64,000 nt of DNA from Bacteroidetes bacterium MedPE-SWsnd-G2 (GTDB lineage: Bacteria > Bacteroidota > Bacteroidia > Flavobacteriales > Flavobacteriaceae). A program made the translations under genes and the position numbers. The notes beneath the pieces were generated by a model. It saw only the letters and a list, made by a program, of their open reading frames with translations. It had not been told where the DNA came from and searched no databases. Below, piece after piece: positions 1 through 64,000 of the stretch (position 1 is its first letter; each line of letters starts with the position of its first letter). The DNA is taken from NCBI GenBank assembly GCA_001874335.1, contig MPDE01000007.1, positions 62,001 to 126,000 of the forward strand, read 5' to 3'.

Positions 1-780
1 ATAAATTTCGGACAACACAGAATCTCCTTGTAAACTTGCCTTTTTAAAAGCGTTTAATTCTATGGCAGTTCCGATAGGAGACAACGCGATAATACTATAA
101 AAATAGGAGGCAGAAGACCAGTCTGATTCAACTGTAATTCTATTACTTTTTAAAGGCCCCTTAAATGGTGCAATACTAATTGTATTGTTTTCAAAAGAAG
201 TTTCAACCCCTATTTCTTGTAATAAGTTAAGGGTCATATTTATATAAGGCACCGAAGTAATTTCTCCATTTAACTGAATACGCAATCCCTTGTTTAGACT
301 TGGTGCAATTAAACAAAGTGCAGATATGTATTGGCTACTAACATTAGCCTCCAAGGAAACTCTGCTTTTTAGTTGATCAATACCACAGATACGTAATGGA
401 GGATAACCTTCATTACCAGAATATTGAATATCTGCACCCATTTCTCTAAGCGCATCTACCAATATAGAAATTGGACGCTGCTGCATACGCTCTGATCCGG
501 TAAGGGAAAAACATTTATCTTTTTGAGTAGATAGATATGCAGTTAAAAAACGCATTGCTGTCCCTGCATGATGAATATCTAAATGCTCAAATTCTGAATT
601 CAAAGCTTTAGTCATAAGCTGTGAGTCATCAGAATTTGAGCAATTAAACAACTCCAATTTAGGATAGATGGCTTGTAAAACTAATAATCTATTGGTTTCA
701 CTTTTTGATCCCGTAATGGTGATGCTTTGATTAGAATTTATGTGGCTTTTTAATAAATTGAGATTCATTGAATTAATCAT
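1..780 (-). CDS. aroA: 3-phosphoshikimate 1-carboxyvinyltransferase (EPSP synthase), partial
   Basis: This gene makes EPSP from shikimate-3-phosphate and PEP, the penultimate step of the shikimate pathway in the cytoplasm. The first 260 codons lie in the window and the 3' end runs off the left edge. I read, in order, the family signatures ITGSKSETNR near the N terminus, GTAMRFLTA, a SERMQQRPI motif and VSSQYISAL, all typical of the enolpyruvyl transferase fold. An in-frame ATG at 768 is an equally plausible start. It lies 16 bases after the pyrophosphohydrolase stop and is probably the last visible gene of the rsgA-led operon. Chorismate from this pathway feeds the pheA-tyrA operon at 10979-14892. 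Confidence 0.93.
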   Translation of the reverse strand, partial: MINSMNLNLLKSHINSNQSITITGSKSETNRLLVLQAIYPKLELFNCSNSDDSQLMTKALNSEFEHLDIHHAGTAMRFLTAYLSTQKDKCFSLTGSERMQQRPISILVDALREMGADIQYSGNEGYPPLRICGIDQLKSRVSLEANVSSQYISALCLIAPSLNKGLRIQLNGEITSVPYINMTLNLLQEIGVETSFENNTISIAPFKGPLKSNRITVESDWSSASYFYSIIALSPIGTAIELNAFKKASLQGDSVLSEIY

Positions 781-796
781 TAACCCCAAAATTACC

Positions 797-1126
797 CTAT
801 TTTTTCAATTTTTCGTTATTATGATGCCTATCGTGATCCCTTTTTGTTTTTAAATCCAATTTTTTATCAAAAGCTTCTTGTAAATTCACACCTGTTTGAT
901 TTGCAAGACAAAGAACCACAAACATAACGTCTGCCAACTCCTCACCTAAATCTTTAGATTTGTCGCTTTCTTTTTCACTTTGTTCGCCATATCTGCGAGC
1001 AATAATTCGAGCCACTTCACCTACTTCTTCTGTAAGCTGAGCCATATTAGTTAGCTCATTAAAGTAGCGCACCCCGTGTTCCTTAATCCAATTATCGACC
1101 TCTAATTGGGCATTTTCAATATTCAT
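797..1126 (-). CDS. MazG-type nucleoside triphosphate pyrophosphohydrolase
   Basis: A 109-residue single-domain all-alpha NTP pyrophosphohydrolase of the MazG/dUTPase-like superfamily. It is expected to hydrolyse non-canonical or excess (d)NTPs to the monophosphate plus PPi. The metal-binding pattern is visible: Glu33-Glu34-x-x-Glu37 (LTEEVGEVA) followed by Glu63-x-x-Asp66 (GEELADVMF). This is about the size of the short MazG-like proteins and lacks the second repeat of E. coli MazG. Its ATG lies one base before the stop of the upstream DUF3857 gene, indicating cotranscription. The tail is Lys/His-rich. The substrate cannot be told from sequence. Confidence 0.88.
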   Translation of the reverse strand: MNIENAQLEVDNWIKEHGVRYFNELTNMAQLTEEVGEVARIIARRYGEQSEKESDKSKDLGEELADVMFVVLCLANQTGVNLQEAFDKKLDLKTKRDHDRHHNNEKLKK

Positions 1127-1127
1127 A

Positions 1128-3080
1128 TTACACCTTTTTAAGTACTATTTTCTCCAATTCCTTATCGATCATTACTTTAAAAAATTCTTTTAAGCCTGAA
1201 TAATCTTTAGGAAGTACAAAGGTCGTATTTAAATTAACATCAAACTTCAATTGCAAATATTTTCCATTCTCCTTTATGACATAGGTATATTTAGCATCAT
1301 CATCATTTAAAACAGAACCTTCTGTCTTAGGTAAGTGATCAACCACGTATCCCTCAGGCAGCATTATATTGACACTATAACTTTGCTTTCTTGGATATGA
1401 AAAGTTTATCGGGTAAGTTCTTGTGTCTTGCTTAAAAGGGTTCTCTGTTGTTGACAAAAATAGTAATGGAGAGAAATACAACTTTCCTCCAATTTCTTCT
1501 ATGGCATCTTCAAGATAGTAATCGTAGGACACTTTCAATGGTTGTAACAAATTAGACTTATTTTCAAGTTTAATTTCGCTTACTTCCAAACCATCTTTAT
1601 TTTTCTCTAAATGTTTTATATGATCCTCCTCACTTAAATACACATAATTATCTCTATAATTTTTGGCTATATAATTGTCTAAATTGGTTCTCACCTTTCC
1701 TTCAACAGACAAATCAGAGTTTATTTTAACATTTAAAGAAACTACTTCTTTAGAAATGCTTCTTGGAGAAAGGTTTACCCAAGTAGAACTTCCATTTGTT
1801 CTAATTAATCTACCTCTCCAATTCAACACTTTATCTGGCAACGTATTAAAAGTGGCATTTATATCACTGGCATCTAACAGTACAATTGCACCCTCTATCT
1901 CAATACCACAAATCACATAATTAAAGCCAGAACGCGTAGGAAATGTAGGTATCCCATTGTTTTTTGTGCTAATTAAAATTGGATTTGCATTTACACCAGC
2001 ATATCTCAACATTGTGATTAACATTAAATTTATGTCTGCTATATTTCCTGTTCCTTCTTTATAAGCTTTTCTAACGCCAAGTTTACTAAATTTAGAACTG
2101 AAGCCATCCCATTTCACCTTTCGCTTCACAAAATTATAAATCATAAAGGCTTTTTTACCTGGATTAGTTTCGGTTCCAATAACTGCATTCAAATCGTCTT
2201 CGAAATAATTACTTTTAGCCAATTGACCACCAAAACTTTCACTGTCATAAATAGACTTAGTAACCTTATCCCAATTTGATGCGAAAACCTCAATTGGTTC
2301 ATCTGGCCATCTAATTTCAGATAATTCCATTACTAATTTTGCTCTATAATTATTGATATTATCAACAAAAGGCTCTGCTTTTAAAGCTGGAATGTTCTTT
2401 TCGTCAATTCCTATATTGTTGTAGTAAAAATTAAATCCGTTTTGTCCATTTTTTTTCATTTCTACAATCTTAGGAATATAGAATGATTTAGGGTTCAACT
2501 TATTGTTATAAATAAAAAACTCTGGGGTACTGATTGAAACATCCATCTTTTGAACCGGAATAGAATATTGCAATGTGACATCATCAATAGCACTAAATGG
2601 GGAAACCACCTCATAGGTATATTCAATAACGCACCCTTCTGTTAAATTAGGGAGTGTAAAACTGCATTGTTTTAAATAATCGTTTAACCTTTCTCTAAAT
2701 ATTTGATCCTTGCTAATTTTCTCTTTTTTAACTTCACCATTTACAAGATTATAGGTTACGGCCTTAATATTAAATATTTTTTCCTTCCCACCTTTTACAT
2801 AATCATAGTATCTTATTTTTTTTGTGGCCCAATCAAATCCATCTTGGTTATAAATTTTAATTCTGGTTTGTATACGTCTTCTTTGAAGAAATCCTTCACC
2901 AGAAACATATTCAAACTTTATATGTTCTTTATTATATAGAAATACAGCATCTGCCGTTGAATCTGATTGGTATTGTTTTTCAAGTAATTCTTCTTTCGAC
3001 ACCTTCCCAAATTTATAATTTTGAGAGAATGATAATTGCGTTGTACAGATAAGTACAAAAATGATTTGATATAGTTTCAT
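1128..3080 (-). CDS. DUF3857/transglutaminase-like exported protein, active site lost (paralogue A)
   Basis: A 650-residue protein with a signal peptide (cut near SFSQ, residue 20), an N-terminal DUF3857 beta domain and a transglutaminase-like middle (about 310-405). It is the closest relative of the next gene: both begin MKLY and share NYKFGKVSKEELL. Aligned with the third paralogue (5140-7059), the position of the transglutaminase cysteine is Ile347 (context GTGNIADIN instead of GDCKGLT) and the histidine is Tyr388 (FNYVI instead of NHVI). An acidic residue (LLDASD) remains. I infer a non-catalytic periplasmic or surface protein, perhaps with a binding role. The function of the family is unknown. 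Confidence 0.85.
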   Translation of the reverse strand: MKLYQIIFVLICTTQLSFSQNYKFGKVSKEELLEKQYQSDSTADAVFLYNKEHIKFEYVSGEGFLQRRRIQTRIKIYNQDGFDWATKKIRYYDYVKGGKEKIFNIKAVTYNLVNGEVKKEKISKDQIFRERLNDYLKQCSFTLPNLTEGCVIEYTYEVVSPFSAIDDVTLQYSIPVQKMDVSISTPEFFIYNNKLNPKSFYIPKIVEMKKNGQNGFNFYYNNIGIDEKNIPALKAEPFVDNINNYRAKLVMELSEIRWPDEPIEVFASNWDKVTKSIYDSESFGGQLAKSNYFEDDLNAVIGTETNPGKKAFMIYNFVKRKVKWDGFSSKFSKLGVRKAYKEGTGNIADINLMLITMLRYAGVNANPILISTKNNGIPTFPTRSGFNYVICGIEIEGAIVLLDASDINATFNTLPDKVLNWRGRLIRTNGSSTWVNLSPRSISKEVVSLNVKINSDLSVEGKVRTNLDNYIAKNYRDNYVYLSEEDHIKHLEKNKDGLEVSEIKLENKSNLLQPLKVSYDYYLEDAIEEIGGKLYFSPLLFLSTTENPFKQDTRTYPINFSYPRKQSYSVNIMLPEGYVVDHLPKTEGSVLNDDDAKYTYVIKENGKYLQLKFDVNLNTTFVLPKDYSGLKEFFKVMIDKELEKIVLKKV

Positions 3081-3097
3081 CGGAATCGTAATTAAAA

Positions 3098-5137
3098 TTA
3101 AAGTTCAGTCTTTTTCAAGATTATTTTTTGATTTTGAGTATTAATTATCGCCTGATAAAAGGCTTTAAAAGACTGAAAGTCTTCAGGCAGTATTACTGGA
3201 TTACTAAGCTCTTCCTGAAAGGTAATTTGAAGATACTTGCCATTTTCTCTAATGATTAAGCTGTACATCCCTTCATCTGTATTAAAGTAAGACTTGGTAT
3301 TTTTAGGTTTTTCTGCTATTTCATATCCATCAGGAATAATAACATTTACCTTATAAACCATTTTTAAAGGATAGTTTAGATTAATTGGGTACAATCTTTT
3401 CTCTGACTTAAATGGATTGTCTTCAGAAGTTAAAAACAGTAAAGGTGATAAATACAAGTTTTCGCCAATCTCTTCAATACCGTCTTCAATTAGATAATTG
3501 AAACTTGTTTTTACTGGCAAAAACTCATTATGCTCATTTTCGAATTCTAATTCACTTATAATAATATTTCCATATTTTTTCTCTAAACCTTTGATGTGGT
3601 CTGCATCACTTATTCTTGCAAAATTCGTTCTGTATTCTCGTGCCAGATAATCAGTATAATTTGATCGCACTTTACCAGAAATAGATAAATCCTCATTTAC
3701 CATCGCATTTACAGAAATGGTTGACTGAGAATCGAATGATGGTATTAAATTAATCCAAGTAGAAGACCCATTTTCTCTTACCAACCTTCCTTTCCAATTC
3801 AAGACATAATCAGGTAATATGTTAAGTGAACCATACTTATCTGTTGCATCTAACAAACCAACCATACCTTCTGTTTCTATAGCACATATGACATAATCAA
3901 AACCATTGATTGTTGGAAACAATGGAATTCCGTTATTCTTTGTACTTACTAATACCGGGTTTGCCTTAATCCCAGCGGAATTAAGCATAGCTATTAAAAT
4001 AAAATTAATCTCAGACGAATTACCTACACCTTCTTTATAGGCGCGCCTCACTCCTACTGATGTGTACTTTCCATAATTTCCATTCCATTTCATTTTTGAC
4101 TTTACAAAATTGAAGATTTTAGCAGCTATTTCACTTAAATTGGTATTGTCACCCATTAATTTGACTAAATCATCTTGATAGTATGATTTTTTAGCAAGTT
4201 GTTGTCCAAAGTTTTCACTATCAAAAATTGTTTTTGCCACTTTAGACCAGTCTGTAGATCTGTAATTTTCTGGAGAATTTGGTAGTTTAATCGTCGATAA
4301 TTCTAAAATTAACTTTCCTTGATAATTGTAAATATTATTGACAAATGGCTCATCCTTTAAAGCCGGAATACTTTCAAGGTTTGAAGTAATAATGTTCTCA
4401 TAATACTTAAGAGTTCCTGTAGCAATCGCACTTTCCTTAGATCCTTTTAGGGAATACGTTTTTAAGGCATCTTTATCATTTCTATAAGTGTATTGAAATT
4501 CCCTGTTTTGTTTCGATTCTGCCAATCCTAAAGACAACTTAGAATTTGGATTCACATGTTTATCGTAAATAAAATATTCAGGAATTCGAATTTCAAGATC
4601 AAATTTATCAACAGGAATCATAAATTGAAAATCAATATCCTTTATTTCTTTATAAGGAGAAGAAATATCATATTCATACTCAAGTACAACTCCATCATCT
4701 ATTTTGGGAAATGTAAAAGAGTGCTTCTTATTATACTTATTAATTCGCTCCTCAAAAACTGCATCTTTTCCAAGTTTCACTTTTTCAACCTTACCGTTTT
4801 TCATAAAAAAAGTGTAACCTTTTAAATTTCTTAAGGTCTCACTTTGTTCATCGTTAAGATGGTAAAGACGTAATACTTTTGTTCCCCAATTTGATTTATT
4901 TTTATCATAAATTTTTACACGTTCATGAACATGACGATATTGTACAAAACCTTCCTGAGGATTATACTTAAATTTAAGCTCTACCTTTCTATATAATAAA
5001 ACCGTATGAGCTGCGGTATCTTTAGAATAAAACGTTGATAAAAGCTCTTCTTTTGAGACTTTTCCAAACTTGTAATTCTGAGTATATGTTAATTGAATTG
5101 TACAGAAAAGCACAAAGATAAATGTGTACAGTTTCAT
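3098..5137 (-). CDS. DUF3857/transglutaminase-like exported protein, active site lost (paralogue B)
   Basis: A 679-residue paralogue of the flanking gene. It has a signal peptide ending near TYTQ, the same NYKFGKVSKEELL motif after cleavage, a DUF3857 region and a degenerate transglutaminase core. Ser374 (GNSSEIN) stands where the catalytic Cys should be and Tyr415 (FDYVI) where the His should be. It is longer than paralogue A because of extra residues around 205-255. It starts 2 bases after the upstream DUF3857 gene and ends 17 bases before the next, so the three are one transcription unit. Similarity of A and B along their length points to tandem duplication after the active site was lost. 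Confidence 0.85.
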   Translation of the reverse strand: MKLYTFIFVLFCTIQLTYTQNYKFGKVSKEELLSTFYSKDTAAHTVLLYRKVELKFKYNPQEGFVQYRHVHERVKIYDKNKSNWGTKVLRLYHLNDEQSETLRNLKGYTFFMKNGKVEKVKLGKDAVFEERINKYNKKHSFTFPKIDDGVVLEYEYDISSPYKEIKDIDFQFMIPVDKFDLEIRIPEYFIYDKHVNPNSKLSLGLAESKQNREFQYTYRNDKDALKTYSLKGSKESAIATGTLKYYENIITSNLESIPALKDEPFVNNIYNYQGKLILELSTIKLPNSPENYRSTDWSKVAKTIFDSENFGQQLAKKSYYQDDLVKLMGDNTNLSEIAAKIFNFVKSKMKWNGNYGKYTSVGVRRAYKEGVGNSSEINFILIAMLNSAGIKANPVLVSTKNNGIPLFPTINGFDYVICAIETEGMVGLLDATDKYGSLNILPDYVLNWKGRLVRENGSSTWINLIPSFDSQSTISVNAMVNEDLSISGKVRSNYTDYLAREYRTNFARISDADHIKGLEKKYGNIIISELEFENEHNEFLPVKTSFNYLIEDGIEEIGENLYLSPLLFLTSEDNPFKSEKRLYPINLNYPLKMVYKVNVIIPDGYEIAEKPKNTKSYFNTDEGMYSLIIRENGKYLQITFQEELSNPVILPEDFQSFKAFYQAIINTQNQKIILKKTEL

Positions 5138-5139
5138 CC

Positions 5140-7059
5140 TTAAATCGATTTATTAATTAGGGCGATTTTTGCTTTATCATGCTTTACGACTTGTTTTCTA
5201 AAACTTCTAAATTCTGCGTAATCTTCTTTTGAAAATAATCCCGGATTTTGAACATACTTTCTTTTATAAAGTAATTTGTTTGAACCTAACTGAATTACCT
5301 CTGCATAATAGCTTCCAAATTGAGATTCAATATTTACTTTAGAAGGCATGGCTTCAACCTCCAGATTTTCATCTAAAACAATCTCAAATTCATCTACATC
5401 TGTATAGCCTCTTTCTAATTCAAAGTCATTATTTCTATTGGAGTACCTTGTTGGAATACTACCATAGCGATTTAATGCATTTGGTTGAAATAATATTCTA
5501 TTACCCGTTTTAGTGGCGTAATTATCTAATGATAACTTCACATCTATAGTGAATTTTATAGCCTCTTTATCATTGTTAAATGACATTTCGGTTAGATTTA
5601 CACTATTCAAATAATCCCAATAATTTTTAAGAGATAATAATTGCTTATCCTCGGTTAGCTTTTCCTTACCATCATAAAAACTATATTGATAACCCGTGGC
5701 TTCCAAATTCACTGAAGCAGATAACCCACCATTTATATCCAAATTTACCTTAGCTTTAGTTTCAAGTAAATTTTCTTCGGTAGTATATACTTTGGTATGA
5801 ACAATTTTTGCGCCTTCAGGTGTAATTACTATCACATCTCTATCATCAGTAAACCCAGCTATATAGCCAAATGGAGAAGTTTGACTTGTACATTCTAACC
5901 AAATATCATTTCCGTTATTGGGTAGATTTAATATCACATGATTGGTTTGTCCTAAAAATGAAACAAACTCCTTATCAACATCCACATTATTATCTCCAGA
6001 AGCATATAATCGCGTATAATTTGAAGGTACCCCTACAACATCTAACAAGGCTTTAGTGTAATTAGTTAACCCTTTACAATCACCATATTTTACACGATCA
6101 ACCTCTTCTGCTAAAATGGGTTGCATTCCTCCAATACCTTCTTGCACACTAATGTACCTCGTTCTGTCTTGAACGTATTTATAAACTAATTTTGCTTTTT
6201 CTATGGGATCTGAAACTTCTGCTACAAGAGCTTTGATTTCTGCTTTAGTTGACTCCGGAAGATTTAATCTATCTTTTAAAAGCTTATCATGCATCCAAAC
6301 TCCAATACTTTTCCAATCTTCAGCTGTACCTACATACCCTTCATAATAAAATTGTTTAGGCGCCACTTTTACAAAAGGGGTGAAATCAACAAACCTTTGG
6401 CTATAGGCTTCTGGTTTTATCGATTTCAAATTTTTGGCTTGATATAATACATACCCGTTTTTACTTTTATTAACTATATCAAAGCCTTCCAAATTTCCTT
6501 CTTTAATATTTACACCAATTGAAGAATCATAACTCACTTCGTACCTACTATTTTGAGTACTGACATAATACCCTTCAATAGGTCGCCAAAACGGAATATA
6601 AGCAGTATTTGAGCTTTGAGTAACTGATTGAAATTTTACAGTGTAAGGATATCCTGTTGGCGTGTATTCCATATACTTTACCCTACTGTCTTCGTAAAGG
6701 GAAAAGTTACTTACAGCAGATTCATCGGTAAAATCTCCTTTTTTATATTTTTGAATTTGTTTGCCAAATTGATTAAAAACTAGAGCCTCTAGTTTTTTAA
6801 CTGTAATACCATCATCATAACTTACTACCGCTCCTACATCATTCCTTCCTTCTTTATTTAAGACAGTAACAACTTTAGTAATTGTTGTGGTAATCGAATT
6901 TATACCATCAATTTCAACACTTGTATGACTGGATCTAACAACAGCATTTGACTTTTCTAGTAATTCTTGGGGTAAATTTAATATCGAGTAATTTTCATCC
7001 TCTTGAGCATAAGACGCTATAAATGAGAACAAAAAGAACACTTTTAATAGTGATCTCAT
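5140..7059 (-). CDS. DUF3857 domain transglutaminase-like exported protein, active site intact
   Basis: A 639-residue exported protein. I start it at the ATG at 7059 because the residues that follow (MRSLLKVFFLFSFIASYAQ) form a complete signal peptide; the upstream ATG at 7101 would put a non-signal segment in front. A DUF3857 beta domain is followed by a transglutaminase core with Cys328 in GDCKGLT, His374 in TNHVI and an acidic residue in WLECTSQ, so a Cys-His-acid triad is possible. The substrate and reaction (transamidation or peptidase) are not known. It is first of three tandem homologues; the two downstream copies have lost Cys and His. Confidence 0.86.
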   Translation of the reverse strand: MRSLLKVFFLFSFIASYAQEDENYSILNLPQELLEKSNAVVRSSHTSVEIDGINSITTTITKVVTVLNKEGRNDVGAVVSYDDGITVKKLEALVFNQFGKQIQKYKKGDFTDESAVSNFSLYEDSRVKYMEYTPTGYPYTVKFQSVTQSSNTAYIPFWRPIEGYYVSTQNSRYEVSYDSSIGVNIKEGNLEGFDIVNKSKNGYVLYQAKNLKSIKPEAYSQRFVDFTPFVKVAPKQFYYEGYVGTAEDWKSIGVWMHDKLLKDRLNLPESTKAEIKALVAEVSDPIEKAKLVYKYVQDRTRYISVQEGIGGMQPILAEEVDRVKYGDCKGLTNYTKALLDVVGVPSNYTRLYASGDNNVDVDKEFVSFLGQTNHVILNLPNNGNDIWLECTSQTSPFGYIAGFTDDRDVIVITPEGAKIVHTKVYTTEENLLETKAKVNLDINGGLSASVNLEATGYQYSFYDGKEKLTEDKQLLSLKNYWDYLNSVNLTEMSFNNDKEAIKFTIDVKLSLDNYATKTGNRILFQPNALNRYGSIPTRYSNRNNDFELERGYTDVDEFEIVLDENLEVEAMPSKVNIESQFGSYYAEVIQLGSNKLLYKRKYVQNPGLFSKEDYAEFRSFRKQVVKHDKAKIALINKSI

Positions 7060-7137
7060 TAGGGGTGTGTTTTTTGGTTCAAAAATCCCCCAAATGAACA
7101 AAAATTTAAAGATAAAACCTACAATTAATATAGAATT

Positions 7138-7590
7138 TTATTGCTTGTTTTTTGAATCAATAATAATTGTAACCGGTCCATCATTTACCAAGGATACCTT
7201 CATGTCTGCTCCAAATTCGCCAGACTGAACAGGTTTTGATACATAGGTTTGCAAGGAAGATTTAAACAAATTATATAAGGGCTTCGCCACAAGAGGTTTA
7301 GCTGCGTTAATATAGCTTGGCCTATTGCCCTTTTTGGTACTTGCATGCAAGGTAAATTGACTTACAACAATTACTTCGCCATCTATTTCTAAAAGTGAAT
7401 TATTCATGATACCTGAAGCATCATTAAAGATTCTAAGATTTACTATTTTTCTACAAAGCCAATCAATGTCTTCTTGAGTATCTTCATTTGTAATACCTAA
7501 CAACACCAAAACACCTTGACCAATTGAAGCTACTACTTCACCCTCAATAACCACCTTAGACTCCGAAACACGTTGTACTACAACTCTCAT
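7138..7590 (-). CDS. dtd: D-aminoacyl-tRNA deacylase
   Basis: A 150-residue D-Tyr-tRNA(Tyr)/Gly-tRNA(Ala) deacylase that removes mischarged D-amino acids and acts as a homodimer in the cytoplasm. The SQFTLHA motif (77-83) and the Gly-cisPro motif NDGPVT (136-141) of the DTD fold are present. I choose the ATG at 7590, not the one at 7602. It overlaps the rsgA stop as ATGA, a translational-coupling arrangement, and gives the family's usual MRVVVQRV N terminus and length. It is second in the rsgA operon. Confidence 0.95.
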   Translation of the reverse strand: MRVVVQRVSESKVVIEGEVVASIGQGVLVLLGITNEDTQEDIDWLCRKIVNLRIFNDASGIMNNSLLEIDGEVIVVSQFTLHASTKKGNRPSYINAAKPLVAKPLYNLFKSSLQTYVSKPVQSGEFGADMKVSLVNDGPVTIIIDSKNKQ

Positions 7591-8537
7591 TCTTTCTCCC
7601 AAATATCGGTTCTGTAATGCTCTTCATCTCCATCAAGAAGTTGCAAATAACTACGGTATCTTGAAAACGCTATTTCATCCCTATCCAAAGCTTCTTTAAC
7701 TGCGCATTTTGGCTCTTTTCGATGTAAGCAATTGTTAAACTTACAATCTTGTTTTAATGCGAAAAATTCTGGAAAGTAATCGCCTATTTCCTCCGGCTCC
7801 ATATCAACAACACCAAATCCTTTTATACCAGGAGTATCAATTATTTGAGCCCCAAATTGCAGATCAAACATTTCGGCAAATGTTGTTGTGTGTTGGCCTT
7901 GCATATGCTGACTCGATATCGATTTTGTTTTTAAATCTAATTCAGGCTCAATAGCATTAACCAAAGTTGATTTTCCAACACCCGAGTGACCAGCAAACAT
8001 ACTCACCTTATCGGTCATTAAGGATTTTACTTTGTCTATATTCTTTCCTGTTTTTGCAGAAATCCCGATACACTCGTAACCAATAGATCTGTAAAGGGCT
8101 GCCAAATATTTTACTTCTAACAAAGTCTCTTCATCATACACATCTATCTTATTAAACAATAAAATAGTTTTTACCGAATAGGCTTCGGCAGTGACTAAAA
8201 ACCGATCTATGAAACTGGTTAGCGTAGGAGGGTTATTAATAGTAACAAGTAAAAAAACCTGATCTATATTTGAAGCAATAATATGAGTTTGCTTAGATAA
8301 ATTAACCGACTTTCTTACAATATAATTTTTTCGTTCGTGAATGTCATTAATCACACCAGTAGTTTGATCATTATTAGTTTCTAAATCAAAACTAACTTCA
8401 TCACCTACCGAAATAGGATTAGTACTTTTTATCCCCTTCAGTCTAAATTTTCCTTTAATTCTGCATTCGTAAAATTTGCCATCTGTAGATTTAACGGCAT
8501 ACCAACTTCCAGTAGATTTGTAAACAACTCCTTTCAT
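7587..8537 (-). CDS. rsgA: Small ribosomal subunit biogenesis GTPase RsgA
   Basis: A 316-residue circularly permuted GTPase that matures the 30S subunit. Domains in order: an N-terminal OB fold; a G domain in permuted order with NKID (G4, 129-132), GHSGVGKST (P-loop, 183-191) and DTPG (G3, 234-237); and a C-terminal zinc knuckle with Cys265, Cys270, His272 and Cys278. Length and motif order are standard. It is the first gene of the minus-strand operon and diverges from the gene at 8732 over a 194-base region. That region holds only a weak candidate -7 box on this strand. Confidence 0.96.
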   Translation of the reverse strand: MKGVVYKSTGSWYAVKSTDGKFYECRIKGKFRLKGIKSTNPISVGDEVSFDLETNNDQTTGVINDIHERKNYIVRKSVNLSKQTHIIASNIDQVFLLVTINNPPTLTSFIDRFLVTAEAYSVKTILLFNKIDVYDEETLLEVKYLAALYRSIGYECIGISAKTGKNIDKVKSLMTDKVSMFAGHSGVGKSTLVNAIEPELDLKTKSISSQHMQGQHTTTFAEMFDLQFGAQIIDTPGIKGFGVVDMEPEEIGDYFPEFFALKQDCKFNNCLHRKEPKCAVKEALDRDEIAFSRYRSYLQLLDGDEEHYRTDIWEKE

Positions 8538-8731
8538 TGGTGCAAAGATGAAGAATATTGCCCAATGGACAAAACAAATACTATTATAGATGCTTTTGCA
8601 ATACTAAGTAGCTTATCGATTTTGAATTTAGTTCACGTAAAAACATTAACAACAATGTAACCACAACAAAAAAACACCACTATCTTTCTAAAAATCACTA
8701 CTTTAAAACTTTATTAACCAATTAAACAAAT

Positions 8732-9190
8732 ATGAAAAAATTACTTTTTATTGTAATGTTATCGTTATTTGCATTTATTGATGCAAATGCCCAAATCGAA
8801 TTTAAGGTTGTTACAAGTGTAGAATCTATTGTCCCTGCCGGAGTAGGAAGGTCAAGAATTATCTCTACAACCGAGGACAAAAATTATCAGGATTACACCA
8901 CTGTAAGAACGGACAACAAAGAAACAGACAAAAAAAACAAATCTGACAGAAGTGAAATTAGAGTAAAAAATTATGAAGAAACTAAGCTTTTAAATTTCTT
9001 TAATTTAGGCGGAATTAGATTTCAAAACATTGCTGCAAACGACGCTTTAATCACATCAAAGATTAACACCATGGTTGAAAATGGCTGGGAATTAGCTTTT
9101 GTAACTAGCGCAGTAGAAAGTGACGGTGGTAAAGGAGATGGTCAAGGTATATTTATTACCCGTTTTGTTTTTAAAAGAAATAAATCATAA
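8732..9190 (+). CDS. Exported protein of unknown function
   Basis: A 152-residue protein that I do not recognise. It has a clear signal peptide (MKKLLFIVMLSLFAFIDANA-Q, cleavage near residue 21). The mature part is rich in Lys/Asp/Asn around residues 50-75 and ends with a predicted beta-rich segment (NGWELAFVTS...IFITRFVFKR). There is no Cys, lipobox or transmembrane segment after the signal, so it is probably periplasmic or secreted. It stands alone between divergent rsgA and a convergent gene, with a strong terminator directly after it. Confidence 0.75.
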   Translation: MKKLLFIVMLSLFAFIDANAQIEFKVVTSVESIVPAGVGRSRIISTTEDKNYQDYTTVRTDNKETDKKNKSDRSEIRVKNYEETKLLNFFNLGGIRFQNIAANDALITSKINTMVENGWELAFVTSAVESDGGKGDGQGIFITRFVFKRNKS

Positions 9191-9204
9191 AAAAGGTTAA
9201 CCAT

Positions 9205-9240
9205 AAAAAAACGCTTCACAAATTGTGAAGCGTTTTTTTT
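9205..9240. terminator. Bidirectional intrinsic terminator
   Basis: A perfect 9-bp stem (CGCTTCACA 9212-9220 with TGTGAAGCG 9224-9232) and 3-base loop is flanked by an A run on the left and eight T on the right. It therefore works for the plus gene ending at 9190 and the minus gene ending at 9242. Confidence 0.92.
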
Positions 9241-9241
9241 A

Positions 9242-10900
9242 TTAAGCTTTGATTTCTCCTACCGAAAGTCTTCCTAACTTATCTTTCGATTTTCTCGAAG
9301 AATAAATGATATATTCTGTTGGTGATAACCTTAAAAATACTCTTGGTCTCATGATTAATATTTTTGCATTTTCATCTGCTTGATCAAATCTACTCATGGT
9401 CCCATCCTCCTCAAAAATTAAAGCTGAAGGCAGTGAATTATTATATGATCTCATCCATTTTACATCAGACAAATCTATTTTTCCATGATTTTTCGGATTA
9501 TCATTAAATATTACAATTAATCTTCCATTATCATAAACCGGAATTGCACTTAAATATTCTGGACCTTTACCTAATGATGTTAAATGAATATTTACTCCTC
9601 CTGAAACCGAAAAGCTTCCACTAGACGCACTCAAAGTTAAAGACAACCCTAAATGAGTATATGAGGCCTGTTGCTTTTTTGGAACAACATTTGCCCAATC
9701 TAAGCTTCCGTCCGGCTTTAAAGAGGTTACGATTATCTCATTATTTGTAAAAGTAACAGGTGTCATGGAAATTGGACCAATACCAGAAGATTTACCTTCT
9801 TGCACAACCTGAAATTCAGATAATAAAATAACTCCACCATCTTGCTTTTCAATCAAAGAGTGTGTTTTATACATCGGCTTAACATCTTTTCCCTTTTCAG
9901 CCTTTCTCTCTCCTAACAACTTAATTTTTGTATCTAAATCAAATTCGTTTAAAACAACTCCTTCATTTGTGTTAGTAGCAACATCTATTGAACATGCATA
10001 AACACCTTTCAAATCCTTATTAGGCTTTCCGTTTTTTCTAACATCACTGTAAAATCCAACAAGGTTAAGTTTGCCATCAGATGTTGCCATCATTTCACAA
10101 TTCATAACCTCACTATTTTTAAATTTTATATTAATTACTTCCTTCTTGTAACGGTTTGCTTTTTTGTAAGCATGAACTTGAAATTTTTCATGATTTGTTT
10201 TCGTCTTTTTGTTTCTATAACTTTCGTTTACAACTATAAAAACATCATCGTTGGCATTCACATCAAAATCAGCAATATCAAATTCTAACCCTTTTCTATC
10301 TTTAAACGGCACCTTTTGAAGGTTAGACATTAGGGTGTTTAATTTGTTATCAAATAACTTTACTTCATATTTAACTAAATCTAACTTTTGAACATAAGCA
10401 GCATGAAGTACTAATAACGAATTTCCTCCTGGCCCCTTTTTATAATAGAAATTACCTCTTGATTTCCCATTTTCAACAGACGTTGTAAATAATTTTATCG
10501 CATCTTTACCTAATTCACCGTTTTCCTTAATTGTTACAGCGGTTAGGTTAGCTGTTTTTGATTTTCTATCAAATACACTTCCTAAAACGTATAGTTGCTC
10601 ATTTAAACTAAAAAACCCTTCAAAACTTAGGTCTTTTCCTTTTAATTCTGGTAAAACAATTTCATTAGTAGATATCAATGTCATTTTATCAGAAGTAAAG
10701 ACTTTGATAAAGAATTTTTTCTTTTTGGTGGCTAAAGTGTAAATCTTGCCATTAAATTCGCCAGCGATTTTCACAATTTTTTCACTGTCTTCTTCAATTT
10801 CTTGACCATGCGAAACAGAAATGTTACCGAATTGTCCTTGGGCGTAAACACCGTTTACAACAATCATAAAGACTGCTATAAATGATAATACATTTTTCAT
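9242..10900 (-). CDS. Exported protein of unknown function, possible beta-propeller
   Basis: A 552-residue protein with a signal peptide cleaved near residue 20 (NGVYAQ). I do not recognise its family. The mature part contains repeated short beta-strand stretches of the type 'gkiy.la...kkffikvf' and 'dgklnlvgfys', which suggests a beta-propeller or similar all-beta fold. No catalytic motif, lipobox or C-terminal membrane strand signature is evident. A Lys-rich composition runs through the first 350 residues. It has its own promoter (10944-10973) and shares a terminator with the convergent gene at 8732, so it is a single-gene unit. Confidence 0.7.
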   Translation of the reverse strand: MKNVLSFIAVFMIVVNGVYAQGQFGNISVSHGQEIEEDSEKIVKIAGEFNGKIYTLATKKKKFFIKVFTSDKMTLISTNEIVLPELKGKDLSFEGFFSLNEQLYVLGSVFDRKSKTANLTAVTIKENGELGKDAIKLFTTSVENGKSRGNFYYKKGPGGNSLLVLHAAYVQKLDLVKYEVKLFDNKLNTLMSNLQKVPFKDRKGLEFDIADFDVNANDDVFIVVNESYRNKKTKTNHEKFQVHAYKKANRYKKEVINIKFKNSEVMNCEMMATSDGKLNLVGFYSDVRKNGKPNKDLKGVYACSIDVATNTNEGVVLNEFDLDTKIKLLGERKAEKGKDVKPMYKTHSLIEKQDGGVILLSEFQVVQEGKSSGIGPISMTPVTFTNNEIIVTSLKPDGSLDWANVVPKKQQASYTHLGLSLTLSASSGSFSVSGGVNIHLTSLGKGPEYLSAIPVYDNGRLIVIFNDNPKNHGKIDLSDVKWMRSYNNSLPSALIFEEDGTMSRFDQADENAKILIMRPRVFLRLSPTEYIIYSSRKSKDKLGRLSVGEIKA

Positions 10901-10943
10901 AGTTTGATTGGGTTTTAATTAGTAAGAATAATCAACAATTTGG

Positions 10944-10973
10944 CAAATATAATTATTCCTCAACCCTATACAA
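10944..10973 (-). promoter_or_regulatory. Bacteroidetes-type promoter for the gene at 9242-10900
   Basis: On the minus strand TATATTTG (10944-10951) matches the -7 consensus TAnnTTTG, and TTG (10971-10973) sits 19 bases upstream as a -33 element. The predicted leader is about 38 bases. The -33 element touches the 3' end of the DAHP synthase gene region. Confidence 0.6.
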
Positions 10974-10978
10974 CTTTA

Positions 10979-12058
10979 TTAATTAATAATCTTTTTCTGA
11001 TGATTTATAGATTCTTGATGTATCGCTTTAAAAACTTTTAAAATAAATTCTTCACTTAGATTTTTGTCTTCTCCCTGCAGAATCATTTTACCCAAAATTT
11101 CATTCCAACGTTTGGTTTGAAGCACCGCAACATTGTGTTCTTTTTTTAACTTTCCAATCTCATCAGAGATTTTCATACGTTTACCCAACATTTCTATTAA
11201 TTGATGATCGGCAACGTCTATTTGGGTTCTACAGGTATTAATTTTGTTTCTATAATCGGCTGCTTCATCGGTCACCTTTCTAATCCTTAAATCTTCCATT
11301 ATTTGAATTAAAGTTGTAGGAGTAATTTGTTGTGCAGCATCGCTCCAGGCGTTATCGGGATCAAAATGAGTTTCAACCATTAATCCATCAAAATTTAAAT
11401 CCAAAGCCGTTTGACAAAGATCAAAAATGATATCTCGTCGTCCAGCGATATGTGATGGATCTAAAATTAAAGGCAAATCTGGAAACCTGTTTTGCAGTTC
11501 TATAGCAATTTGCCATTCTGGATTATTTCGGTATCTCGTTTTTTCGTAGGTTGAAAACCCTCTGTGAATCACACCAAGATTCTTAACATCGGCAGTATAA
11601 AATCGCTCTACAGCTCCTAACCATAATGATAAATCTGGATTGACAGGGTTTTTAATTAACACGGTTTTATCGGTACCTTTAAGTGCATCTGCAATGTCTT
11701 GAACCACAAACGGATTTACTGTTGTTCTTGCTCCAATCCATAAAATATCGATATCATTTTCTAAAGCCAAATCAACATGGTTAGCATTAGCTACTTCTGT
11801 AGTAGTCATCATTCCAGTTTCGTCTTTAGCACGTTTTAGCCACTTTAACCCCAAAGCTCCAACACCTTCAAAATTTCCAGGTCTTGTTCGTGGTTTCCAA
11901 ATACCTGCTCTTAATACAGTAGCATCGCTATCTTTAAGTTGATGAGCAATTTTCAATACTTGGTCTTCTGTTTCTGCACTGCAAGGTCCTGCAATTACTA
12001 AAGGATGATCAAGTCCGAATTTATTTAACCATGTTCTCAATTCTTTTCTATTCTCCAT
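10979..12058 (-). CDS. Bifunctional DAHP synthase / chorismate mutase
   Basis: A 359-residue fusion. Residues 1 to about 260 are a class I-beta (KDO8P synthase-like) 3-deoxy-7-phosphoheptulonate synthase that condenses PEP and erythrose-4-phosphate; motifs include GPCSAE (24-29), AGIWKPRTRPGNFEG and ILDPSHIAGRRD. About 265-350 is a type II chorismate mutase (YRNKINTCRTQIDVADHQLI, then an IGKLKKEH segment) that makes prephenate. The chorismate mutase domain commonly also serves as an allosteric module in such fusions. It is the last gene of the pheA operon, 10 bases after tyrA, so the operon covers the entry step and the Phe/Tyr branch. Confidence 0.93.
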   Translation of the reverse strand: MENRKELRTWLNKFGLDHPLVIAGPCSAETEDQVLKIAHQLKDSDATVLRAGIWKPRTRPGNFEGVGALGLKWLKRAKDETGMMTTTEVANANHVDLALENDIDILWIGARTTVNPFVVQDIADALKGTDKTVLIKNPVNPDLSLWLGAVERFYTADVKNLGVIHRGFSTYEKTRYRNNPEWQIAIELQNRFPDLPLILDPSHIAGRRDIIFDLCQTALDLNFDGLMVETHFDPDNAWSDAAQQITPTTLIQIMEDLRIRKVTDEAADYRNKINTCRTQIDVADHQLIEMLGKRMKISDEIGKLKKEHNVAVLQTKRWNEILGKMILQGEDKNLSEEFILKVFKAIHQESINHQKKIIN

Positions 12059-12068
12059 AATCCAAATT

Positions 12069-12920
12069 TTATTCTATTCCTTTTAAAATGGTTTTTATTG
12101 TATTTGTGTTTTCCATTTCTTGATAAACAGAAGGAAAACTATCTGAAGCTAAAAGCCCTCTAAAGTGTTTTAAGTTATCTATATAGGCGTCTAAAGCCTC
12201 AACTACATTTGTTTTATTATGACTAAAAATGGGAGTCCACATTGCAGGCGAACTTTTTGCCAATCGCACTGTACTTTCAAAGCCAGAACCCGCCAAATCA
12301 AAAATATCTTTCTCGTTTTTCTCTTCATTAATTACAGTCTTTCCTAACATAAACGAACTTATATGCGATAAATGAGACACATAAGCCAAGTGTTTATCAT
12401 GAGATTTAGCATCCATATATCTTATTCGCATGCCTAAAATCGAAAATAATTTTAGAGCTCTCTCTTGCAATTTAAATGCCGTTTTTTCAACCTCACAAAC
12501 AATATTTGTTTTATTCTTAAACAAATTATTAATCGCCGCATTAGGCCCAGAGAATTCAGTTCCGGCAATTGGATGAGAAGCCAAAAAATTTCTTCTATTT
12601 CTGTGTTTACTCACCAAATTACATATTTTCTGCTTCGTTGAACCTACATCTAATACTAAAGTCGTGACTTCAACATTATCAAGGATTTTAGGCAGGGTTA
12701 CTAACGCATTATCCACCGGAATGGCTAATATAATCACATCGGCATTCTTAATCTCCCCAATTGTTGACTCGGCATCAATTATACCTTTAGTCTTAGCTTT
12801 TGCTAAATGCTCTCGGTTAGAATCAATGCCAACAATAGTAATATTTGGATTTGACACTCTTAAATCTAATGCCATACTCCCTCCTATTAATCCTACTCCT
12901 ACTATATAGATTTTATTCAT
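12069..12920 (-). CDS. tyrA: Prephenate dehydrogenase
   Basis: A 283-residue NAD(P)-dependent enzyme that converts prephenate to 4-hydroxyphenylpyruvate for tyrosine. The Rossmann motif GVGLIGGS is at 8-15. The substrate-site segments ASHPIAGTEFSG and YVSHLSHISSF, with the family's histidines, are visible. No fused chorismate mutase or ACT domain is present; the mutase is on the next gene. The start overlaps the aminotransferase stop by one base (TGATG), showing tight coupling. Confidence 0.94.
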   Translation of the reverse strand: MNKIYIVGVGLIGGSMALDLRVSNPNITIVGIDSNREHLAKAKTKGIIDAESTIGEIKNADVIILAIPVDNALVTLPKILDNVEVTTLVLDVGSTKQKICNLVSKHRNRRNFLASHPIAGTEFSGPNAAINNLFKNKTNIVCEVEKTAFKLQERALKLFSILGMRIRYMDAKSHDKHLAYVSHLSHISSFMLGKTVINEEKNEKDIFDLAGSGFESTVRLAKSSPAMWTPIFSHNKTNVVEALDAYIDNLKHFRGLLASDSFPSVYQEMENTNTIKTILKGIE

Positions 12921-14074
12921 CAGCTTTTACTTTTTATTCTTCTAATAACCTCTAAAATATCGGCTTCTGCAGCGCACAATGACATTCTAATATATCCTAA
13001 ACCATTGCTACCAAAGACAGAACCTGGAGTAAAAAACACATTGTATTTGGTTAATACTTCTTCTACAAAACTCTTATCACTTTTACCAATTGGTAGTTTT
13101 GCCCAAACAAACAATCCACTACCATCTTTGTCAAATTCTAATCCCAACAATTCTGCGATTTCCCATAATAGTAACCGTCTACTTTCATACACGCTATTTA
13201 AACTATAATACCACATTTTTGAACTCTCTAAAGCAGCTATAGCCCCTTTTTGAACAGGATAAAACATCCCCGAATCTAAATTACTTTTCACTTTCAAAAT
13301 CAAATCTAAATACCTCTCAGCTCCTAAAACCATACCTACACGCCAACCTGCCATATTAAACGTTTTACTTAAAGAATTTAGCTCTATACAAACCTCCTTT
13401 GCTTTCGGATATTTTAATATACTCTTTGGGTTGTCATTTAATATAAACGCATACGGATTATCATTAACTATTAAAATATCATTGCGCTTTGCAAAAGCAA
13501 TCAAATTTTCAAAAAACACATTAGTAGCATTCGCTCCAGTTGGCATGTGTGGATAATTCACCCACATCAATTTCACCTTACTCAAATCCTGTTGCTCCAA
13601 TTCTACCAAATTAGGCATCCAAGAATTTTCTTCATTCAAATTATAATTAACAGGCTCTGCTCCTACCATTTTGGCTGCCGAACCGTAAGTAGGGTAACCC
13701 GGATTTGGAATCAAAACCTGATCACCTGGATTTAAAAATGCCATAGAAATATGAGAAACACCTTCCTTACTTCCCATTAAGGGTAATACTTCATTTAACG
13801 GACTTAAAGCCACACCAAATTGGTTATTATAAAAATCTGAAATAGCTTTCCTTAATTCTAAAATCCCTCTATATGGTTTATAACCATGAGCGCCAGAATG
13901 CACTAAACTTTCCTTTAATGCATTAACAACTCGCAATGGAGGCTCTAAATCAGGGCTACCAATTCCTAAATTAATAATTGGACGTCCATTTTCTTTTAAA
14001 AGCTCAATCTCCTTCAGTTTCTTTGAAAAAAAGTATTCTTCAAATTGTTTTAATCGTTCTGCTCCTTTAATCAT
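12920..14074 (-). CDS. Class I/II PLP aminotransferase (aromatic or aspartate type)
   Basis: A 384-residue fold-type I aminotransferase. The PLP lysine lies in NSLSKTFNMAGWRVG, and a VNYPHMPTGA segment matches the NPxNPTG region that holds the cofactor/substrate Asn. From its place between pheA and tyrA, with one-base overlaps (TAATG and TGATG) on both sides, I infer that it transaminates phenylpyruvate and 4-hydroxyphenylpyruvate (or arogenate-route prephenate). Sequence alone would also allow LL-diaminopimelate or aspartate aminotransferase activity. Confidence 0.88.
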   Translation of the reverse strand: MIKGAERLKQFEEYFFSKKLKEIELLKENGRPIINLGIGSPDLEPPLRVVNALKESLVHSGAHGYKPYRGILELRKAISDFYNNQFGVALSPLNEVLPLMGSKEGVSHISMAFLNPGDQVLIPNPGYPTYGSAAKMVGAEPVNYNLNEENSWMPNLVELEQQDLSKVKLMWVNYPHMPTGANATNVFFENLIAFAKRNDILIVNDNPYAFILNDNPKSILKYPKAKEVCIELNSLSKTFNMAGWRVGMVLGAERYLDLILKVKSNLDSGMFYPVQKGAIAALESSKMWYYSLNSVYESRRLLLWEIAELLGLEFDKDGSGLFVWAKLPIGKSDKSFVEEVLTKYNVFFTPGSVFGSNGLGYIRMSLCAAEADILEVIRRIKSKS

Positions 14075-14892
14075 TATTTCGCGCTTTTGTAAACTCCTAA
14101 TAGTTTAAAATCTTCTGCCATTAACTTTATTATTGCTTGGGCCTTTTCAAATTCTGAAACCTTATTAAAGGTAACATCTATAAAGAAAGAATAGCTCCAT
14201 GGACTATCAATTTTAGGTAAAGATTGAATCTTAGTTAAATTTAATCCACAATCACTAATCACATTTAGTACAGATGCGAGACATCCGCGATCGTGTCTAA
14301 GATCAAATTTTATAGATGCTTTATTCAAAAGATCATCTAATTCTTCATTCTTTGAGCTTGAAAGAATTATAAAACGTGTTTCGTTATGTTTTATAGTCTG
14401 TATACTCTCTTCTAAAACATCTAAATCATACAAGGAGGCCGCCTTTGCGCTGGCTATAGCCCCAACGTGCATTAACTTTTTATCATCTATGCGTTTAGCC
14501 ACTTCTGCTGTATCTTTATCTTCTACAAGCTTAATATTGGGGAGATTTCTAAAAAATGATTTGCATTGCAACAAGGCCATTGGATGAGAGTACACTTCTT
14601 TAATTTCAGATAACTTTTGACCTTTTAATGCCATTAAGTTATGTTCTACTCTTAAAAAGTACTCACCAACTACGTTTAAATTCGCCTCATCAATAAGATT
14701 ATAATTAGGTAAAATTGCTCCTGCTATCGAGTTTTCGATTGCCATTACACCATAGGTGCAATCTCCGTTGACAACCTTGTTAACTAAGGTATCAAATGAC
14801 ATGCATTCGGCAATTGAAGTTGATTCTCCAAAATATTCATTGGCCACCAAATGATGAAATGATCCTTTTATTCCTTGTATTGCTATTGACAT
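14074..14892 (-). CDS. pheA: Prephenate dehydratase with ACT domain
   Basis: A 272-residue enzyme that makes phenylpyruvate from prephenate. The dehydratase part (about 1-180) carries the catalytic Thr in NETRFIIL. An ACT domain (about 193-272) follows, in which the proteobacterial Phe-binding ESRP motif reads QSLP (LTKIQSLPK), a form I associate with this phylum. It is the first structural gene of the operon. The ATG is only 6 bases beyond the T run of the leader terminator, so expression depends on read-through. Confidence 0.95.
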   Translation of the reverse strand: MSIAIQGIKGSFHHLVANEYFGESTSIAECMSFDTLVNKVVNGDCTYGVMAIENSIAGAILPNYNLIDEANLNVVGEYFLRVEHNLMALKGQKLSEIKEVYSHPMALLQCKSFFRNLPNIKLVEDKDTAEVAKRIDDKKLMHVGAIASAKAASLYDLDVLEESIQTIKHNETRFIILSSSKNEELDDLLNKASIKFDLRHDRGCLASVLNVISDCGLNLTKIQSLPKIDSPWSYSFFIDVTFNKVSEFEKAQAIIKLMAEDFKLLGVYKSAK

Positions 14893-14898
14893 ATTTAT

Positions 14899-14928
14899 AA
14901 AAAAAAAGTCCCGATTTTCATCGAGACT
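14899..14928 (-). terminator. Attenuator terminator hairpin before pheA
   Basis: The minus-strand RNA folds AGUCUCGAU (14928-14920) with AUCGGGACU (14915-14907). This gives nine pairs including one G-U, closed by a GAAA tetraloop, followed by a run of U to 14899. It stands between a leader peptide and pheA, so it would end transcription before the structural genes unless the antiterminator forms. Confidence 0.88.
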
Positions 14929-14969
14929 AATATAATTTGTAGGTTAAAAAATTACATATAACAAGTCTC
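14923..14969 (-). promoter_or_regulatory. Antiterminator of the aromatic operon attenuator
   Basis: In the leader RNA GAGACU (14969-14964) is the exact complement of AGUCUC (14928-14923), the 5' arm of the terminator. Between them AUGUAAUUU (14957-14949) pairs with AAAUUAUAU (14938-14930) over nine positions with one G-U. This two-part stem excludes the terminator. Upstream, UUCUUUU inside the Phe codons can pair with AAAAGAG (the 1:2 hairpin). The leader peptide stop codon lies in the antiterminator, so a ribosome that reaches the stop would mask it. No folding energy was computed. Confidence 0.75.
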
Positions 14970-15029
14970 TCTCTTTTCGTTAAAAAAGAAGTAAAACCAA
15001 TTTTGATATGTGTAATTTATTGAGTCCAT
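14952..15029 (-). CDS. Aromatic-amino-acid leader peptide (attenuator peptide)
   Basis: A 25-codon ORF, ATG 15029 to TAA 14952. Nine of its 25 residues are aromatic, with a block Trp11-Phe12-Tyr13-Phe14-Phe15-Phe16 and further Tyr at 6, 8 and 24. It lies 60 bases upstream of pheA and is followed by mutually exclusive antiterminator and terminator helices. This is the layout of peptide-mediated transcription attenuation (known for E. coli pheA, pheST and trp). I infer that scarcity of charged tRNA-Phe, -Tyr or -Trp stalls the ribosome on the block, frees the antiterminator and turns on pheA-tyrA-DAHP synthase. The start context has no clear Shine-Dalgarno, which is normal here. Confidence 0.82.
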   Translation of the reverse strand: MDSINYTYQNWFYFFFNEKRETCYM

Positions 15030-15151
15030 TATGTTTATAATAACCGCTAATGTAATTATAATTTGAATAATATAAAACTGTTTATATTTTATTTTACAAT
15101 TATGACGTTTAATGAAGGTTAAGTAATAGTACCAATCTTTTAATTAATTAC

Positions 15152-15159
15152 TATTTTTG
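15152..15159 (+). promoter_or_regulatory. -7 promoter box for gldA
   Basis: TATTTTTG matches the Bacteroidetes -7 consensus TAnnTTTG and lies 18 bases before the gldA ATG. No convincing -33 TTG is seen at the right spacing. Confidence 0.5.
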
Positions 15160-15177
15160 AACAAATTTTGAATTCTT

Positions 15178-16071
15178 ATGTCCATTACTGTAGAACATTT
15201 ACAAAAAACGTACGGCGAACAACAAGCTTTAAACAATGTTTCTTTTTCAATTAAAAAAGGAGAAATTGTTGGCTTTTTAGGTCCTAACGGTGCAGGAAAA
15301 TCTACAATGATGAAAATTCTAACAACCTACATCAACGCCACTTCAGGTAATGCCAGCGTTAGTGGATTTGATGTTAGAGATCATGCCAACGATGTGAAGA
15401 AAATAGTTGGATATCTACCAGAACACAATCCGCTTTATTTGGATATGTATGTTAGAGAATATTTAGAATTTAACGCCAATGTTTACGGCATTTCCAAGCA
15501 ACGAATTTCTGAAGTGATTCAACTCACTGGCCTATCACCAGAATCTCATAAAAAAATTGAACAACTATCTAAAGGGTACAGACAACGTGTAGGATTAGCA
15601 AACGCACTATTGCACGACCCTGAAGTACTTATTTTAGATGAACCCACTACAGGATTAGACCCCATCCAACTTATTGAAATAAGACAACTTATTTCGAAGG
15701 TGGGTAAAGAGAAAACTATTTTTCTTTCTACCCATATTATGCAGGAAGTAGAAGCCATGTGCGATCGTGTGATAATTATTAAAAAGGGGGAGATTGTTGC
15801 TGATAAAAACCTTGACGACTTAAGAACTCAAAACGAGCAAACTATAATTGTTGAATTCGATTTTAGAGTAGAAGATGCTTTTCTTAAAAAACTACCACAT
15901 GTAAAAGCGGTAAAAAACACTTACGGATTTGTATATGAAATTAGCTTCTCTACCCAAGAAGATATGAGAAGTTCGGTTTTTGATTTTGCTCATAATAACG
16001 AATTAAAAATTCTTCAAATGAACTTGAAAAACACGAGTTTAGAAAGCTTGTTTTTACAGCTGACTTCTTAA
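15178..16071 (+). CDS. gldA: Gliding-motility ABC transporter ATP-binding protein GldA
   Basis: A 297-residue cytoplasmic ATPase subunit of the GldA-GldF-GldG ABC transporter required for gliding in flavobacteria. Walker A GPNGAGKS (35-42), signature LSKGY (130-134), Walker B LILDEP (151-156) and the H-loop His186 are intact. The stretches YLPEHNPLYLDMYVREYL and ESHKKIEQLSKGYRQ are as I know them in GldA of Flavobacterium, which separates it from general ABC-2 ATPases. gldF and gldG are not adjacent; in many species gldA is also separate from gldFG. It converges with, and directly abuts, the DUF2807 gene. Confidence 0.9.
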   Translation: MSITVEHLQKTYGEQQALNNVSFSIKKGEIVGFLGPNGAGKSTMMKILTTYINATSGNASVSGFDVRDHANDVKKIVGYLPEHNPLYLDMYVREYLEFNANVYGISKQRISEVIQLTGLSPESHKKIEQLSKGYRQRVGLANALLHDPEVLILDEPTTGLDPIQLIEIRQLISKVGKEKTIFLSTHIMQEVEAMCDRVIIIKKGEIVADKNLDDLRTQNEQTIIVEFDFRVEDAFLKKLPHVKAVKNTYGFVYEISFSTQEDMRSSVFDFAHNNELKILQMNLKNTSLESLFLQLTS

Positions 16072-16827
16072 TTAATCTAAATCAAAAATTAACTGGCCTG
16101 AATAAAACTGTTCGACATCAACTATTGTTGGTTGATTAGTAACAATTACATTCCCATAACCTCGAATTTCTCCAGTAAGTATATGTTGTGGATTAAGCAC
16201 CATGTCGTTACTTGAACGCTGAAATATATTTACATTTTGAGCGATTAAATTTTCGCCTTCAAATCTACTTATGCCATCATAAAATCTAACGCTCAGATCT
16301 TCTACAACACCATCAATATAAAACAGAGACACGCGATTACTTACTACACTTAATTCATCACTATTAATGGTTAATTGAAAATCACCATTTGCAAAAGCTT
16401 CATTTACATTAAAAGTTTCTGATATCAATTCTAATTGCGGGTAATTTAGTACTCCTTCAGATGTAATTACATATTGTGAAGAATTTCTAATGCTTGTAAT
16501 ATTTGGAGCAGTTACATAAACTTGAGTTGTATTGTCATCTCTCACCCAGTTACATTGGTTATAATTATTCAAAAATAATTGCCCGTCTACTACCTTTATA
16601 TCGATATCGTCTAATAGGTTCTCTCCTGTCTCCAAACGAACACTAAATGTTTCGCCTTGTTTAAGATACAATTGCACATCTCTATTAACCAAAATTTTAG
16701 AGAATGGAGACACCTGAACATCCTCAACTATTCTATGGCCCGCCTTTTGAAAGCAATCACCAAGTGCATCGCCCTCACAAGAAAACAATAGCAACAAAAG
16801 TAATATGGACACATAAATTCTCTTCAT
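16072..16827 (-). CDS. DUF2807 (head-GIN type) lipoprotein
   Basis: A 251-residue lipoprotein: the signal sequence ends in a lipobox (LLLFSCEGD, Cys17). The mature part is a DUF2807 putative auto-transporter adhesin, head GIN domain: a right-handed beta-helix-like series of short strands with recurring Val/Ile and Asn turns. It is probably outer-membrane anchored. Its function is unknown. It starts 2 bases after the PagL-like gene upstream, so both may be transcribed together, and its stop abuts that of convergent gldA. Confidence 0.8.
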   Translation of the reverse strand: MKRIYVSILLLLLLFSCEGDALGDCFQKAGHRIVEDVQVSPFSKILVNRDVQLYLKQGETFSVRLETGENLLDDIDIKVVDGQLFLNNYNQCNWVRDDNTTQVYVTAPNITSIRNSSQYVITSEGVLNYPQLELISETFNVNEAFANGDFQLTINSDELSVVSNRVSLFYIDGVVEDLSVRFYDGISRFEGENLIAQNVNIFQRSSNDMVLNPQHILTGEIRGYGNVIVTNQPTIVDVEQFYSGQLIFDLD

Positions 16828-16829
16828 AA

Positions 16830-17924
16830 TTATATTCGTAATCCAAACCCAAATTCTACAGCTTCCGCCGAAAACGAGTGTGTTTTTAAGTTAATAGCAG
16901 CAAACCATTTTTTATGAAAGTATCGTTTTAGACCTACCCTAAAATAAGTTCTGCCCGTATAATCATAAGGGTAATATACGTAATACCCAATTTGACCAAT
17001 AAATGACAATTTATTGACAAATAATTCATGTCCTACAAACAGACCTACCCTCTTATAATCTGCAGTGCCATCTTCATTTAATTCGGGGTAAGCCGCCGCA
17101 TTATATGCGATTAATTCTTTCATATAATTAGAAAAGAAAATTTCAGCACCTAAATGAATCCCACTAACCCTGCTTAAGCGTTTATCTGCATAAGCTGCAA
17201 CAATGTAAAATGGGCTTTGCCCGGAGCCGACAGTCTCTCCATGATTAACTCCCGAACTGAACAGAAAATTAAATTTCACTGGCTCTGTTATTTTTTCCTT
17301 CAATTTAGAATCTATGAAATCTCTATCTTCAGCATTCAAATTATAGGTTAACCCCAGATTTATCGAAAACAGATTTACAGACCCATTAGGTTCTTTAAAA
17401 TTGGCATTAGAATAGTGAATGTAAGCTAAACCTCCCTGAAGCCCGAAGCGTCCAAATAATCTTTCCTTTTTTAAATTTAAAAACATACTCGAATTACTCA
17501 CGTACTTGGAACCAAATGAGATTCCTTTTGGATTATCAATTCGGTCATAAGGTTTCGTCACATATGCCACACCCTGAGACAATCTAAACATCAAAAGGCG
17601 ATTAAAAAAATAGAAATTATAATGTACCCCAAGCGAATAGTTTTCTCCTAAAGCTGTGTTTTTAAGATTCATGTAAGTAAAAGAAGCTCCATAATCTGGA
17701 TAACCATATTGATGTTCCCATTCCTTGTCACCAAAGGTTTTTTTATTCCAACTTAAAACCACACCATCAGGTCGATCGGTAATTAAGTGAAGAATATCAT
17801 TATTGTGGAGGGAAATAAACCCTTTATAATAATTGGCATCCACAAACGAGTGAGTTTTTACTTTCTCCTGACTGAATACAAGTAAAAAATTAAACAGGAA
17901 AAAACTTAATAATAAGGGCCTCAT
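16830..17924 (-). CDS. PagL-like acyloxyacyl hydrolase family outer-membrane protein
   Basis: A 364-residue protein with a signal peptide (to about residue 18, LLVFSQ) and a C-terminal beta-barrel ending in the aromatic-rich strand VEFGFGLRI. The motif HYSNAN (His170, Ser172) resembles the active-site HxSN of the lipid A 3-O-deacylase PagL, so lipid A or another lipid substrate is possible. It is longer than PagL by about 180 residues, mainly N-terminal. It lies 26 bases downstream of metF on the same strand, which may be read-through or a separate unit; I see no terminator between. Confidence 0.72.
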   Translation of the reverse strand: MRPLLLSFFLFNFLLVFSQEKVKTHSFVDANYYKGFISLHNNDILHLITDRPDGVVLSWNKKTFGDKEWEHQYGYPDYGASFTYMNLKNTALGENYSLGVHYNFYFFNRLLMFRLSQGVAYVTKPYDRIDNPKGISFGSKYVSNSSMFLNLKKERLFGRFGLQGGLAYIHYSNANFKEPNGSVNLFSINLGLTYNLNAEDRDFIDSKLKEKITEPVKFNFLFSSGVNHGETVGSGQSPFYIVAAYADKRLSRVSGIHLGAEIFFSNYMKELIAYNAAAYPELNEDGTADYKRVGLFVGHELFVNKLSFIGQIGYYVYYPYDYTGRTYFRVGLKRYFHKKWFAAINLKTHSFSAEAVEFGFGLRI

Positions 17925-17950
17925 TCATTGTCAATTATAATTCAAAAATA

Positions 17951-18907
17951 TTAAAAAACTTTGAATGCAACTTGTTTAATGTTATCACTTTTTCCCATTG
18001 AATAATAATGTAAAATTGGAATGCCTGCCGCTTGCAATTCTTTAGATTGTTGTACGCACCATTCAACCCCCACTTGTCTTACCTCAACATTAGACTTACA
18101 CTGGTCAACAGCCTTAATTAAATCCTCGGGTAAATCGACATGAAAACGGTGCGGAATTATATTTAGTTGTCTCTTTGTTGAAATGGGTTTCAGACCTGGT
18201 ATTATTGGCACAGTAATCCCTTCGGACCTGCATTTATCAACAAAATCGAAGTATTTTTGATTATCAAAAAACATTTGAGTTACAATGTAATCGGCGCCAT
18301 TTTCCACCTTTTCCTTTAAAAACTTTATATCATTTACTAAACTTGGAGCTTCCATATGTTTTTCTGGGTAGGCTCCAACGCCAACACAAAACTTAGTTTT
18401 TGAAGAATTTTGAAGCTCTTCATCCAAATACTGCCCTTTATTTAATGCCTTTATTTGGTTCACCAAATCTGAAGCATAAGCATGCCCATCTGTTTCTGGT
18501 TTAAAATAAATTTCACTTTTAATGGGATCACCGCGTAAAGCCATTACATTTTTGATTCCTAAAAAGTCTAAATCGATTAAAAAGTTCTCGGTATCTTCTT
18601 TAGAAAACCCACCACACAAAATATGCGGAATTGCATCAACTTGATATTTGTTTTGAATAGCAGCACAAATCCCCACTGTACCTGGACGCTTTCTCACTAT
18701 TTGTTTTTTCAATAAACCATTGGCTAATTCTTTATAAATGTACTCTTCTCTGTGATACGTTACATCTATAAAAGGAGGCTTAAACTCCATTAGAGGATCT
18801 ATATTTTCAAATATAGAATTGATATGCTCACCTTTTAGAGGCGGTAAAATTTCAAAACTAAATTGGGTTTCTCCCTTTGCTTTTTCAATATGTTCAATAA
18901 CTGTCAT
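17951..18907 (-). CDS. metF: 5,10-Methylenetetrahydrofolate reductase
   Basis: A 318-residue FAD-dependent TIM-barrel enzyme that supplies 5-methyl-THF to methionine synthase. Typical segments are FSFEILPPLKG near the start, DVTYHR, a GICAAIQNKYQVD region and ADYIVTQMFFDN. I use the ATG at 18907, which overlaps the metH stop as TAATG, rather than the ATG at 18934, which would overlap metH by 28 bases and add nine atypical residues. It is the last methionine gene of the cluster, coupled to metH, so one carbon donor and acceptor are made from the same message. Confidence 0.95.
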   Translation of the reverse strand: MTVIEHIEKAKGETQFSFEILPPLKGEHINSIFENIDPLMEFKPPFIDVTYHREEYIYKELANGLLKKQIVRKRPGTVGICAAIQNKYQVDAIPHILCGGFSKEDTENFLIDLDFLGIKNVMALRGDPIKSEIYFKPETDGHAYASDLVNQIKALNKGQYLDEELQNSSKTKFCVGVGAYPEKHMEAPSLVNDIKFLKEKVENGADYIVTQMFFDNQKYFDFVDKCRSEGITVPIIPGLKPISTKRQLNIIPHRFHVDLPEDLIKAVDQCKSNVEVRQVGVEWCVQQSKELQAAGIPILHYYSMGKSDNIKQVAFKVF

Positions 18908-21582
18908 TAGTCTGCTATGTTTGGATTTAACCACTTTTGGGCCTCTGATAATTCTATATTTCGACGTTGAGCATAATCGCTTAATTGGTCTTCCTTTATT
19001 TTTCCTAATCCAAAATACTTGCTCCCCGAATTTGAAAAATAATATCCACTAACACTGGCTGCTGGCCACATTGCTAAGTTTTCGGTAAGTTCTACGCCTA
19101 TATTCTCTTTAACCTTAAGGAGTTCCCAAATTGTATTTTTCTCTAAATGGTCTGGACAGGCTGGATAACCCGGTGCTGGTCTAATGCCTTGATAATTTTC
19201 CTTAATTAATAAATCGTTAGAAAGATTTTCATCTGGTGCGTATCCCCAGTGATTTACTCTTACTTCTTTATGAAGATATTCTGCAAAAGCCTCTGCTAAT
19301 CTATCTGCCAAAGCTTTAATCATAATCGATTTATAATCATCGTGTTCAGCTTCAAACTTAGACGCCATTTCTTGTGTTCCAAATCCAGTTGTCACACAAA
19401 AAGCGCCCATGTAATCCTGAATTCCAAATGATTTAGGAGCAATAAAATCGGCTAATGCATAATTTGGTACTCCATCTCTTTTTTTAAGTTGTTGCCTTAG
19501 GGTCAAGAATGCATATTCCTTCTGATCATGCTCCACAATAATATCATTATCATTTACAGTATTAGCAGGAAATAAACCAAAGGTTGCTTTAGCTTTTAAC
19601 CATCGGTTTTCAATTATTTCATCTAACATTAATTTGGCATCTTCAAAAAGTTCTTTTGCTTGTTGACCGACTAGCTCATCATTTAAAATAGATGGGTATT
19701 TTCCATGTAAATCCCAACTTCTGAAAAATGGAGTCCAATCAATAAAAGGAAGTAGCTGTTTTAAATCAAGACCATCAATAACCTGAATTCCTAATACATT
19801 TGGCACATGTATTTTTGACGTCGTCCAATCCATAGAAAATTTGTTTTCGATAGCTTTTTCAAAACTCAAATAATCCTTCTGTTTTGTTCGATTTAAAAAT
19901 TGTGTTCTAAAGGCATCATATTGCTGTCTTAATTCTAATTTAAAGGGCTTATTATTGTCTTGAAGTAGATTGCCAACCACCGTTACTGCTCTTGAAGCAT
20001 CATTTATGTGAACAACTGTATGTTGATAATTTGGCGCAATTTTAACTGCCGTATGCGCCTTTGAAGTGGTAGCTCCTCCAATAATAATTGGAATAGAAAC
20101 GTCCTTTACTTCTAATGCTTTTGTTACATACACCATTTCATCAAGCGATGGAGTAATTAACCCGCTTAATCCTATAATATCAACGTTTTCTTTAATTGCC
20201 GTTTCAACAATTAACTCTGGAGCAACCATTACCCCCAAATCGACAATTTCATAATTATTACAAGCTAAAACTACACTCACAATATTTTTTCCGATATCAT
20301 GAACATCTCCCTTAACGGTTGCCATTAATATTTTACCTGCAGAGCTAGTATTTCCATTTTTTTCTTGTTCTATGAACGGTTGTAAATATGCAACTGCTTT
20401 TTTCATCACCCTTGCTGATTTTACAACCTGAGGTAAAAACATTTTTCCGCTACCAAATAGGTCACCTACAATATTCATCCCGATCATTAAATGCCCTTCA
20501 ATAACCTCTATTGGTCGTTCTACCTCTAATCGTGCCAACTCAACATCTTCAATAATATATGCGTCAACTCCTTTAACCAAAGCATGTGAAATTCGATCTT
20601 GCAGACTTTTATTTCTCCACTCCACCTCTTGAACCTTAGCTTCTTTTTTGTGATGTTTAACGCCTTCGGCATACTCCAATAATCTCTCGGTTGCATCATC
20701 ACGTCTATTGAACAAAACATCCTCTATGAGTTGCAATAAATCTTTTGGAATATCACTATAAACTTCCAGCATGCTTGGGTTTACGATCCCCATATTCATA
20801 CCATGTTTGATGGCTTGAAACAAAAAGGCAGAATGCATTGCTTCTCTAACTACGCTATTCCCTCTAAATGAAAATGAAACATTGCTTACTCCTCCAGAAA
20901 CACTTACCCCTGGTAAGTTTTCTTTAATCCATCTTGTGGCATTAAAAAAATCTAGTGCATTTGTTCTATGTTCATCCAAACCTGTGGCAACAGGAAATAT
21001 ATTGGGGTCAAAAATGATGTCTTCAGCTGGAAAACCCACTTGATTAACTAAAATATTATAAGAACGTTCACAAATTTCTATTCGTCGTTTAAAGGTATCA
21101 GCCTGACCATTTTCATCAAAAGCCATTACAATTAGAGCGGCACCATATCGTTTAATCAAATTTGCTTGACGTTTAAACTCACTTTCACCTTCTTTTAAAC
21201 TGATGGAATTAACTACACTTTTTCCTTGTACCACCTGTAAACCTGCTTCTAAAATTTCCCACTTAGAACTATCTATCATAATAGGAACCTTTGAAATATC
21301 AGGTTCTGATGCAATGAGGTTTAAAAACTTTACCATGGCAGATTTTCCATCCAGCATACCCTCATCCATGTTGACATCAAGAATCTGGGCACCTCCTTCA
21401 ACTTGTTCTCTGGCTACATCTAATGCTTCTTCAAAATTTTCTTCTTGAATTAATCTCAGAAACTTACGAGAGCCTGTTACATTTGTGCGCTCACCCACGT
21501 TAATAAAATTACGTTCCGGACTAATTTCAATAGCCTCTAAGCCTGATAAATTGAGAAATTTACTTGTTAATCCAATACTCAT
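18907..21582 (-). CDS. metH: Methionine synthase, pterin-, cobalamin-binding and activation domains
   Basis: An 891-residue polypeptide equal to the C-terminal two thirds of MetH. It has a methyl-THF-binding TIM barrel (about 20-280), a cap and B12-binding Rossmann domain with DVHDIG (His428 is the cobalt ligand), and a SAM-binding activation domain (about 565-885) with [12 protein letters not shown] at 801-812. The homocysteine-binding domain is on the preceding gene, four bases upstream. Both have proper start and stop codons, so this is a stable split rather than a broken gene; such splits are common in flavobacteria. It requires cobalamin and is controlled by the SAM-I riboswitch at 22636-22740. 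Confidence 0.95.
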
Positions 21583-21586
21583 ATCG

Positions 21587-22582
21587 CTATAGTTTTAGTG
21601 CTCTTGGCTGGTAATTATTTGCTACCGATGCAATTGCTTGAATGTGATTGGGCGTAGTACCACAACAACCTCCTATTATATTAATCAAACCATTTTTCAG
21701 GTAGTCTTCTATCAAATTTTTCATTATTTCTGGGCTTTGATCATATTCCCCAAAGGCATTTGGTAGACCAGCATTAGGATGTGCTGACACATTAAATTTG
21801 GTGGCACGAGACAACCTTTTTAAATATGGCTTTAACTGCTCAGCACCTAAGGCGCAATTAAATCCTATACTTAATAAAGGAATATGAGAAACAGAGGTTA
21901 AAAAAGCTTCAACTGTTTGCCCTGAAAGTGTTCTACCTGAAGCATCTGTAATTGTTCCTGATACCATTATTTGAATCTCTAATTGACGTTCTTCTTTAAC
22001 TTCTTCAATGGCAAACAAAGCTGCTTTTGCATTTAAAGTATCAAAAACAGTCTCAACAAGTAAAACATCAACTCCACCATCAATTAAGGCTTCAACTTGT
22101 TCCTTATAGGCCACTCTTAATTCTTCGAAGGTAATCGCTCTAAATTCCGGTCTATTCACATCTGGCGATAAGCTTGCAGTTCTATTTGTTGGACCAATAC
22201 TTCCCGCAACAAACCTTGGTTTATCGGGTGTTTTCAATTCATATTCCGCAGCAGCCTCTTTTGCCAATTTTGCCGATTGATAATTTAACTGATAAATAGC
22301 ATCTTCTAAGCCATAATCTGCCATACCAATACTGGTAGCAGAAAATGTGTTAGTCTCTACAATATCTGCCCCAGCATCAAAGTACTTTCTATGTACCTCT
22401 TTGATGGCATGAGGTTGGGTAATTGATAAAATATCGTTGTTGCCTTTTAGGGGCAGCTTATGATTAATAAATTGTTGTCCTCGAAAATCGGACTCATCAA
22501 AATTATAAGCCTGAAGCATGGTACCCATGGCTCCATCAAGGACTAAAATTTTGTTTTTAATAAGGTTTGTAATGTCTGACAT
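21587..22582 (-). CDS. Methionine synthase homocysteine-binding subunit (split MetH N-terminal part)
   Basis: A 331-residue zinc-dependent homocysteine S-methyltransferase barrel. The zinc ligands are visible: Cys243 (GFNCALG) and Cys306-Cys307 (GGCCGTT). The N terminus [14 protein letters not shown] is that of MetH. It has no pterin or cobalamin domain of its own, so it must work with the 891-residue partner encoded 4 bases downstream. It could in principle use S-methylmethionine, but the operon makes the MetH role far more likely. It is the first gene after a SAM-I riboswitch. Confidence 0.92.
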
Positions 22583-22635
22583 ATTTGATATTAAAAATCA
22601 AATTGTCATCTAAAAGGCAAGAGTATTGAACTCAA

Positions 22636-22740
22636 GTTATCTGTCAAATTAATTAAAATTTGTAGAATGTAGCACCTACTTTAAATATAAAGGGTTGCTA
22701 AGGCTTCTATGGGTCTATTCCCTCTGCCTTTCGTGATAAC
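22636..22740 (-). ncRNA. SAM-I (S-box) riboswitch before metH
   Basis: On the minus strand P1 is formed by GTTATC (22740-22735) and GATAAC (22641-22636). Between them lie the S-box core pieces AGAGGGAATAGACCC, TAGAAGCCTTAGCAACCC and GTAGGTGCTACATTCTAC in the expected order. Downstream, GAGT-TCAAT-ACTC followed by TTGCCTTTT is a weak possible terminator or anti-terminator element. SAM binding should switch off the metH pair and metF. Confidence 0.92.
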
Positions 22741-22770
22741 AATTGATAAGTTAAAGAACTGTGATGCAAA
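22741..22770 (-). promoter_or_regulatory. Leader/promoter block shared with the metY riboswitch
   Basis: On the minus strand TTTGCATCACA (from 22770), GTTC and TAACTTAT precede P1. The same words in the same order precede the other SAM-I element (30240-30207). TTTG at 22770-22767 is in the right place to be the end of a -7 box with the transcript starting just after it. Confidence 0.5.
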
Positions 22771-22834
22771 GAAAAGCAATAAATGAATAGCGCCCTAAAG
22801 TTTAGCATTATTTTTAGATAAAATGCAAAGAGCT

Positions 22835-23476
22835 TTACAAAAAATGTACTCCACATTCCCGATGTTCTAAAACCTTTATAGGGTCAAAATAATTTGAGTT
22901 CTTAGGTAACTTAAAAGTTTTTAAATAGCGCTCTAATTCTTCATCAGACCAATAGTAAAACGGACTTATTTTTAAAATCCCTTCTTTGCTTAGACTCAAT
23001 ATATCTTTTTCATCTCTAAAGGCTGTTTGTCTCACCCTTATATTTGTAAACCACACATCTGGTTTGTGTTCTTGAAGCGCTCTTCTAAATGGTTCTAATT
23101 TGACAACTTCAGAAAAAATTTCATGTTCAGGGTCAATTACATTTGGCAAACCAATAGACTGCTCTATTTCAGTTTTATTAATATTTGGTTTATAAACATG
23201 AATATTTAATTTTAGTTGGGCTACAAGACCTTTGCCATGATTATAAGTCTCTTCAGAATTAAACAAGGTGTCACACCAAATAATATCAATGTTTGGTGCC
23301 TTTGATTGCAAAGCATGTAAAAGTATGGCCGAATATTTCCCAAAACTTGTACTCACAATAGGTCTTGATGCTTGTTCTAAGCCCCATTCAATTATCTGTT
23401 GCGGAGATTTTTTTCTTAAGTAGGCATTTAATTCTTTTAAGTTGGTTTCAGTCATAAGTTGATTGGGATTATTCAT
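22835..23476 (-). CDS. cysH: Phosphoadenylyl-sulfate reductase family protein (CysH-like)
   Basis: A 213-residue adenine-nucleotide alpha-hydrolase that should reduce PAPS (or APS) to sulfite with thioredoxin. The P-loop-like VSTSFGKYSAILLHAL and IIWCDTLFNSEETY segments match E. coli CysH, and the C terminus keeps the catalytic Cys in ECGVHFL. No CC...CxxC iron-sulfur motif is present, so it is of the PAPS-type rather than the [4Fe-4S] APS-type. The usual GLRREQS motif reads NIRVRQT, so activity is not certain. cysDN are not adjacent. An ATG at 23455 (residue 8) is an alternative start. It is followed by the metH riboswitch. Confidence 0.8.
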   Translation of the reverse strand: MNNPNQLMTETNLKELNAYLRKKSPQQIIEWGLEQASRPIVSTSFGKYSAILLHALQSKAPNIDIIWCDTLFNSEETYNHGKGLVAQLKLNIHVYKPNINKTEIEQSIGLPNVIDPEHEIFSEVVKLEPFRRALQEHKPDVWFTNIRVRQTAFRDEKDILSLSKEGILKISPFYYWSDEELERYLKTFKLPKNSNYFDPIKVLEHRECGVHFL

Positions 23477-23571
23477 ATAAAAACTATTTACTCTAATTAA
23501 CCTATAGATTTAGTAGATTAAATTACAAATCTAAACTAAGCTTTGAATATTACTACTAAATTGGGAAAACT

Positions 23572-23979
23572 TTAAATTAAATCGGCTAGGGTCTTATTGT
23601 TTAGAATGCTTAACGAAGAATCTCGAAGTTCAATCATAAGACTATGCACAGAGCATGCATTTTCATCTGGACAATCATCACAACGTTCGTAAAAATTAAG
23701 AGAAACACAAGGCACCATTGCAATAGGGCCTTCCAAAATACGCATGACTTCTGACATATTAATGTCTTTAGGAGCTTTAAGTAAATAATAGCCACCGCCT
23801 TTACCTTTTTTAGAACCTAATACCCCATTTTTTCTCAAGGTGAGTAAAATGCTTTCAAGAAATTTTTGAGAAATATTCTCAGAACTTGCAATGGTTGCAA
23901 TTTGAACAGGACTAGTATCCTCTTTTCGAGCCATAAAAGCTAATGCTTTTAATCCGTATTTAGTTTTCTTTGAAAGCAT
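23572..23979 (-). CDS. Rrf2-family transcriptional regulator
   Basis: A 135-residue winged-helix protein (MLSKKTKYGLKALAFMA N terminus, recognition region SENISQKFLESIL, wing GSKKGKGGGYYLL). Cys91, Cys100, Cys103 and Cys109 with His112 are placed like the Fe-S ligands of IscR (Cys92/98/104, His107), although CymR-type sulfur regulators of this family lack a cluster. Located between a trans-sulfuration gene and cysH, it probably controls cysteine/sulfate assimilation genes, including its own neighbours. Gaps of about 100 bases on both sides leave room for its operators. Confidence 0.88.
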   Translation of the reverse strand: MLSKKTKYGLKALAFMARKEDTSPVQIATIASSENISQKFLESILLTLRKNGVLGSKKGKGGGYYLLKAPKDINMSEVMRILEGPIAMVPCVSLNFYERCDDCPDENACSVHSLMIELRDSSLSILNNKTLADLI

Positions 23980-24083
23980 AAAACAAATGTAATTATTTTA
24001 GGTAAATTAAAACTACTTTTTATCTCAATATCAACCCATTGACATTCCTTAAGATAACAACATATAAATGAAACAGTTTAGTG

Positions 24084-25259
24084 CTATAAAACCCCATCTA
24101 ATGCCTGGTTTAAATCGAAAATAATATCATCGATGTGCTCCAATCCTACTGACACCCTTACTAAACCATTCGTTATTCCTGCTTTCAATTTCTCGTCTTC
24201 ATTGAGCTTACTATGAGTTGTTGATGCAGGATGCGTTACAATAGTTCTGGTATCCCCAAGATTTGCAGATAGTGATGCCAGATTTATATGATTTAAAAAT
24301 TGTATTCCAGATTTTATTCCTCCTTTAATTTCGAAAGCCACAATATTACCTCCTAATTTCATTTGACGTTTCGCAATTTCATATTGTGGATGAGATTTCA
24401 AAAAGGGATATTTCACATCAGTAACCATCTCATGAATTTCTAAAAATTGAGCCAATTTCAAAGCATTTTCACAGTGTCTTTCAATCCTAACCGCTAAAGT
24501 CTCCAAGCTTTTAGACAAAACCCAAGCGTTAAAAGGAGAAAGCGCAGGTCCAGTGTTTCTGGAAAACAAATATATTTCTCTTATTAAATCTGCTTTTCCA
24601 ACGGTGACCCCACCCAAAACTCTTCCCTGCCCGTCAATTAGTTTTGTTGCTGAATGGATCACTAAATCGGCACCAAATTTAATTGGTTGTTGAATGTAAG
24701 GGGTGGCAAAACAATTATCTATGATTAACATTAATTTATGCTTTTTCGCTAATTCTCCTAAACGCTTCAAATCTAAAATATCTATTGCAGGGTTGGTAGG
24801 AGATTCTGCGTACAATACTTTAGTCTTTGGTTGAATTAATCGTTCAATATCGTCCGCTTCGTTTACATTAAAATAAGAGGTAGATATATTCCATTTAGGA
24901 AAATATTGCGTAAAAAGATTATGAGTAGAACCAAATACTGATCGTGCAGAAATTATATGATCTCCTGATTTAAGCAAAGCAGCAAAGGTTGAGAAAATAG
25001 CAGACATTCCCGTGGCAAAAGCATACCCACTTTCAGCGCCTTCCATTTTACTTATTTTTTCAACGAATTCGGTTGTGTTGGGATTAGAAAATCTGCTATA
25101 TAGATTGCGTTCCTTTTCTTCGGCAAAAGAAGCGCGCATATCTTCAGCATCATCAAATACAAAGCTGGACGTTAAAAATAAAGGTGTAGAATGTTCTGAA
25201 TAGGAGGTTTGCTCCAATTGCGTTCTAATGGCTACAGTTTCAAAGTTTGAATGCTCCAT
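24084..25259 (-). CDS. Trans-sulfuration PLP enzyme (O-succinyl/acetylhomoserine sulfhydrylase or cystathionine synthase type)
   Basis: A 391-residue member of the Cys/Met metabolism PLP family. The PLP lysine lies in HSATKLIDGQGRVLGG, and SRFSNPNT and SLGLEHI-like C-terminal segments are typical. By overall form it is closest to MetZ/MetB-type enzymes, acting on an activated homoserine with sulfide or cysteine to give homocysteine or cystathionine. It starts 2 bases after the MetX-AK-HSDH fusion. Its larger relative metY is upstream of that fusion, so two family members share this operon; which one does direct sulfhydrylation cannot be settled from sequence. Confidence 0.87.
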   Translation of the reverse strand: MEHSNFETVAIRTQLEQTSYSEHSTPLFLTSSFVFDDAEDMRASFAEEKERNLYSRFSNPNTTEFVEKISKMEGAESGYAFATGMSAIFSTFAALLKSGDHIISARSVFGSTHNLFTQYFPKWNISTSYFNVNEADDIERLIQPKTKVLYAESPTNPAIDILDLKRLGELAKKHKLMLIIDNCFATPYIQQPIKFGADLVIHSATKLIDGQGRVLGGVTVGKADLIREIYLFSRNTGPALSPFNAWVLSKSLETLAVRIERHCENALKLAQFLEIHEMVTDVKYPFLKSHPQYEIAKRQMKLGGNIVAFEIKGGIKSGIQFLNHINLASLSANLGDTRTIVTHPASTTHSKLNEDEKLKAGITNGLVRVSVGLEHIDDIIFDLNQALDGVL

Positions 25260-25261
25260 AA

Positions 25262-28200
25262 CTAATGTTTTGATTTTGACAGCCTTAAAATATCTCCGAA
25301 AACACCACGAGCCGTCACCTCAGCACCTGCACCAGCACCTTGAATTACTATTGGTTGTTCTCCGTAAGATTCTGTGAAAATTTCAAAAATAGCATCAGAT
25401 CCTTTTATCTGTCCTAAACTACTGTTTTTTGGAACCGAAACCAGTTTCACCTCAAGATCTCCTTTTTCTTGTGATAAATCTCCAGATAAATCCCCAACAT
25501 AACGCAACACGTGATCCTTCTCTTGATTAGCTTTTACATCCTGATATGTTCCATTGAGTAAGTTAAGTTGAGGTAGAAAATCTTGAACCGGAATATCTCT
25601 CAAATCTTCTGGGATTAAATTCTGAATCTTTACATCCTCATATTCATTTTTCAAATCTAATTCTCGAGCTAATATCAATAGCTTTCGAGCCACATCAGTC
25701 CCAGAAAAATCATCACGCGGATCCGGCTCAGTAAATCCTCTATCAATTGCTTCTTGAAAAATTTGACTAAATGGTTTCTCTTCTATAGAAAAATTATTGA
25801 ATACATAACTCAAACTTCCCGAAAACACACCCCGAATTCGTGTGATGTTTTCACCAGACTCATGTAACAAGTTTATTGTATCAATAAGAGGTAGCCCTGC
25901 GCCAACAGTCGTTTCATACAAGTAGGATTTTCTATGGTCTTCTAATGCAAGTCTTAATTTGGTATAAAAGTCATGTCCAATTGTATTTGCAATTTTATTG
26001 GATGACACCAAATCGAATCCAGATTCTACCAAGCGTATATACTGTTTATAAAAAGAAGTACTTGCTGTATTATCAACTGCAATTAGGTTTTCTAAATGAT
26101 GATTTTGAGCATACTCCAGAACATCGATTAACTCATAAGGTTTAGCTATGGTTTTAAGTTCATGTTGCCATTCACGTCCTATTCCGTTTTTATCTAATAG
26201 AATAGTTTTTGAGTTGGCTATCGCAAAAATATTAAGTCGAACCCCTTTTCGTTTTTCAATTTCTGATTGTGAGTTTAAAATTTGGTTAATTAAGGTACCT
26301 CCAACCAAACCATGTCCAAAAATAGCAATGTTAATTTTTTTGGAAACCCCAAAAATTTCACCGTGAATTACATTTACGGCTTTATGAAATTGATCTGTTT
26401 TAACCACCAAACTCACATTTTCACCGGTTATGGTATTATTAAATAATAAAGGCGTGATTTGATTTCTAATCAAGGCATTAAAAGGCTTATTAAAAGCACT
26501 TAATTCAAGACCAATAATTGAAACAACAGAAACCTCATCAATCACTGTAATTTTAGTCACATCTTGCGATTGAAAATCGTTTTCAAATTCTCGCTCTAAT
26601 GCAATTACAGCCTGAGTTGCTTTATCTGCTTTTATAATTAGACCTATACCTCTTTCTGAAGACCCCTGGGATATTATACTAACACTAATATTTTGATCGC
26701 TTAAGGCTCTAAAAATTCTGGCATCTACTCCTACTTTACCAAGCAATCCACGTCCCTCAAGGTTTACAAGAGCTACATTATCTAAAACAGACAATGAGGT
26801 AACACCTTTAGATTTAGGGTTAGCGGTAATTAAAGTGCCAGTATCATTAGAATTAAAAGTGTTTAAGATTCTAAGGTTAATGTTTTTTTGAAGTAACGGA
26901 ATTATTGTTTTTGCATGCAAAATGGTAGCTCCAAAGTTTGCGAGCTCATTGGCCTCACTAAAAGACAGTTCCTTAATCTTTTTAGCGTCTTTTACTAAAT
27001 CGGGATTTGCGGTATAAATTCCGTTTACATGAGTGTAATTCTGTAATTCTTCAGCATCCAAATAATTGGCTAATAAGGCTGCTGTATAATTACTTCCGTT
27101 TCGTCCCAGAGTTGTCGTTTCATTATTTATTGTAGAACCAATAAATCCAGTGACTACATTTACTTGCCAACCCTTATTTTGTTCAAAATAATTGCAAACC
27201 TTTTCTTTTGACACCTTCTCTATTGGTTGGGAATTACCAAACTCATCGTTTGTTATTATCAGTTTTCTTGCATCTAAATCATTAGACTTAACACCTCTTT
27301 GCTCTAACATTTTAGACACTAATTTTGCAGACATCAATTCACCGAAGGCTAAAACCAAATCTTTGTTTTTCTGGCTAAAATCCCCTAATAACTTAACACC
27401 TTCAAACACCTCTTCTAAGGCCTTAAATTCATTTGAAAAATCTATTGTCGGCAAAGGTTCGGTTTGGTACGACTTAAATTGTGTCCATTCGTTTTCAATA
27501 CCTTGTTTGGAAGCCGCTTTATCTAAAATGACTTCAAGCTGATTTGTTGTGTTTCCTCGTGCCGAAACAACTACAACTATATTTTCCTTCTGAGCTATTT
27601 TAGTCTCAATGATATCTAATGCGCAGTCTAAACCTTGACCATTTGCCAAAGATTTACCCCCAAATTTTAATACTTTCATTTTTCCTTTTTCTGTTTCAGG
27701 CTTAAAAATGCCTTCTATAATTTTCTCCAATTGTTTGAATTCTATCAAAAAGGCATCATGGCCATGCACCGAGTTTATTTCGTTATAGGTAACATTTGGA
27801 TGAGTTAATGCTAATTCTTTTTGCGTTTCTCTATTTTCTTCAGCTGTAAAAAACAAATCAGAATCTACCCCTACTATATGAATATTGCCTTGAATGCTAT
27901 CTAATATAGATTGGCTTTCATTGTCTCTAGTAACATCTATAGTTTTAAGTAACTGATTCATCAATTTATAAGCCGATAATTGGAAGCGTTCTTGGAGTTT
28001 TTTACCATGATGTAACAACCAACTTTCAACATTAAAAATTTGTAAATCTTCATTTGTAGATCTTTCAAATCGCGCTTTAAACGATTGAGGTGTTCTATAG
28101 CACAACATGGCATGCATTCTGGCATCATGCACAGGTCGACGAGAATTAATTAAAAATTGTTCTTGAATTTGACAGTTGGCAATTAGCCAATCTGTAGCTT

Positions 28201-28663
28201 TCCAATCGGAAGCAATTACTATTAGATGCTCGGTAATTGTTGGATTTAGCACCGCCATTTCCCAACCAATTCCGCCTCCCAAAGAACCACCAATTAAAGC
28301 AAATAATTTATGGATCTTTAGAGATTCTAAGCCCATTAAAAAAATACTCGCTATATCACGTGCAACGAAATCTTTGTAACTACCTATTAAATTTTGGGGC
28401 TTATCATCATATCCGTTACCGGGAATATTGAATGAAATAACCGTGAATTTTCGCGTATCAATCACCTTATTGTCTCCTACAATCGAATTCCACCAACCGT
28501 TTTCTCCTGTCACATTAGAGTTTCCTGTAAGTGCATGATTAACGAGAACGATTGGTGAAGAATGCAATGGTTTCCCAAAGACTTGAAACGATAAATCAAT
28601 ATCATATGTCTTTCCAGAATTGGTTTTGAAATCAACCAAATTTACATACCTAAGTGCAGCCAT
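25262..28663 (-). CDS. thrA: Trifunctional fusion: homoserine O-acetyltransferase-like / aspartokinase / homoserine dehydrogenase
   Basis: An 1133-residue fusion. Residues 1 to about 320 are an alpha/beta-hydrolase of the MetX family with nucleophile Ser127 (GGSLGG), Asp267 or Asp269 and His302 (VHGHDAFL), expected to acetylate homoserine. About 329-620 is aspartate kinase (KFGGKS 333-338; TTLGRNGSNYTA). About 625-775 holds ACT domains (SIISQGSSERGI). About 777-1133 is homoserine dehydrogenase (IFGHGLVGGTL Rossmann motif; DDFSGTDVARKLLIL). It therefore joins first, third and branch-committing steps to methionine. An internal ATG at 27679 (Met329) precedes the kinase and could yield a separate bifunctional product. 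Ordinary ThrA begins at that point. Confidence 0.92.
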   Translation of the reverse strand: MAALRYVNLVDFKTNSGKTYDIDLSFQVFGKPLHSSPIVLVNHALTGNSNVTGENGWWNSIVGDNKVIDTRKFTVISFNIPGNGYDDKPQNLIGSYKDFVARDIASIFLMGLESLKIHKLFALIGGSLGGGIGWEMAVLNPTITEHLIVIASDWKATDWLIANCQIQEQFLINSRRPVHDARMHAMLCYRTPQSFKARFERSTNEDLQIFNVESWLLHHGKKLQERFQLSAYKLMNQLLKTIDVTRDNESQSILDSIQGNIHIVGVDSDLFFTAEENRETQKELALTHPNVTYNEINSVHGHDAFLIEFKQLEKIIEGIFKPETEKGKMKVLKFGGKSLANGQGLDCALDIIETKIAQKENIVVVVSARGNTTNQLEVILDKAASKQGIENEWTQFKSYQTEPLPTIDFSNEFKALEEVFEGVKLLGDFSQKNKDLVLAFGELMSAKLVSKMLEQRGVKSNDLDARKLIITNDEFGNSQPIEKVSKEKVCNYFEQNKGWQVNVVTGFIGSTINNETTTLGRNGSNYTAALLANYLDAEELQNYTHVNGIYTANPDLVKDAKKIKELSFSEANELANFGATILHAKTIIPLLQKNINLRILNTFNSNDTGTLITANPKSKGVTSLSVLDNVALVNLEGRGLLGKVGVDARIFRALSDQNISVSIISQGSSERGIGLIIKADKATQAVIALEREFENDFQSQDVTKITVIDEVSVVSIIGLELSAFNKPFNALIRNQITPLLFNNTITGENVSLVVKTDQFHKAVNVIHGEIFGVSKKINIAIFGHGLVGGTLINQILNSQSEIEKRKGVRLNIFAIANSKTILLDKNGIGREWQHELKTIAKPYELIDVLEYAQNHHLENLIAVDNTASTSFYKQYIRLVESGFDLVSSNKIANTIGHDFYTKLRLALEDHRKSYLYETTVGAGLPLIDTINLLHESGENITRIRGVFSGSLSYVFNNFSIEEKPFSQIFQEAIDRGFTEPDPRDDFSGTDVARKLLILARELDLKNEYEDVKIQNLIPEDLRDIPVQDFLPQLNLLNGTYQDVKANQEKDHVLRYVGDLSGDLSQEKGDLEVKLVSVPKNSSLGQIKGSDAIFEIFTESYGEQPIVIQGAGAGAEVTARGVFGDILRLSKSKH

Positions 28664-28694
28664 GAGAGTTGTCTATTTAAGATTTAAATATCAA

Positions 28695-29972
28695 TTATTC
28701 TATAGTCTGAAATGCCGATTTTAAATCTGATTTTAGATCCTCTATAGCCTCAAGCCCCACAGATAATCGTATTAAATCTTGACTTACCCCTGTTGAAAGT
28801 TGCTGTTCTTCGTTAAGTTGTTGATGAGTAGTACTTGCTGGGTGAATAATTAATGATTTTGTATCTCCTATGTTTGCTAAAAGGGAAAACAACTTTGTAT
28901 TATCTGAGATAAATTTAGCCGCTTCATACCCTCCTTTAACCCCAAAGGTTACGATTCCGCTTTGTCCTTTAGGTAAATATTTTTGACCTAAACGGTAATA
29001 TCTACTGGTTTTTAGCCCTGGATAATTCACCCAACTTACTTCGTCTTGCTGTTCCAGCCATTGGGCAAGTTCTAAAGCATTTTCACTATGCTTTTTAATT
29101 CTTATTTCTAAGGTCTCCAACCCTTGAATAATTTGAAAAGCATTAAAAGGGCTTAATGCTGCACCATAATCTCTCAAACCTTCAATTCTCACTTTAGCAA
29201 TAAAAGCTGCCGCTTCTAAAGCTTCGGCATAAACCAAACCATGATATCCTTTTGAAGGCTCTGTAAACTCCGGAAAATTACCATTTGCCCAGTCAAAAGT
29301 GCCTGCATCAATTACAACACCACCAAGTGCTGTTCCATTACCGTTAATGTATTTTGTAAGTGAATGAATTACAATATTAGCACCATGCGCTATAGGATTT
29401 AACAAATAAGGAGTTGCTACGGTATTATCAACAATTAGTGGAATTTTTGCCGCTTTGGCAATTGCAGAAATGGCTTGTAAATCGAGAACATCTAATTTTG
29501 GATTCCCTAACGATTCTATAAATATAGCTCGGGTTTCAGGTGTAATAGTATTTTTAAAATCATTTGTATTTTCAGGATCTACAAAAGTAGTGTTTATACC
29601 ATGTCTTGGCAGAGTGACATTTAGTAAATTATACGTTCCGCCATAAAGACTTGATGATGCTACAATATGATCTCCAGACTTTAATAGAGTTAGTAATGTA
29701 GTTGAAATTGCAGATGCTCCAGAGGCCGTTACTACAGCTGCAATCCCTCCTTCTAATTCTGCCAACCTTTTTTCAAGTACATCGTTGGTGGGATTATTTA
29801 TTCTGGTATAAATATTACCAGTTTCGGCTAGGGAAAACAAATTGGCCGCATGATCAGAATCATTAAAGACATAAGCCGTAGATTGATAAATTGGAACTGC
29901 TCTGGTTCCGCCGTTTACAGAAACATCGTGTCCTGCGTGTAGTGCATTTGTTGCAAATTTTTGAGTACTCAT
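28695..29972 (-). CDS. metY: O-acetylhomoserine sulfhydrylase (aminocarboxypropyltransferase)
   Basis: A 425-residue PLP enzyme that makes homocysteine from O-acetylhomoserine and sulfide. It has the longer form typical of MetY (about 425 residues against 380-400 for MetB/MetZ), with KFATNALHAGHDV at the N terminus, TRINNPTND and the PLP lysine in HSLTKYINGNGTALGG. It follows a SAM-I riboswitch and is 31 bases upstream of the fusion that would supply its substrate, O-acetylhomoserine. Confidence 0.93.
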   Translation of the reverse strand: MSTQKFATNALHAGHDVSVNGGTRAVPIYQSTAYVFNDSDHAANLFSLAETGNIYTRINNPTNDVLEKRLAELEGGIAAVVTASGASAISTTLLTLLKSGDHIVASSSLYGGTYNLLNVTLPRHGINTTFVDPENTNDFKNTITPETRAIFIESLGNPKLDVLDLQAISAIAKAAKIPLIVDNTVATPYLLNPIAHGANIVIHSLTKYINGNGTALGGVVIDAGTFDWANGNFPEFTEPSKGYHGLVYAEALEAAAFIAKVRIEGLRDYGAALSPFNAFQIIQGLETLEIRIKKHSENALELAQWLEQQDEVSWVNYPGLKTSRYYRLGQKYLPKGQSGIVTFGVKGGYEAAKFISDNTKLFSLLANIGDTKSLIIHPASTTHQQLNEEQQLSTGVSQDLIRLSVGLEAIEDLKSDLKSAFQTIE

Positions 29973-30094
29973 TTTTCTTACTTTTTGAGTTAATAAATAA
30001 TTAAAACAAAAGTCAAAATGCGCCTTAAAGGCGTACTTAATAGAAAAATGTTATAAAGAAAATAACAATAATCCCGAATGGAAAATTGCTTTTT

Positions 30095-30206
30095 GTTATC
30101 TATCCAATGATATAAAAATCATTAAGTAGAATTTAGCACCTTCTTTAATAAATTAAAGGGTTGCTAAGGTTTCTAAGGGTCTATTCCCTCCACCTTTCTT
30201 GATAAC
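30095..30206 (-). ncRNA. SAM-I (S-box) riboswitch before metY
   Basis: On the minus strand P1 pairs GTTATC (30206-30201) with GATAAC (30100-30095). The core pieces GGTGGAGGGAATAGACCC, TAGAAACCTTAGCAACCC and AAGGTGCTAAATTCTAC lie between. A hairpin just after it (CAAT...TTCC, loop ATTC, GGGA...ATTG, then TTATTTTC) may be the expression platform. It should shut down metY and the MetX-AK-HSDH fusion when SAM is high. Confidence 0.92.
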
Positions 30207-30240
30207 ATTTCAATAAGTTATTGAACTTTGTGAATGCAAA
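30207..30240 (-). promoter_or_regulatory. Leader/promoter block shared with the metH riboswitch
   Basis: On the minus strand AATATTTG (ending 30237) followed by CATTCACA, GTTC and TAACTTAT parallels 22770-22741. A TTG lies 21 bases before the box as a -33 candidate. This copy also contains the inverted repeat TTCAATAA-C-TTATTGAA, which the other copy lacks. Confidence 0.5.
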
Positions 30241-30273
30241 TATTCAATTATAATAAGTTAAAAAACAAGGCTT

Positions 30274-31851
30274 TTATGATTTTTTTTTGGATTGATGCGT
30301 TTTTAAATAGTCTGAAGATTCTAAATATTTGGCCTTAATTACTTCTTGAATTGAAGTATTATAAATTTTACTTTCCAACCAAGAAATGATATCTAAATAC
30401 AGAAACGCTCTTCTTTCGTAAGGATGATTTTCAAATGTTTTTAGGGTTGCATGAAGAGACGTAAATGCCTTTTTAAGATCTTGCGGATAAATATCTTGAA
30501 GCCCTTTGATAAATTTGATCATTTCCCTTTGAACCGCGTGTAATTCATTCATTTTTATGAGAAACTTATAGGTGCTTTTCAAAAGAGATTCGATATGATA
30601 ATCATCACCGGCCTCATAATGGGCTACTAAATTTAAAACACGAGCAAAACACAATAAATCTTCTCTCAGCTTTAATGATTTATTAGATATAATTTTATCC
30701 AAATAAGTAATGCAAGCTTTGTTATTTCCTGCCCCAAAATTTAGGCTTGCAAACTTGTAATAAAATGTCATAAAATGATGCTCATCTATCCTATTACTAA
30801 ATTCTGAAAACTTGCTTTCAATTTCAGGAATAAGTAACATCCCTTCATTAAATGTACCATCAATGAAATGTCGATTTATGCTATTTAGATTTAAATATAA
30901 AAAGGACAAAGCTTTTACGTTATCATCCCAATTGTATTGCGACTCAGCCATTGTCATTTTAAGCCTATCAAGAATAGTATCAAACTGGCTTTTTCTGCGA
31001 ATCAACAACAAGGTTTCTAGCAAATAATTATTGCCTTTTAAGTAAAAAACAGGGTGTAAATTAATGAGTTTTGGAGTGGTATAAAACAAATCGACCCATT
31101 TATAGGCATAGCGATAGCAGCTTAAAAAATCTTGCAACAAAAAGCCATACCAAAGTTTTACTTTATACAACCAGATGCGCTCTCTTAAACCTAATTGTCG
31201 ATAATCTATAGCTGGAAATCGCTCATTAAAATATTGCGTGATCCATTGGCTTTCTTCTTCGTTTTTAACGTAACCCGTTTTGAGAAATATGCCATATAAT
31301 TGCAAGGATAAATTTGACAATTTACTTACCAATTTGTTATCATCACTTAGTTTTTCGGCTTGTTGTGTAAGCTCGTCAACTCTACTCGTAATACTGCGAG
31401 TAATATATTGAGATTCTATAATTTTTTCCATCTCAACAATTTCAAAAGCAAGGTTTTTTTCTTCATTTGAAAATGCTATTTCTTTTGCCTTACCTAACAC
31501 TTTGAGTCCTTGTGTGTACAAGCCTTTATGATATAATATCGTTGCAAAATCTAATTGTTCTCTAATTTGCAATCTCATATCTTGATGGGAAGGACTCAAT
31601 CTTAAACTAATTAAAATTTGTTTATACAGATGAGCCTTAACATTTGCCAATTGCTGTTTTGAAATTAACTTTGATTTTAAAATTGACTGTTCATCATATG
31701 TTTTTGCCTTATCAAGTTTACCAAACAAATACAAAAATTTAGAATCAGAGTTAACCCCGAGACGACCAACGTAGAGCTTAAACTGTCTTTTCTCTGATTT
31801 AGTAAGAGACTTTACTAATAAAAATAAATTATCCTTTTGGTCTAAACTCAT
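30274..31851 (-). CDS. Helical-repeat protein of unknown function
   Basis: A 525-residue, cytoplasmic-looking protein with no signal peptide or membrane segment. I do not recognise a named family. It is mostly helical, with repeating pairs of amphipathic helices reminiscent of TPR arrays. The N terminus (SLTKSEKRQFKLYV) and the Lys/Ser-rich C terminus (HQSKKKS) are charged. A regulatory or scaffold role is possible but not shown. It lies between the metY riboswitch leader and a small coiled-coil gene, all on the minus strand, and is separated from the latter by a terminator-like hairpin. Confidence 0.68.
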   Translation of the reverse strand: MSLDQKDNLFLLVKSLTKSEKRQFKLYVGRLGVNSDSKFLYLFGKLDKAKTYDEQSILKSKLISKQQLANVKAHLYKQILISLRLSPSHQDMRLQIREQLDFATILYHKGLYTQGLKVLGKAKEIAFSNEEKNLAFEIVEMEKIIESQYITRSITSRVDELTQQAEKLSDDNKLVSKLSNLSLQLYGIFLKTGYVKNEEESQWITQYFNERFPAIDYRQLGLRERIWLYKVKLWYGFLLQDFLSCYRYAYKWVDLFYTTPKLINLHPVFYLKGNNYLLETLLLIRRKSQFDTILDRLKMTMAESQYNWDDNVKALSFLYLNLNSINRHFIDGTFNEGMLLIPEIESKFSEFSNRIDEHHFMTFYYKFASLNFGAGNNKACITYLDKIISNKSLKLREDLLCFARVLNLVAHYEAGDDYHIESLLKSTYKFLIKMNELHAVQREMIKFIKGLQDIYPQDLKKAFTSLHATLKTFENHPYERRAFLYLDIISWLESKIYNTSIQEVIKAKYLESSDYLKTHQSKKKS

Positions 31852-31902
31852 ATCATAAATGTAACATTATTCCTTACATATTTTTAAATATTTAGCAAAA
31901 AG

Positions 31903-31931
31903 CAAAAGAGAGACCAATGGCCTCTCTTTTG
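31903..31931 (-). terminator. Terminator hairpin after the coiled-coil gene
   Basis: A 10-bp stem (CAAAAGAGAG 31903-31912 with CTCTCTTTTG 31922-31931), extended inward by a CC/GG pair. On the minus strand it is followed by CTTTTTGC. The T run is interrupted, so efficiency is uncertain. Confidence 0.65.
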
Positions 31932-31949
31932 TTCTAAATTTTATGAATT

Positions 31950-32234
31950 CTAAAATAAATTAGAAGTCCAATCATGGACTTTAGACTTTAAATTGTCATA
32001 CCCATCAGTAACGTCTGCTTTGAAATCGTCCCATTTTTCTTCACTACTATCTTCCCAAGCATCATAACGTTGCTTTAAAGCTTCATTTTTTTCATGCATT
32101 TCTGCTTTTGCAGCTTCAAATTTACTTTTCATTTCCGCATTAGATGAATCTATTTTCGCATCTAAAGCATCCATTTTTTCTTTCATTTCTTTTTGAGCGT
32201 TATCTACCCAATCTTTTAATTCCTGCTTATTCAT
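31950..32234 (-). CDS. Small charged coiled-coil protein, stress-response-like
   Basis: A 94-residue soluble protein made of one long amphipathic helix: heptad-like runs of Lys/Glu/Ala with repeated EMK/AEMHEK units (DALDAKIDSSNAEMKSKF) and a C-terminal SKVHDWTSNLF. It resembles short YtxH or sll1863-like coiled-coil proteins, but I cannot assign it firmly. I use the ATG at 32234 since upstream in-frame starts (ATG 32252, GTG 32258) add an unusual hydrophobic lead. Confidence 0.65.
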   Translation of the reverse strand: MNKQELKDWVDNAQKEMKEKMDALDAKIDSSNAEMKSKFEAAKAEMHEKNEALKQRYDAWEDSSEEKWDDFKADVTDGYDNLKSKVHDWTSNLF

Positions 32235-32288
32235 TTTTACAAGTTTATACATTAACACCTAATAAACAGTAAGTTACAAAAATTAAGG

Positions 32289-33905
32289 TTATAATATATA
32301 ATCGGTACTAATAAAATTAGAAGCCTTAGTGGTCATGAGATCGTTTAATATTTTATTATTGAAATCATTATCCTTGGATGCTACAAATGTCCTAATCGAA
32401 AAAGATCTTAAAGCATCATGCACACTCAATGTACTAAATGCCGAATCTTTTCTTCCTGTAAAAGGATATACATCTGGGCCGCGTTGACAAGAACTATTTA
32501 AATTTACGCGGCATACCAAATTCACTAGGGTATCTATTAAAGGGGCTAGTGTTGAAATGTCTTTTCCAAAAACACTTACCTGCTGCCCATAATTAGATTC
32601 GGCCATATCGTGCAACGGTTCTTCAATATATTTAAAAGGAACTATAGGTACAATTGGTCCAAATTGTTCTTCTTGAAATACTCTCATGTTTTCATTAACA
32701 GGATACATTACAGCAGGAAAAATAAAATTATCACTTAATTCACCTCCTTTAGCATTAATAATCTTGGCTCCTTTTTTCAAACTATCATCAATAAGTTCTT
32801 GTATATAAGTTGGTTTAGAAGGTTCTGGTAATGGGGTTAATTGGGCATTTTTATCCCAAGGATTTGCAAAGTTTAAAGTGTCAACTTTTGCAGCGAATTT
32901 TTCATTAAATTGTTGTGCTACACTTTCATGCACGTAAATCACTTTTAAAGCGGTACAACGTTGCCCATTGAAGGATAAGGAACCAGAGATACACTCGTCA
33001 ACTGTTAAATCTAAATCGGCATCCGGTAAAATAATAGCGGGGTTTTTCGCCTCTAATCCTAACACTAATCTTAATCTATTTTTTCTTGGGTGGTTGTCTT
33101 GTAAAGCATTGGCCGATTTGCTATTGCCTATTAAAGCCAAAACATCAATTCTGCCAGATTTCATGATTGGAGTAGCAAGAGTTCTACCACGCCCAAAAAT
33201 CACATTCACCACACCTTTTGGGAAACTATTTTGAAAACATTGCATTAATGGAGAAATTAAAAGCACTCCCAATTTTGCAGGTTTAAAAATCACAGTATTT
33301 CCCATAATTAATGCGGGAATTAATAATGTAAATGTTTCATTTAGCGGATAATTATAAGGACCTAAACAAAGTACAACCCCTAAAGGGCCTCGTCTAATAT
33401 GAGCATAAATACCGCCTTGTTTTTCAAATTTTGCAGAATTTCGATCCAGTTGTTTATAAGCTTCAATGGTATCGTTAATATAATCTACTGTCCTATCAAA
33501 TTCCTTTTGAGAATCTGCCAAGTTTTTACCTATTTCCCACATCAATAGCTTCACAACTTCTTCCCGTTTGGTTTTCATTTGCTCTACAAACTTTACCATG
33601 CAATTTATACGCTCTATCACTTTCATGGTAGGCCATTTCCCTTGCCCTTTATCAAATGCATCACAAGCAGAACTCAAAGCTTCTAAGGCTTGTTCTTCTC
33701 CCAGATCGGGCACACTACCTAACTCGGTTGGTGCATATTTAGGAGTTGATGAAATCGTTGAAAATATTTTGGTGGTTCGTCCAGACCAAGGTTTCAATAG
33801 ACCTGAAACAAGATATGTAGATTGGCTTACTTTTGATTTGATTTGAAATTCACTCGGTATTTTGTGTTTTGTATGGCTCATAGTCCTTTCTTTTTTAATC
33901 GACAT
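32289..33905 (-). CDS. gapN: NADP-dependent non-phosphorylating glyceraldehyde-3-phosphate dehydrogenase
   Basis: A 538-residue aldehyde dehydrogenase superfamily enzyme. Glu285 (LGLEAKNP) and nucleophile Cys317 ([10 protein letters not shown]) are placed as in the family, with the cofactor-loop GPYNYPLNE and VIFKPAK. The extended N terminus, [17 protein letters not shown] and SSCQRGPD segments fit the GapN subgroup, which oxidises G3P directly to 3-phosphoglycerate and makes NADPH. An ATG at 33881 (residue 9) with AGAAAGGA just before it is a good alternative start. It is divergent from metK across a 317-base region. Confidence 0.85.
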
Positions 33906-34073
33906 TACAATTTAACACATATCACCCTGTAAATCAACAATTAACACCTAAATTCAGATTCAACTCATGCAAAAATTTACAAAAAACAGCATACAAACAT
34001 CAACTAAATTGATCAAAAAAAACGGCTTTCAAAAATCTGTGTTAAGCTGCTTTAAAGAATAAAATTTAATGCT
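33906..34073. other. Non-coding 5' part of the gapN-metK divergent region
   Basis: The whole gap 33906-34222 has no gene. The left half is AT-rich, with no repeat or hairpin I can support and no clear -7 box for gapN. The right half carries the metK promoter box and the riboswitch-like leader described separately. Confidence 0.6.
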
Positions 34074-34081
34074 TACTTTTG
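34074..34081 (+). promoter_or_regulatory. -7 promoter box for metK
   Basis: TACTTTTG matches TAnnTTTG and lies 10 bases before the riboswitch-like RNA, so the transcript would begin almost exactly at the aptamer. No clear -33 TTG. Confidence 0.5.
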
Positions 34082-34090
34082 TCGCTTAAA

Positions 34091-34167
34091 TCGAGGAAGG
34101 ATTTGACTGATTGCAACCTCTGAAACTGATTTATTAATCAGCTAAAACAAAAATGCTAAAGGACAGT
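34091..34167 (+). ncRNA. SAM-II-like riboswitch (long-loop form) before metK
   Basis: Pieces in the SAM-II order are present. P1 is GAGG (34093-34096) with CCTC (34117-34120). The loop ATTTGACTGATTGCAA compares with ATTTAACCGTATTGCAA of the known metX aptamer. The 3' strand is TGCTAAAGGA (34154-34163), comparable to AGCTAAAAAGG. Pseudoknot pairing is possible between GCA (34113-34115) and TGC (34154-34156), and between ACTG (34106-34109) and CAGT (34164-34167). A 6-bp hairpin CTGATT/AATCAG (34126-34141) fills the long loop. The position right before SAM synthetase supports it. Recognition is from memory of the motif, not a covariance search. Confidence 0.65.
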
Positions 34168-34172
34168 GTAAA

Positions 34173-34198
34173 CTTCCTGAGACGCTTTCGTCAAATCT
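34173..34198 (+). promoter_or_regulatory. Possible expression platform of the metK leader
   Basis: CTTCCT (34173-34178) is the complement of AGGAAG (34094-34099), and GTCAAATC (34190-34197) is the exact complement of GATTTGAC (34100-34107). Both targets are inside the aptamer, so these pairings exclude its folded form. A GACG-CTTT-CGTC hairpin overlaps. The end is 25 bases before the ATG. Inference only. Confidence 0.45.
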
Positions 34199-34222
34199 GA
34201 CAATTATTATATAAAGAAACGT

Positions 34223-35476
34223 ATGGCGTATTTATTTACTTCAGAGAGTGTATCTGAAGGGCACCCAGACAAAGTAGCAGATCAAATTAGTGATGCTTTA
34301 ATCGACAATTTTTTAGCTTTTGACAGAGATTCTAAAGTGGCTTGTGAAACTTTAGTTACAACAGGGCAGGTTGTACTTGCTGGTGAGGTAAAATCTAAAA
34401 CCTATTTAGATGTTCAGAAAATTGCAAGAGAAACCATTAATAAAATTGGTTACACCAAAAGTGAATACATGTTTGATGGTAATTCGTGTGGTGTATTTTC
34501 TGCTATCCATGAACAAAGTGATGATATAAACAGAGGTGTAGATAGAGATACTAAAGAAGAACAAGGTGCAGGTGATCAAGGGATGATGTTTGGTTACGCA
34601 ACCAAGGAAACAGAAAATTTCATGCCTTTGGCCTTAGATCTTTCACATTTAATATTGAAAGAATTAGCAAGCTTGAGACGCGAGAACAAAGACATTACTT
34701 ATTTAAGACCTGACTCTAAAAGTCAAGTTACAATTGAGTATAGCGACGACAATGTACCTCAACGCATTGACGCTATTGTAGTTTCTACACAGCATGATGA
34801 CTTTGATGCTGATGAGGCCATGCTTGCAAAAATCAGAAAGGATATTATTGAAATCTTAATCCCTCGTGTTATAGCTCAAGTACCAGAGCGTATTCAAGCT
34901 TTATTTACTGGGGATATTACTTATCATATCAACCCAACTGGAAAGTTTGTTATTGGAGGTCCTCATGGAGACACAGGGTTAACAGGTAGAAAAATTATTG
35001 TTGACACCTATGGCGGTAAAGGCGCACATGGAGGTGGTGCTTTTTCTGGAAAAGACCCAAGTAAAGTAGACCGAAGTGCTGCTTACGCCACGAGGCATAT
35101 TGCTAAAAACTTAGTAGCTGCGGGTATTTGTGATGAAGTTTTAGTACAGGTAAGTTATGCCATAGGCGTTGTTGAGCCAATGGGTATTTTTATTGACACT
35201 TACGGTACATGTCCGTTTAATTTAACCGATGGTGAAATTGCTGAAAAAGTAGCTTCTATTTTTGACATGCGACCAGCTGCAATCGAAGAGCGTTTAAAAC
35301 TTCGCCAACCAATGTACAGTGAAACTGCTGCATACGGTCATATGGGAAGACCTCATGAAACCATTTCTAAAACCTTTACTCAACCTAACGGTGAAAGCAA
35401 GACCTTAGATGTCGAATTATTTACATGGGAAAAATTAGATTACGTAGACCAAGTGAAAGAAGAATTTGGGATATAG
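34223..35476 (+). CDS. metK: S-adenosylmethionine synthetase
   Basis: A 417-residue enzyme that makes SAM from methionine and ATP, a cytoplasmic tetramer. The ATP motif GHPDK (residues 13-17), [12 protein letters not shown] and the P-loop-like [18 protein letters not shown] are intact. Length is somewhat above the 384 of E. coli, from insertions around 190-215. It stands alone, with its own riboswitch-like leader and terminator. It uses the product of the metH/metF cluster and makes the ligand that would repress that cluster. Confidence 0.97.
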
Positions 35477-35502
35477 AAATCTTATTTAAAAATTATTTTA
35501 GG

Positions 35503-35537
35503 CACTCTTTTACTTAGGTAAAAGAGTGTTTTGTTTT
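35503..35537 (+). terminator. Intrinsic terminator after metK
   Basis: An 11-bp perfect stem CACTCTTTTAC (35503-35513) / GTAAAAGAGTG (35518-35528), TTAG loop and a TTTTGTTTT tail. Confidence 0.92.
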
Positions 35538-35631
35538 AATAAGATTTAACATAGGGTTTATTTAATATTTTTCGGCTCATGGGTTAGGGTTTTTCTTATA
35601 AATTAAATAGTTTAGCTAAAAAAGCTATACT

Positions 35632-37473
35632 ATGAAAAATTACCACTTATTAATCTGTCTTATCATTTCATGTTTGATTTATTCTTGTGATAAAGACACT
35701 CAAGGTTCTTCAATCACACCTGAGGAAACCTCTAATCATTCTCCTTCTGAATTCGCTCAAAACTTTGGAGTAGAAATCTCTCGAGATTTTTTGGGCAAGG
35801 TTGTTGACAAAAACAATCTGCCTATTGAAGGGGTTACCATAACAATAAAAAGTGAAACCGCTACAACAGATGCCAACGGTATCTTTATATTAAAAAATGC
35901 TTCTGTAAATGAAAATTTTGCTTACATAAAGGCTTTCAAAACAGGATACATCCATGGTTCTAGAGCCTTAGTGCCAACTAATGGGTTGAATAAGGTTAAT
36001 ATCATGTTACTAGATGAGCAGACTACTGGAACTACTTCTAACGGAAACCAAGAAACTATAACTACCCCCACGGGAGCAAGTGTTACTTTAAACGGAGGTT
36101 ATATTGACGAAAATGGCGACACCTATCCAGGAGCTGTTAATGTCATAATGCACCACTTATCCACAGACGACCTATTTTTAGAAGATAAAATGCCTGGAAT
36201 GCTATATGCCTCAAATAGTCAAAATGAAGAGCGTATGCTTCAAACATACGGCATGTTAGCTGTAGAATTAAGAGGTGAAAATGGCGAAGAGCTAAATCTC
36301 GCTGCAGATTCACCTGCAGAAATACGCATACCTCTACCTTCAAATATTACAGATTCTGCACCGTCAAGCATCCCACTTTGGTATTTTGATGAGCAACTGG
36401 GCTATTGGATTGAAGAAGGGGAAGCCATTTTAATGGAAAATGAATATGTGGGAACGGTTTCACATTTTTCGTTTTGGAATTGTGATGTAGAGCAACAAAT
36501 GGCTCTTTTAAATATAGTGGTGGTTAATGAGAACAACATCCCTCTACCTAATATTAAAGTACAATTATTTCTAAATGATAATAATGGATATCCGATCGCT
36601 ACAAGAAGTGGAATATCTAATGAAATTGGACTTATCTCAGGATATGTGCCTTTAAATCAAACATTAACAATTAGCGCCTTTGACTTATCCTGTTCAACCA
36701 ACGCTATATTTGATACAACGTTAGGTGCAATTACCGAAGACATCAATTATACACTTGTGCTACCAATTAGCACCAATGACGAATTTAGTATGGAAACCGT
36801 ATCCGGTGAATTTTTAACTTGTGATAACTTACCTATTACAAATGGGTATGTCAATCTAAGTCATGAAGGGATTATTTACACTGTCTTAGTAAGTAATGGT
36901 GACTTTGAAATCTCATTTTTGAATTGCTCTACCAATAGTGACCAATTTCAAATTCAAGGTGTAGACCTTGAAAACAACAAAATATCAGAGTATTTAGATC
37001 ACACTCTCACCCAACCTATTACAGATGTTGGTAGTTTTACATCTTGCGCTAACGGTAGCTATATGACCTTTACTCTAAATGGGACTGAAACTTTTGAATT
37101 CCATGAAGTAGATTGTTGGGCAGGTCAAGATGCAGTTCAATACTTTGTCCCAGAACATACCTTCTTACTTATTGCATCAGGTCCTGAATGCAATTATTTT
37201 AGTTTGTACGGCCAAAACTTTTCATCTACAAATTACGTCCCTACAGTCGGTACTTACAGCACCTACTCCTCTGAAAATACAGGAGGAAATTTTTCAATTG
37301 GTGAACCCTGCGTAAATATGGGTTCTTATGATGAACATTATATAACATATAACGTCACTCAGTTTGGGGAACCAGGAGAAATTATAGAAATATACTTTAG
37401 CGGCACAGTATCAAGTACCGAAGGTACTAATCAATCTATTGAAGGGTATATTCACGTAATTAGAACGCAATAA
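35632..37473 (+). CDS. Large lipoprotein with carboxypeptidase-regulatory-like domains
   Basis: A 613-residue lipoprotein: signal sequence with lipobox LIYSC (Cys19). Residues about 50-125 form a transthyretin-like carboxypeptidase-regulatory domain (LGKVVDKNNLPIEGVTITI...TTDANGIF). About 140-280 has a TPTGASVTLNGG...SHFSFWN region that I have seen in other Bacteroidota surface proteins. A second regulatory-like repeat follows (LNIVVVNENNIPLPNIKVQLF), and the C-terminal part has a cysteine-containing beta domain. It is probably on the cell surface; role unknown. It is monocistronic, with a terminator shared with tRNA-Tyr. Confidence 0.78.
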   Translation: MKNYHLLICLIISCLIYSCDKDTQGSSITPEETSNHSPSEFAQNFGVEISRDFLGKVVDKNNLPIEGVTITIKSETATTDANGIFILKNASVNENFAYIKAFKTGYIHGSRALVPTNGLNKVNIMLLDEQTTGTTSNGNQETITTPTGASVTLNGGYIDENGDTYPGAVNVIMHHLSTDDLFLEDKMPGMLYASNSQNEERMLQTYGMLAVELRGENGEELNLAADSPAEIRIPLPSNITDSAPSSIPLWYFDEQLGYWIEEGEAILMENEYVGTVSHFSFWNCDVEQQMALLNIVVVNENNIPLPNIKVQLFLNDNNGYPIATRSGISNEIGLISGYVPLNQTLTISAFDLSCSTNAIFDTTLGAITEDINYTLVLPISTNDEFSMETVSGEFLTCDNLPITNGYVNLSHEGIIYTVLVSNGDFEISFLNCSTNSDQFQIQGVDLENNKISEYLDHTLTQPITDVGSFTSCANGSYMTFTLNGTETFEFHEVDCWAGQDAVQYFVPEHTFLLIASGPECNYFSLYGQNFSSTNYVPTVGTYSTYSSENTGGNFSIGEPCVNMGSYDEHYITYNVTQFGEPGEIIEIYFSGTVSSTEGTNQSIEGYIHVIRTQ

Positions 37474-37500
37474 CTTGTAATCAAAAAAGACCAAAACAAA

Positions 37501-37532
37501 AAAGACCATTCAGTTTGAATGGTCTTTTTTTT
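37501..37532. terminator. Bidirectional terminator between lipoprotein gene and tRNA-Tyr
   Basis: A 10-bp stem AGACCATTCA (37503-37512) / TGAATGGTCT (37516-37525), GTT loop, T run to 37532 on plus and a matching T run on minus. It serves the plus-strand lipoprotein gene and the minus-strand tRNA. Confidence 0.9.
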
Positions 37533-37533
37533 G

Positions 37534-37615
<82 letters not shown>

Positions 37616-37721
37616 AAAAGCGGTGGCAAATATATTATAGTTTTTCGATTGAAACAACAATTTTAATTAAGTATTTCAAAAAAAATAATATTCAATAATC
37701 AACCTACTACTCTTCAGTGTT

Positions 37722-40466
37722 TTACAACTGATAAATTAATCTAAATGTGATAAATCTTGGTTGTATAAAATACTCTGTAGCACTTACAGAAAAGCTATTA
37801 GAGCTACTTTGGTTCTGAGATTTAGTATCTAATAAATTAGAAGCCTTTATTTGATATTCCAGCTTACTATCGGCATTTTTTCGATACGATAAAGAGGCAT
37901 CCCAAAATTCATAACTATTTATGGTCCCATCTTCATCACTAAAATTGTTATAGGTAAACTCGGTTCTAAACGTTAGCACTTTCCAAATTAAAGCATCAAA
38001 CTCGGCAGAAGGCGCACTTGTTGTAAATTTTGTTCGACTAGAACCTTGATCATTATCCGAAAGATTTAAACGGTACCCCAATTCAAAATTAGGTGCTTCT
38101 CTAAAATTTGTTCGTAAACCAAATCTATAAGTCTGATTGTAGTTTTCATTTACAGAGCGAATGTCGTTTATAAATTGGTTAAATTTTGAATAACTAAAAT
38201 TAGCATTTATTGTCCCTCTAAATTTTCCAAATGTACGCTGAAACCTTCCGTTAGCCGTAAAACTTTCATCTGCAAATCCAGAGTTAAAAGGTGTTGATAC
38301 TCTAATGGTCGAACTCTGATCAGGATTTAAAGGATCTGGATTATCTACAGGTAAAAATCGTGACTGATTTCTAATTTGATCCATGCTTTTGTTATAGTTT
38401 AAATTCACAAACACATTGGTGTAATTAAACATATTAAAACTAAAGTAAGACGCATTTATATTATGTGACAATGCACTTTCTAATTCGGGGTTACCAGCAA
38501 ACAAATTGTCATAGTTATTTAACACTAATCCTCTGGCAAACTGAGACACATCTGTAAACTGAGTTTGCATACCATAGTTTAATACAATTTGCTCACTCTT
38601 TTTAAGCTGAATTCGCACATCAAAATCTGGTAATACTCGGAAGAAATCGTCTGTAACTTTCACACCGAATTGCTCGTTTTTAGCGCTATAGGCATGTCCT
38701 GATAATCCAGGAGTAAATGTGAAAATTCCTGTTTTGAATCTGTAATGCACACCTAAATACACATCACTAAAGGTGTAATCTGTATCATTCACATCCAAAC
38801 CATCATTAAAAACTGGTGTTGGATCAAATTCTAATCCGTTGTCTAAATTTTGAAAGATTCTTGAATCAAATCTTTGATTGCTATAAATGGTTCCTAAAGT
38901 GAAGTTGATATTACTCTTTTGGTTTAAAACATTCCAATAGTCAACCTTAGCATCTAATTGATTTGTTTTAACACGTCTATCTTGACCAATGTCATAATCC
39001 ATTTGCAAAGCATCTAATCCTAATCCAGAAGCCGTAAACGCATAAGCATCCTTATCTTCTAAAACCGCGTTGTAAAACGGGTCTTCATCTTGGTACAAGT
39101 GCTGTACTTCTAACGCAAAAATGTTATCTTCATTAAGCGTGAAGTAGTAGTTTAAATTCTGATTTATACTGTAAGGTGAAGATTCTTCAAATTGATTTAT
39201 ATCACCATTAATAGATGATAATAGATTTTGATCCTGACTTTCCTTTGAAAGTCTCCCTAGGATATCGTAATCTAATTGGTTATTAGCATTGGGTTGATAC
39301 TTAAAGCTGAGTTTCATTAATCCCAAATCACTTTTTTGAGAAGTATTACTTTGAGTAATTTCGTCAGGAATACCTAATTCGGGATCGGTGTATTGCACCG
39401 AGTTGTTTTCTTGTAATTCAATTCTGCTACCTGAAAAAATTGCAAATCCGCTAAAATCAATAGATTTTTTTGGAGAATAACTAAAGTTTGCTGCACCAAA
39501 TTTGGTGTTAATATCCTTTGCTCTATTATTCTGAAGTGACAAAAACCCAAGGCTATTAGACCCCAAATTAATATTTGTACCACTTTGACGACTCGGACTC
39601 CTAAAGCCTCCTGTAAAGTTAAAATAGTCTCTCCGCGTAAATGCAATTTCACCAATATCGTTTAAATCACCAATAAGATTTAAACTAAACTCTGGGCTAT
39701 AATAAAACAACTTTGGTTGTAGTAAATAAATAGGGTCGTCGTTTGAGATTCCTCCACCAGCTGTGATATCACCAAACCAAAAATTCTTCTTCCCTTCTTT
39801 TAATTTAATGTTTATAGCAATATTGTCTTGATTATTGGTAACACTACTTAATTGGCCAACCTCAGCATAATTCTTTAACACCTGAACCTTATCAACCGCA
39901 TTGGCCGGAATGTTTTTTGTTGCCAATTTAGAATCACCATCAAAAAAATCTTTTCCATCAACCATGACCTTATTAACCGTTTTTCCTTCAATTTCAATTT
40001 CACCATCATCGGTGACTTCAACTCCTGGTAGTTTTTTTAGGACATCCTCTAGTTTTCGTTCCGTCCCACTGGTAAAAGAATCGGCGTTATATACCAAGGT
40101 ATCTCCCTTAATGGTTACTGGCATTTCATAAACCAATTCAATTTCATCTAGGGCATTATCTGTTTTTAAAACAAAGTCTTTATTTATATCGGCCTCTTTT
40201 GTGGTTAAGACTTGCTCAAAGGTTTTCATACCAACATAACTTACTTGTATGCTGTATGTGTTATTTTTTTCTAATGATAGTTTATAGCGTCCTTTGTCAT
40301 TCGTAACACCATAAGATTCTAAGGCCTTTGTGGCTTGATTAATAGCAATTACATTTGCTAACTCAAGAGGAGCACCTATACTATCTTTCACTACACCTTC
40401 TACTTTAATTTGAGCATGAGAATATAGGGTTACTAATAAAAGTAACAGTGGTAATATTTTTTTCAT
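37722..40466 (-). CDS. TonB-dependent-receptor-like outer membrane beta-barrel protein
   Basis: A 914-residue outer-membrane protein. It has a signal peptide (cut near SHAQ, 19), an N-terminal carboxypeptidase-regulatory domain (about 22-105, VEGVVKDSIGAPLELANVIA) and a plug-like region (about 110-235, LEDVLKKLPGVEV...VMVDGKDFF). A long barrel full of alternating aromatic/polar strands follows and ends FITFRLIYQL. I see no clear TonB box. This form is common next to GLPGLI genes in flavobacteria. It is last of the minus-strand block led by the gene at 42751. Its substrate is unknown. Confidence 0.85.
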   Translation of the reverse strand: MKKILPLLLLLVTLYSHAQIKVEGVVKDSIGAPLELANVIAINQATKALESYGVTNDKGRYKLSLEKNNTYSIQVSYVGMKTFEQVLTTKEADINKDFVLKTDNALDEIELVYEMPVTIKGDTLVYNADSFTSGTERKLEDVLKKLPGVEVTDDGEIEIEGKTVNKVMVDGKDFFDGDSKLATKNIPANAVDKVQVLKNYAEVGQLSSVTNNQDNIAINIKLKEGKKNFWFGDITAGGGISNDDPIYLLQPKLFYYSPEFSLNLIGDLNDIGEIAFTRRDYFNFTGGFRSPSRQSGTNINLGSNSLGFLSLQNNRAKDINTKFGAANFSYSPKKSIDFSGFAIFSGSRIELQENNSVQYTDPELGIPDEITQSNTSQKSDLGLMKLSFKYQPNANNQLDYDILGRLSKESQDQNLLSSINGDINQFEESSPYSINQNLNYYFTLNEDNIFALEVQHLYQDEDPFYNAVLEDKDAYAFTASGLGLDALQMDYDIGQDRRVKTNQLDAKVDYWNVLNQKSNINFTLGTIYSNQRFDSRIFQNLDNGLEFDPTPVFNDGLDVNDTDYTFSDVYLGVHYRFKTGIFTFTPGLSGHAYSAKNEQFGVKVTDDFFRVLPDFDVRIQLKKSEQIVLNYGMQTQFTDVSQFARGLVLNNYDNLFAGNPELESALSHNINASYFSFNMFNYTNVFVNLNYNKSMDQIRNQSRFLPVDNPDPLNPDQSSTIRVSTPFNSGFADESFTANGRFQRTFGKFRGTINANFSYSKFNQFINDIRSVNENYNQTYRFGLRTNFREAPNFELGYRLNLSDNDQGSSRTKFTTSAPSAEFDALIWKVLTFRTEFTYNNFSDEDGTINSYEFWDASLSYRKNADSKLEYQIKASNLLDTKSQNQSSSNSFSVSATEYFIQPRFITFRLIYQL

Positions 40467-40501
40467 AATTGGTTATTAGTTTATTGGCTAATCAGATTTA
40501 A

Positions 40502-41374
40502 TTATCCTCGAGGTCGACCTTGTCCTCCCCTTCCTCTATACATTTCTCGCATTTCGGTCACCTTTTTTTCTACAATTTCATTGTATTCTTTTTTGGTAAC
40601 CTCCTTGCCTTTTGTTGGTACTTTTATGTCTTGCTTCTCTTCAGGATTTATGACAATTTTTGAACATAAAATCACCTTGTTTCCGGCAGTCAATTCCAAA
40701 ATTAAACCTGGTAATCCCCAATAGGTTTCTGGTCCTTGACTCACTGGAATTTGCGGTGTATACCACGCCACAACAGTTACCCCTTTTGGTACTTCTGGCA
40801 TAACCTCTTCTTTTTTTGAGGCTGTACTATCTCCTTCTACCCTAGGTTTTTCCTCAGGACCACGACGTCTCATTTTAGTCCAATCAAACTCGTCTACAGT
40901 CTGTACAGCTGTGGCTTTAAAGCATAAATACTTCCCTATTTGTTTGGTTTCTGTACCCATCACCCACTCTAAAGGTTGCAATTCATCCTTTATTAAAAAC
41001 TGCTTTCCAAAAAACTCTTGTTCTTGCAACAATTGTTTGGATTGTACATTTTTATATTGAGCGCCATTAGAAAAACTCCCCATCATTGCCCCCCAGCGAT
41101 TTGGGCCACTGCCTGGAGCTTCAAGCTTTTCTTCTTCCTTATACATAGACTCAGATTTTGAAAACCTAAGCTCATAGGTTTTTTCAAGCATTGAACGCAT
41201 GCGGTCTGCAATTCTTTTCTTTTGTTCTTCAGTCATATCAGCTCGCCCCCAATTACTCATATCCATGGTGGTTTTAGTCTGATAAACTGCAACACCCTGA
41301 AAGTCTTGAGCAAAAGAAAATTGTGAAATAAAAAAAAGGAGAAAGATCCCTAAGGGTAATCGATAGGATTTCAT
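40502..41374 (-). CDS. GLPGLI family exported protein (copy 1)
   Basis: A 290-residue protein with a signal peptide (to about residue 22, QFSFAQ) and the family-naming motif in YWGLPGLILELTAG. The family is Bacteroidota-specific and of unknown function. It shares with copy 2 the sequence F.GVAVYQTKT near the mature N terminus, a FG..FLIKD.L..LEW segment and a Lys/Glu-rich C-terminal stretch (GKEVTKKEYNEIVEKK). The C terminus is Arg/Gly-rich. It has its own -7 box upstream, so it may be transcribed separately from copy 2. Confidence 0.88.
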   Translation of the reverse strand: MKSYRLPLGIFLLFFISQFSFAQDFQGVAVYQTKTTMDMSNWGRADMTEEQKKRIADRMRSMLEKTYELRFSKSESMYKEEEKLEAPGSGPNRWGAMMGSFSNGAQYKNVQSKQLLQEQEFFGKQFLIKDELQPLEWVMGTETKQIGKYLCFKATAVQTVDEFDWTKMRRRGPEEKPRVEGDSTASKKEEVMPEVPKGVTVVAWYTPQIPVSQGPETYWGLPGLILELTAGNKVILCSKIVINPEEKQDIKVPTKGKEVTKKEYNEIVEKKVTEMREMYRGRGGQGRPRG

Positions 41375-41407
41375 GTTTTTGGTTTAATAGTTGATAGTTT
41401 TGTTTAA

Positions 41408-41415
41408 CAAATATA
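41408..41415 (-). promoter_or_regulatory. -7 promoter box before GLPGLI copy 1
   Basis: The minus strand reads TATATTTG, matching TAnnTTTG, 33 bases before the ATG. No sure -33 element. It suggests an internal promoter within the GLPGLI block. Confidence 0.5.
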
Positions 41416-41528
41416 CAATTTGAATAAACACTCGATTTCGATTTATCATAACATTAACACGAATTATATTAAAGCCATGAGTAATTACATCGGTTAGACT
41501 ATAAAAACATGAAAAGGTTTAAAATAAA

Positions 41529-42371
41529 TTATCCTCCTATTCTAATTTCAATTCGTTCACCATCATTATCACCACTTGGACGGTATCTTTCATTCATTTC
41601 TTCCATCTTTTTTTGAAGAATTTCATCAAATTCTGCCTGAGTCACTTCTTTCCCTTTTTTAGGTTCAACGATACTCAGTTTCTCTTTAGGATTAATTACA
41701 ATCTTGCTGCAAATCACAGTTTCCTGCCCATCATTTACTTCAAGAATCAACCCTGGCAATCCAAAATATCTCCCTGGACCGTTGTTTACAGGAATTTCAG
41801 GGCTATACCAAGCTGTAATTGTATAAGGCTCCATTCGTACATTTTCAGATTCATCTAAATCTTTATCACCATTAAAACTTACACCTCCATCTCTAACTTC
41901 TCGCTCTCCAGTAATGGTTGCTTTAAAACATTCGTAATTACCAATGTTTTTCTTTTCCCCGCTCATTTTCCACTCTAAAGCTTCTAAATTATCCTTTATT
42001 AAAAACACTTTTCCAAAAACATCATTTTGATTGGTAAATCTATTTTCCTTGGTATTTTTATACAACACATCTGCTCCACCTGAATCAAACATTACAACCT
42101 GCATACCTGCTGGCTGTGGTGCTGATAAAGATTCTTCTTCTTTATAAATGGAGGCTTCTTTATTGAAACTTAAAACAAATGTTTTTTCAAATTGCTTTTT
42201 AAGCATCTCCATCATTCGCTGCTGCATTTCCCCACTCATTTGGGTACTATCCAATTTCACATCTACTTTTCGTTTTGTTTTATAGGTCGCTTGTCCTTGA
42301 AAATTTTGTGCACTCAAACCTGAGACAGATAACAAAATTGCGACTGCAATAATTTTAATTAATGAGGTCAT
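41529..42371 (-). CDS. GLPGLI family exported protein (copy 2)
   Basis: A 280-residue paralogue of the neighbouring gene, with a signal peptide (to about 21, GLSAQ) and the motif YFGLPGLILEVNDG. Same domain order: an N-terminal FQGQATYKTKRK beta strand, a Met-rich helix (EMQQRMMEMLKKQFEK), a FGKVFLIKD segment, then the GLPGLI strand and a charged C-terminal helix. It starts 23 bases after the small exported protein gene and is clearly cotranscribed with it. Confidence 0.88.
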   Translation of the reverse strand: MTSLIKIIAVAILLSVSGLSAQNFQGQATYKTKRKVDVKLDSTQMSGEMQQRMMEMLKKQFEKTFVLSFNKEASIYKEEESLSAPQPAGMQVVMFDSGGADVLYKNTKENRFTNQNDVFGKVFLIKDNLEALEWKMSGEKKNIGNYECFKATITGEREVRDGGVSFNGDKDLDESENVRMEPYTITAWYSPEIPVNNGPGRYFGLPGLILEVNDGQETVICSKIVINPKEKLSIVEPKKGKEVTQAEFDEILQKKMEEMNERYRPSGDNDGERIEIRIGG

Positions 42372-42394
42372 AACTATTCGATTTTTTGATTTTA

Positions 42395-42751
42395 CTATTG
42401 GTTTTTATAAAACTTTAAAGCCAGAGTCTTAAGTTGATTTAGTTGCTTTAAAATGAGTTCTGAATTAGATGAGTTACCTTTAAAAGACATTTTAAAATTT
42501 GAATCACTCTTAGATTCTTCAGTTTTTTTATTGCAATTAATTCCGATTTCTACCGGGACATCATCCCCCAGATCTTTTAATACCTCTTCCCAATTTTCAA
42601 TATCAATACTCTCAACATCTTCAATATTATCCACCGAAATTATCACACTCATTTCAGTAAATTCAGGTTTATTCTGAGATTTATTATGGGTTGTTTGTCC
42701 ATACCCTAAGGTGAGACAGCACATAAAAAAAGGAATTAAAAAATATTTCAT
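42395..42751 (-). CDS. Small exported protein of unknown function
   Basis: A 118-residue protein with a signal peptide (MKYFLIPFFMCCLTLGYGQ). The mature part is acidic in the middle (NIEDVESIDIENWEEV) and ends in a short helix. I recognise no family. It is first in the minus-strand block of GLPGLI genes and diverges from the sensor kinase gene across 119 bases that hold three GTTAAC repeats, so it is probably under control of that two-component system. Confidence 0.7.
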   Translation of the reverse strand: MKYFLIPFFMCCLTLGYGQTTHNKSQNKPEFTEMSVIISVDNIEDVESIDIENWEEVLKDLGDDVPVEIGINCNKKTEESKSDSNFKMSFKGNSSNSELILKQLNQLKTLALKFYKNQ

Positions 42752-42805
42752 GGTTATAAGGTTTTAATTGAAGTACAAATATTAGAAATTGAAAAAGCAG
42801 TTTCA

Positions 42806-42831
42806 GTTAACTTGTGTTAACGTCTGTTAAC
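42806..42831. promoter_or_regulatory. Three GTTAAC repeats at 10-bp spacing, probable response-regulator operator
   Basis: GTTAAC occurs at 42806-42811, 42816-42821 and 42826-42831, exactly one helical turn apart, with spacers TTGT and GTCT. Related ATTAAC (42844-42849) and TTTAAC (42851-42856) follow. OmpR-family regulators usually bind direct repeats at 10-11 bp spacing. The array is midway between the divergent small exported protein gene and the kinase gene. Confidence 0.65.
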
Positions 42832-42859
42832 CGACACCTTAAAATTAACTTTTAACAAG

Positions 42860-42867
42860 TACTTTTG
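42860..42867 (+). promoter_or_regulatory. -7 promoter box for the sensor kinase gene
   Basis: TACTTTTG matches TAnnTTTG and ends only 3 bases before the ATG at 42871, so the transcript would be nearly leaderless. The GTTAAC repeats lie 29-54 bases upstream of the box. Confidence 0.45.
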
Positions 42868-42870
42868 GGT

Positions 42871-44370
42871 ATGAATAAACGCAAACATCAGTTTTTACTA
42901 TACGTTATTATTGGAGTCATCTTATCTACAATAGGCATTCAAGTCTATTGGAATTACAAAAATTATTTATCTAATAAACAAACCTTTATAAATGAAGTTC
43001 AGATTAGTTTAGATAAAGCTGTTGATGATTATTATGCAAAATTGGCTACTAAATCTACAATTGGATTTAGCTTTAGTGGAGAGAGTTCTGAAGATTTTTT
43101 AGCTGAAAATGGAGCCTTTGATAGCATTATAAAACAATTAGACTTAAGCCACGGAAATTTCGATACCACCCACATTAAACCTGTTAAAGGCATGCAAGTA
43201 TTTAGAGGAAAATTGGCCGATTCTATTCTTCAAAATGAAAAACTGAATCCCACACCAACTCCTAAAGACAAGGTGTTTGGTGACTCGATCGAAATAGAAA
43301 AATTTAAAATTTTAACTTCAAAAGTAATTATATCTATCAATAATGATTCGCTGGTTTTAAAAGAATTAGACCCATTATTTAAGGACGAACTTTCTCGAAA
43401 ACAACTTCAACTCAACTATGCCTTACAATTTAAAAACGACCATAATGAAATTAAGCAGTTCACAAAGTCAGATATTGTATTAGACTCTACATCGCTAAGA
43501 AAAAAGACACTACTTAGCACAACATCAAAATCGGAGTTTCTACCCAAGAATAGTGTTTTGAGTGTTTACTTTAACAACATCAATAAAACAATTTTAAAAC
43601 GAATACTTTTTGGGGTTTTAATATCCTCTTTGTTGGTTTTTGCCATCATTGGCTGCTTACTCTACCTTCTAAAAATCATTAATAAACAAAAGCAATTAGC
43701 CGAAGTTAAAAACGATTTGATAAGCAATATTACTCACGAATTTAAAACACCTATTTCAACTATAAGTGTGGCCTTAGAGAGCATAAAGGATTTTAATGTA
43801 ATAGAAGACAAAGAAAAAACAAAAACCTACCTCAACCTGTCTATTAACCAATTGCAAAAATTAAATGTAATGGTTGAAAAACTGTTAGAAACCGCAACCT
43901 TAGACGGCGATAATTTAGAACTACAAAAACAACCTATTGATTTGGTAGAACTCATCAATATCCTCATAGAACGTCATTCGTTAAGCATTACGGATAAAAC
44001 AATTACTTTTAATACTAAGTATGATCAATTAGTTATTAATGCAGATGCGTTTCATATGGAAAATGCTATAAATAACATTTTAGATAATGCCATAAAATAT
44101 GGTGGGAATCACGTTGAAATAAATTTGACTTCAAATAATAACAAGGTTAAAATTGACATTTCGGATAATGGTGGGAATTTAAAAGCAAGTGAAACAACTC
44201 AAATTTTCAAGAAATTCTATCGCGTGTCTAAAGGAAACACCCATGATGTAAAAGGATTTGGAATTGGGTTGTATTACACCAAAAAAATTATAGAAAAACA
44301 CAACGGTGAGGTTGAAGCTAAACTACATCAAAACAACACTCATTTTATAATAAGTTTACCAAATGGATAA
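42871..44370 (+). CDS. Sensor histidine kinase
   Basis: A 499-residue membrane kinase. Starting from the ATG at 42871: TM1 at about 8-25, a periplasmic sensor region of about 215 residues, TM2 at about 245-267, a HisKA domain with His289 (NITHEFKTPIS) and HATPase_c with DNAIKYGG, DNGGN and GFGIGLYY boxes. There is no HAMP domain. The sensor domain has no similarity that I recognise. An in-frame TTG six bases earlier is not needed. The 3' end overlaps the response regulator by 8 bases, so the two are coupled partners. The likely targets are the divergent GLPGLI block and itself. Confidence 0.92.
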   Translation: MNKRKHQFLLYVIIGVILSTIGIQVYWNYKNYLSNKQTFINEVQISLDKAVDDYYAKLATKSTIGFSFSGESSEDFLAENGAFDSIIKQLDLSHGNFDTTHIKPVKGMQVFRGKLADSILQNEKLNPTPTPKDKVFGDSIEIEKFKILTSKVIISINNDSLVLKELDPLFKDELSRKQLQLNYALQFKNDHNEIKQFTKSDIVLDSTSLRKKTLLSTTSKSEFLPKNSVLSVYFNNINKTILKRILFGVLISSLLVFAIIGCLLYLLKIINKQKQLAEVKNDLISNITHEFKTPISTISVALESIKDFNVIEDKEKTKTYLNLSINQLQKLNVMVEKLLETATLDGDNLELQKQPIDLVELINILIERHSLSITDKTITFNTKYDQLVINADAFHMENAINNILDNAIKYGGNHVEINLTSNNNKVKIDISDNGGNLKASETTQIFKKFYRVSKGNTHDVKGFGIGLYYTKKIIEKHNGEVEAKLHQNNTHFIISLPNG

Positions 44371-45046
44371 CATAATCAAAATATTATTAGCAGAAGATGA
44401 ACCTGCATTGGGACTTATAATAAAAGAAAGTTTGGAATCTCGAAACTTCAAGGTTACCCTTTGCGAAAATGGAGAGCTTGCCTATCAACAATTTCAAAAG
44501 TCTGAATTCGATATTTTAGTTTTAGACGTTATGATGCCAAAAAAAGACGGATTCACTTTAGCCAAAGAAATAAGGCAAGTGGACGATACAATTCCAATCA
44601 TCTTTTTAACCGCTAAATCGCAAACTCAAGATGTAGTTGAAGGCTTTACAATTGGCGGTAATGACTACCTCAAAAAGCCATTTAGCATGGAAGAACTTAT
44701 TGTTAGAATAAACAACTTGGTTCAACGCACTCTCACTCAAAAAACAGGAAAACACTATAATATTGGTGCATACGTATTTGATTTCCCAAAGCAAACCTTA
44801 ACCTATAATGGCGAAACCTTGGTTCAACTTACCCATCGTGAATCTCATCTTTTGTTTCATTTAATTCAAAATAAAAACAAGGTACTCGATCGCTCTTTAA
44901 TTTTAAATAAACTTTGGGGCAACGACGATTTCTTTAGCGCTCGTAGCATGGATGTCTTTATTAGTAAACTCAGAAAAAAACTGAATAAGGATGATAACAT
45001 TCAAATTATAAACGTGCGAGGATTTGGTTATAAATTAATTGATTAG
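44363..45046 (+). CDS. OmpR-family response regulator
   Basis: A 227-residue two-domain regulator. The receiver domain (about 5-118) has the acidic pocket Glu11-Asp12, phosphoacceptor Asp55 (LVLDVMMPK), the TAK switch and LKKP lysine. A winged-helix Trans_reg_C domain (about 130-225) ends in DVFISKLRKKL and INVRGFGYKL. It overlaps the kinase gene by 8 bases. The GTTAAC repeats at 42806-42831 are the obvious candidate binding site. Confidence 0.94.
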   Translation: MDNIIKILLAEDEPALGLIIKESLESRNFKVTLCENGELAYQQFQKSEFDILVLDVMMPKKDGFTLAKEIRQVDDTIPIIFLTAKSQTQDVVEGFTIGGNDYLKKPFSMEELIVRINNLVQRTLTQKTGKHYNIGAYVFDFPKQTLTYNGETLVQLTHRESHLLFHLIQNKNKVLDRSLILNKLWGNDDFFSARSMDVFISKLRKKLNKDDNIQIINVRGFGYKLID

Positions 45047-45078
45047 AGTAAAATGAATTTTGTACTTTTCATTCTCTT

Positions 45079-45855
45079 ATGAAATGGACCTTTTTTTTTA
45101 CTTTTTTAGTTTCTGTTTTTGCAATTGGACAAACACCAATTGAAACCACTTCAGGTATTGTATTAGAATTTGATTACGAAAAATTTGTAAGCGTAGACAA
45201 CAATCAAATTGCTTATGCTACTGATTATACCGATTTTTTTAAAATCAGCAAGGACCAAAAACTATCGTATAGCAATGTGCAGCTTGGTCAAATTAGCTCT
45301 GCAAATAGTTTCAATTCTCTCAAACTAAATGTGTTTTATAAAAATTTCAACACAGTAATAATTTTAGATAATCGCTTGGCAGAAATTTACACTGTAGATT
45401 TCAATCAAATTTCCCCATACAAAAACGTATCAATGGTATCCACAGGTTATGATAACACCATCTGGATTATTAATCAAGATTTAAATCGATTGGAGTTATT
45501 TGATTTCCAAACCAACAAATCAAGATTAAAAGCAGTGCCAATTGAAGGTCAGATTTTAGACATGACTTCCAACTATAATTATTGCTGGGTACTTACCGAT
45601 CAATATATTTTAACCTACGATTATTTTGGTGCAGTAATATCAATGATTCCAAATCAGGGATTCAACGAGTTAGGCCAAGATAGTGGTAATTTAGTATTGA
45701 AAAACGAAGAAAAATTATACTATTTAGCAAAAAACACCGAAGAAATCAGACCCATTCAAACACCGCAATTGTTAATAAATCAGTTTTCCCTAACCAACGA
45801 AACCTTGTATATTTACAGCCGCAATAAACTTCATCAATTCCAACTTAAATTCTAA
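45079..45855 (+). CDS. Exported protein of unknown function, propeller-like
   Basis: A 258-residue protein with a signal peptide (to about 18, VFAIGQ). The mature chain is built of short beta strands with repeated Trp/Tyr/Asp turns (NTIWIINQDLNRLELFD, YCWVLTDQYILTYDYFG), which suggests a small beta-propeller. No catalytic motif. It ends 5 bases before the deoxynucleoside kinase gene, with which it is probably cotranscribed; no functional link is evident. Confidence 0.7.
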   Translation: MKWTFFFTFLVSVFAIGQTPIETTSGIVLEFDYEKFVSVDNNQIAYATDYTDFFKISKDQKLSYSNVQLGQISSANSFNSLKLNVFYKNFNTVIILDNRLAEIYTVDFNQISPYKNVSMVSTGYDNTIWIINQDLNRLELFDFQTNKSRLKAVPIEGQILDMTSNYNYCWVLTDQYILTYDYFGAVISMIPNQGFNELGQDSGNLVLKNEEKLYYLAKNTEEIRPIQTPQLLINQFSLTNETLYIYSRNKLHQFQLKF

Positions 45856-45860
45856 GATTT

Positions 45861-46475
45861 ATGCACTTTGCAGTAGCCGGAAATATAGGAGCAGGTAAAA
45901 CAACATTAACTAAGTTACTTGCTAAACATTACAATTGGGAACCACAATTAGAAGATGTGGTTGACAACCCCTATTTAGATGATTTCTATAACCAAATGGA
46001 GCGTTGGAGTTTTAATTTACAGGTTTACTTTTTAAACAGTAGATTTAGACAAGTGCTACAAATTAGACAAAGCGGAAAAGATATTATTCAAGATCGTACC
46101 ATTTATGAAGATGCAAATATTTTTGCTCCAAACCTTCATGCCATGGGATTAATGACAAATAGAGATTTTGAAAATTATTCTTCACTTTTTGAACTAATGG
46201 AAAGTCTCGTTCAAGGACCTGATTTATTAATTTATTTAAGAAGTTCTATTTCTAATTTGGTTTCTCAAATACACAAAAGAGGTAGAGATTACGAGAACTC
46301 CATAAGTATTGATTATTTAAGTAGACTTAATGAAAGATACGAAGCTTGGATTCACGGCTACACTAAAGGAAAATTATTGATAATTGACGTTGACAATCTT
46401 GATTTTGTCGCTAACCCAGAAGACTTAGGAAGCATAATCAATAGAATTGATGCTGAAATAAATGGTCTTTTCTAA
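45861..46475 (+). CDS. Deoxynucleoside kinase
   Basis: A 204-residue kinase of the deoxynucleoside kinase family (dCK/dGK-type) that phosphorylates salvaged deoxynucleosides. The P-loop GNIGAGKT (7-14), the catalytic-base segment (LEDVVDNPYL), the QDRTIYEDA motif corresponding to the (D/E)RS box, and the lid IHKRGRDYE are present. Bases preferred cannot be deduced. It fits with the nucleoside transporter and thyA elsewhere in the window. Confidence 0.92.
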   Translation: MHFAVAGNIGAGKTTLTKLLAKHYNWEPQLEDVVDNPYLDDFYNQMERWSFNLQVYFLNSRFRQVLQIRQSGKDIIQDRTIYEDANIFAPNLHAMGLMTNRDFENYSSLFELMESLVQGPDLLIYLRSSISNLVSQIHKRGRDYENSISIDYLSRLNERYEAWIHGYTKGKLLIIDVDNLDFVANPEDLGSIINRIDAEINGLF

Positions 46476-46532
46476 ATTCCCTTCACTCTATTAATTGTAA
46501 TCATTAGATTTACAACAACTTAACACTTTACC

Positions 46533-47399
46533 ATGAAATTTAATTCAGCAATTAAGGCATACTTATTTGTATTGCTATTTTTTGTTACTCTTGTAAGTAA
46601 TAGTCAAAATAATACAGACTCCACAACTGTTGAGAAAACTAAAAAAGAATCGTATTGGAAACTCTTAAAGTATGACACCAAAACTACGGCTCAAGGTGTA
46701 GCACATGCTTTTACTCAACCCTTAAGATGGCAAGGAAAAGATTTCTTGAAACTTGGAGGATTTGCAGCCGGTACTGCTATGCTCTATATGATAGATTATG
46801 ATGCTCAGGAATACTTTTTAAAGAGAAATGAGCATGTGCCTCAATTTTTTAAAGATTTTGGATGGTACGGTGGTAGCCCGCAAAACTTTTTTATGGTTAC
46901 AGGAAGTATTTATGGCGTTGGGCTATTCACGCGAAATGAAAAGATAAGACATACAGGAGTTTTAATTATTGCTTCTGCTGCCGCTACAGGTATTATCCAA
47001 TCTTTAACTAAAACTATTATAGGGAGGGCTCGTCCAACTAATGAAACAGGGAAATCTGATTTTAAATTTTGGAGTCATGAAGCTGCTTACCATTCATTCC
47101 CGTCTGGACATGCAGTTTTAGCATTTTCATTATCTCACGCCATTGCCAAACAATTTAAAAGTGTTTGGGCCAAAATACCAATCTATGCCGTTGGTTCTAT
47201 TTTACCCTTGAGTAGATTATGGGCAAATGCGCATTGGATAAGTGATATTGGTGTAGGTATCGGACTAAGTATTTTTGTGGTAGATGGTATTGATAAATTT
47301 TTAAAGAAAGAGCAGAAATATGATTTCGGCAAACCAAAACAAATAACCTGGCGCTTAAATGCTGGCGCTGGCACAATTGGATTAGTTGGAACATTCTAA
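46533..47399 (+). CDS. PAP2-family phosphatase, membrane bound
   Basis: A 288-residue lipid or polyisoprenyl phosphatase. It has a signal-like first segment (to about 24), then membrane helices and the three acid-phosphatase motifs: KTIIGRARP (Lys160 to Pro168), PSGH (190-193) and SRLWANAHWISD (227-238, with the His nucleophile 234). The active site would face the periplasm. Candidate substrates are undecaprenyl pyrophosphate, PGP or lipid A phosphates. It ends at a strong bidirectional terminator. Confidence 0.88.
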   Translation: MKFNSAIKAYLFVLLFFVTLVSNSQNNTDSTTVEKTKKESYWKLLKYDTKTTAQGVAHAFTQPLRWQGKDFLKLGGFAAGTAMLYMIDYDAQEYFLKRNEHVPQFFKDFGWYGGSPQNFFMVTGSIYGVGLFTRNEKIRHTGVLIIASAAATGIIQSLTKTIIGRARPTNETGKSDFKFWSHEAAYHSFPSGHAVLAFSLSHAIAKQFKSVWAKIPIYAVGSILPLSRLWANAHWISDIGVGIGLSIFVVDGIDKFLKKEQKYDFGKPKQITWRLNAGAGTIGLVGTF

Positions 47400-47404
47400 T
47401 AATA

Positions 47405-47436
47405 AAAAAGGCTCATGAAAATCATGAGCCTTTTTT
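47405..47436. terminator. Bidirectional intrinsic terminator
   Basis: Perfect stem GGCTCATGA (47410-47418) / TCATGAGCC (47422-47430), AAA loop, A run before and six T after. It serves the PAP2 gene on plus and hppA on minus. Confidence 0.93.
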
Positions 47437-47456
47437 ATTAAACTATGTTCTAAGAA

Positions 47457-49988
47457 TTAGAGTTGATCCGACTCAGTCGTTTCAATTACCTCCTTAATTA
47501 CTTTCTTTCTAACCTTTTTAGAGGATTTCTTGTCACTGCCAGTCATTTCATCAATTTTAGCCTTAACATCACTTTCTTCTCCCTCTAAAGTCTCTTCTAT
47601 TACATTTTCAACACCATTTACATTGGTTGTCTTAACAACATTTGCTGAAACTGTACCATCTTCATTTTTGGTCATTTTAACCTCAAATTCAACAGTTTCT
47701 TCTTGAGTTTTTTCATCTGAAAAATGCATTTCGGCACCTTCTTTCATCTCATGTTTCTTTCCATCTTTATCTACCCAAACATTTACGTTTTCAGACATTT
47801 CATGAGCATTTCCTTCAGTATGCCCACCTAAAATTGGCGCAATTACCAACCCAATTAAACAAGTTAATTTAATAAGGATATTCATTGAAGGTCCAGACGT
47901 ATCTTTAAACGGATCTCCAACCGTATCTCCAGTTACCGCTGCCTTGTGAGCATCAGACCCTTTATACGTCATTTCACCATTAATTTCTACCCCAGCTTCA
48001 AACGACTTTTTAGCATTATCCCAGGCACCACCAGCATTGTTTTGGAATATTGCCCAAAGCACTCCACTTACGGTTACACCGGCCATATAACCACCTAACA
48101 TTTCTGCAATAGACTGGTTATCCATACCGAAAATCATTGGCAAGAATGTGATTAATAATGGAAAACCAATAGTTAATAATCCAGGTAACATCATTTCTTT
48201 TAGAGAAGCATCGGTAGAAATAGCAACACATTTATCGTATTCTGGCTTACCAGTTCCTTCCATAATTCCAGGAATCTCTTTAAACTGTCTTCTAACTTCA
48301 TAAACCATTTTCATGGCTGCTTTACCTACCGCATTCATTGCTAATGCAGAGAACACAACCGGTACCATTCCACCAACAAATAACATCGCTAATACTGGAG
48401 CTTTAAAAATATTAATTCCGTCAATTCCTGTAAAGGTCACATAAGCAGCAAATAAGGCCAATGATGTTAATGCCGCAGAAGCAATAGCAAATCCTTTTCC
48501 AGTTGCCGCTGTTGTATTACCAACAGAATCTAGTATATCTGTACGCTCTCTTACAATAGGCTCTTGCTCACTCATTTCAGCAATACCGCCAGCATTGTCG
48601 GCAATAGGACCAAATGCATCAATTGCTAACTGCATAGCCGTAGTTGCCATCATAGCCGAAGCAGATAATGCTACGCCATAAAACCCAGCACAAGCATATG
48701 ATGCCCAAATGGCAGCTGCAAATAATAATACAGAAGGAAATGTAGAAATCATTCCTGTCGCTAAACCTGCAATAATATTTGTTCCTGCTCCCGTACTTGA
48801 CTTTTGAACAATCTCTAAGATTGGTTTTTTACCAAGTCCAGTATAATATTCGGTTACCGAAGATATAACACCTCCAACAACTAAACCTACTAAACAAGCG
48901 TAAAACACGCGCATTGAAGAAATCTCGATTAGTCCTTCTCCAAAAAATTCCATTTGCATTGTTTCTGGAAGCATCCAAGTACAAAGTCCGTAGCATGACA
49001 AGGCCACTAAAACAATTGATGTCCAGTTTCCTTTATTTAAAGCTCCCATTACCTGGTCTTCCTTGGCTTCGTTATTTTTAATTTTAACCAGCATAGTTCC
49101 GATTACAGAAATAATAATTCCTGCACCGGCAATTGCCATCGGCAATAAAATTGGCCCCATACCAGAGAAGGTCTCTCCAATATTTCCACCCATATCCTTT
49201 ATTACATAGTTACCAAGCACCATGGCTGCTAACACTGTCGCAACATAAGAACCAAATAAATCGGCGCCCATACCGGCAACGTCACCTACATTATCCCCTA
49301 CATTATCAGCAATTGTAGCTGGGTTACGCGGGTCATCTTCAGGGATCCCTGCTTCAACCTTACCAACTAAATCAGCTCCAACATCTGCTGCTTTTGTATA
49401 GATACCACCACCTACACGAGCAAACAATGCAATAGATTCAGCACCTAACGAAAATCCTGCTAAGGTTTCTAAAACAACAGTCATATCGTCTGTACCCGTC
49501 CAGGCTCCGCCCATAAAATAATGGAAGAAAAATATAAAAAAGGCGGTTAGACCAAGTACGGCCAAACCAGCAACCCCCAAGCCCATAACAGTACCACCAC
49601 CAAAGGACACTCCTAAAGCATTTGGTAAACTATCTTTTGCAGCCTGAGTTGTTCTAACATTTGCTTTTGTAGCAATTTTCATTCCCATATTTCCTGCCCA
49701 AGCAGAAAAAATAGCTCCAAAAATAAATGCAATAATGATTAACCAATGTGTTGTAGGCACTATAAATGAAACTGCAGCAAGCGCAATACTTACCACAACA
49801 ACAAAAACAGTTAGTAATTTATATTCGGCGGATAAAAAAGCCAGTGCTCCTTCATAAATATGATCTGCAATCTCCTTCATTTTCCCATCTCCAGGATCCT
49901 GTTTCATGACCCAAGATTTCTTGACAACCATATAAATTAATCCTAAAATTGCCATTACAATTGGCATGTAAATCATCATTGATTCCAT
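47457..49988 (-). CDS. hppA: Membrane-bound ion-pumping pyrophosphatase with C-terminal extension
   Basis: An 843-residue, about 16-helix pump that uses PPi to export Na+ and/or H+. The PPi site motifs [30 protein letters not shown] and [13 protein letters not shown] are intact. [11 protein letters not shown] carries the Ala/Gly pair of K+-dependent types, the group to which Bacteroides Na+,H+ pumps belong. Unusually, about 120 hydrophilic residues follow the last helix (from about 721: [18 protein letters not shown] onward), Glu/Lys-rich with a basic [10 protein letters not shown] patch near the end; ordinary family members end shortly after this helix. Confidence 0.93.
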
Positions 49989-50046
49989 AGTTAATTTGTA
50001 TTTGATTAGTTATTATGTCTTGCTAATGTAACAAAATCAAATGCAA

Positions 50047-50080
50047 AAAAAAACCCTCCTATATTCATATAGAAGGGTTT
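50047..50080 (-). terminator. Terminator between ppa and hppA
   Basis: A stem of 14 positions (AAACCCTCCTATAT 50051-50064 with ATATAGAAGGGTTT 50067-50080, one mismatch) with a 2-base tip. On the minus strand it is followed by a run of T. It ends the ppa transcript, so hppA needs its own promoter. Confidence 0.85.
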
Positions 50081-50101
50081 ATAATTTTAGTTGTAGAAAA
50101 G

Positions 50102-50635
50102 TTATCTACCTATTTTAAAGTTTCCTTTTGCTTTGTGCTCACTATTTTCGTAGCGTTCTACACAGTTATTAAGGATTTCGTATGCTTCTTTTGCATCTCC
50201 CCAACCACCAACATCAACTTGTTTTTTCTCTAAATCTTTGTACACTTGAAAGAAGTGTTCAATTTCTAAAACAAGATGAGGGTTAATATCTGAAAGGTCA
50301 TTAAGTTGGTTCCAAATTGGATCTGATACTGGTACACAAATCACTTTCTCATCTGGTCCTTTTTCATCAGCCATATGGAACACACCAATTGGCTTAACTT
50401 CTACAACACACATCGGGAATGTTGGTTGAGTTCCTAATACTAAAACATCTAATGGATCGCCATCTAAAGCTAAGGTTTCAGGAATGAAGCCGTAATCTGC
50501 AGGGTACATCATTGAAGAGAACAACATTCTATCAAAACGAATCTTTTTCAATTCGAAATCATATTCATATTTGTTTCTACTTCCTTTTGGAATTTCTATT
50601 AATACATCAAAGGTTAATTTTCCTTTTGGACTCAT
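50102..50635 (-). CDS. ppa: Soluble inorganic pyrophosphatase
   Basis: A 177-residue class I enzyme that hydrolyses PPi in the cytoplasm. The signature DGDPLDVLVLG and the YPADYGFIPET motif are present. I start at the ATG at 50635 (MSPKGKLTFDVLIEIPKGS); the ATG at 50686 lies inside the -33 promoter element. It is followed by hppA on the same strand, so two alternative fates of PPi, waste or ion pumping, are encoded side by side. Confidence 0.95.
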   Translation of the reverse strand: MSPKGKLTFDVLIEIPKGSRNKYEYDFELKKIRFDRMLFSSMMYPADYGFIPETLALDGDPLDVLVLGTQPTFPMCVVEVKPIGVFHMADEKGPDEKVICVPVSDPIWNQLNDLSDINPHLVLEIEHFFQVYKDLEKKQVDVGGWGDAKEAYEILNNCVERYENSEHKAKGNFKIGR

Positions 50636-50655
50636 ATTTTCTCTTTTTTGGGCAG

Positions 50656-50686
50656 CAAATTTAGTAAAACCTATACTTGTTAACAA
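50656..50686 (-). promoter_or_regulatory. Bacteroidetes-type promoter for ppa
   Basis: Minus strand TAAATTTG (50656-50663) is a TAnnTTTG box, with TTG (50684-50686) 20 bases upstream. Transcription would begin near 50650, leaving a leader of about 15 bases to the ATG at 50635. This decides the start codon. Confidence 0.65.
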
Positions 50687-50812
50687 CTTATTAAGTCATT
50701 GATTTTGGCTAATATTTAATTGGTAACTTTTAGCAAACAATAGGATAACACAAGACCTTTCCAACTCAAAGCCATGAAGCACAAATAAGTCACCTAAAAA
50801 ATTTGGTTGAAT

Positions 50813-53305
50813 TTAAAAATAGAAGCCTAAAGAACCTGTAACTCCAAAACCTCTGGCACCTGGAGCATCAAGGTAATTTCCTCTCCAATGACAATCTATT
50901 CTAATTAGTTTTAAGATATTGCCAATACCAAAACCAAACTCGTAGTAAGGCTCATCTGTGGGTGCTTGATAAATTAATCCAGAAGCGTTTAAATCTCTGT
51001 TTTCTTGAGAAACTTCACCCCAAGCCGCTCTCACACCTATTATTTCTCTTAAATTTAATTTTCTAAGCAATGGTATCCTCGCAAACAATAAGCCGTTAAA
51101 ATTGTGCTCTAAATGAGTAGACACATAGGTGTCAGTCACAAATTCATAATAATCTAACTGCTGAAAGGTATTAAACACTGTAAAAAAGGATTGATTACCA
51201 GAAATAATACTTAACAGGCCTAGTGGCACTTCTCCAAAGGTTTTCCCCGCTTCTACACTAACTTTTAATTTTCCAATACCTCCAACACGCCATGGTTGCG
51301 TATATGATAATTGCAATTTGGTATAATCAAAATCACTATTAAAAACGTTATCACTACCTACACTTACTTGTGCAAATATTGATGCAAAATCATTTTCTAT
51401 TTTATGACGTTCAACACCATATCCTGAAACATTTCTACCTGGGAAATAAAACACCGCTAAATTTGACTCAAATTGTTGCACTTGAGACGAAATTCCGTTT
51501 GTTGCTTCGGGATCAAAATAATCTAAACTAAAAGTATCTGAAGCAGATTCTAAAGTCCTATAGCTGACACCTAAATTAAATTCTAAGTTTCTAACCGGTT
51601 CTATCCCAACTCCAAATACTCCTAACTCTATATTAGTAAGTTTATCATTGGGACTTGTACCAATAAGAGTATTTGACGCCAAGCTGCGCCCTAAAGCATC
51701 TTGAGAAGAGGTTAAACTGGCCCCAATTTGTTCAATATCTTTTCGATAGCCTCCATTAAGAATAATACGTTTATCCTTATATACCAACCATTTTCCAGCA
51801 ATACCATATTTTACACCCTGATCTTTAAAGCCGTAAGCTCCAAAACCTTCAAGACGCCATAAGTCGTTTCTGGTAAAATAGGTACGGCCACCTAAACGCA
51901 CACGCAAACCTTCAACCTCATTAAAACCAAAGACTGAAAAGACCGGTCCGAAATCAAAATTGAGTGCATCTATTTCAACATAATTAGACGCTAAAATATT
52001 TCCTATGTTATAGAGTTGTTTAAATTTCTTAACCGTTTTAAGGGTATCCAACATTTTATAAATCCCTTCCTCATCTTCATTTAATCCTTCCTGACGATTG
52101 GTTTCCCAAAACTCATCAGATCTATCATAAGCATCAGGATTATACTCGTTAATTTTCTTGATGTAGAATTTCTTTTCCTTCGGGTCATCAAACACGTAGT
52201 TATTATAAAGCGTGGTTCTTTTTCCATAAACCCCTTTAGACTCTTCCTTTTTATTAAAGGTAAAATCAGACATAAAATAATCTCGCTTTAATAAAAACAC
52301 CGAATCGTTTAATACTTCAAATTCTTGTTCGATGTAAAGTTCCTTCACCCAGTTAATATTGGCCGATTTGGAAGCTTGAAGATTAATTTCTTTTATGGCG
52401 TAAGTGGTATCATTGACCCAGAAATCACCCTTAAAAGTCATTTCGTTTTTTCGTCGCGGGTAATAAATAATATTGTAACACCATTTATTATCAACAAATG
52501 CACTATCAGAAAGCACATAATTATAAACGTTTACACCTGTTTCTGATAAAGGACTTACAAAACTCTGTTCTAAAATTCTTAAGTGATTATCGTAAACATC
52601 ATATTCATCATACAAATCATCAATAAAATCAATTAAAACTTGGTTGTCACTAAAGCCCGAGTTCTTGTTACCTAATAAGCTGGTTTTTTCTTGATTGGTA
52701 ACATTGTTACCGTAAACCTTGCTAATAGCTTCATTAATAAATATTGGCAAATAGGTTTTTCCTGTAACATGCGACGTATCTACTTTATCAAACACAAACT
52801 CCATCCCTTTAAACACCTTACTATTTATAAGAGCACTATCAATTGTGTTAAGATCGAATTCTATTTTTTCGTATTTATCGTATTCGTAGTATCTGAATGC
52901 GTTTACGCCGTTACGCCTTTTATTTTCCCATACCTTTTTAAGAATATCAACGGCAGGGTTATTTTTTTTAGGCTGCTTACCACCTACAATTAATATTTCA
53001 TCTAACTCGGCTGCAGATTCTTTTAAAATTAATTTGACATCATAATTAATTCTATTTTCTAGTGGCACTTCTAACACCTCATATCCCATAAAAGAAATAA
53101 CCAAAGTATCATAAGTATCTTCAGACTCTATATAAAATCTACCATTCTCATCGGTAATAGTACCAATGGTTGTGCCTTTAAATATGACGTTTGCAAAAGC
53201 TACCGAATTATTAAATTCATCGAAGACTTCTCCACTTACTTTTGTTTGAGAAAAAGTAGAAGAAAATCCAAAAATGAGTAGTATGGCAAGTAGATTGAAT
53301 TTCAT
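50813..53305 (-). CDS. DUF5686 outer-membrane protein with carboxypeptidase-regulatory domain
   Basis: An 830-residue outer-membrane protein. A signal peptide (to about 19) is followed by a carboxypeptidase-regulatory domain (about 22-95, VSGEVFDEFNNSVAFANVIFKG). The DUF5686 region has FRYYEYDKYEKIEFDL and the NPAVDILKKVWENK motif. The C-terminal half is a beta-barrel ending GFGVTGSLGFYF, a good last strand for BAM recognition. Family function is unknown. It stands between ppa and pdhB on the same strand but has a 62-base gap upstream. Confidence 0.85.
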   Translation of the reverse strand: MKFNLLAILLIFGFSSTFSQTKVSGEVFDEFNNSVAFANVIFKGTTIGTITDENGRFYIESEDTYDTLVISFMGYEVLEVPLENRINYDVKLILKESAAELDEILIVGGKQPKKNNPAVDILKKVWENKRRNGVNAFRYYEYDKYEKIEFDLNTIDSALINSKVFKGMEFVFDKVDTSHVTGKTYLPIFINEAISKVYGNNVTNQEKTSLLGNKNSGFSDNQVLIDFIDDLYDEYDVYDNHLRILEQSFVSPLSETGVNVYNYVLSDSAFVDNKWCYNIIYYPRRKNEMTFKGDFWVNDTTYAIKEINLQASKSANINWVKELYIEQEFEVLNDSVFLLKRDYFMSDFTFNKKEESKGVYGKRTTLYNNYVFDDPKEKKFYIKKINEYNPDAYDRSDEFWETNRQEGLNEDEEGIYKMLDTLKTVKKFKQLYNIGNILASNYVEIDALNFDFGPVFSVFGFNEVEGLRVRLGGRTYFTRNDLWRLEGFGAYGFKDQGVKYGIAGKWLVYKDKRIILNGGYRKDIEQIGASLTSSQDALGRSLASNTLIGTSPNDKLTNIELGVFGVGIEPVRNLEFNLGVSYRTLESASDTFSLDYFDPEATNGISSQVQQFESNLAVFYFPGRNVSGYGVERHKIENDFASIFAQVSVGSDNVFNSDFDYTKLQLSYTQPWRVGGIGKLKVSVEAGKTFGEVPLGLLSIISGNQSFFTVFNTFQQLDYYEFVTDTYVSTHLEHNFNGLLFARIPLLRKLNLREIIGVRAAWGEVSQENRDLNASGLIYQAPTDEPYYEFGFGIGNILKLIRIDCHWRGNYLDAPGARGFGVTGSLGFYF

Positions 53306-53367
53306 AGTAAAAAAAACTTCATCAACAATTGTGCTAATGAAGTTTCAATAACGTAAAATAAATTAAT

Positions 53368-54345
53368 TTATTTATACATAACTTTTTTTACAGCCTTGAT
53401 AACATCATTACTATTTGGCAACCATTCTTCCAATAAAACTGGAGAATATGGCGCTGGAGTATCAGCTGTGTTAATTTTTTCTATTGGAGCATCTAAGTAA
53501 TCAAAAGCCTTAGATTGTACATGGAATCCTAATTCTGTAGAAACATTACCAAATGGCCATGCTTCTTCTAAAATTACCATTCTATTAGTTTTCTTAACCG
53601 AAGCTAAAACAGTATCATAATCTAAAGGTCTTACCGTTCTTAAATCGATAATTTCACAAGAAATACCTTCTTTAGCTAATTCGTCTGCCGCTTTGTAAGC
53701 TTCTTTTATAATTTTCCCAAAAGACACAATAGTAACATCTGTACCTTCTCTTTTGATATCTGCTATACCTAAAGGAATTGTGTATTCTCCTTCTGGCACT
53801 TCTCCTTTATCACCATACATTTGTTCACTTTCCATAAAGATAACAGGATCGTTATCTCTTATTGAAGCTTTTAATAAACCTTTTGCATCATAAGGATTTG
53901 AAGGCACAACAACTTTTAACCCTGGCGTATTAGCAAACCAGTTTTCAAAAGCCTGTGAGTGAGTTGCTCCTAATTGACCTGCAGAAGCTGTTGGTCCTCT
54001 AAACACTATTGGACAATTAAATTGTCCACCAGACATTTGTCTAATTTTAGCTGCATTATTTATGATTTGATCAATTCCTACAAGAGAGAAGTTAAAAGTC
54101 ATAAACTCAACAATTGGTCTATTTCCCGTCATTGTAGACCCAATTGCTATACCTGCAAACCCAAGCTCAGCAATAGGCGTATCTAATACACGTTTAGGAC
54201 CAAATTCATCTAACATCCCTTTTGATGCTTTATAGGCACCATTATATTCGGCCACTTCTTCACCTAATAAATATACGCTTTCATCCCTGCGCATTTCTTC
54301 ACTCATGGCCTCACATACGGCTTCTCTAAACTGAATTGTTCTCAT
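53368..54345 (-). CDS. pdhB: Pyruvate dehydrogenase E1 component, beta subunit
   Basis: A 325-residue beta subunit of the alpha2beta2 E1 enzyme that decarboxylates pyruvate with thiamine diphosphate. EEVAEYNGAYKASKGM, the TPIAELGFAGIAIG segment, QLGATHSQAFENWF and a transketolase C domain (MVILEEAWPFGNV) are characteristic. I start at the ATG at 54345 (MRTIQFREA). The ATG at 54372 would place its first codon inside the -7 box. pdhA and the E2 gene are not adjacent in the window, which is common in flavobacteria. Confidence 0.93.
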   Translation of the reverse strand: MRTIQFREAVCEAMSEEMRRDESVYLLGEEVAEYNGAYKASKGMLDEFGPKRVLDTPIAELGFAGIAIGSTMTGNRPIVEFMTFNFSLVGIDQIINNAAKIRQMSGGQFNCPIVFRGPTASAGQLGATHSQAFENWFANTPGLKVVVPSNPYDAKGLLKASIRDNDPVIFMESEQMYGDKGEVPEGEYTIPLGIADIKREGTDVTIVSFGKIIKEAYKAADELAKEGISCEIIDLRTVRPLDYDTVLASVKKTNRMVILEEAWPFGNVSTELGFHVQSKAFDYLDAPIEKINTADTPAPYSPVLLEEWLPNSNDVIKAVKKVMYK

Positions 54346-54369
54346 TAATTTTGTTTTAAAAAGGAAGTG

Positions 54370-54377
54370 CAAAAATA
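54370..54377 (-). promoter_or_regulatory. -7 promoter box for pdhB
   Basis: Minus strand TATTTTTG matches TAnnTTTG, 24 bases before the ATG at 54345. A TTTG at 54403-54406 is 25 bases upstream, somewhat far for the -33 element. Confidence 0.5.
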
Positions 54378-54696
54378 ATAATTAATTGTCAAAAAAGAAT
54401 ATCAAATTCCTCTTAAAAAGTGGATTTACTATTAATTACGTTCATTTCTAAAAAATTATTGAATAATAACCTAAACGCCTTCATACTTTTTATTATTAAG
54501 TCATTTTGCGAAAACCATAAACATCCATGCGGTTAACCATTAAAAAAATCAGAATATGACAACAAAACACAGCTCTAATCGGCAATATGGAAATAAAATC
54601 AAAAATTTATTATGCGTGCATAACAAAAAAGCGAAATAAAATATTTAACTTCGCAATCTTGAAAAGAAAATAGTCTTAAATAAAAACTCATAAGTT
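54378..54696. other. Non-coding region between divergent pdhB and etfB
   Basis: About 320 bases of AT-rich DNA with no ORF, tRNA or strong hairpin that I can support. TAACTTCG around 54648 is one base off the -7 consensus and may serve etfB. Nothing else stands out. Confidence 0.5.
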
Positions 54697-55443
54697 ATGA
54701 AAATATTAGTATGTATTAGTCACGTTCCTGATACGACTTCAAAAATTAATTTTGCTGAAGGCGACACCAAATTTGACACTACAGGCGTACAATACGTTAT
54801 TAATCCTAATGACGAATTTGGACTTACACGTGCCATGTGGTTTAAAGAAAAACAAGGTGCTTCTGTAACTGTTGTTAACGTTGGTGGTCCTGAAACAGAA
54901 CCAACATTGAGAAAAGCTTTAGCCATTGGTGCTGATTCTGCAATTAGAGTAAACGCTGCTGCAGAAGACGGATTTGCTGTAGCACAAGAATTAGCAAAAG
55001 TAGCACAAGATGGTGCTTACGATTTGGTAATTGCTGGTAGGGAATCTATTGACTACAATGGAGGTATGGTACCCGGAATGATTGCTGGATTAACCGGAGC
55101 TAATTTTATCAATAATTGCATTGGCTTAGACATAGACGGTACTAGCGTAACGGCTATTAGAGAAATTGATGGTGGTAAAGAAACTTCTACTACAAGTTTA
55201 CCATTAGTAATTGGTGGTCAAAAAGGAATTGTTGAAGAAAGTGATTTACGTATTCCAAACATGAGAGGAATCATGATGGCTCGTAAAAAACCTTTAACAC
55301 TTGTAGAACCTGCTGCAAATGCTGCTAAAACAGCTTCTACTAAGTTTGAAAAACCAGCTGCTAAAGGCGCTGTAAAACTTGTAGATGCAGGTAACATAGA
55401 CGAATTAGTTAATTTATTACATAACGAAGCAAAGGTTATTTAA
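54697..55443 (+). CDS. etfB: Electron transfer flavoprotein, beta subunit
   Basis: A 248-residue ETF beta subunit. With EtfA it carries electrons from acyl-CoA and other dehydrogenases to the membrane quinone pool. The start MKILVCISHVPDTTSKI, the AMP-binding VIAGRESIDYNGGMVPGM and the signature region ETSTTSLPLVIGGQKG are clear. It is 22 bases upstream of etfA and forms a two-gene operon with it. Confidence 0.96.
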   Translation: MKILVCISHVPDTTSKINFAEGDTKFDTTGVQYVINPNDEFGLTRAMWFKEKQGASVTVVNVGGPETEPTLRKALAIGADSAIRVNAAAEDGFAVAQELAKVAQDGAYDLVIAGRESIDYNGGMVPGMIAGLTGANFINNCIGLDIDGTSVTAIREIDGGKETSTTSLPLVIGGQKGIVEESDLRIPNMRGIMMARKKPLTLVEPAANAAKTASTKFEKPAAKGAVKLVDAGNIDELVNLLHNEAKVI

Positions 55444-55465
55444 TACCTTTTTAATACAGAATCAA

Positions 55466-56428
55466 ATGTCAGTTTTAGTATATACAGAATCCGATAACGG
55501 ATCATTCAAAAAAATAGCATTCGAAGTAGCTTCGTATGCAAAAGCTGTAGCCAACCAATTAGGAACAACTGTAACGGCTGTCACAGTGAACACTACAGAC
55601 GCGGCTTCATTAGGAAAATATGGCGTAGACAAAGTGTTACAAGTATCTAACGATAGCCTAAACAACTTTAACGCGAAATCATACGCAAACGTCATTGCCG
55701 AAGCAGCTAAACAAGAAAACGCACAAGTTATTATAGTAAGCTCAAGTGCAGACAGTAAATATTTATCTCCATTATTAGCTGTAAACTTAGATGCTGGATT
55801 CGCTTCAAATGTAGTTGAAGTACCAGTTTCAACAGCTCCATTTACGGTAAAACGAACAGCATTCACAAACAAAGCTTTTAATTTAACTTCGTTTTCAAGT
55901 GATATAAAAGTAATTGGACTGTCAAATAATGCATTTGGATTAGTAGAATCAGAAGGTGCTGCAACAGCAGAAGCTTTTGCTCCTGCACTTCCAGAATCTA
56001 ATGTAACAATAACTTCAGTTGATAAGGCAACAGACAAAGTAAGCATCGCAGATGCCGAAGTAGTTGTATCTGGTGGTAGAGGATTAAAAGGTCCTGAAAA
56101 CTGGGGAATGGTTGAAGAACTTGCAGAAGTTTTAGGTGCAGCAACAGCTTGCTCTAAACCAGTTTCAGATTTAGGATGGAGACCTCATTCTGAACACGTT
56201 GGTCAAACTGGAAAACCAGTGGCTTCAAATTTATATATCGCTATTGGTATCTCTGGTGCAATTCAACATTTAGCTGGTATTAACGCCTCTAAAGTAAAGG
56301 TTGTTATCAACACAGATCCAGAGGCGCCTTTCTTTAAAGCTGCAGACTACGGAGTGGTGGGTGATGCCTTTGAAGTTGTACCTCAACTGATCGAAAAATT
56401 AAAGGAATTTAAAGCGCAAAACGCATAA
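55466..56428 (+). CDS. etfA: Electron transfer flavoprotein, alpha subunit
   Basis: A 320-residue ETF alpha subunit. The C-terminal FAD domain shows VVSGGRGLKGPENW, the PVSDLGWRPHSEHVGQTGK segment and IGISGAIQHLAGI. The N-terminal domain is more variable. It has no fused ferredoxin, so it is of the housekeeping type. Transcription of etfBA ends at the hairpin 56455-56496. A long ORF on the opposite strand (55462-56046) is a codon-bias shadow. Confidence 0.96.
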   Translation: MSVLVYTESDNGSFKKIAFEVASYAKAVANQLGTTVTAVTVNTTDAASLGKYGVDKVLQVSNDSLNNFNAKSYANVIAEAAKQENAQVIIVSSSADSKYLSPLLAVNLDAGFASNVVEVPVSTAPFTVKRTAFTNKAFNLTSFSSDIKVIGLSNNAFGLVESEGAATAEAFAPALPESNVTITSVDKATDKVSIADAEVVVSGGRGLKGPENWGMVEELAEVLGAATACSKPVSDLGWRPHSEHVGQTGKPVASNLYIAIGISGAIQHLAGINASKVKVVINTDPEAPFFKAADYGVVGDAFEVVPQLIEKLKEFKAQNA

Positions 56429-56454
56429 ATTTTATACCTTGTAGCATCAAAAAG

Positions 56455-56496
56455 GGCTGTTTAATTTTGGTTAAGTCCTAAATTAAACAGTCTTTT
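56455..56496 (+). terminator. Intrinsic terminator after etfBA
   Basis: A stem of 13 pairs (GGCTGTTTAATTT 56455-56467 with AAATTAAACAGTC 56480-56492, one G-U), extended by GG/CC around a TTAAG loop, then TTTT. Confidence 0.87.
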
Positions 56497-56512
56497 GTGT
56501 TTCCAAAAATAT

Positions 56513-57121
56513 ATGAGTTTAGTTCGCTTAAACATAAAAGGTATTTCTTATAGCCAAACACAAAACGGTGCTTACGCACTGATTTTAAACGAAGTGGAAG
56601 GCGACAGGAAACTCCCTATCGTTATTGGAGCCTTCGAAGCCCAGTCCATTGCTATAGCTTTGGAAAAAGAAATACGCCCACCAAGACCCCTCACTCACGA
56701 CTTATTTAAAAATTTTGCAGATCGATTTGATATTGTTGTCAAACAAGTCATTATACATAAACTTGTTGATGGCGTTTTTTATTCAAGTTTAATTTGCGAA
56801 CGTGATAAAATTGAAGAAATAATTGATGCGCGTACAAGTGATGCCATTGCATTAGCATTGCGATTCCAGGCACCAATATTTACATATAAAAACATACTTG
56901 ACAAAGCTGGTATTTATTTAAAAGTAAATCCGAAAGAAGAATCTAAGGAAGAAGATACAATCCTAATGGATGATTTTGTTGCTGAAGAAATCGAAGCTAC
57001 CATACAAGATGATTATAAAAACAAATCACTTAAAGAATTGCACAAACTTTTAGACGAAGCTGTTGCAAACGAAGATTACGAAAAAGCCGCAAATATTCGC
57101 GACGAAATATCTAAACGCTAA
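56513..57121 (+). CDS. Bifunctional nuclease (DUF151) with C-terminal UVR-like motif
   Basis: A 202-residue protein. About 5-130 is the DUF151/BFN domain (LNEVEGDRKLPIVIGAFEAQ, SDAIALALRF), reported to have nuclease activity in some members. About 168-200 resembles a UvrB/UvrC motif (LKELHKLLDEAVANEDYEKA), a two-helix protein contact element. The ATG at 56513 gives the normal MSLVRLNIKGISYSQ start. It ends 13 bases before the nucleoside transporter gene. Confidence 0.88.
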   Translation: MSLVRLNIKGISYSQTQNGAYALILNEVEGDRKLPIVIGAFEAQSIAIALEKEIRPPRPLTHDLFKNFADRFDIVVKQVIIHKLVDGVFYSSLICERDKIEEIIDARTSDAIALALRFQAPIFTYKNILDKAGIYLKVNPKEESKEEDTILMDDFVAEEIEATIQDDYKNKSLKELHKLLDEAVANEDYEKAANIRDEISKR

Positions 57122-57134
57122 AATTTCTGAGTCC

Positions 57135-58937
57135 ATGAAACATTTGATTATTGCCATCTGCCTTGCTTTTTTTGGAATAAATCTAACTTTTGCTCAAGCC
57201 GATGCAATTCCTGTTTCAATTGACAGTACCACAGTAATAACTCTAAATCCTCAAACCCCTCTTGATGTTCCCGATGTTGACTTTAAAGTAAACAATTGGC
57301 AACTCTCTAAGCATTTGGTGTATTCAGCCTACCCTGAAACTTTAAGTCATGAGGAGGAATTTGAAGCCGGTAAAGAGTTTCTTAATTTAGAAGACAACGG
57401 AAATTATAGCGGTGTATTAAATGGCACTTTTATACAAGGCCTTTGGATTCAAAACAACAACTTACTTGGGTTTAAACAAAAAGCGCCACAAACCATTGAT
57501 GTTTCCTATGAAATTATTGAACAGAAAGAAACTGTTTTTAAAATAAAACAAGGCAACGATCTATACGTTTTTGTGACTAAAAACCATAGCGACTTTTATG
57601 CTCAATCTGCTCCTACAGAAACCATAACACCAAGTCAAGGGTTTTCCTTTACAAGTTTTTGGCGAGGCGCATTGGGTATGATATCTCTTTTAATAATCGC
57701 CTTTTTATTTAGTAGTAATAGACGTGCTATTAATTGGAAAACAGTTGGAATTGGTTTAGCATTTCAACTTGTTATTGCCGTTGGTGTATTAAAGGTAGAT
57801 TTTATAAAATCTGGATTTGAAAGTGTTGGACAAGTATTTATCAATATTTTAAATTTCACAAGAGCAGGAAGTGAGTTTCTTTTTGCAGGTATAATGGATG
57901 TCAACACCTACGGGTTTATTTTTGCCTTTCAAGTACTACCAACTATCCTATTCTTTTCGGCACTAACCTCTGTTTTGTTCTATTTAGGTGTGATTCAAAA
58001 AATTGTAAAAGCAATGGCTTGGGCACTATCTAAAACATTAAAAATATCTGGAGCAGAAAGTTTAAGTGTTGCAGGTAATATATTTTTAGGTCAAACAGAA
58101 GCCCCTTTATTAATTAAAGCTTACTTAGAAAAAATGAGTAAGTCTGAAATTCTACTGGTAATGGTAGGTGGAATGGCAACTGTTGCAGGAGCCGTTCTTG
58201 CTGCTTACATTGGCTTTTTAGGAGGTGAAGACGAAGCCTTACGCTTATTTTATGCTAAACACTTATTAGCTGCTTCGGTTATGGCGGCTCCAGGAGCTAT
58301 TGTAATATCAAAAATATTATTTCCTCAAACCGAAGAGGTCAATACAGACGTTCGCGTTTCACAGGATAAAATTGGATCAAACATATTAGACGCGATAGCT
58401 AACGGTACTACTGAAGGCTTAAAACTTGCTGTAAATGTTGGAGCAATGCTTCTTGTTTTTGTAGCCTTTATAGCCATGGTAAACGGAATTTTGGGATGGG
58501 TTGGCGATGTGACCTCATTAAACCAATGGGTTATCGAAAATACAGCCTACCAAAGCTTATCGTTAGAAATGATTTTGGGTTACGTATTTGCACCGCTAAT
58601 GTGGTTAATTGGTGTAGCTACCGAAGACATGGCACTAATGGGACAGTTATTAGGAATTAAACTAGCCGCAAGTGAGTTTATTGGTTACATACAATTAGCC
58701 GACTTGAAAAATGTTGCAAATGCCACTCACCTAAATTATGAGAAATCTATAATCATGGCGACTTACATGCTGTGTGGGTTTGCAAACTTTGCTTCCATTG
58801 GGATTCAAATTGGTGGAATTGGTTCTTTAGCTCCTGGCCAAAGAAAAACGCTTTCTGAATTTGGAATGAAGGCCTTAATTGGAGGAACATTAGCATCATT
58901 AGTATCTGCGACAATTGCAGGTATGATTATTGGATAA
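57135..58937 (+). CDS. Concentrative nucleoside transporter with exported N-terminal domain
   Basis: A 600-residue CNT-family (NupC-type) H+ or Na+ nucleoside symporter. The transporter part (from about residue 177) has the Nucleos_tra2 features FLGQTEAPLLIKAYL and APLMWLIGV. In front of it is a signal peptide (1-20, ending FAQ) and a domain of about 150 residues rich in beta strands, which bacterial NupC lacks. The ATG at 57135 is chosen because a signal peptide begins there; an upstream ATG at 57063 lies inside the DUF151 gene. A strong terminator follows. Confidence 0.9.
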   Translation: MKHLIIAICLAFFGINLTFAQADAIPVSIDSTTVITLNPQTPLDVPDVDFKVNNWQLSKHLVYSAYPETLSHEEEFEAGKEFLNLEDNGNYSGVLNGTFIQGLWIQNNNLLGFKQKAPQTIDVSYEIIEQKETVFKIKQGNDLYVFVTKNHSDFYAQSAPTETITPSQGFSFTSFWRGALGMISLLIIAFLFSSNRRAINWKTVGIGLAFQLVIAVGVLKVDFIKSGFESVGQVFINILNFTRAGSEFLFAGIMDVNTYGFIFAFQVLPTILFFSALTSVLFYLGVIQKIVKAMAWALSKTLKISGAESLSVAGNIFLGQTEAPLLIKAYLEKMSKSEILLVMVGGMATVAGAVLAAYIGFLGGEDEALRLFYAKHLLAASVMAAPGAIVISKILFPQTEEVNTDVRVSQDKIGSNILDAIANGTTEGLKLAVNVGAMLLVFVAFIAMVNGILGWVGDVTSLNQWVIENTAYQSLSLEMILGYVFAPLMWLIGVATEDMALMGQLLGIKLAASEFIGYIQLADLKNVANATHLNYEKSIIMATYMLCGFANFASIGIQIGGIGSLAPGQRKTLSEFGMKALIGGTLASLVSATIAGMIIG

Positions 58938-58963
58938 ACCGTTAATAACTTTTTATATCATTT

Positions 58964-58998
58964 AAAGCTTCAATATTTTCTAATTGAAGCTTTTTTTT
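58964..58998 (+). terminator. Intrinsic terminator after the nucleoside transporter
   Basis: An 11-bp perfect stem AAAGCTTCAAT (58964-58974) / ATTGAAGCTTT (58983-58993), 8-base loop and eight T in a row. Confidence 0.92.
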
Positions 58999-59056
58999 AC
59001 TTTAGCCTTTAGGCAATTATTCGCCAAACTATCAAATTTAATACGCTACACTATTT

Positions 59057-59881
59057 ATGAAACAATACTTAGACCTAGTAAACCATGTTTTAAAAGAAGG
59101 CAATGAAAAGGGAGATAGAACAGGAACAGGCACTAAAAGTGTTTTTGGATATCAAATGAGATTTGATCTTAGTGAAGGTTTTCCAATGCTTACTACTAAA
59201 AAACTTCATTTAAAATCTATAATACATGAATTACTATGGTTTTTAAAAGGCGATACAAACACCAAGTACCTTAATGAAAATGGTGTTAGAATTTGGAATG
59301 AATGGGCAGATAGTAATGGCGATTTAGGTCCGGTTTACGGTCACCAATGGCGCAATTGGAATAATGATGAAATTGACCAAATAAAAGAGGTTATTGAAAC
59401 CTTAAAATCAAACCCTAATAGTAGACGAATGATGGTTTCTGCTTGGAATCCTTCTGTTATGCCAGATACATCAAAATCGTTTGAAGAAAATGTTGCTAAC
59501 GGTAAAGCCGCTTTACCTCCTTGTCATGCCTTTTTTCAGTTTTATGTAGCAGATGGTAAGCTGTCGTGTCAACTTTACCAACGTAGTGCAGATATCTTTT
59601 TGGGCGTACCTTTTAATATCGCTTCTTACGCTTTATTTACTTTGATGATGGCGCAAGTTTGTGGTTACCAACCTGGAGACTTTATCCATACTTTTGGTGA
59701 TGCACATATTTATAGTAATCATTATGAACAATTAGAGTTACAATTGTCCAGAGACACTAGAGCATTACCTCAAATGAAACTTAACCCAGAGATTAAAGAT
59801 ATTTTCGAATTTAAGTTTGAAGATTTTACTTTAGAAAATTATGACCCACATCCGCATATTAAAGGTGCGGTTGCAGTATAA
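59057..59881 (+). CDS. thyA: Thymidylate synthase
   Basis: A 274-residue ThyA that methylates dUMP using methylene-THF and yields DHF. Nucleophile Cys156 ([11 protein letters not shown]), the phosphate-binding Arg pair ([11 protein letters not shown]) and [17 protein letters not shown] are intact. Compared with the 264-residue E. coli enzyme it has a short insert ([14 protein letters not shown]) before the active site. DHF produced here is recycled by the DHFR fusion 0.6 kb downstream. Confidence 0.97.
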
Positions 59882-59883
59882 CA

Positions 59884-59917
59884 AAAAAGGCTTTCAAATT
59901 AATTGAAAGCCTTTTTT
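59884..59917. terminator. Bidirectional intrinsic terminator after thyA
   Basis: A 9-bp perfect stem GGCTTTCAA (59889-59897) / TTGAAAGCC (59903-59911), ATTAA loop, six T after and an A run before. It serves thyA on plus and the CBM48-fold gene on minus. Confidence 0.92.
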
Positions 59918-59936
59918 GTTTGATGGAAAAGCAGAA

Positions 59937-60233
59937 TTATAAATTAAGCACACCGTTTTCGGCTGCTGCAAAATCATTCCATTTATAGCCATCGGCTTGG
60001 TCATCGTTCACGTAGCTACCATCAACAAGGTACCTAAACTCATACGAACTATCTTTTGCTAAATTAACGGTTCCTTTAAAAGATCCATTTTTTAATTTTT
60101 TAAGCGAAATATCTTCGGCACTCCAGTCATTAAAACTCCCCACCACTGATACTTCCTTTGCTTCTTTAGCTGGTACCGTAAAAGTAACTTTACATACCGG
60201 CTTACTCTTTAAATACTGTTTTGTAATTGCCAT
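59937..60233 (-). CDS. Isoamylase early-set (CBM48/AMPK-like) domain protein
   Basis: A 98-residue stand-alone E-set domain: VVGSFNDWS, followed by strands and the YEFRYLVDGSYVNDDQAD motif, as in the glycogen-binding domains of branching enzymes and AMPK beta. No catalytic domain or signal peptide. It probably binds an alpha-glucan or a protein partner. It is monocistronic between a promoter box and a terminator, and nothing around it concerns glycogen. Confidence 0.85.
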   Translation of the reverse strand: MAITKQYLKSKPVCKVTFTVPAKEAKEVSVVGSFNDWSAEDISLKKLKNGSFKGTVNLAKDSSYEFRYLVDGSYVNDDQADGYKWNDFAAAENGVLNL

Positions 60234-60256
60234 AATAAAAACTAATTTTATGTGTA

Positions 60257-60264
60257 CAAAAATA
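60257..60264 (-). promoter_or_regulatory. -7 promoter box for the CBM48-fold gene
   Basis: Minus strand TATTTTTG matches TAnnTTTG, 23 bases before the ATG at 60233. The remaining 60265-60516 holds no feature I can support. Confidence 0.5.
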
Positions 60265-60516
60265 CAATAGAATTACAATTTTTACATATCATAAGCGCTT
60301 ACAGTTAAAGAATTACGGATTTAATAATATTGCCTTGTTTTTAATTTAAACTTGTAATTTTAATGGGCAAAAAATTATTAGATTAGCAACAATATTTTCT
60401 AATTCTGAAATCTCTATTTCACGATAACGATTTCGTTTGCGTAAGAAAAGTAACTGATACTGTTAAATATTCCTAAACATCTATAAAACAAATACATATA
60501 TTTAAAATCCTAACAT

Positions 60517-61428
60517 ATGTTTGGTAAAAAAAAAGACACTCCTAAAATAGATCCAGAACAATTAAGATTAATAAAAAATGCTGAAAAAAGGATTAAGCAG
60601 AAAAAAGGCCTATTCAATCATTTTGTAATTTTTCTTATTGGATCTGTAGCATTAATTATTGCAAATACACTATTGGGTATTGGCAAAGACATTCAGTTTT
60701 TTGAAAAAGATTGGTTTGTTTATGCCATTATTATTTGGGCCTTACTTTTCCTTTACCATATTTTTAAAGTTTTTGTGACGAATCAGTTTATGAGCAAGGA
60801 ATGGGAACAAAATGAATTACACCGACTAGTAAATAAGCAACAAGAAAAAATTAACTCACTTCAAAAAGAAGTAGAGAAAAGAACCCCTTTACCTCAACCA
60901 AATAAAACGGTAAAAACAAATCAACCTAAATCACCCCATATGGAATGCACAATGATTGTAGCTACAAGTGAAAACAATGTCATCGGAAAAGACAATCAGT
61001 TAATTTGGCATCTAAGTGACGATTTAAAACGTTTTAAATCTCTAACCAACGGACATCATATTATAATGGGAAGAAAAACATTTGAAAGTTTTCCTAAACC
61101 TTTACCAAATAGAACTCACATTGTGATTACTCGTCAAGACGACTACCAAGCTCCTGAAGGTGTTATTGTGGTTAACTCTTTAGACTCTGCCTTAAATGCC
61201 GTTAAAAATGATGACCAACCTTATATCATTGGTGGAGGAGAAATCTACAAACAAGGATTAGAAGTTGCTACTAAAATTGAGCTTACAAGAGTACATGCCG
61301 ATTTTGAAGGAGATACCTATTTCCCTGAATTAAATAAAGACATTTGGAAAGAAATAGATAATAGTTTTCACAAAAAAGATGACAAACACGATTACGAATT
61401 TTCATTTATAACCTATGTTAGGAAATAG
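60517..61428 (+). CDS. folA: 2TM-domain / dihydrofolate reductase fusion (membrane-anchored DHFR)
   Basis: A 303-residue fusion. Residues 1 to about 95 form a 2TM domain: an amphipathic basic start (AEKRIKQKKGLFNHFVIF), TM at about 35-55 and about 66-86. About 97-122 is a short coiled coil, followed by a Pro/Lys linker. From Met142 a full DHFR follows (VIGKDNQLIWHLSDDLKRF with catalytic Asp169, IIMGRKTFESF, and IIGGGEIYKQ). DHFR should face the cytoplasm. An internal ATG at 60940 (Met142) could give a soluble form. It regenerates THF for thyA and metF/metH. Confidence 0.92.
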   Translation: MFGKKKDTPKIDPEQLRLIKNAEKRIKQKKGLFNHFVIFLIGSVALIIANTLLGIGKDIQFFEKDWFVYAIIIWALLFLYHIFKVFVTNQFMSKEWEQNELHRLVNKQQEKINSLQKEVEKRTPLPQPNKTVKTNQPKSPHMECTMIVATSENNVIGKDNQLIWHLSDDLKRFKSLTNGHHIIMGRKTFESFPKPLPNRTHIVITRQDDYQAPEGVIVVNSLDSALNAVKNDDQPYIIGGGEIYKQGLEVATKIELTRVHADFEGDTYFPELNKDIWKEIDNSFHKKDDKHDYEFSFITYVRK

Positions 61429-61430
61429 AG

Positions 61431-62549
61431 TTAAAAGGCTTCTCTAATTCCAAAATAAACTACAAAACCTTCTTTTCCTAAGGTTGCATCAAACCTTATA
61501 TTCATACGTTCATAAGGCAATAAACGGTAACGTGCGCCTACCCCTATAACCGGTAACCAAGATGCATCATCAAAGGATAAATAATCACCATACACTTTTC
61601 CGATACCAGCCAAACCAATAAAGCCAAGTTTTTCTTTTAATAACTTAGTTTCTAAACGATATTCAGCTTCCATATTTAAAAGGTGCTTATCAATATATTG
61701 CCCTGTTTCATAGCCTCTTTCAATATCTCCCCCAGTTCTACCATAATAGGCGTAATTTTGGCCTTGGGGATCTCCAGTTAAAAATCGCATTAATACACGA
61801 TAAGCAATCATTTCTTTACCTCTTCGCTTACTTAAATTAATATAGTGTCTAAAATCTACGTAATGGGCCATATAATCGGTAGATGTTTCATTTGCAAAAT
61901 ATTGCTCTGTTCTTAACCCTAAATAATAACCCTTATAGGGGTAATTGACATTTTCCCTTTTGTCTTGAGTTAGTAGATAACGAACACCATGATTACCTTC
62001 TCCTGCTGTCAGACCTCTCATTTCTAGTTGTTCTTGAGATAAATCATCTCTACCTTCATAATCAACCTTTCGGTAGCTATAGCCTAATCCAAAATAGAGT
62101 CGTTTATATATTTTTCTTAAAGCTTGAAGGTTTACAACACTAAAGATACGTTTGGCATCAGTAATGGTTTCAAAATCTAAATCTAATTCTTGGTTAATCC
62201 TTCCGTAAATCACTTGACCAGTTAATCGCCAGCGATCTTCATTTAAATAAAGCGTGTTCCCTCCACCTATTACCCAACTTCCATTAGTAGTAAATTGAGC
62301 ACCGACTCCACCAGAGGAAGCGGGAGAAATAGTATCATTCATATTTAAATAATACGTAAAAAGATTAACTACAGACAAACCAAATTTAGTTGAAGGATCA
62401 TAGGTAGGTAGGGGTACAAAGTTATATCTAAATTTTTTCCGTTCCTTCTTGTGAGCAACCGAACTACTATCCTTTTGAGCATTCTTATCTTGCGAAAAAC
62501 TTGACCAACAAAAGGCAACGAGCATTACCAATAATATCTTTTGACGCAT
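61431..62549 (-). CDS. BamA/TamA-type outer-membrane barrel protein
   Basis: A 372-residue outer-membrane protein with a signal peptide (to about 19, WSSFSQ), a short Lys-rich mature N terminus and a surface-antigen (Omp85 C-terminal) barrel. It shows a GGDIERGYETGQY motif resembling the conserved (V/I)RG(F/Y) of the L6 loop, and ends EGFVVYFGIREAF. It has no POTRA domains, so it is not BamA itself and its function is unknown. It converges with the DHFR fusion gene 2 bases away with no terminator between. Confidence 0.8.
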   Translation of the reverse strand: MRQKILLVMLVAFCWSSFSQDKNAQKDSSSVAHKKERKKFRYNFVPLPTYDPSTKFGLSVVNLFTYYLNMNDTISPASSGGVGAQFTTNGSWVIGGGNTLYLNEDRWRLTGQVIYGRINQELDLDFETITDAKRIFSVVNLQALRKIYKRLYFGLGYSYRKVDYEGRDDLSQEQLEMRGLTAGEGNHGVRYLLTQDKRENVNYPYKGYYLGLRTEQYFANETSTDYMAHYVDFRHYINLSKRRGKEMIAYRVLMRFLTGDPQGQNYAYYGRTGGDIERGYETGQYIDKHLLNMEAEYRLETKLLKEKLGFIGLAGIGKVYGDYLSFDDASWLPVIGVGARYRLLPYERMNIRFDATLGKEGFVVYFGIREAF

Positions 62550-62704
62550 AATCTATACATTTTCTTTAAAATAAAAATACATAATAATCCCGCTTAACCC
62601 ACACAAAACCAAAAGTTTGCAAAATAATAACATCCTTATTTGAAGCGCTCAGATCTTTTAAATCAACAAAAGCCCCTTATACCTATCAATTTCTATTTTA
62701 TTCC

Positions 62705-62712
62705 TATTTTTG
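62705..62712 (+). promoter_or_regulatory. -7 promoter box for fabD
   Basis: TATTTTTG matches TAnnTTTG. Transcription would begin near 62718, about 15 bases before the ATG at 62733, which rules out longer N-terminal readings. Confidence 0.55.
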
Positions 62713-62732
62713 CGTCAATAAATTTTAAATCA

Positions 62733-63614
62733 ATGAACGCATATATTTTTCCTGGGCAAGGTGCTCAATTTACTGGTATGGGATTAGACCTATACGAAAG
62801 CTCTCCTGAAGCTCAAGAACTTTTTGAAAAAGCTAATCAAATTTTAGGGTTCCACATTACAGATATTATGTTTGAAGGTGAAGCTGAAGCTTTAAAGCAA
62901 ACTAAGGTTACTCAACCAGCTATTTTTTTACATTCTGTTATTTTATCAAAAGTTTTAGGCGAAAGTTTTAAACCAGATATGGTTGCTGGGCACTCTTTAG
63001 GAGAATTCTCTGCACTTGTAGCAAATGGAGCATTAAGTTTTGAAGACGGTTTAAAATTGGTATCCCAACGTGCTTTAGCTATGCAAAAAGCATGCGAGTT
63101 AAAACCGAGCACTATGGCTGCTGTATTAGGACTGGAAGATAAGGCTGTTGAAGACATTTGTAAATCTACAGAGGGTATAGTAGTAGCGGCAAATTACAAC
63201 TGCCCGGGACAATTAGTTATCTCTGGTGAAGTTGATGCCATCAACACAGCTTGCGAAACTTTAAAAGAAGCAGGCGCAAGACGAGCTTTAGTATTGCCTG
63301 TAGGTGGTGCTTTTCACTCACCGTTAATGGAGCCTGCAAGAGAAGAGTTGGCCGCAGCAATTGAAAACACGACGTTTAGCGAACCTTTATGCCCTATTTA
63401 TCAAAATGTAACGGCAAATGCAGTAACTAATGCAAGTGACATCAAATCAAATTTAATATCGCAATTAACCGCACCTGTACGTTGGACGCAATCTGTTGAA
63501 CAAATGATAACGGATGGTGCAACATTATTTACTGAAGTAGGACCTGGAAAAGTACTTCAAGGTTTGGTTAAGAAAATTAACCGAGCATCTGAAACTGCTT
63601 CAGCCTCTATTTAA
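62733..63614 (+). CDS. fabD: Malonyl-CoA:ACP transacylase
   Basis: A 293-residue enzyme that loads malonate on ACP for fatty acid synthesis. Start IFPGQGAQFTGMG, nucleophile Ser88 in GHSLGE, the QRALAMQ arginine segment, the catalytic His in GGAFHSPLM and the final TEVGPGKVLQGL are all present. The ATG at 62733 is preferred over an upstream TTG reading. lspA follows 8 bases downstream, likely in the same operon. Confidence 0.96.
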   Translation: MNAYIFPGQGAQFTGMGLDLYESSPEAQELFEKANQILGFHITDIMFEGEAEALKQTKVTQPAIFLHSVILSKVLGESFKPDMVAGHSLGEFSALVANGALSFEDGLKLVSQRALAMQKACELKPSTMAAVLGLEDKAVEDICKSTEGIVVAANYNCPGQLVISGEVDAINTACETLKEAGARRALVLPVGGAFHSPLMEPAREELAAAIENTTFSEPLCPIYQNVTANAVTNASDIKSNLISQLTAPVRWTQSVEQMITDGATLFTEVGPGKVLQGLVKKINRASETASASI

Positions 63615-63622
63615 TTTATAAT

Positions 63623-64000
63623 ATGAAATTATCCCGAACGGCAAATATTAGCCTACTTATTATATTAAACATAGCTGCAGATCAAATCACAAAAGTAATT
63701 GTGAGACAAACCATTGTGCCTAATGATGTCATTTCTATAATTGGAGATGCCTTTATTCTAACCAATGTTGAAAATTCTGGAGCGTTTTTAGGCATGGGGA
63801 GCGACTTAGGACCTGTGGCTAAATTTTTTGGCTTATTGCTGCTCCCAACATTGGTATTAGCCTATTTGGTGTACTACATTCTAAAGAATAAAGCTTTAGA
63901 CAAGGCCAGTTTATTTGCTTTTTGTTGCATAGCTGGCGGAGGAATAGCCAATGTGTTTGATCGTTATATGTACGGTTCTGTAACCGATTTTCTGTATATA
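63623..64000 (+). CDS. lspA: Lipoprotein signal peptidase (signal peptidase II), partial
   Basis: The first 126 codons; the gene runs off the right edge. It is an inner-membrane aspartic protease that cleaves prolipoproteins at the lipobox Cys. I see an early helix with NIAADQITK, NVENSGAFLG, and both catalytic aspartates in GGGIANVFDRYMYGSVTDFL. Several lipoproteins in this window (16072-16827, 35632-37473) would be its substrates. Confidence 0.95.
   Translation, partial: MKLSRTANISLLIILNIAADQITKVIVRQTIVPNDVISIIGDAFILTNVENSGAFLGMGSDLGPVAKFFGLLLLPTLVLAYLVYYILKNKALDKASLFAFCCIAGGGIANVFDRYMYGSVTDFLYI

Follow-up and report, generated by a model that had tools for sequence, protein, structure and literature searches.

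The region at 14899-15029 on the minus strand of the window, which is the whole analysed stretch of 64,000 nt, very probably holds a ribosome-mediated transcription attenuator of the trp/phe type that senses the charging of tRNA-Phe and tRNA-Tyr. The central claim of the original prediction, that a leader peptide attenuates the whole operon, is strongly supported, because the leader is conserved, its complementarity to the terminator is matched species by species, and the control codons and the competing strand stand in a consistent geometry. Judged from sequence and from folding models, the leader is read as a real and widely conserved attenuator of a Phe/Tyr operon, with an amino-acid specificity that suits the operon. 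The mechanism of pheA leader attenuation has long been known in E. coli and is barely described in Bacteroidota, for which a worked anatomy and a distribution of classical attenuation are given here.

The leader ORF occupies 15029-14952 (minus strand), with the ATG at 15029-15027 and the stop TAA at 14954-14952, and reads MDSINYTYQNWFYFFFNEKRETCYM* on direct reading. Nine of its 25 codons are aromatic, as had been claimed; the WFYFFF block forms codons 11-16, and the control codons W11, F12, Y13, F14, F15 and F16 (14982-14999) were assigned by reading and by masked-ribosome folding. The terminator (14928-14907, minus strand) has nine pairs, one of them U.G. Its 5' arm, segment 3, is AGUCUCGAU (14920-14928) and its 3' arm, segment 4, is AUCGGGACU (14907-14915), joined by a GAAA loop (14919-14916). 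The arms are followed by a run of nine U (14899-14907), the first of which also closes the terminator. Six bases lie between the end of the U run (14899) and the pheA ATG at 14892. The sequence GAGACU at 14969-14964, within codons 21-22, is the exact complement of AGUCUC at 14928-14923 in the terminator 5' arm, and the two pair in the antiterminator. A second helix of nine pairs, 14957-14949 with 14938-14930, extends the antiterminator on folding and contains the leader stop codon in its 5' strand. Terminator, complementarity and second helix were all found as originally described. The 1:2 hairpin fared less evenly. In the window MFE fold segment 1 (14983-14998), the 5' side of this protector hairpin, pairs with segment 2 (14964-14978), which includes GAGACU; the hairpin overlaps the Trp-Phe-Tyr-Phe-Phe codons and sequesters GAGACU by pairing it with GGUUUU of the Trp-Phe-Tyr codons. 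It is convincing there, but is not conserved across species as an excluding structure.

The 181-nt fold of this part of the window is mildly unusual only (z -2.04), with 7 of 200 shuffles as good. No Rfam family (release 15) exceeded its threshold at 14850-15180; five matches at the leader obtained with permissive thresholds, all sub-threshold and to unrelated RNAs, were taken as chance. Elsewhere in the 64 kb window two SAM-I riboswitches and one SAM-II riboswitch are found (22634-22742 and 30093-30208 on the minus strand, 34087-34169 on the plus strand), structurally different classes for one metabolite lying close together.

A primary-sigma promoter is predicted from the -7 box TACATTAG (15047-15054, minus strand). 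The flavobacterial -7 consensus is TAnnTTTG at positions -12 to -5 according to the available passages of PMC9723704; the window box reads TTAG instead of TTTG. From the place of this box transcription would start at about 15042, 13 nt 5' of the leader ATG. Of 153 leaders, 130 carry the motif TANNTTWG in the 70 nt preceding their ATG; shuffled sequences give a mean of 16.6. Across the whole of locus L201 it was found nine times with 8.55 expected, which is no excess over chance.

Downstream, pheA encodes a prephenate dehydratase (14074-14892, minus strand, PF00800, E 2.6e-57), followed on the same strand by a class I/II aminotransferase (12920-14074, PF00155), by tyrA, a prephenate dehydrogenase (12069-12920, PF02153 and PF20463, with NF006307 above its cut-off), and by a DAHP synthase fused to chorismate mutase (10979-12058, PF00793 and PF01817). 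As regards the substrate of the aminotransferase, no NCBIfam cut-off was reached among the 25 matches listed. The gene names first proposed are thus those given by Pfam, with a chorismate mutase added to the last enzyme. The order pheA-aminotransferase-tyrA-DAHP synthase/chorismate mutase recurs in 79 of 80 loci; in the remaining one the contig is short.

The 110 pheA loci were reduced to 98 distinct upstream regions, the region of this genome (L001) included. Of these, 96, again including L001, have an aromatic leader ORF with a terminator behind it upstream of pheA, and the conserved short ORF that an alignment of relatives was expected to reveal is therefore present. In L029 there is no leader within 350 nt, repeat-like stretches intervening, and in L078 the contig starts inside the leader, the visible part of which looks like that of an aromatic leader. 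L023 and L029 have similar repeat-like stretches upstream of pheA, with a CCCGCC...GGCGGG hairpin; in L023 the stretch sits between the attenuator and pheA. Ten of the 98 regions failed the terminator regular expression or had no leader, and a covariance model, R1, was built from 58 sequences out of the 88 regions with a terminator found in this way. R1 matches 332 of 397 family genomes, its strict filters losing weak matches. Among the 150 R1 matches listed, 121 had a pheA row, and 120 of these matches lie on the same strand and at most 700 nt upstream of pheA, at a median distance of 24 nt between the two matches; the other 29 stood without a pheA row in the part of the listing carried over. 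The remaining one of the 121 is a second match in genome G048 that runs to 2 nt from the contig end, so that the gene downstream of it falls outside the contig. Twenty further loci ('fam2') were picked as R1 matches, so that their score of 20 of 20 does not count independently. Nine weaker R1 matches (E 0.006-0.6) were seen in the genome that holds the window. The surroundings of four were scanned for a short ORF with a terminator: three contained both, none of them with an aromatic block, and one was empty.

Complementarity was scored species by species by pairing the leader tail past the aromatic block with the species' own terminator 5' arm. For the permutation test one species was kept per distinct arm start (39 of 154), misread arms such as that of L081 being retained. 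Over the 39 arms the mean score with the own partner was 17.15, compared with 13.00 for permuted partners (sd 0.46, maximum 14.77), and none of 2000 permutations was as high. For example, CGAGACCTT pairs with AAGGTCTCG in L030, CGAGGCTTT with AAAGCCTCG in L189, CAGGGCTTT with AAAGTCCTG in L157, and AGGCGGGA with TCCCGCCT in L163. At core position 3, 107 of 149 leaders have an A-U pair and 39 a G-C pair, in a register that was picked by best pairing; for this reason the permutation serves as the fair control. Covariation of the antiterminator inside the family is modest: 85.2% of cells are paired versus 84.0% after shuffling (1 of 500). Slid versions of the helix pair in at most 47.3% of cells; five of the six show as many or more double-change pairs, and all six show more double-change cells. 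The within-family signal is weak because the antiterminator helix hardly varies. The covariation expected in three helices was therefore obtained in part, as a matched leader tail and terminator arm, but is modest within the family and does not extend to a general 1:2 hairpin. Unusual terminator arms with pairing leader strands were noted in L150, L151 and L235-L239 (AAGTTCCG; AATCCTGA, AATCTCGA, AATCCCGA; AAAGCCTCG), natural changes that are useful for a compensatory test.

The effect of ribosome position was modelled by folding the RNA up to the end of the terminator 5' arm with 12 nt masked from the start of the A-site codon, for the 153 of 154 leaders with a pairing of at least five; the 12-nt ribosome edge is an assumption, and masks of 9-15 nt move the drop described below by about one codon either way. 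With the ribosome stalled at codons 2 to 17 of the window leader, the antiterminator is predicted with a probability of 0.97-1.00 at 37°C, falling to 0.01 or less with the ribosome at codon 18 onward. Over the 153 leaders at 25°C the mean P(2:3) stands at 0.98 with the ribosome at the last aromatic codon, and at 0.90, 0.17 and 0.02 one, two and three codons further on. The antiterminator strand starts 6-14 nt past the last aromatic codon in 150 of the 153, most commonly at 11 nt. From this profile and spacing, the Phe, Tyr and Trp codons of the window leader as far as codon 16 should each be able to trigger readthrough, and Tyr 24, which lies behind the switch point, should not.

Without a ribosome the window antiterminator is predicted to be mostly unformed (P 0.20 at 37°C and 0.03 at 20°C). 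Over the 153 leaders at 25°C its mean P is 0.76 and its median 0.96. The 1:2 protector step is therefore not general, since in most relatives the antiterminator is predicted to form without a ribosome. Termination in untranslated leaders is accordingly doubtful for most relatives in these models, unless early folding of segment 1 prevents the antiterminator. When the complete window leader was folded at equilibrium with the ribosome masked, the terminator formed at every stall position; being uninformative, this approach was replaced by the folding of nascent RNA to the terminator 5' arm. The window antiterminator hairpin has -8.3 kcal/mol versus -12.1 for the terminator, and the means over 58 aligned leaders are balanced (-13.7 and -13.3 kcal/mol, respectively). 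Because the window terminator is the stronger and wins at equilibrium, the switch would have to be kinetic, with the antiterminator forming first. Attenuation in E. coli is likewise held to rest on the antiterminator forming first.

From these elements we infer the following course of events. Transcription would start just 5' of the leader ORF, at the predicted promoter, and a ribosome would translate the leader behind the polymerase. With Phe- and Tyr-tRNA plentiful, the ribosome would pass the aromatic block and cover GAGACU, leaving AGUCUC to form the 3:4 terminator, and transcription would stop before pheA. A ribosome waiting for Phe- or Tyr-tRNA at codon 16 or earlier would have its leading edge short of GAGACU. 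The free GAGACU could then pair with AGUCUC before the terminator 3' arm is made, and readthrough into pheA-aminotransferase-tyrA-DAHP synthase/chorismate mutase would induce the operon. A shortage of Phe or of Tyr alone would suffice, as in an OR gate, and such a gate would suit an operon whose enzymes serve the two branches and the entry to the pathway. Trp codons, where present, could add to the Phe/Tyr gate; they are not conserved.

Three other explanations of the arrangement were weighed against transcription attenuation. That an ordinary or constitutive terminator merely follows a chance short ORF in T-rich DNA, rich in Phe (TTT/TTC) and Tyr (TAT/TAC) codons, is scarcely credible. The region is A+T rich, aromatic codons are cheap in it, and 17 of 3000 shuffles of the window sequence give at least six aromatics in eight residues; but such a block is present in 95 of the 98 distinct upstream regions, against a mean of 0.8 after dinucleotide shuffling and none on the opposite strand. 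When the 285-nt intergenic region was dinucleotide-shuffled 3000 times, an ORF of the window type, with at most 30 codons, at least six aromatics in eight and at least nine in all, arose three times. The species-matched complementarity contradicts a chance ORF, and the spacing resembles that of E. coli pheL; on these comparisons a chance origin of the leader and terminator in the window is judged untenable. A T-box, a riboswitch or a protein-binding attenuator with an incidental ORF would also have a structured 5' region with a terminator, a feature common to all these classes, but the leader holds no Rfam family at threshold and its conserved part consists of a codon block and competing helices, and this reading can hardly be entertained. 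Translational attenuation, in which the 3:4 hairpin and the U run would block ribosome binding at pheA and the leader ribosome would control exposure of the start, appears quite improbable. In 41 of 96 family loci the U run does come within 0-8 nt of the nearest pheA start codon (six in the window), but the gap is 12-174 nt in the other 55, and more than 30 nt in 44, with hairpin and U run alike; moreover, nine pairs followed by nine U make a textbook intrinsic terminator. A translational block may act in addition to termination. All 41 loci with the 0-8 nt gap use ATG, and the hairpin there may also hinder initiation; the nearest in-frame pheA start is TTG or GTG in 43 of the 96 loci, where the gap is longer.

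Within transcription attenuation, the amino acids sensed have to be considered separately. The original prediction had one leader sensing Phe, Tyr and Trp charging together, a claim that is weakened here. In the window leader W11 falls within the active stretch, with P(2:3)=1.00, and DAHP synthase also feeds Trp synthesis; but Phe and Tyr are each present in all 154 leaders, whereas Trp is found in 87 (61 of 96, 12 of 20 and 14 of 38 by set). The choice of leaders by aromatic density favours the Phe and Tyr counts, yet it would count Trp equally. Trp is optional in the pheA leader, and trpE mostly has a Trp leader of its own, including in this genome, where it reads MNSNLNHTWWWNFRNSIS and is followed by a terminator (L253). 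Among 22 trpE-like loci from this genome and its relatives, being those examined of 30 fetched and with trpE identity given by a Pfam match alone, 19 have a leader with WWW, two have WW, and in one none was found; most of the Trp leaders before trpE-like genes have a terminator (L249-L270). Trp co-sensing as a conserved property was rejected on these two observations, and equal sensing of all three amino acids is unlikely. Trp codons, where present, may still contribute to sensing by the pheA leader. Since Trp has its own sensor, a Phe-or-Tyr gate is the best reading of the pheA leader. A leader in which three or more of eight residues are His precedes hisG at 15 of 15 loci, which were found in 21 genomes, and 13 of these have a terminator by strict search (L279-L293, with L292 from this genome).

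Over the phylum, the class and a few more members of the family, a leader with a terminator was found in 38 of 70 pheA upstream regions, and the remaining 32 regions gave no leader; the same rule gave a mean of 0.1 after shuffling and two on the opposite strand. By kinship, the leader was present in 12 of 12 regions from the same family, 0 of 2 from another family of the same order, 23 of 43 from other families of the same class, and 3 of 13 from other classes of Bacteroidota. The figures for the class cover the 48 of 158 class genomes in which the query found pheA. L176 and L223 are weak single cases among the phylum leaders, and L177 has an aromatic ORF without a perfect hairpin, a kind of case that the strict terminator search misses. 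A wider proposal is put forward tentatively, as possible and somewhat short of probable. The Phe-or-Tyr OR gate might be ancestral to the class Bacteroidia, with parallel attenuators for Trp and His. Amino-acid control through ribosome-coupled transcription might then be general in a phylum that initiates translation without reliance on Shine-Dalgarno sequences, and where the terminator abuts the pheA start (about four in ten flavobacterial loci) it may also switch translation.

As regards the literature, leader-peptide systems were stated in 2010 to be known only in Proteobacteria and Actinobacteria, to which Firmicutes were added, in the portion of PMC2965389 available. Leader-like short ORFs are reported for B. 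thetaiotaomicron, with none before pheA among those in the accessible part of PMC7366714, and a pheA leader of the window type is not described in the accessible parts of PMC4833913 and PMC8305728. The passages available from PMC9723704 (2021) report strong clues that leader-peptide attenuators precede amino-acid operons of F. psychrophilum and name conserved elements before pheA, hisG and other genes; they also describe unusual promoters and initiation signals in Bacteroidota. The suggestion that a mixed-aromatic attenuator in flavobacteria may be undescribed is weakened accordingly. Nothing closer than PMC9723704 was found in the open-licence literature searched. For attenuation a ribosome has to follow the polymerase closely, and the leaders therefore make transcription-translation coupling directly testable in Bacteroidota. 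The leaders also suggest that further unannotated short ORFs preceding operons for amino acids are sensors.

The nearest parallel among flavobacteria is the F. psychrophilum element, which like that of the window is structured, lies upstream of pheA and is conserved in other Flavobacteriaceae; the available passages of PMC9723704 give no peptide, specificity, alternative helices or distribution for it and do not state it to be a leader-peptide case. The trpE-like and hisG leaders of this genome and its relatives also combine a short ORF, carrying a WWW or His block, mostly with a terminator, but their control blocks are for a single amino acid, unlike that of the pheA leader. In E. coli, multivalent leaders such as ilvL and thrL each carry control codons for two or more amino acids and govern a branched pathway. 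A mixed sensor is hence a known idea; ilvL and thrL involve other amino acids and other operons. Closest in mechanism is E. coli pheL-pheA, where an aromatic leader peptide likewise precedes pheA, with a 3:4 terminator and a strand complementary to the terminator 5' arm. The same scoring finds GGGAGGC/GCCTCCC there, 8 nt past the last Phe codon, compared with a commonest value of 11 nt in the family. The differences are that pheL has Phe and neither Tyr nor Trp, whereas the window leader has all three; that the complementary strand follows the stop codon in pheL and lies inside the ORF, at codons 21-22, in the window; and that tyrA and aroF lie on the opposite strand in E. coli, whereas in the window tyrA and the DAHP synthase gene follow pheA.
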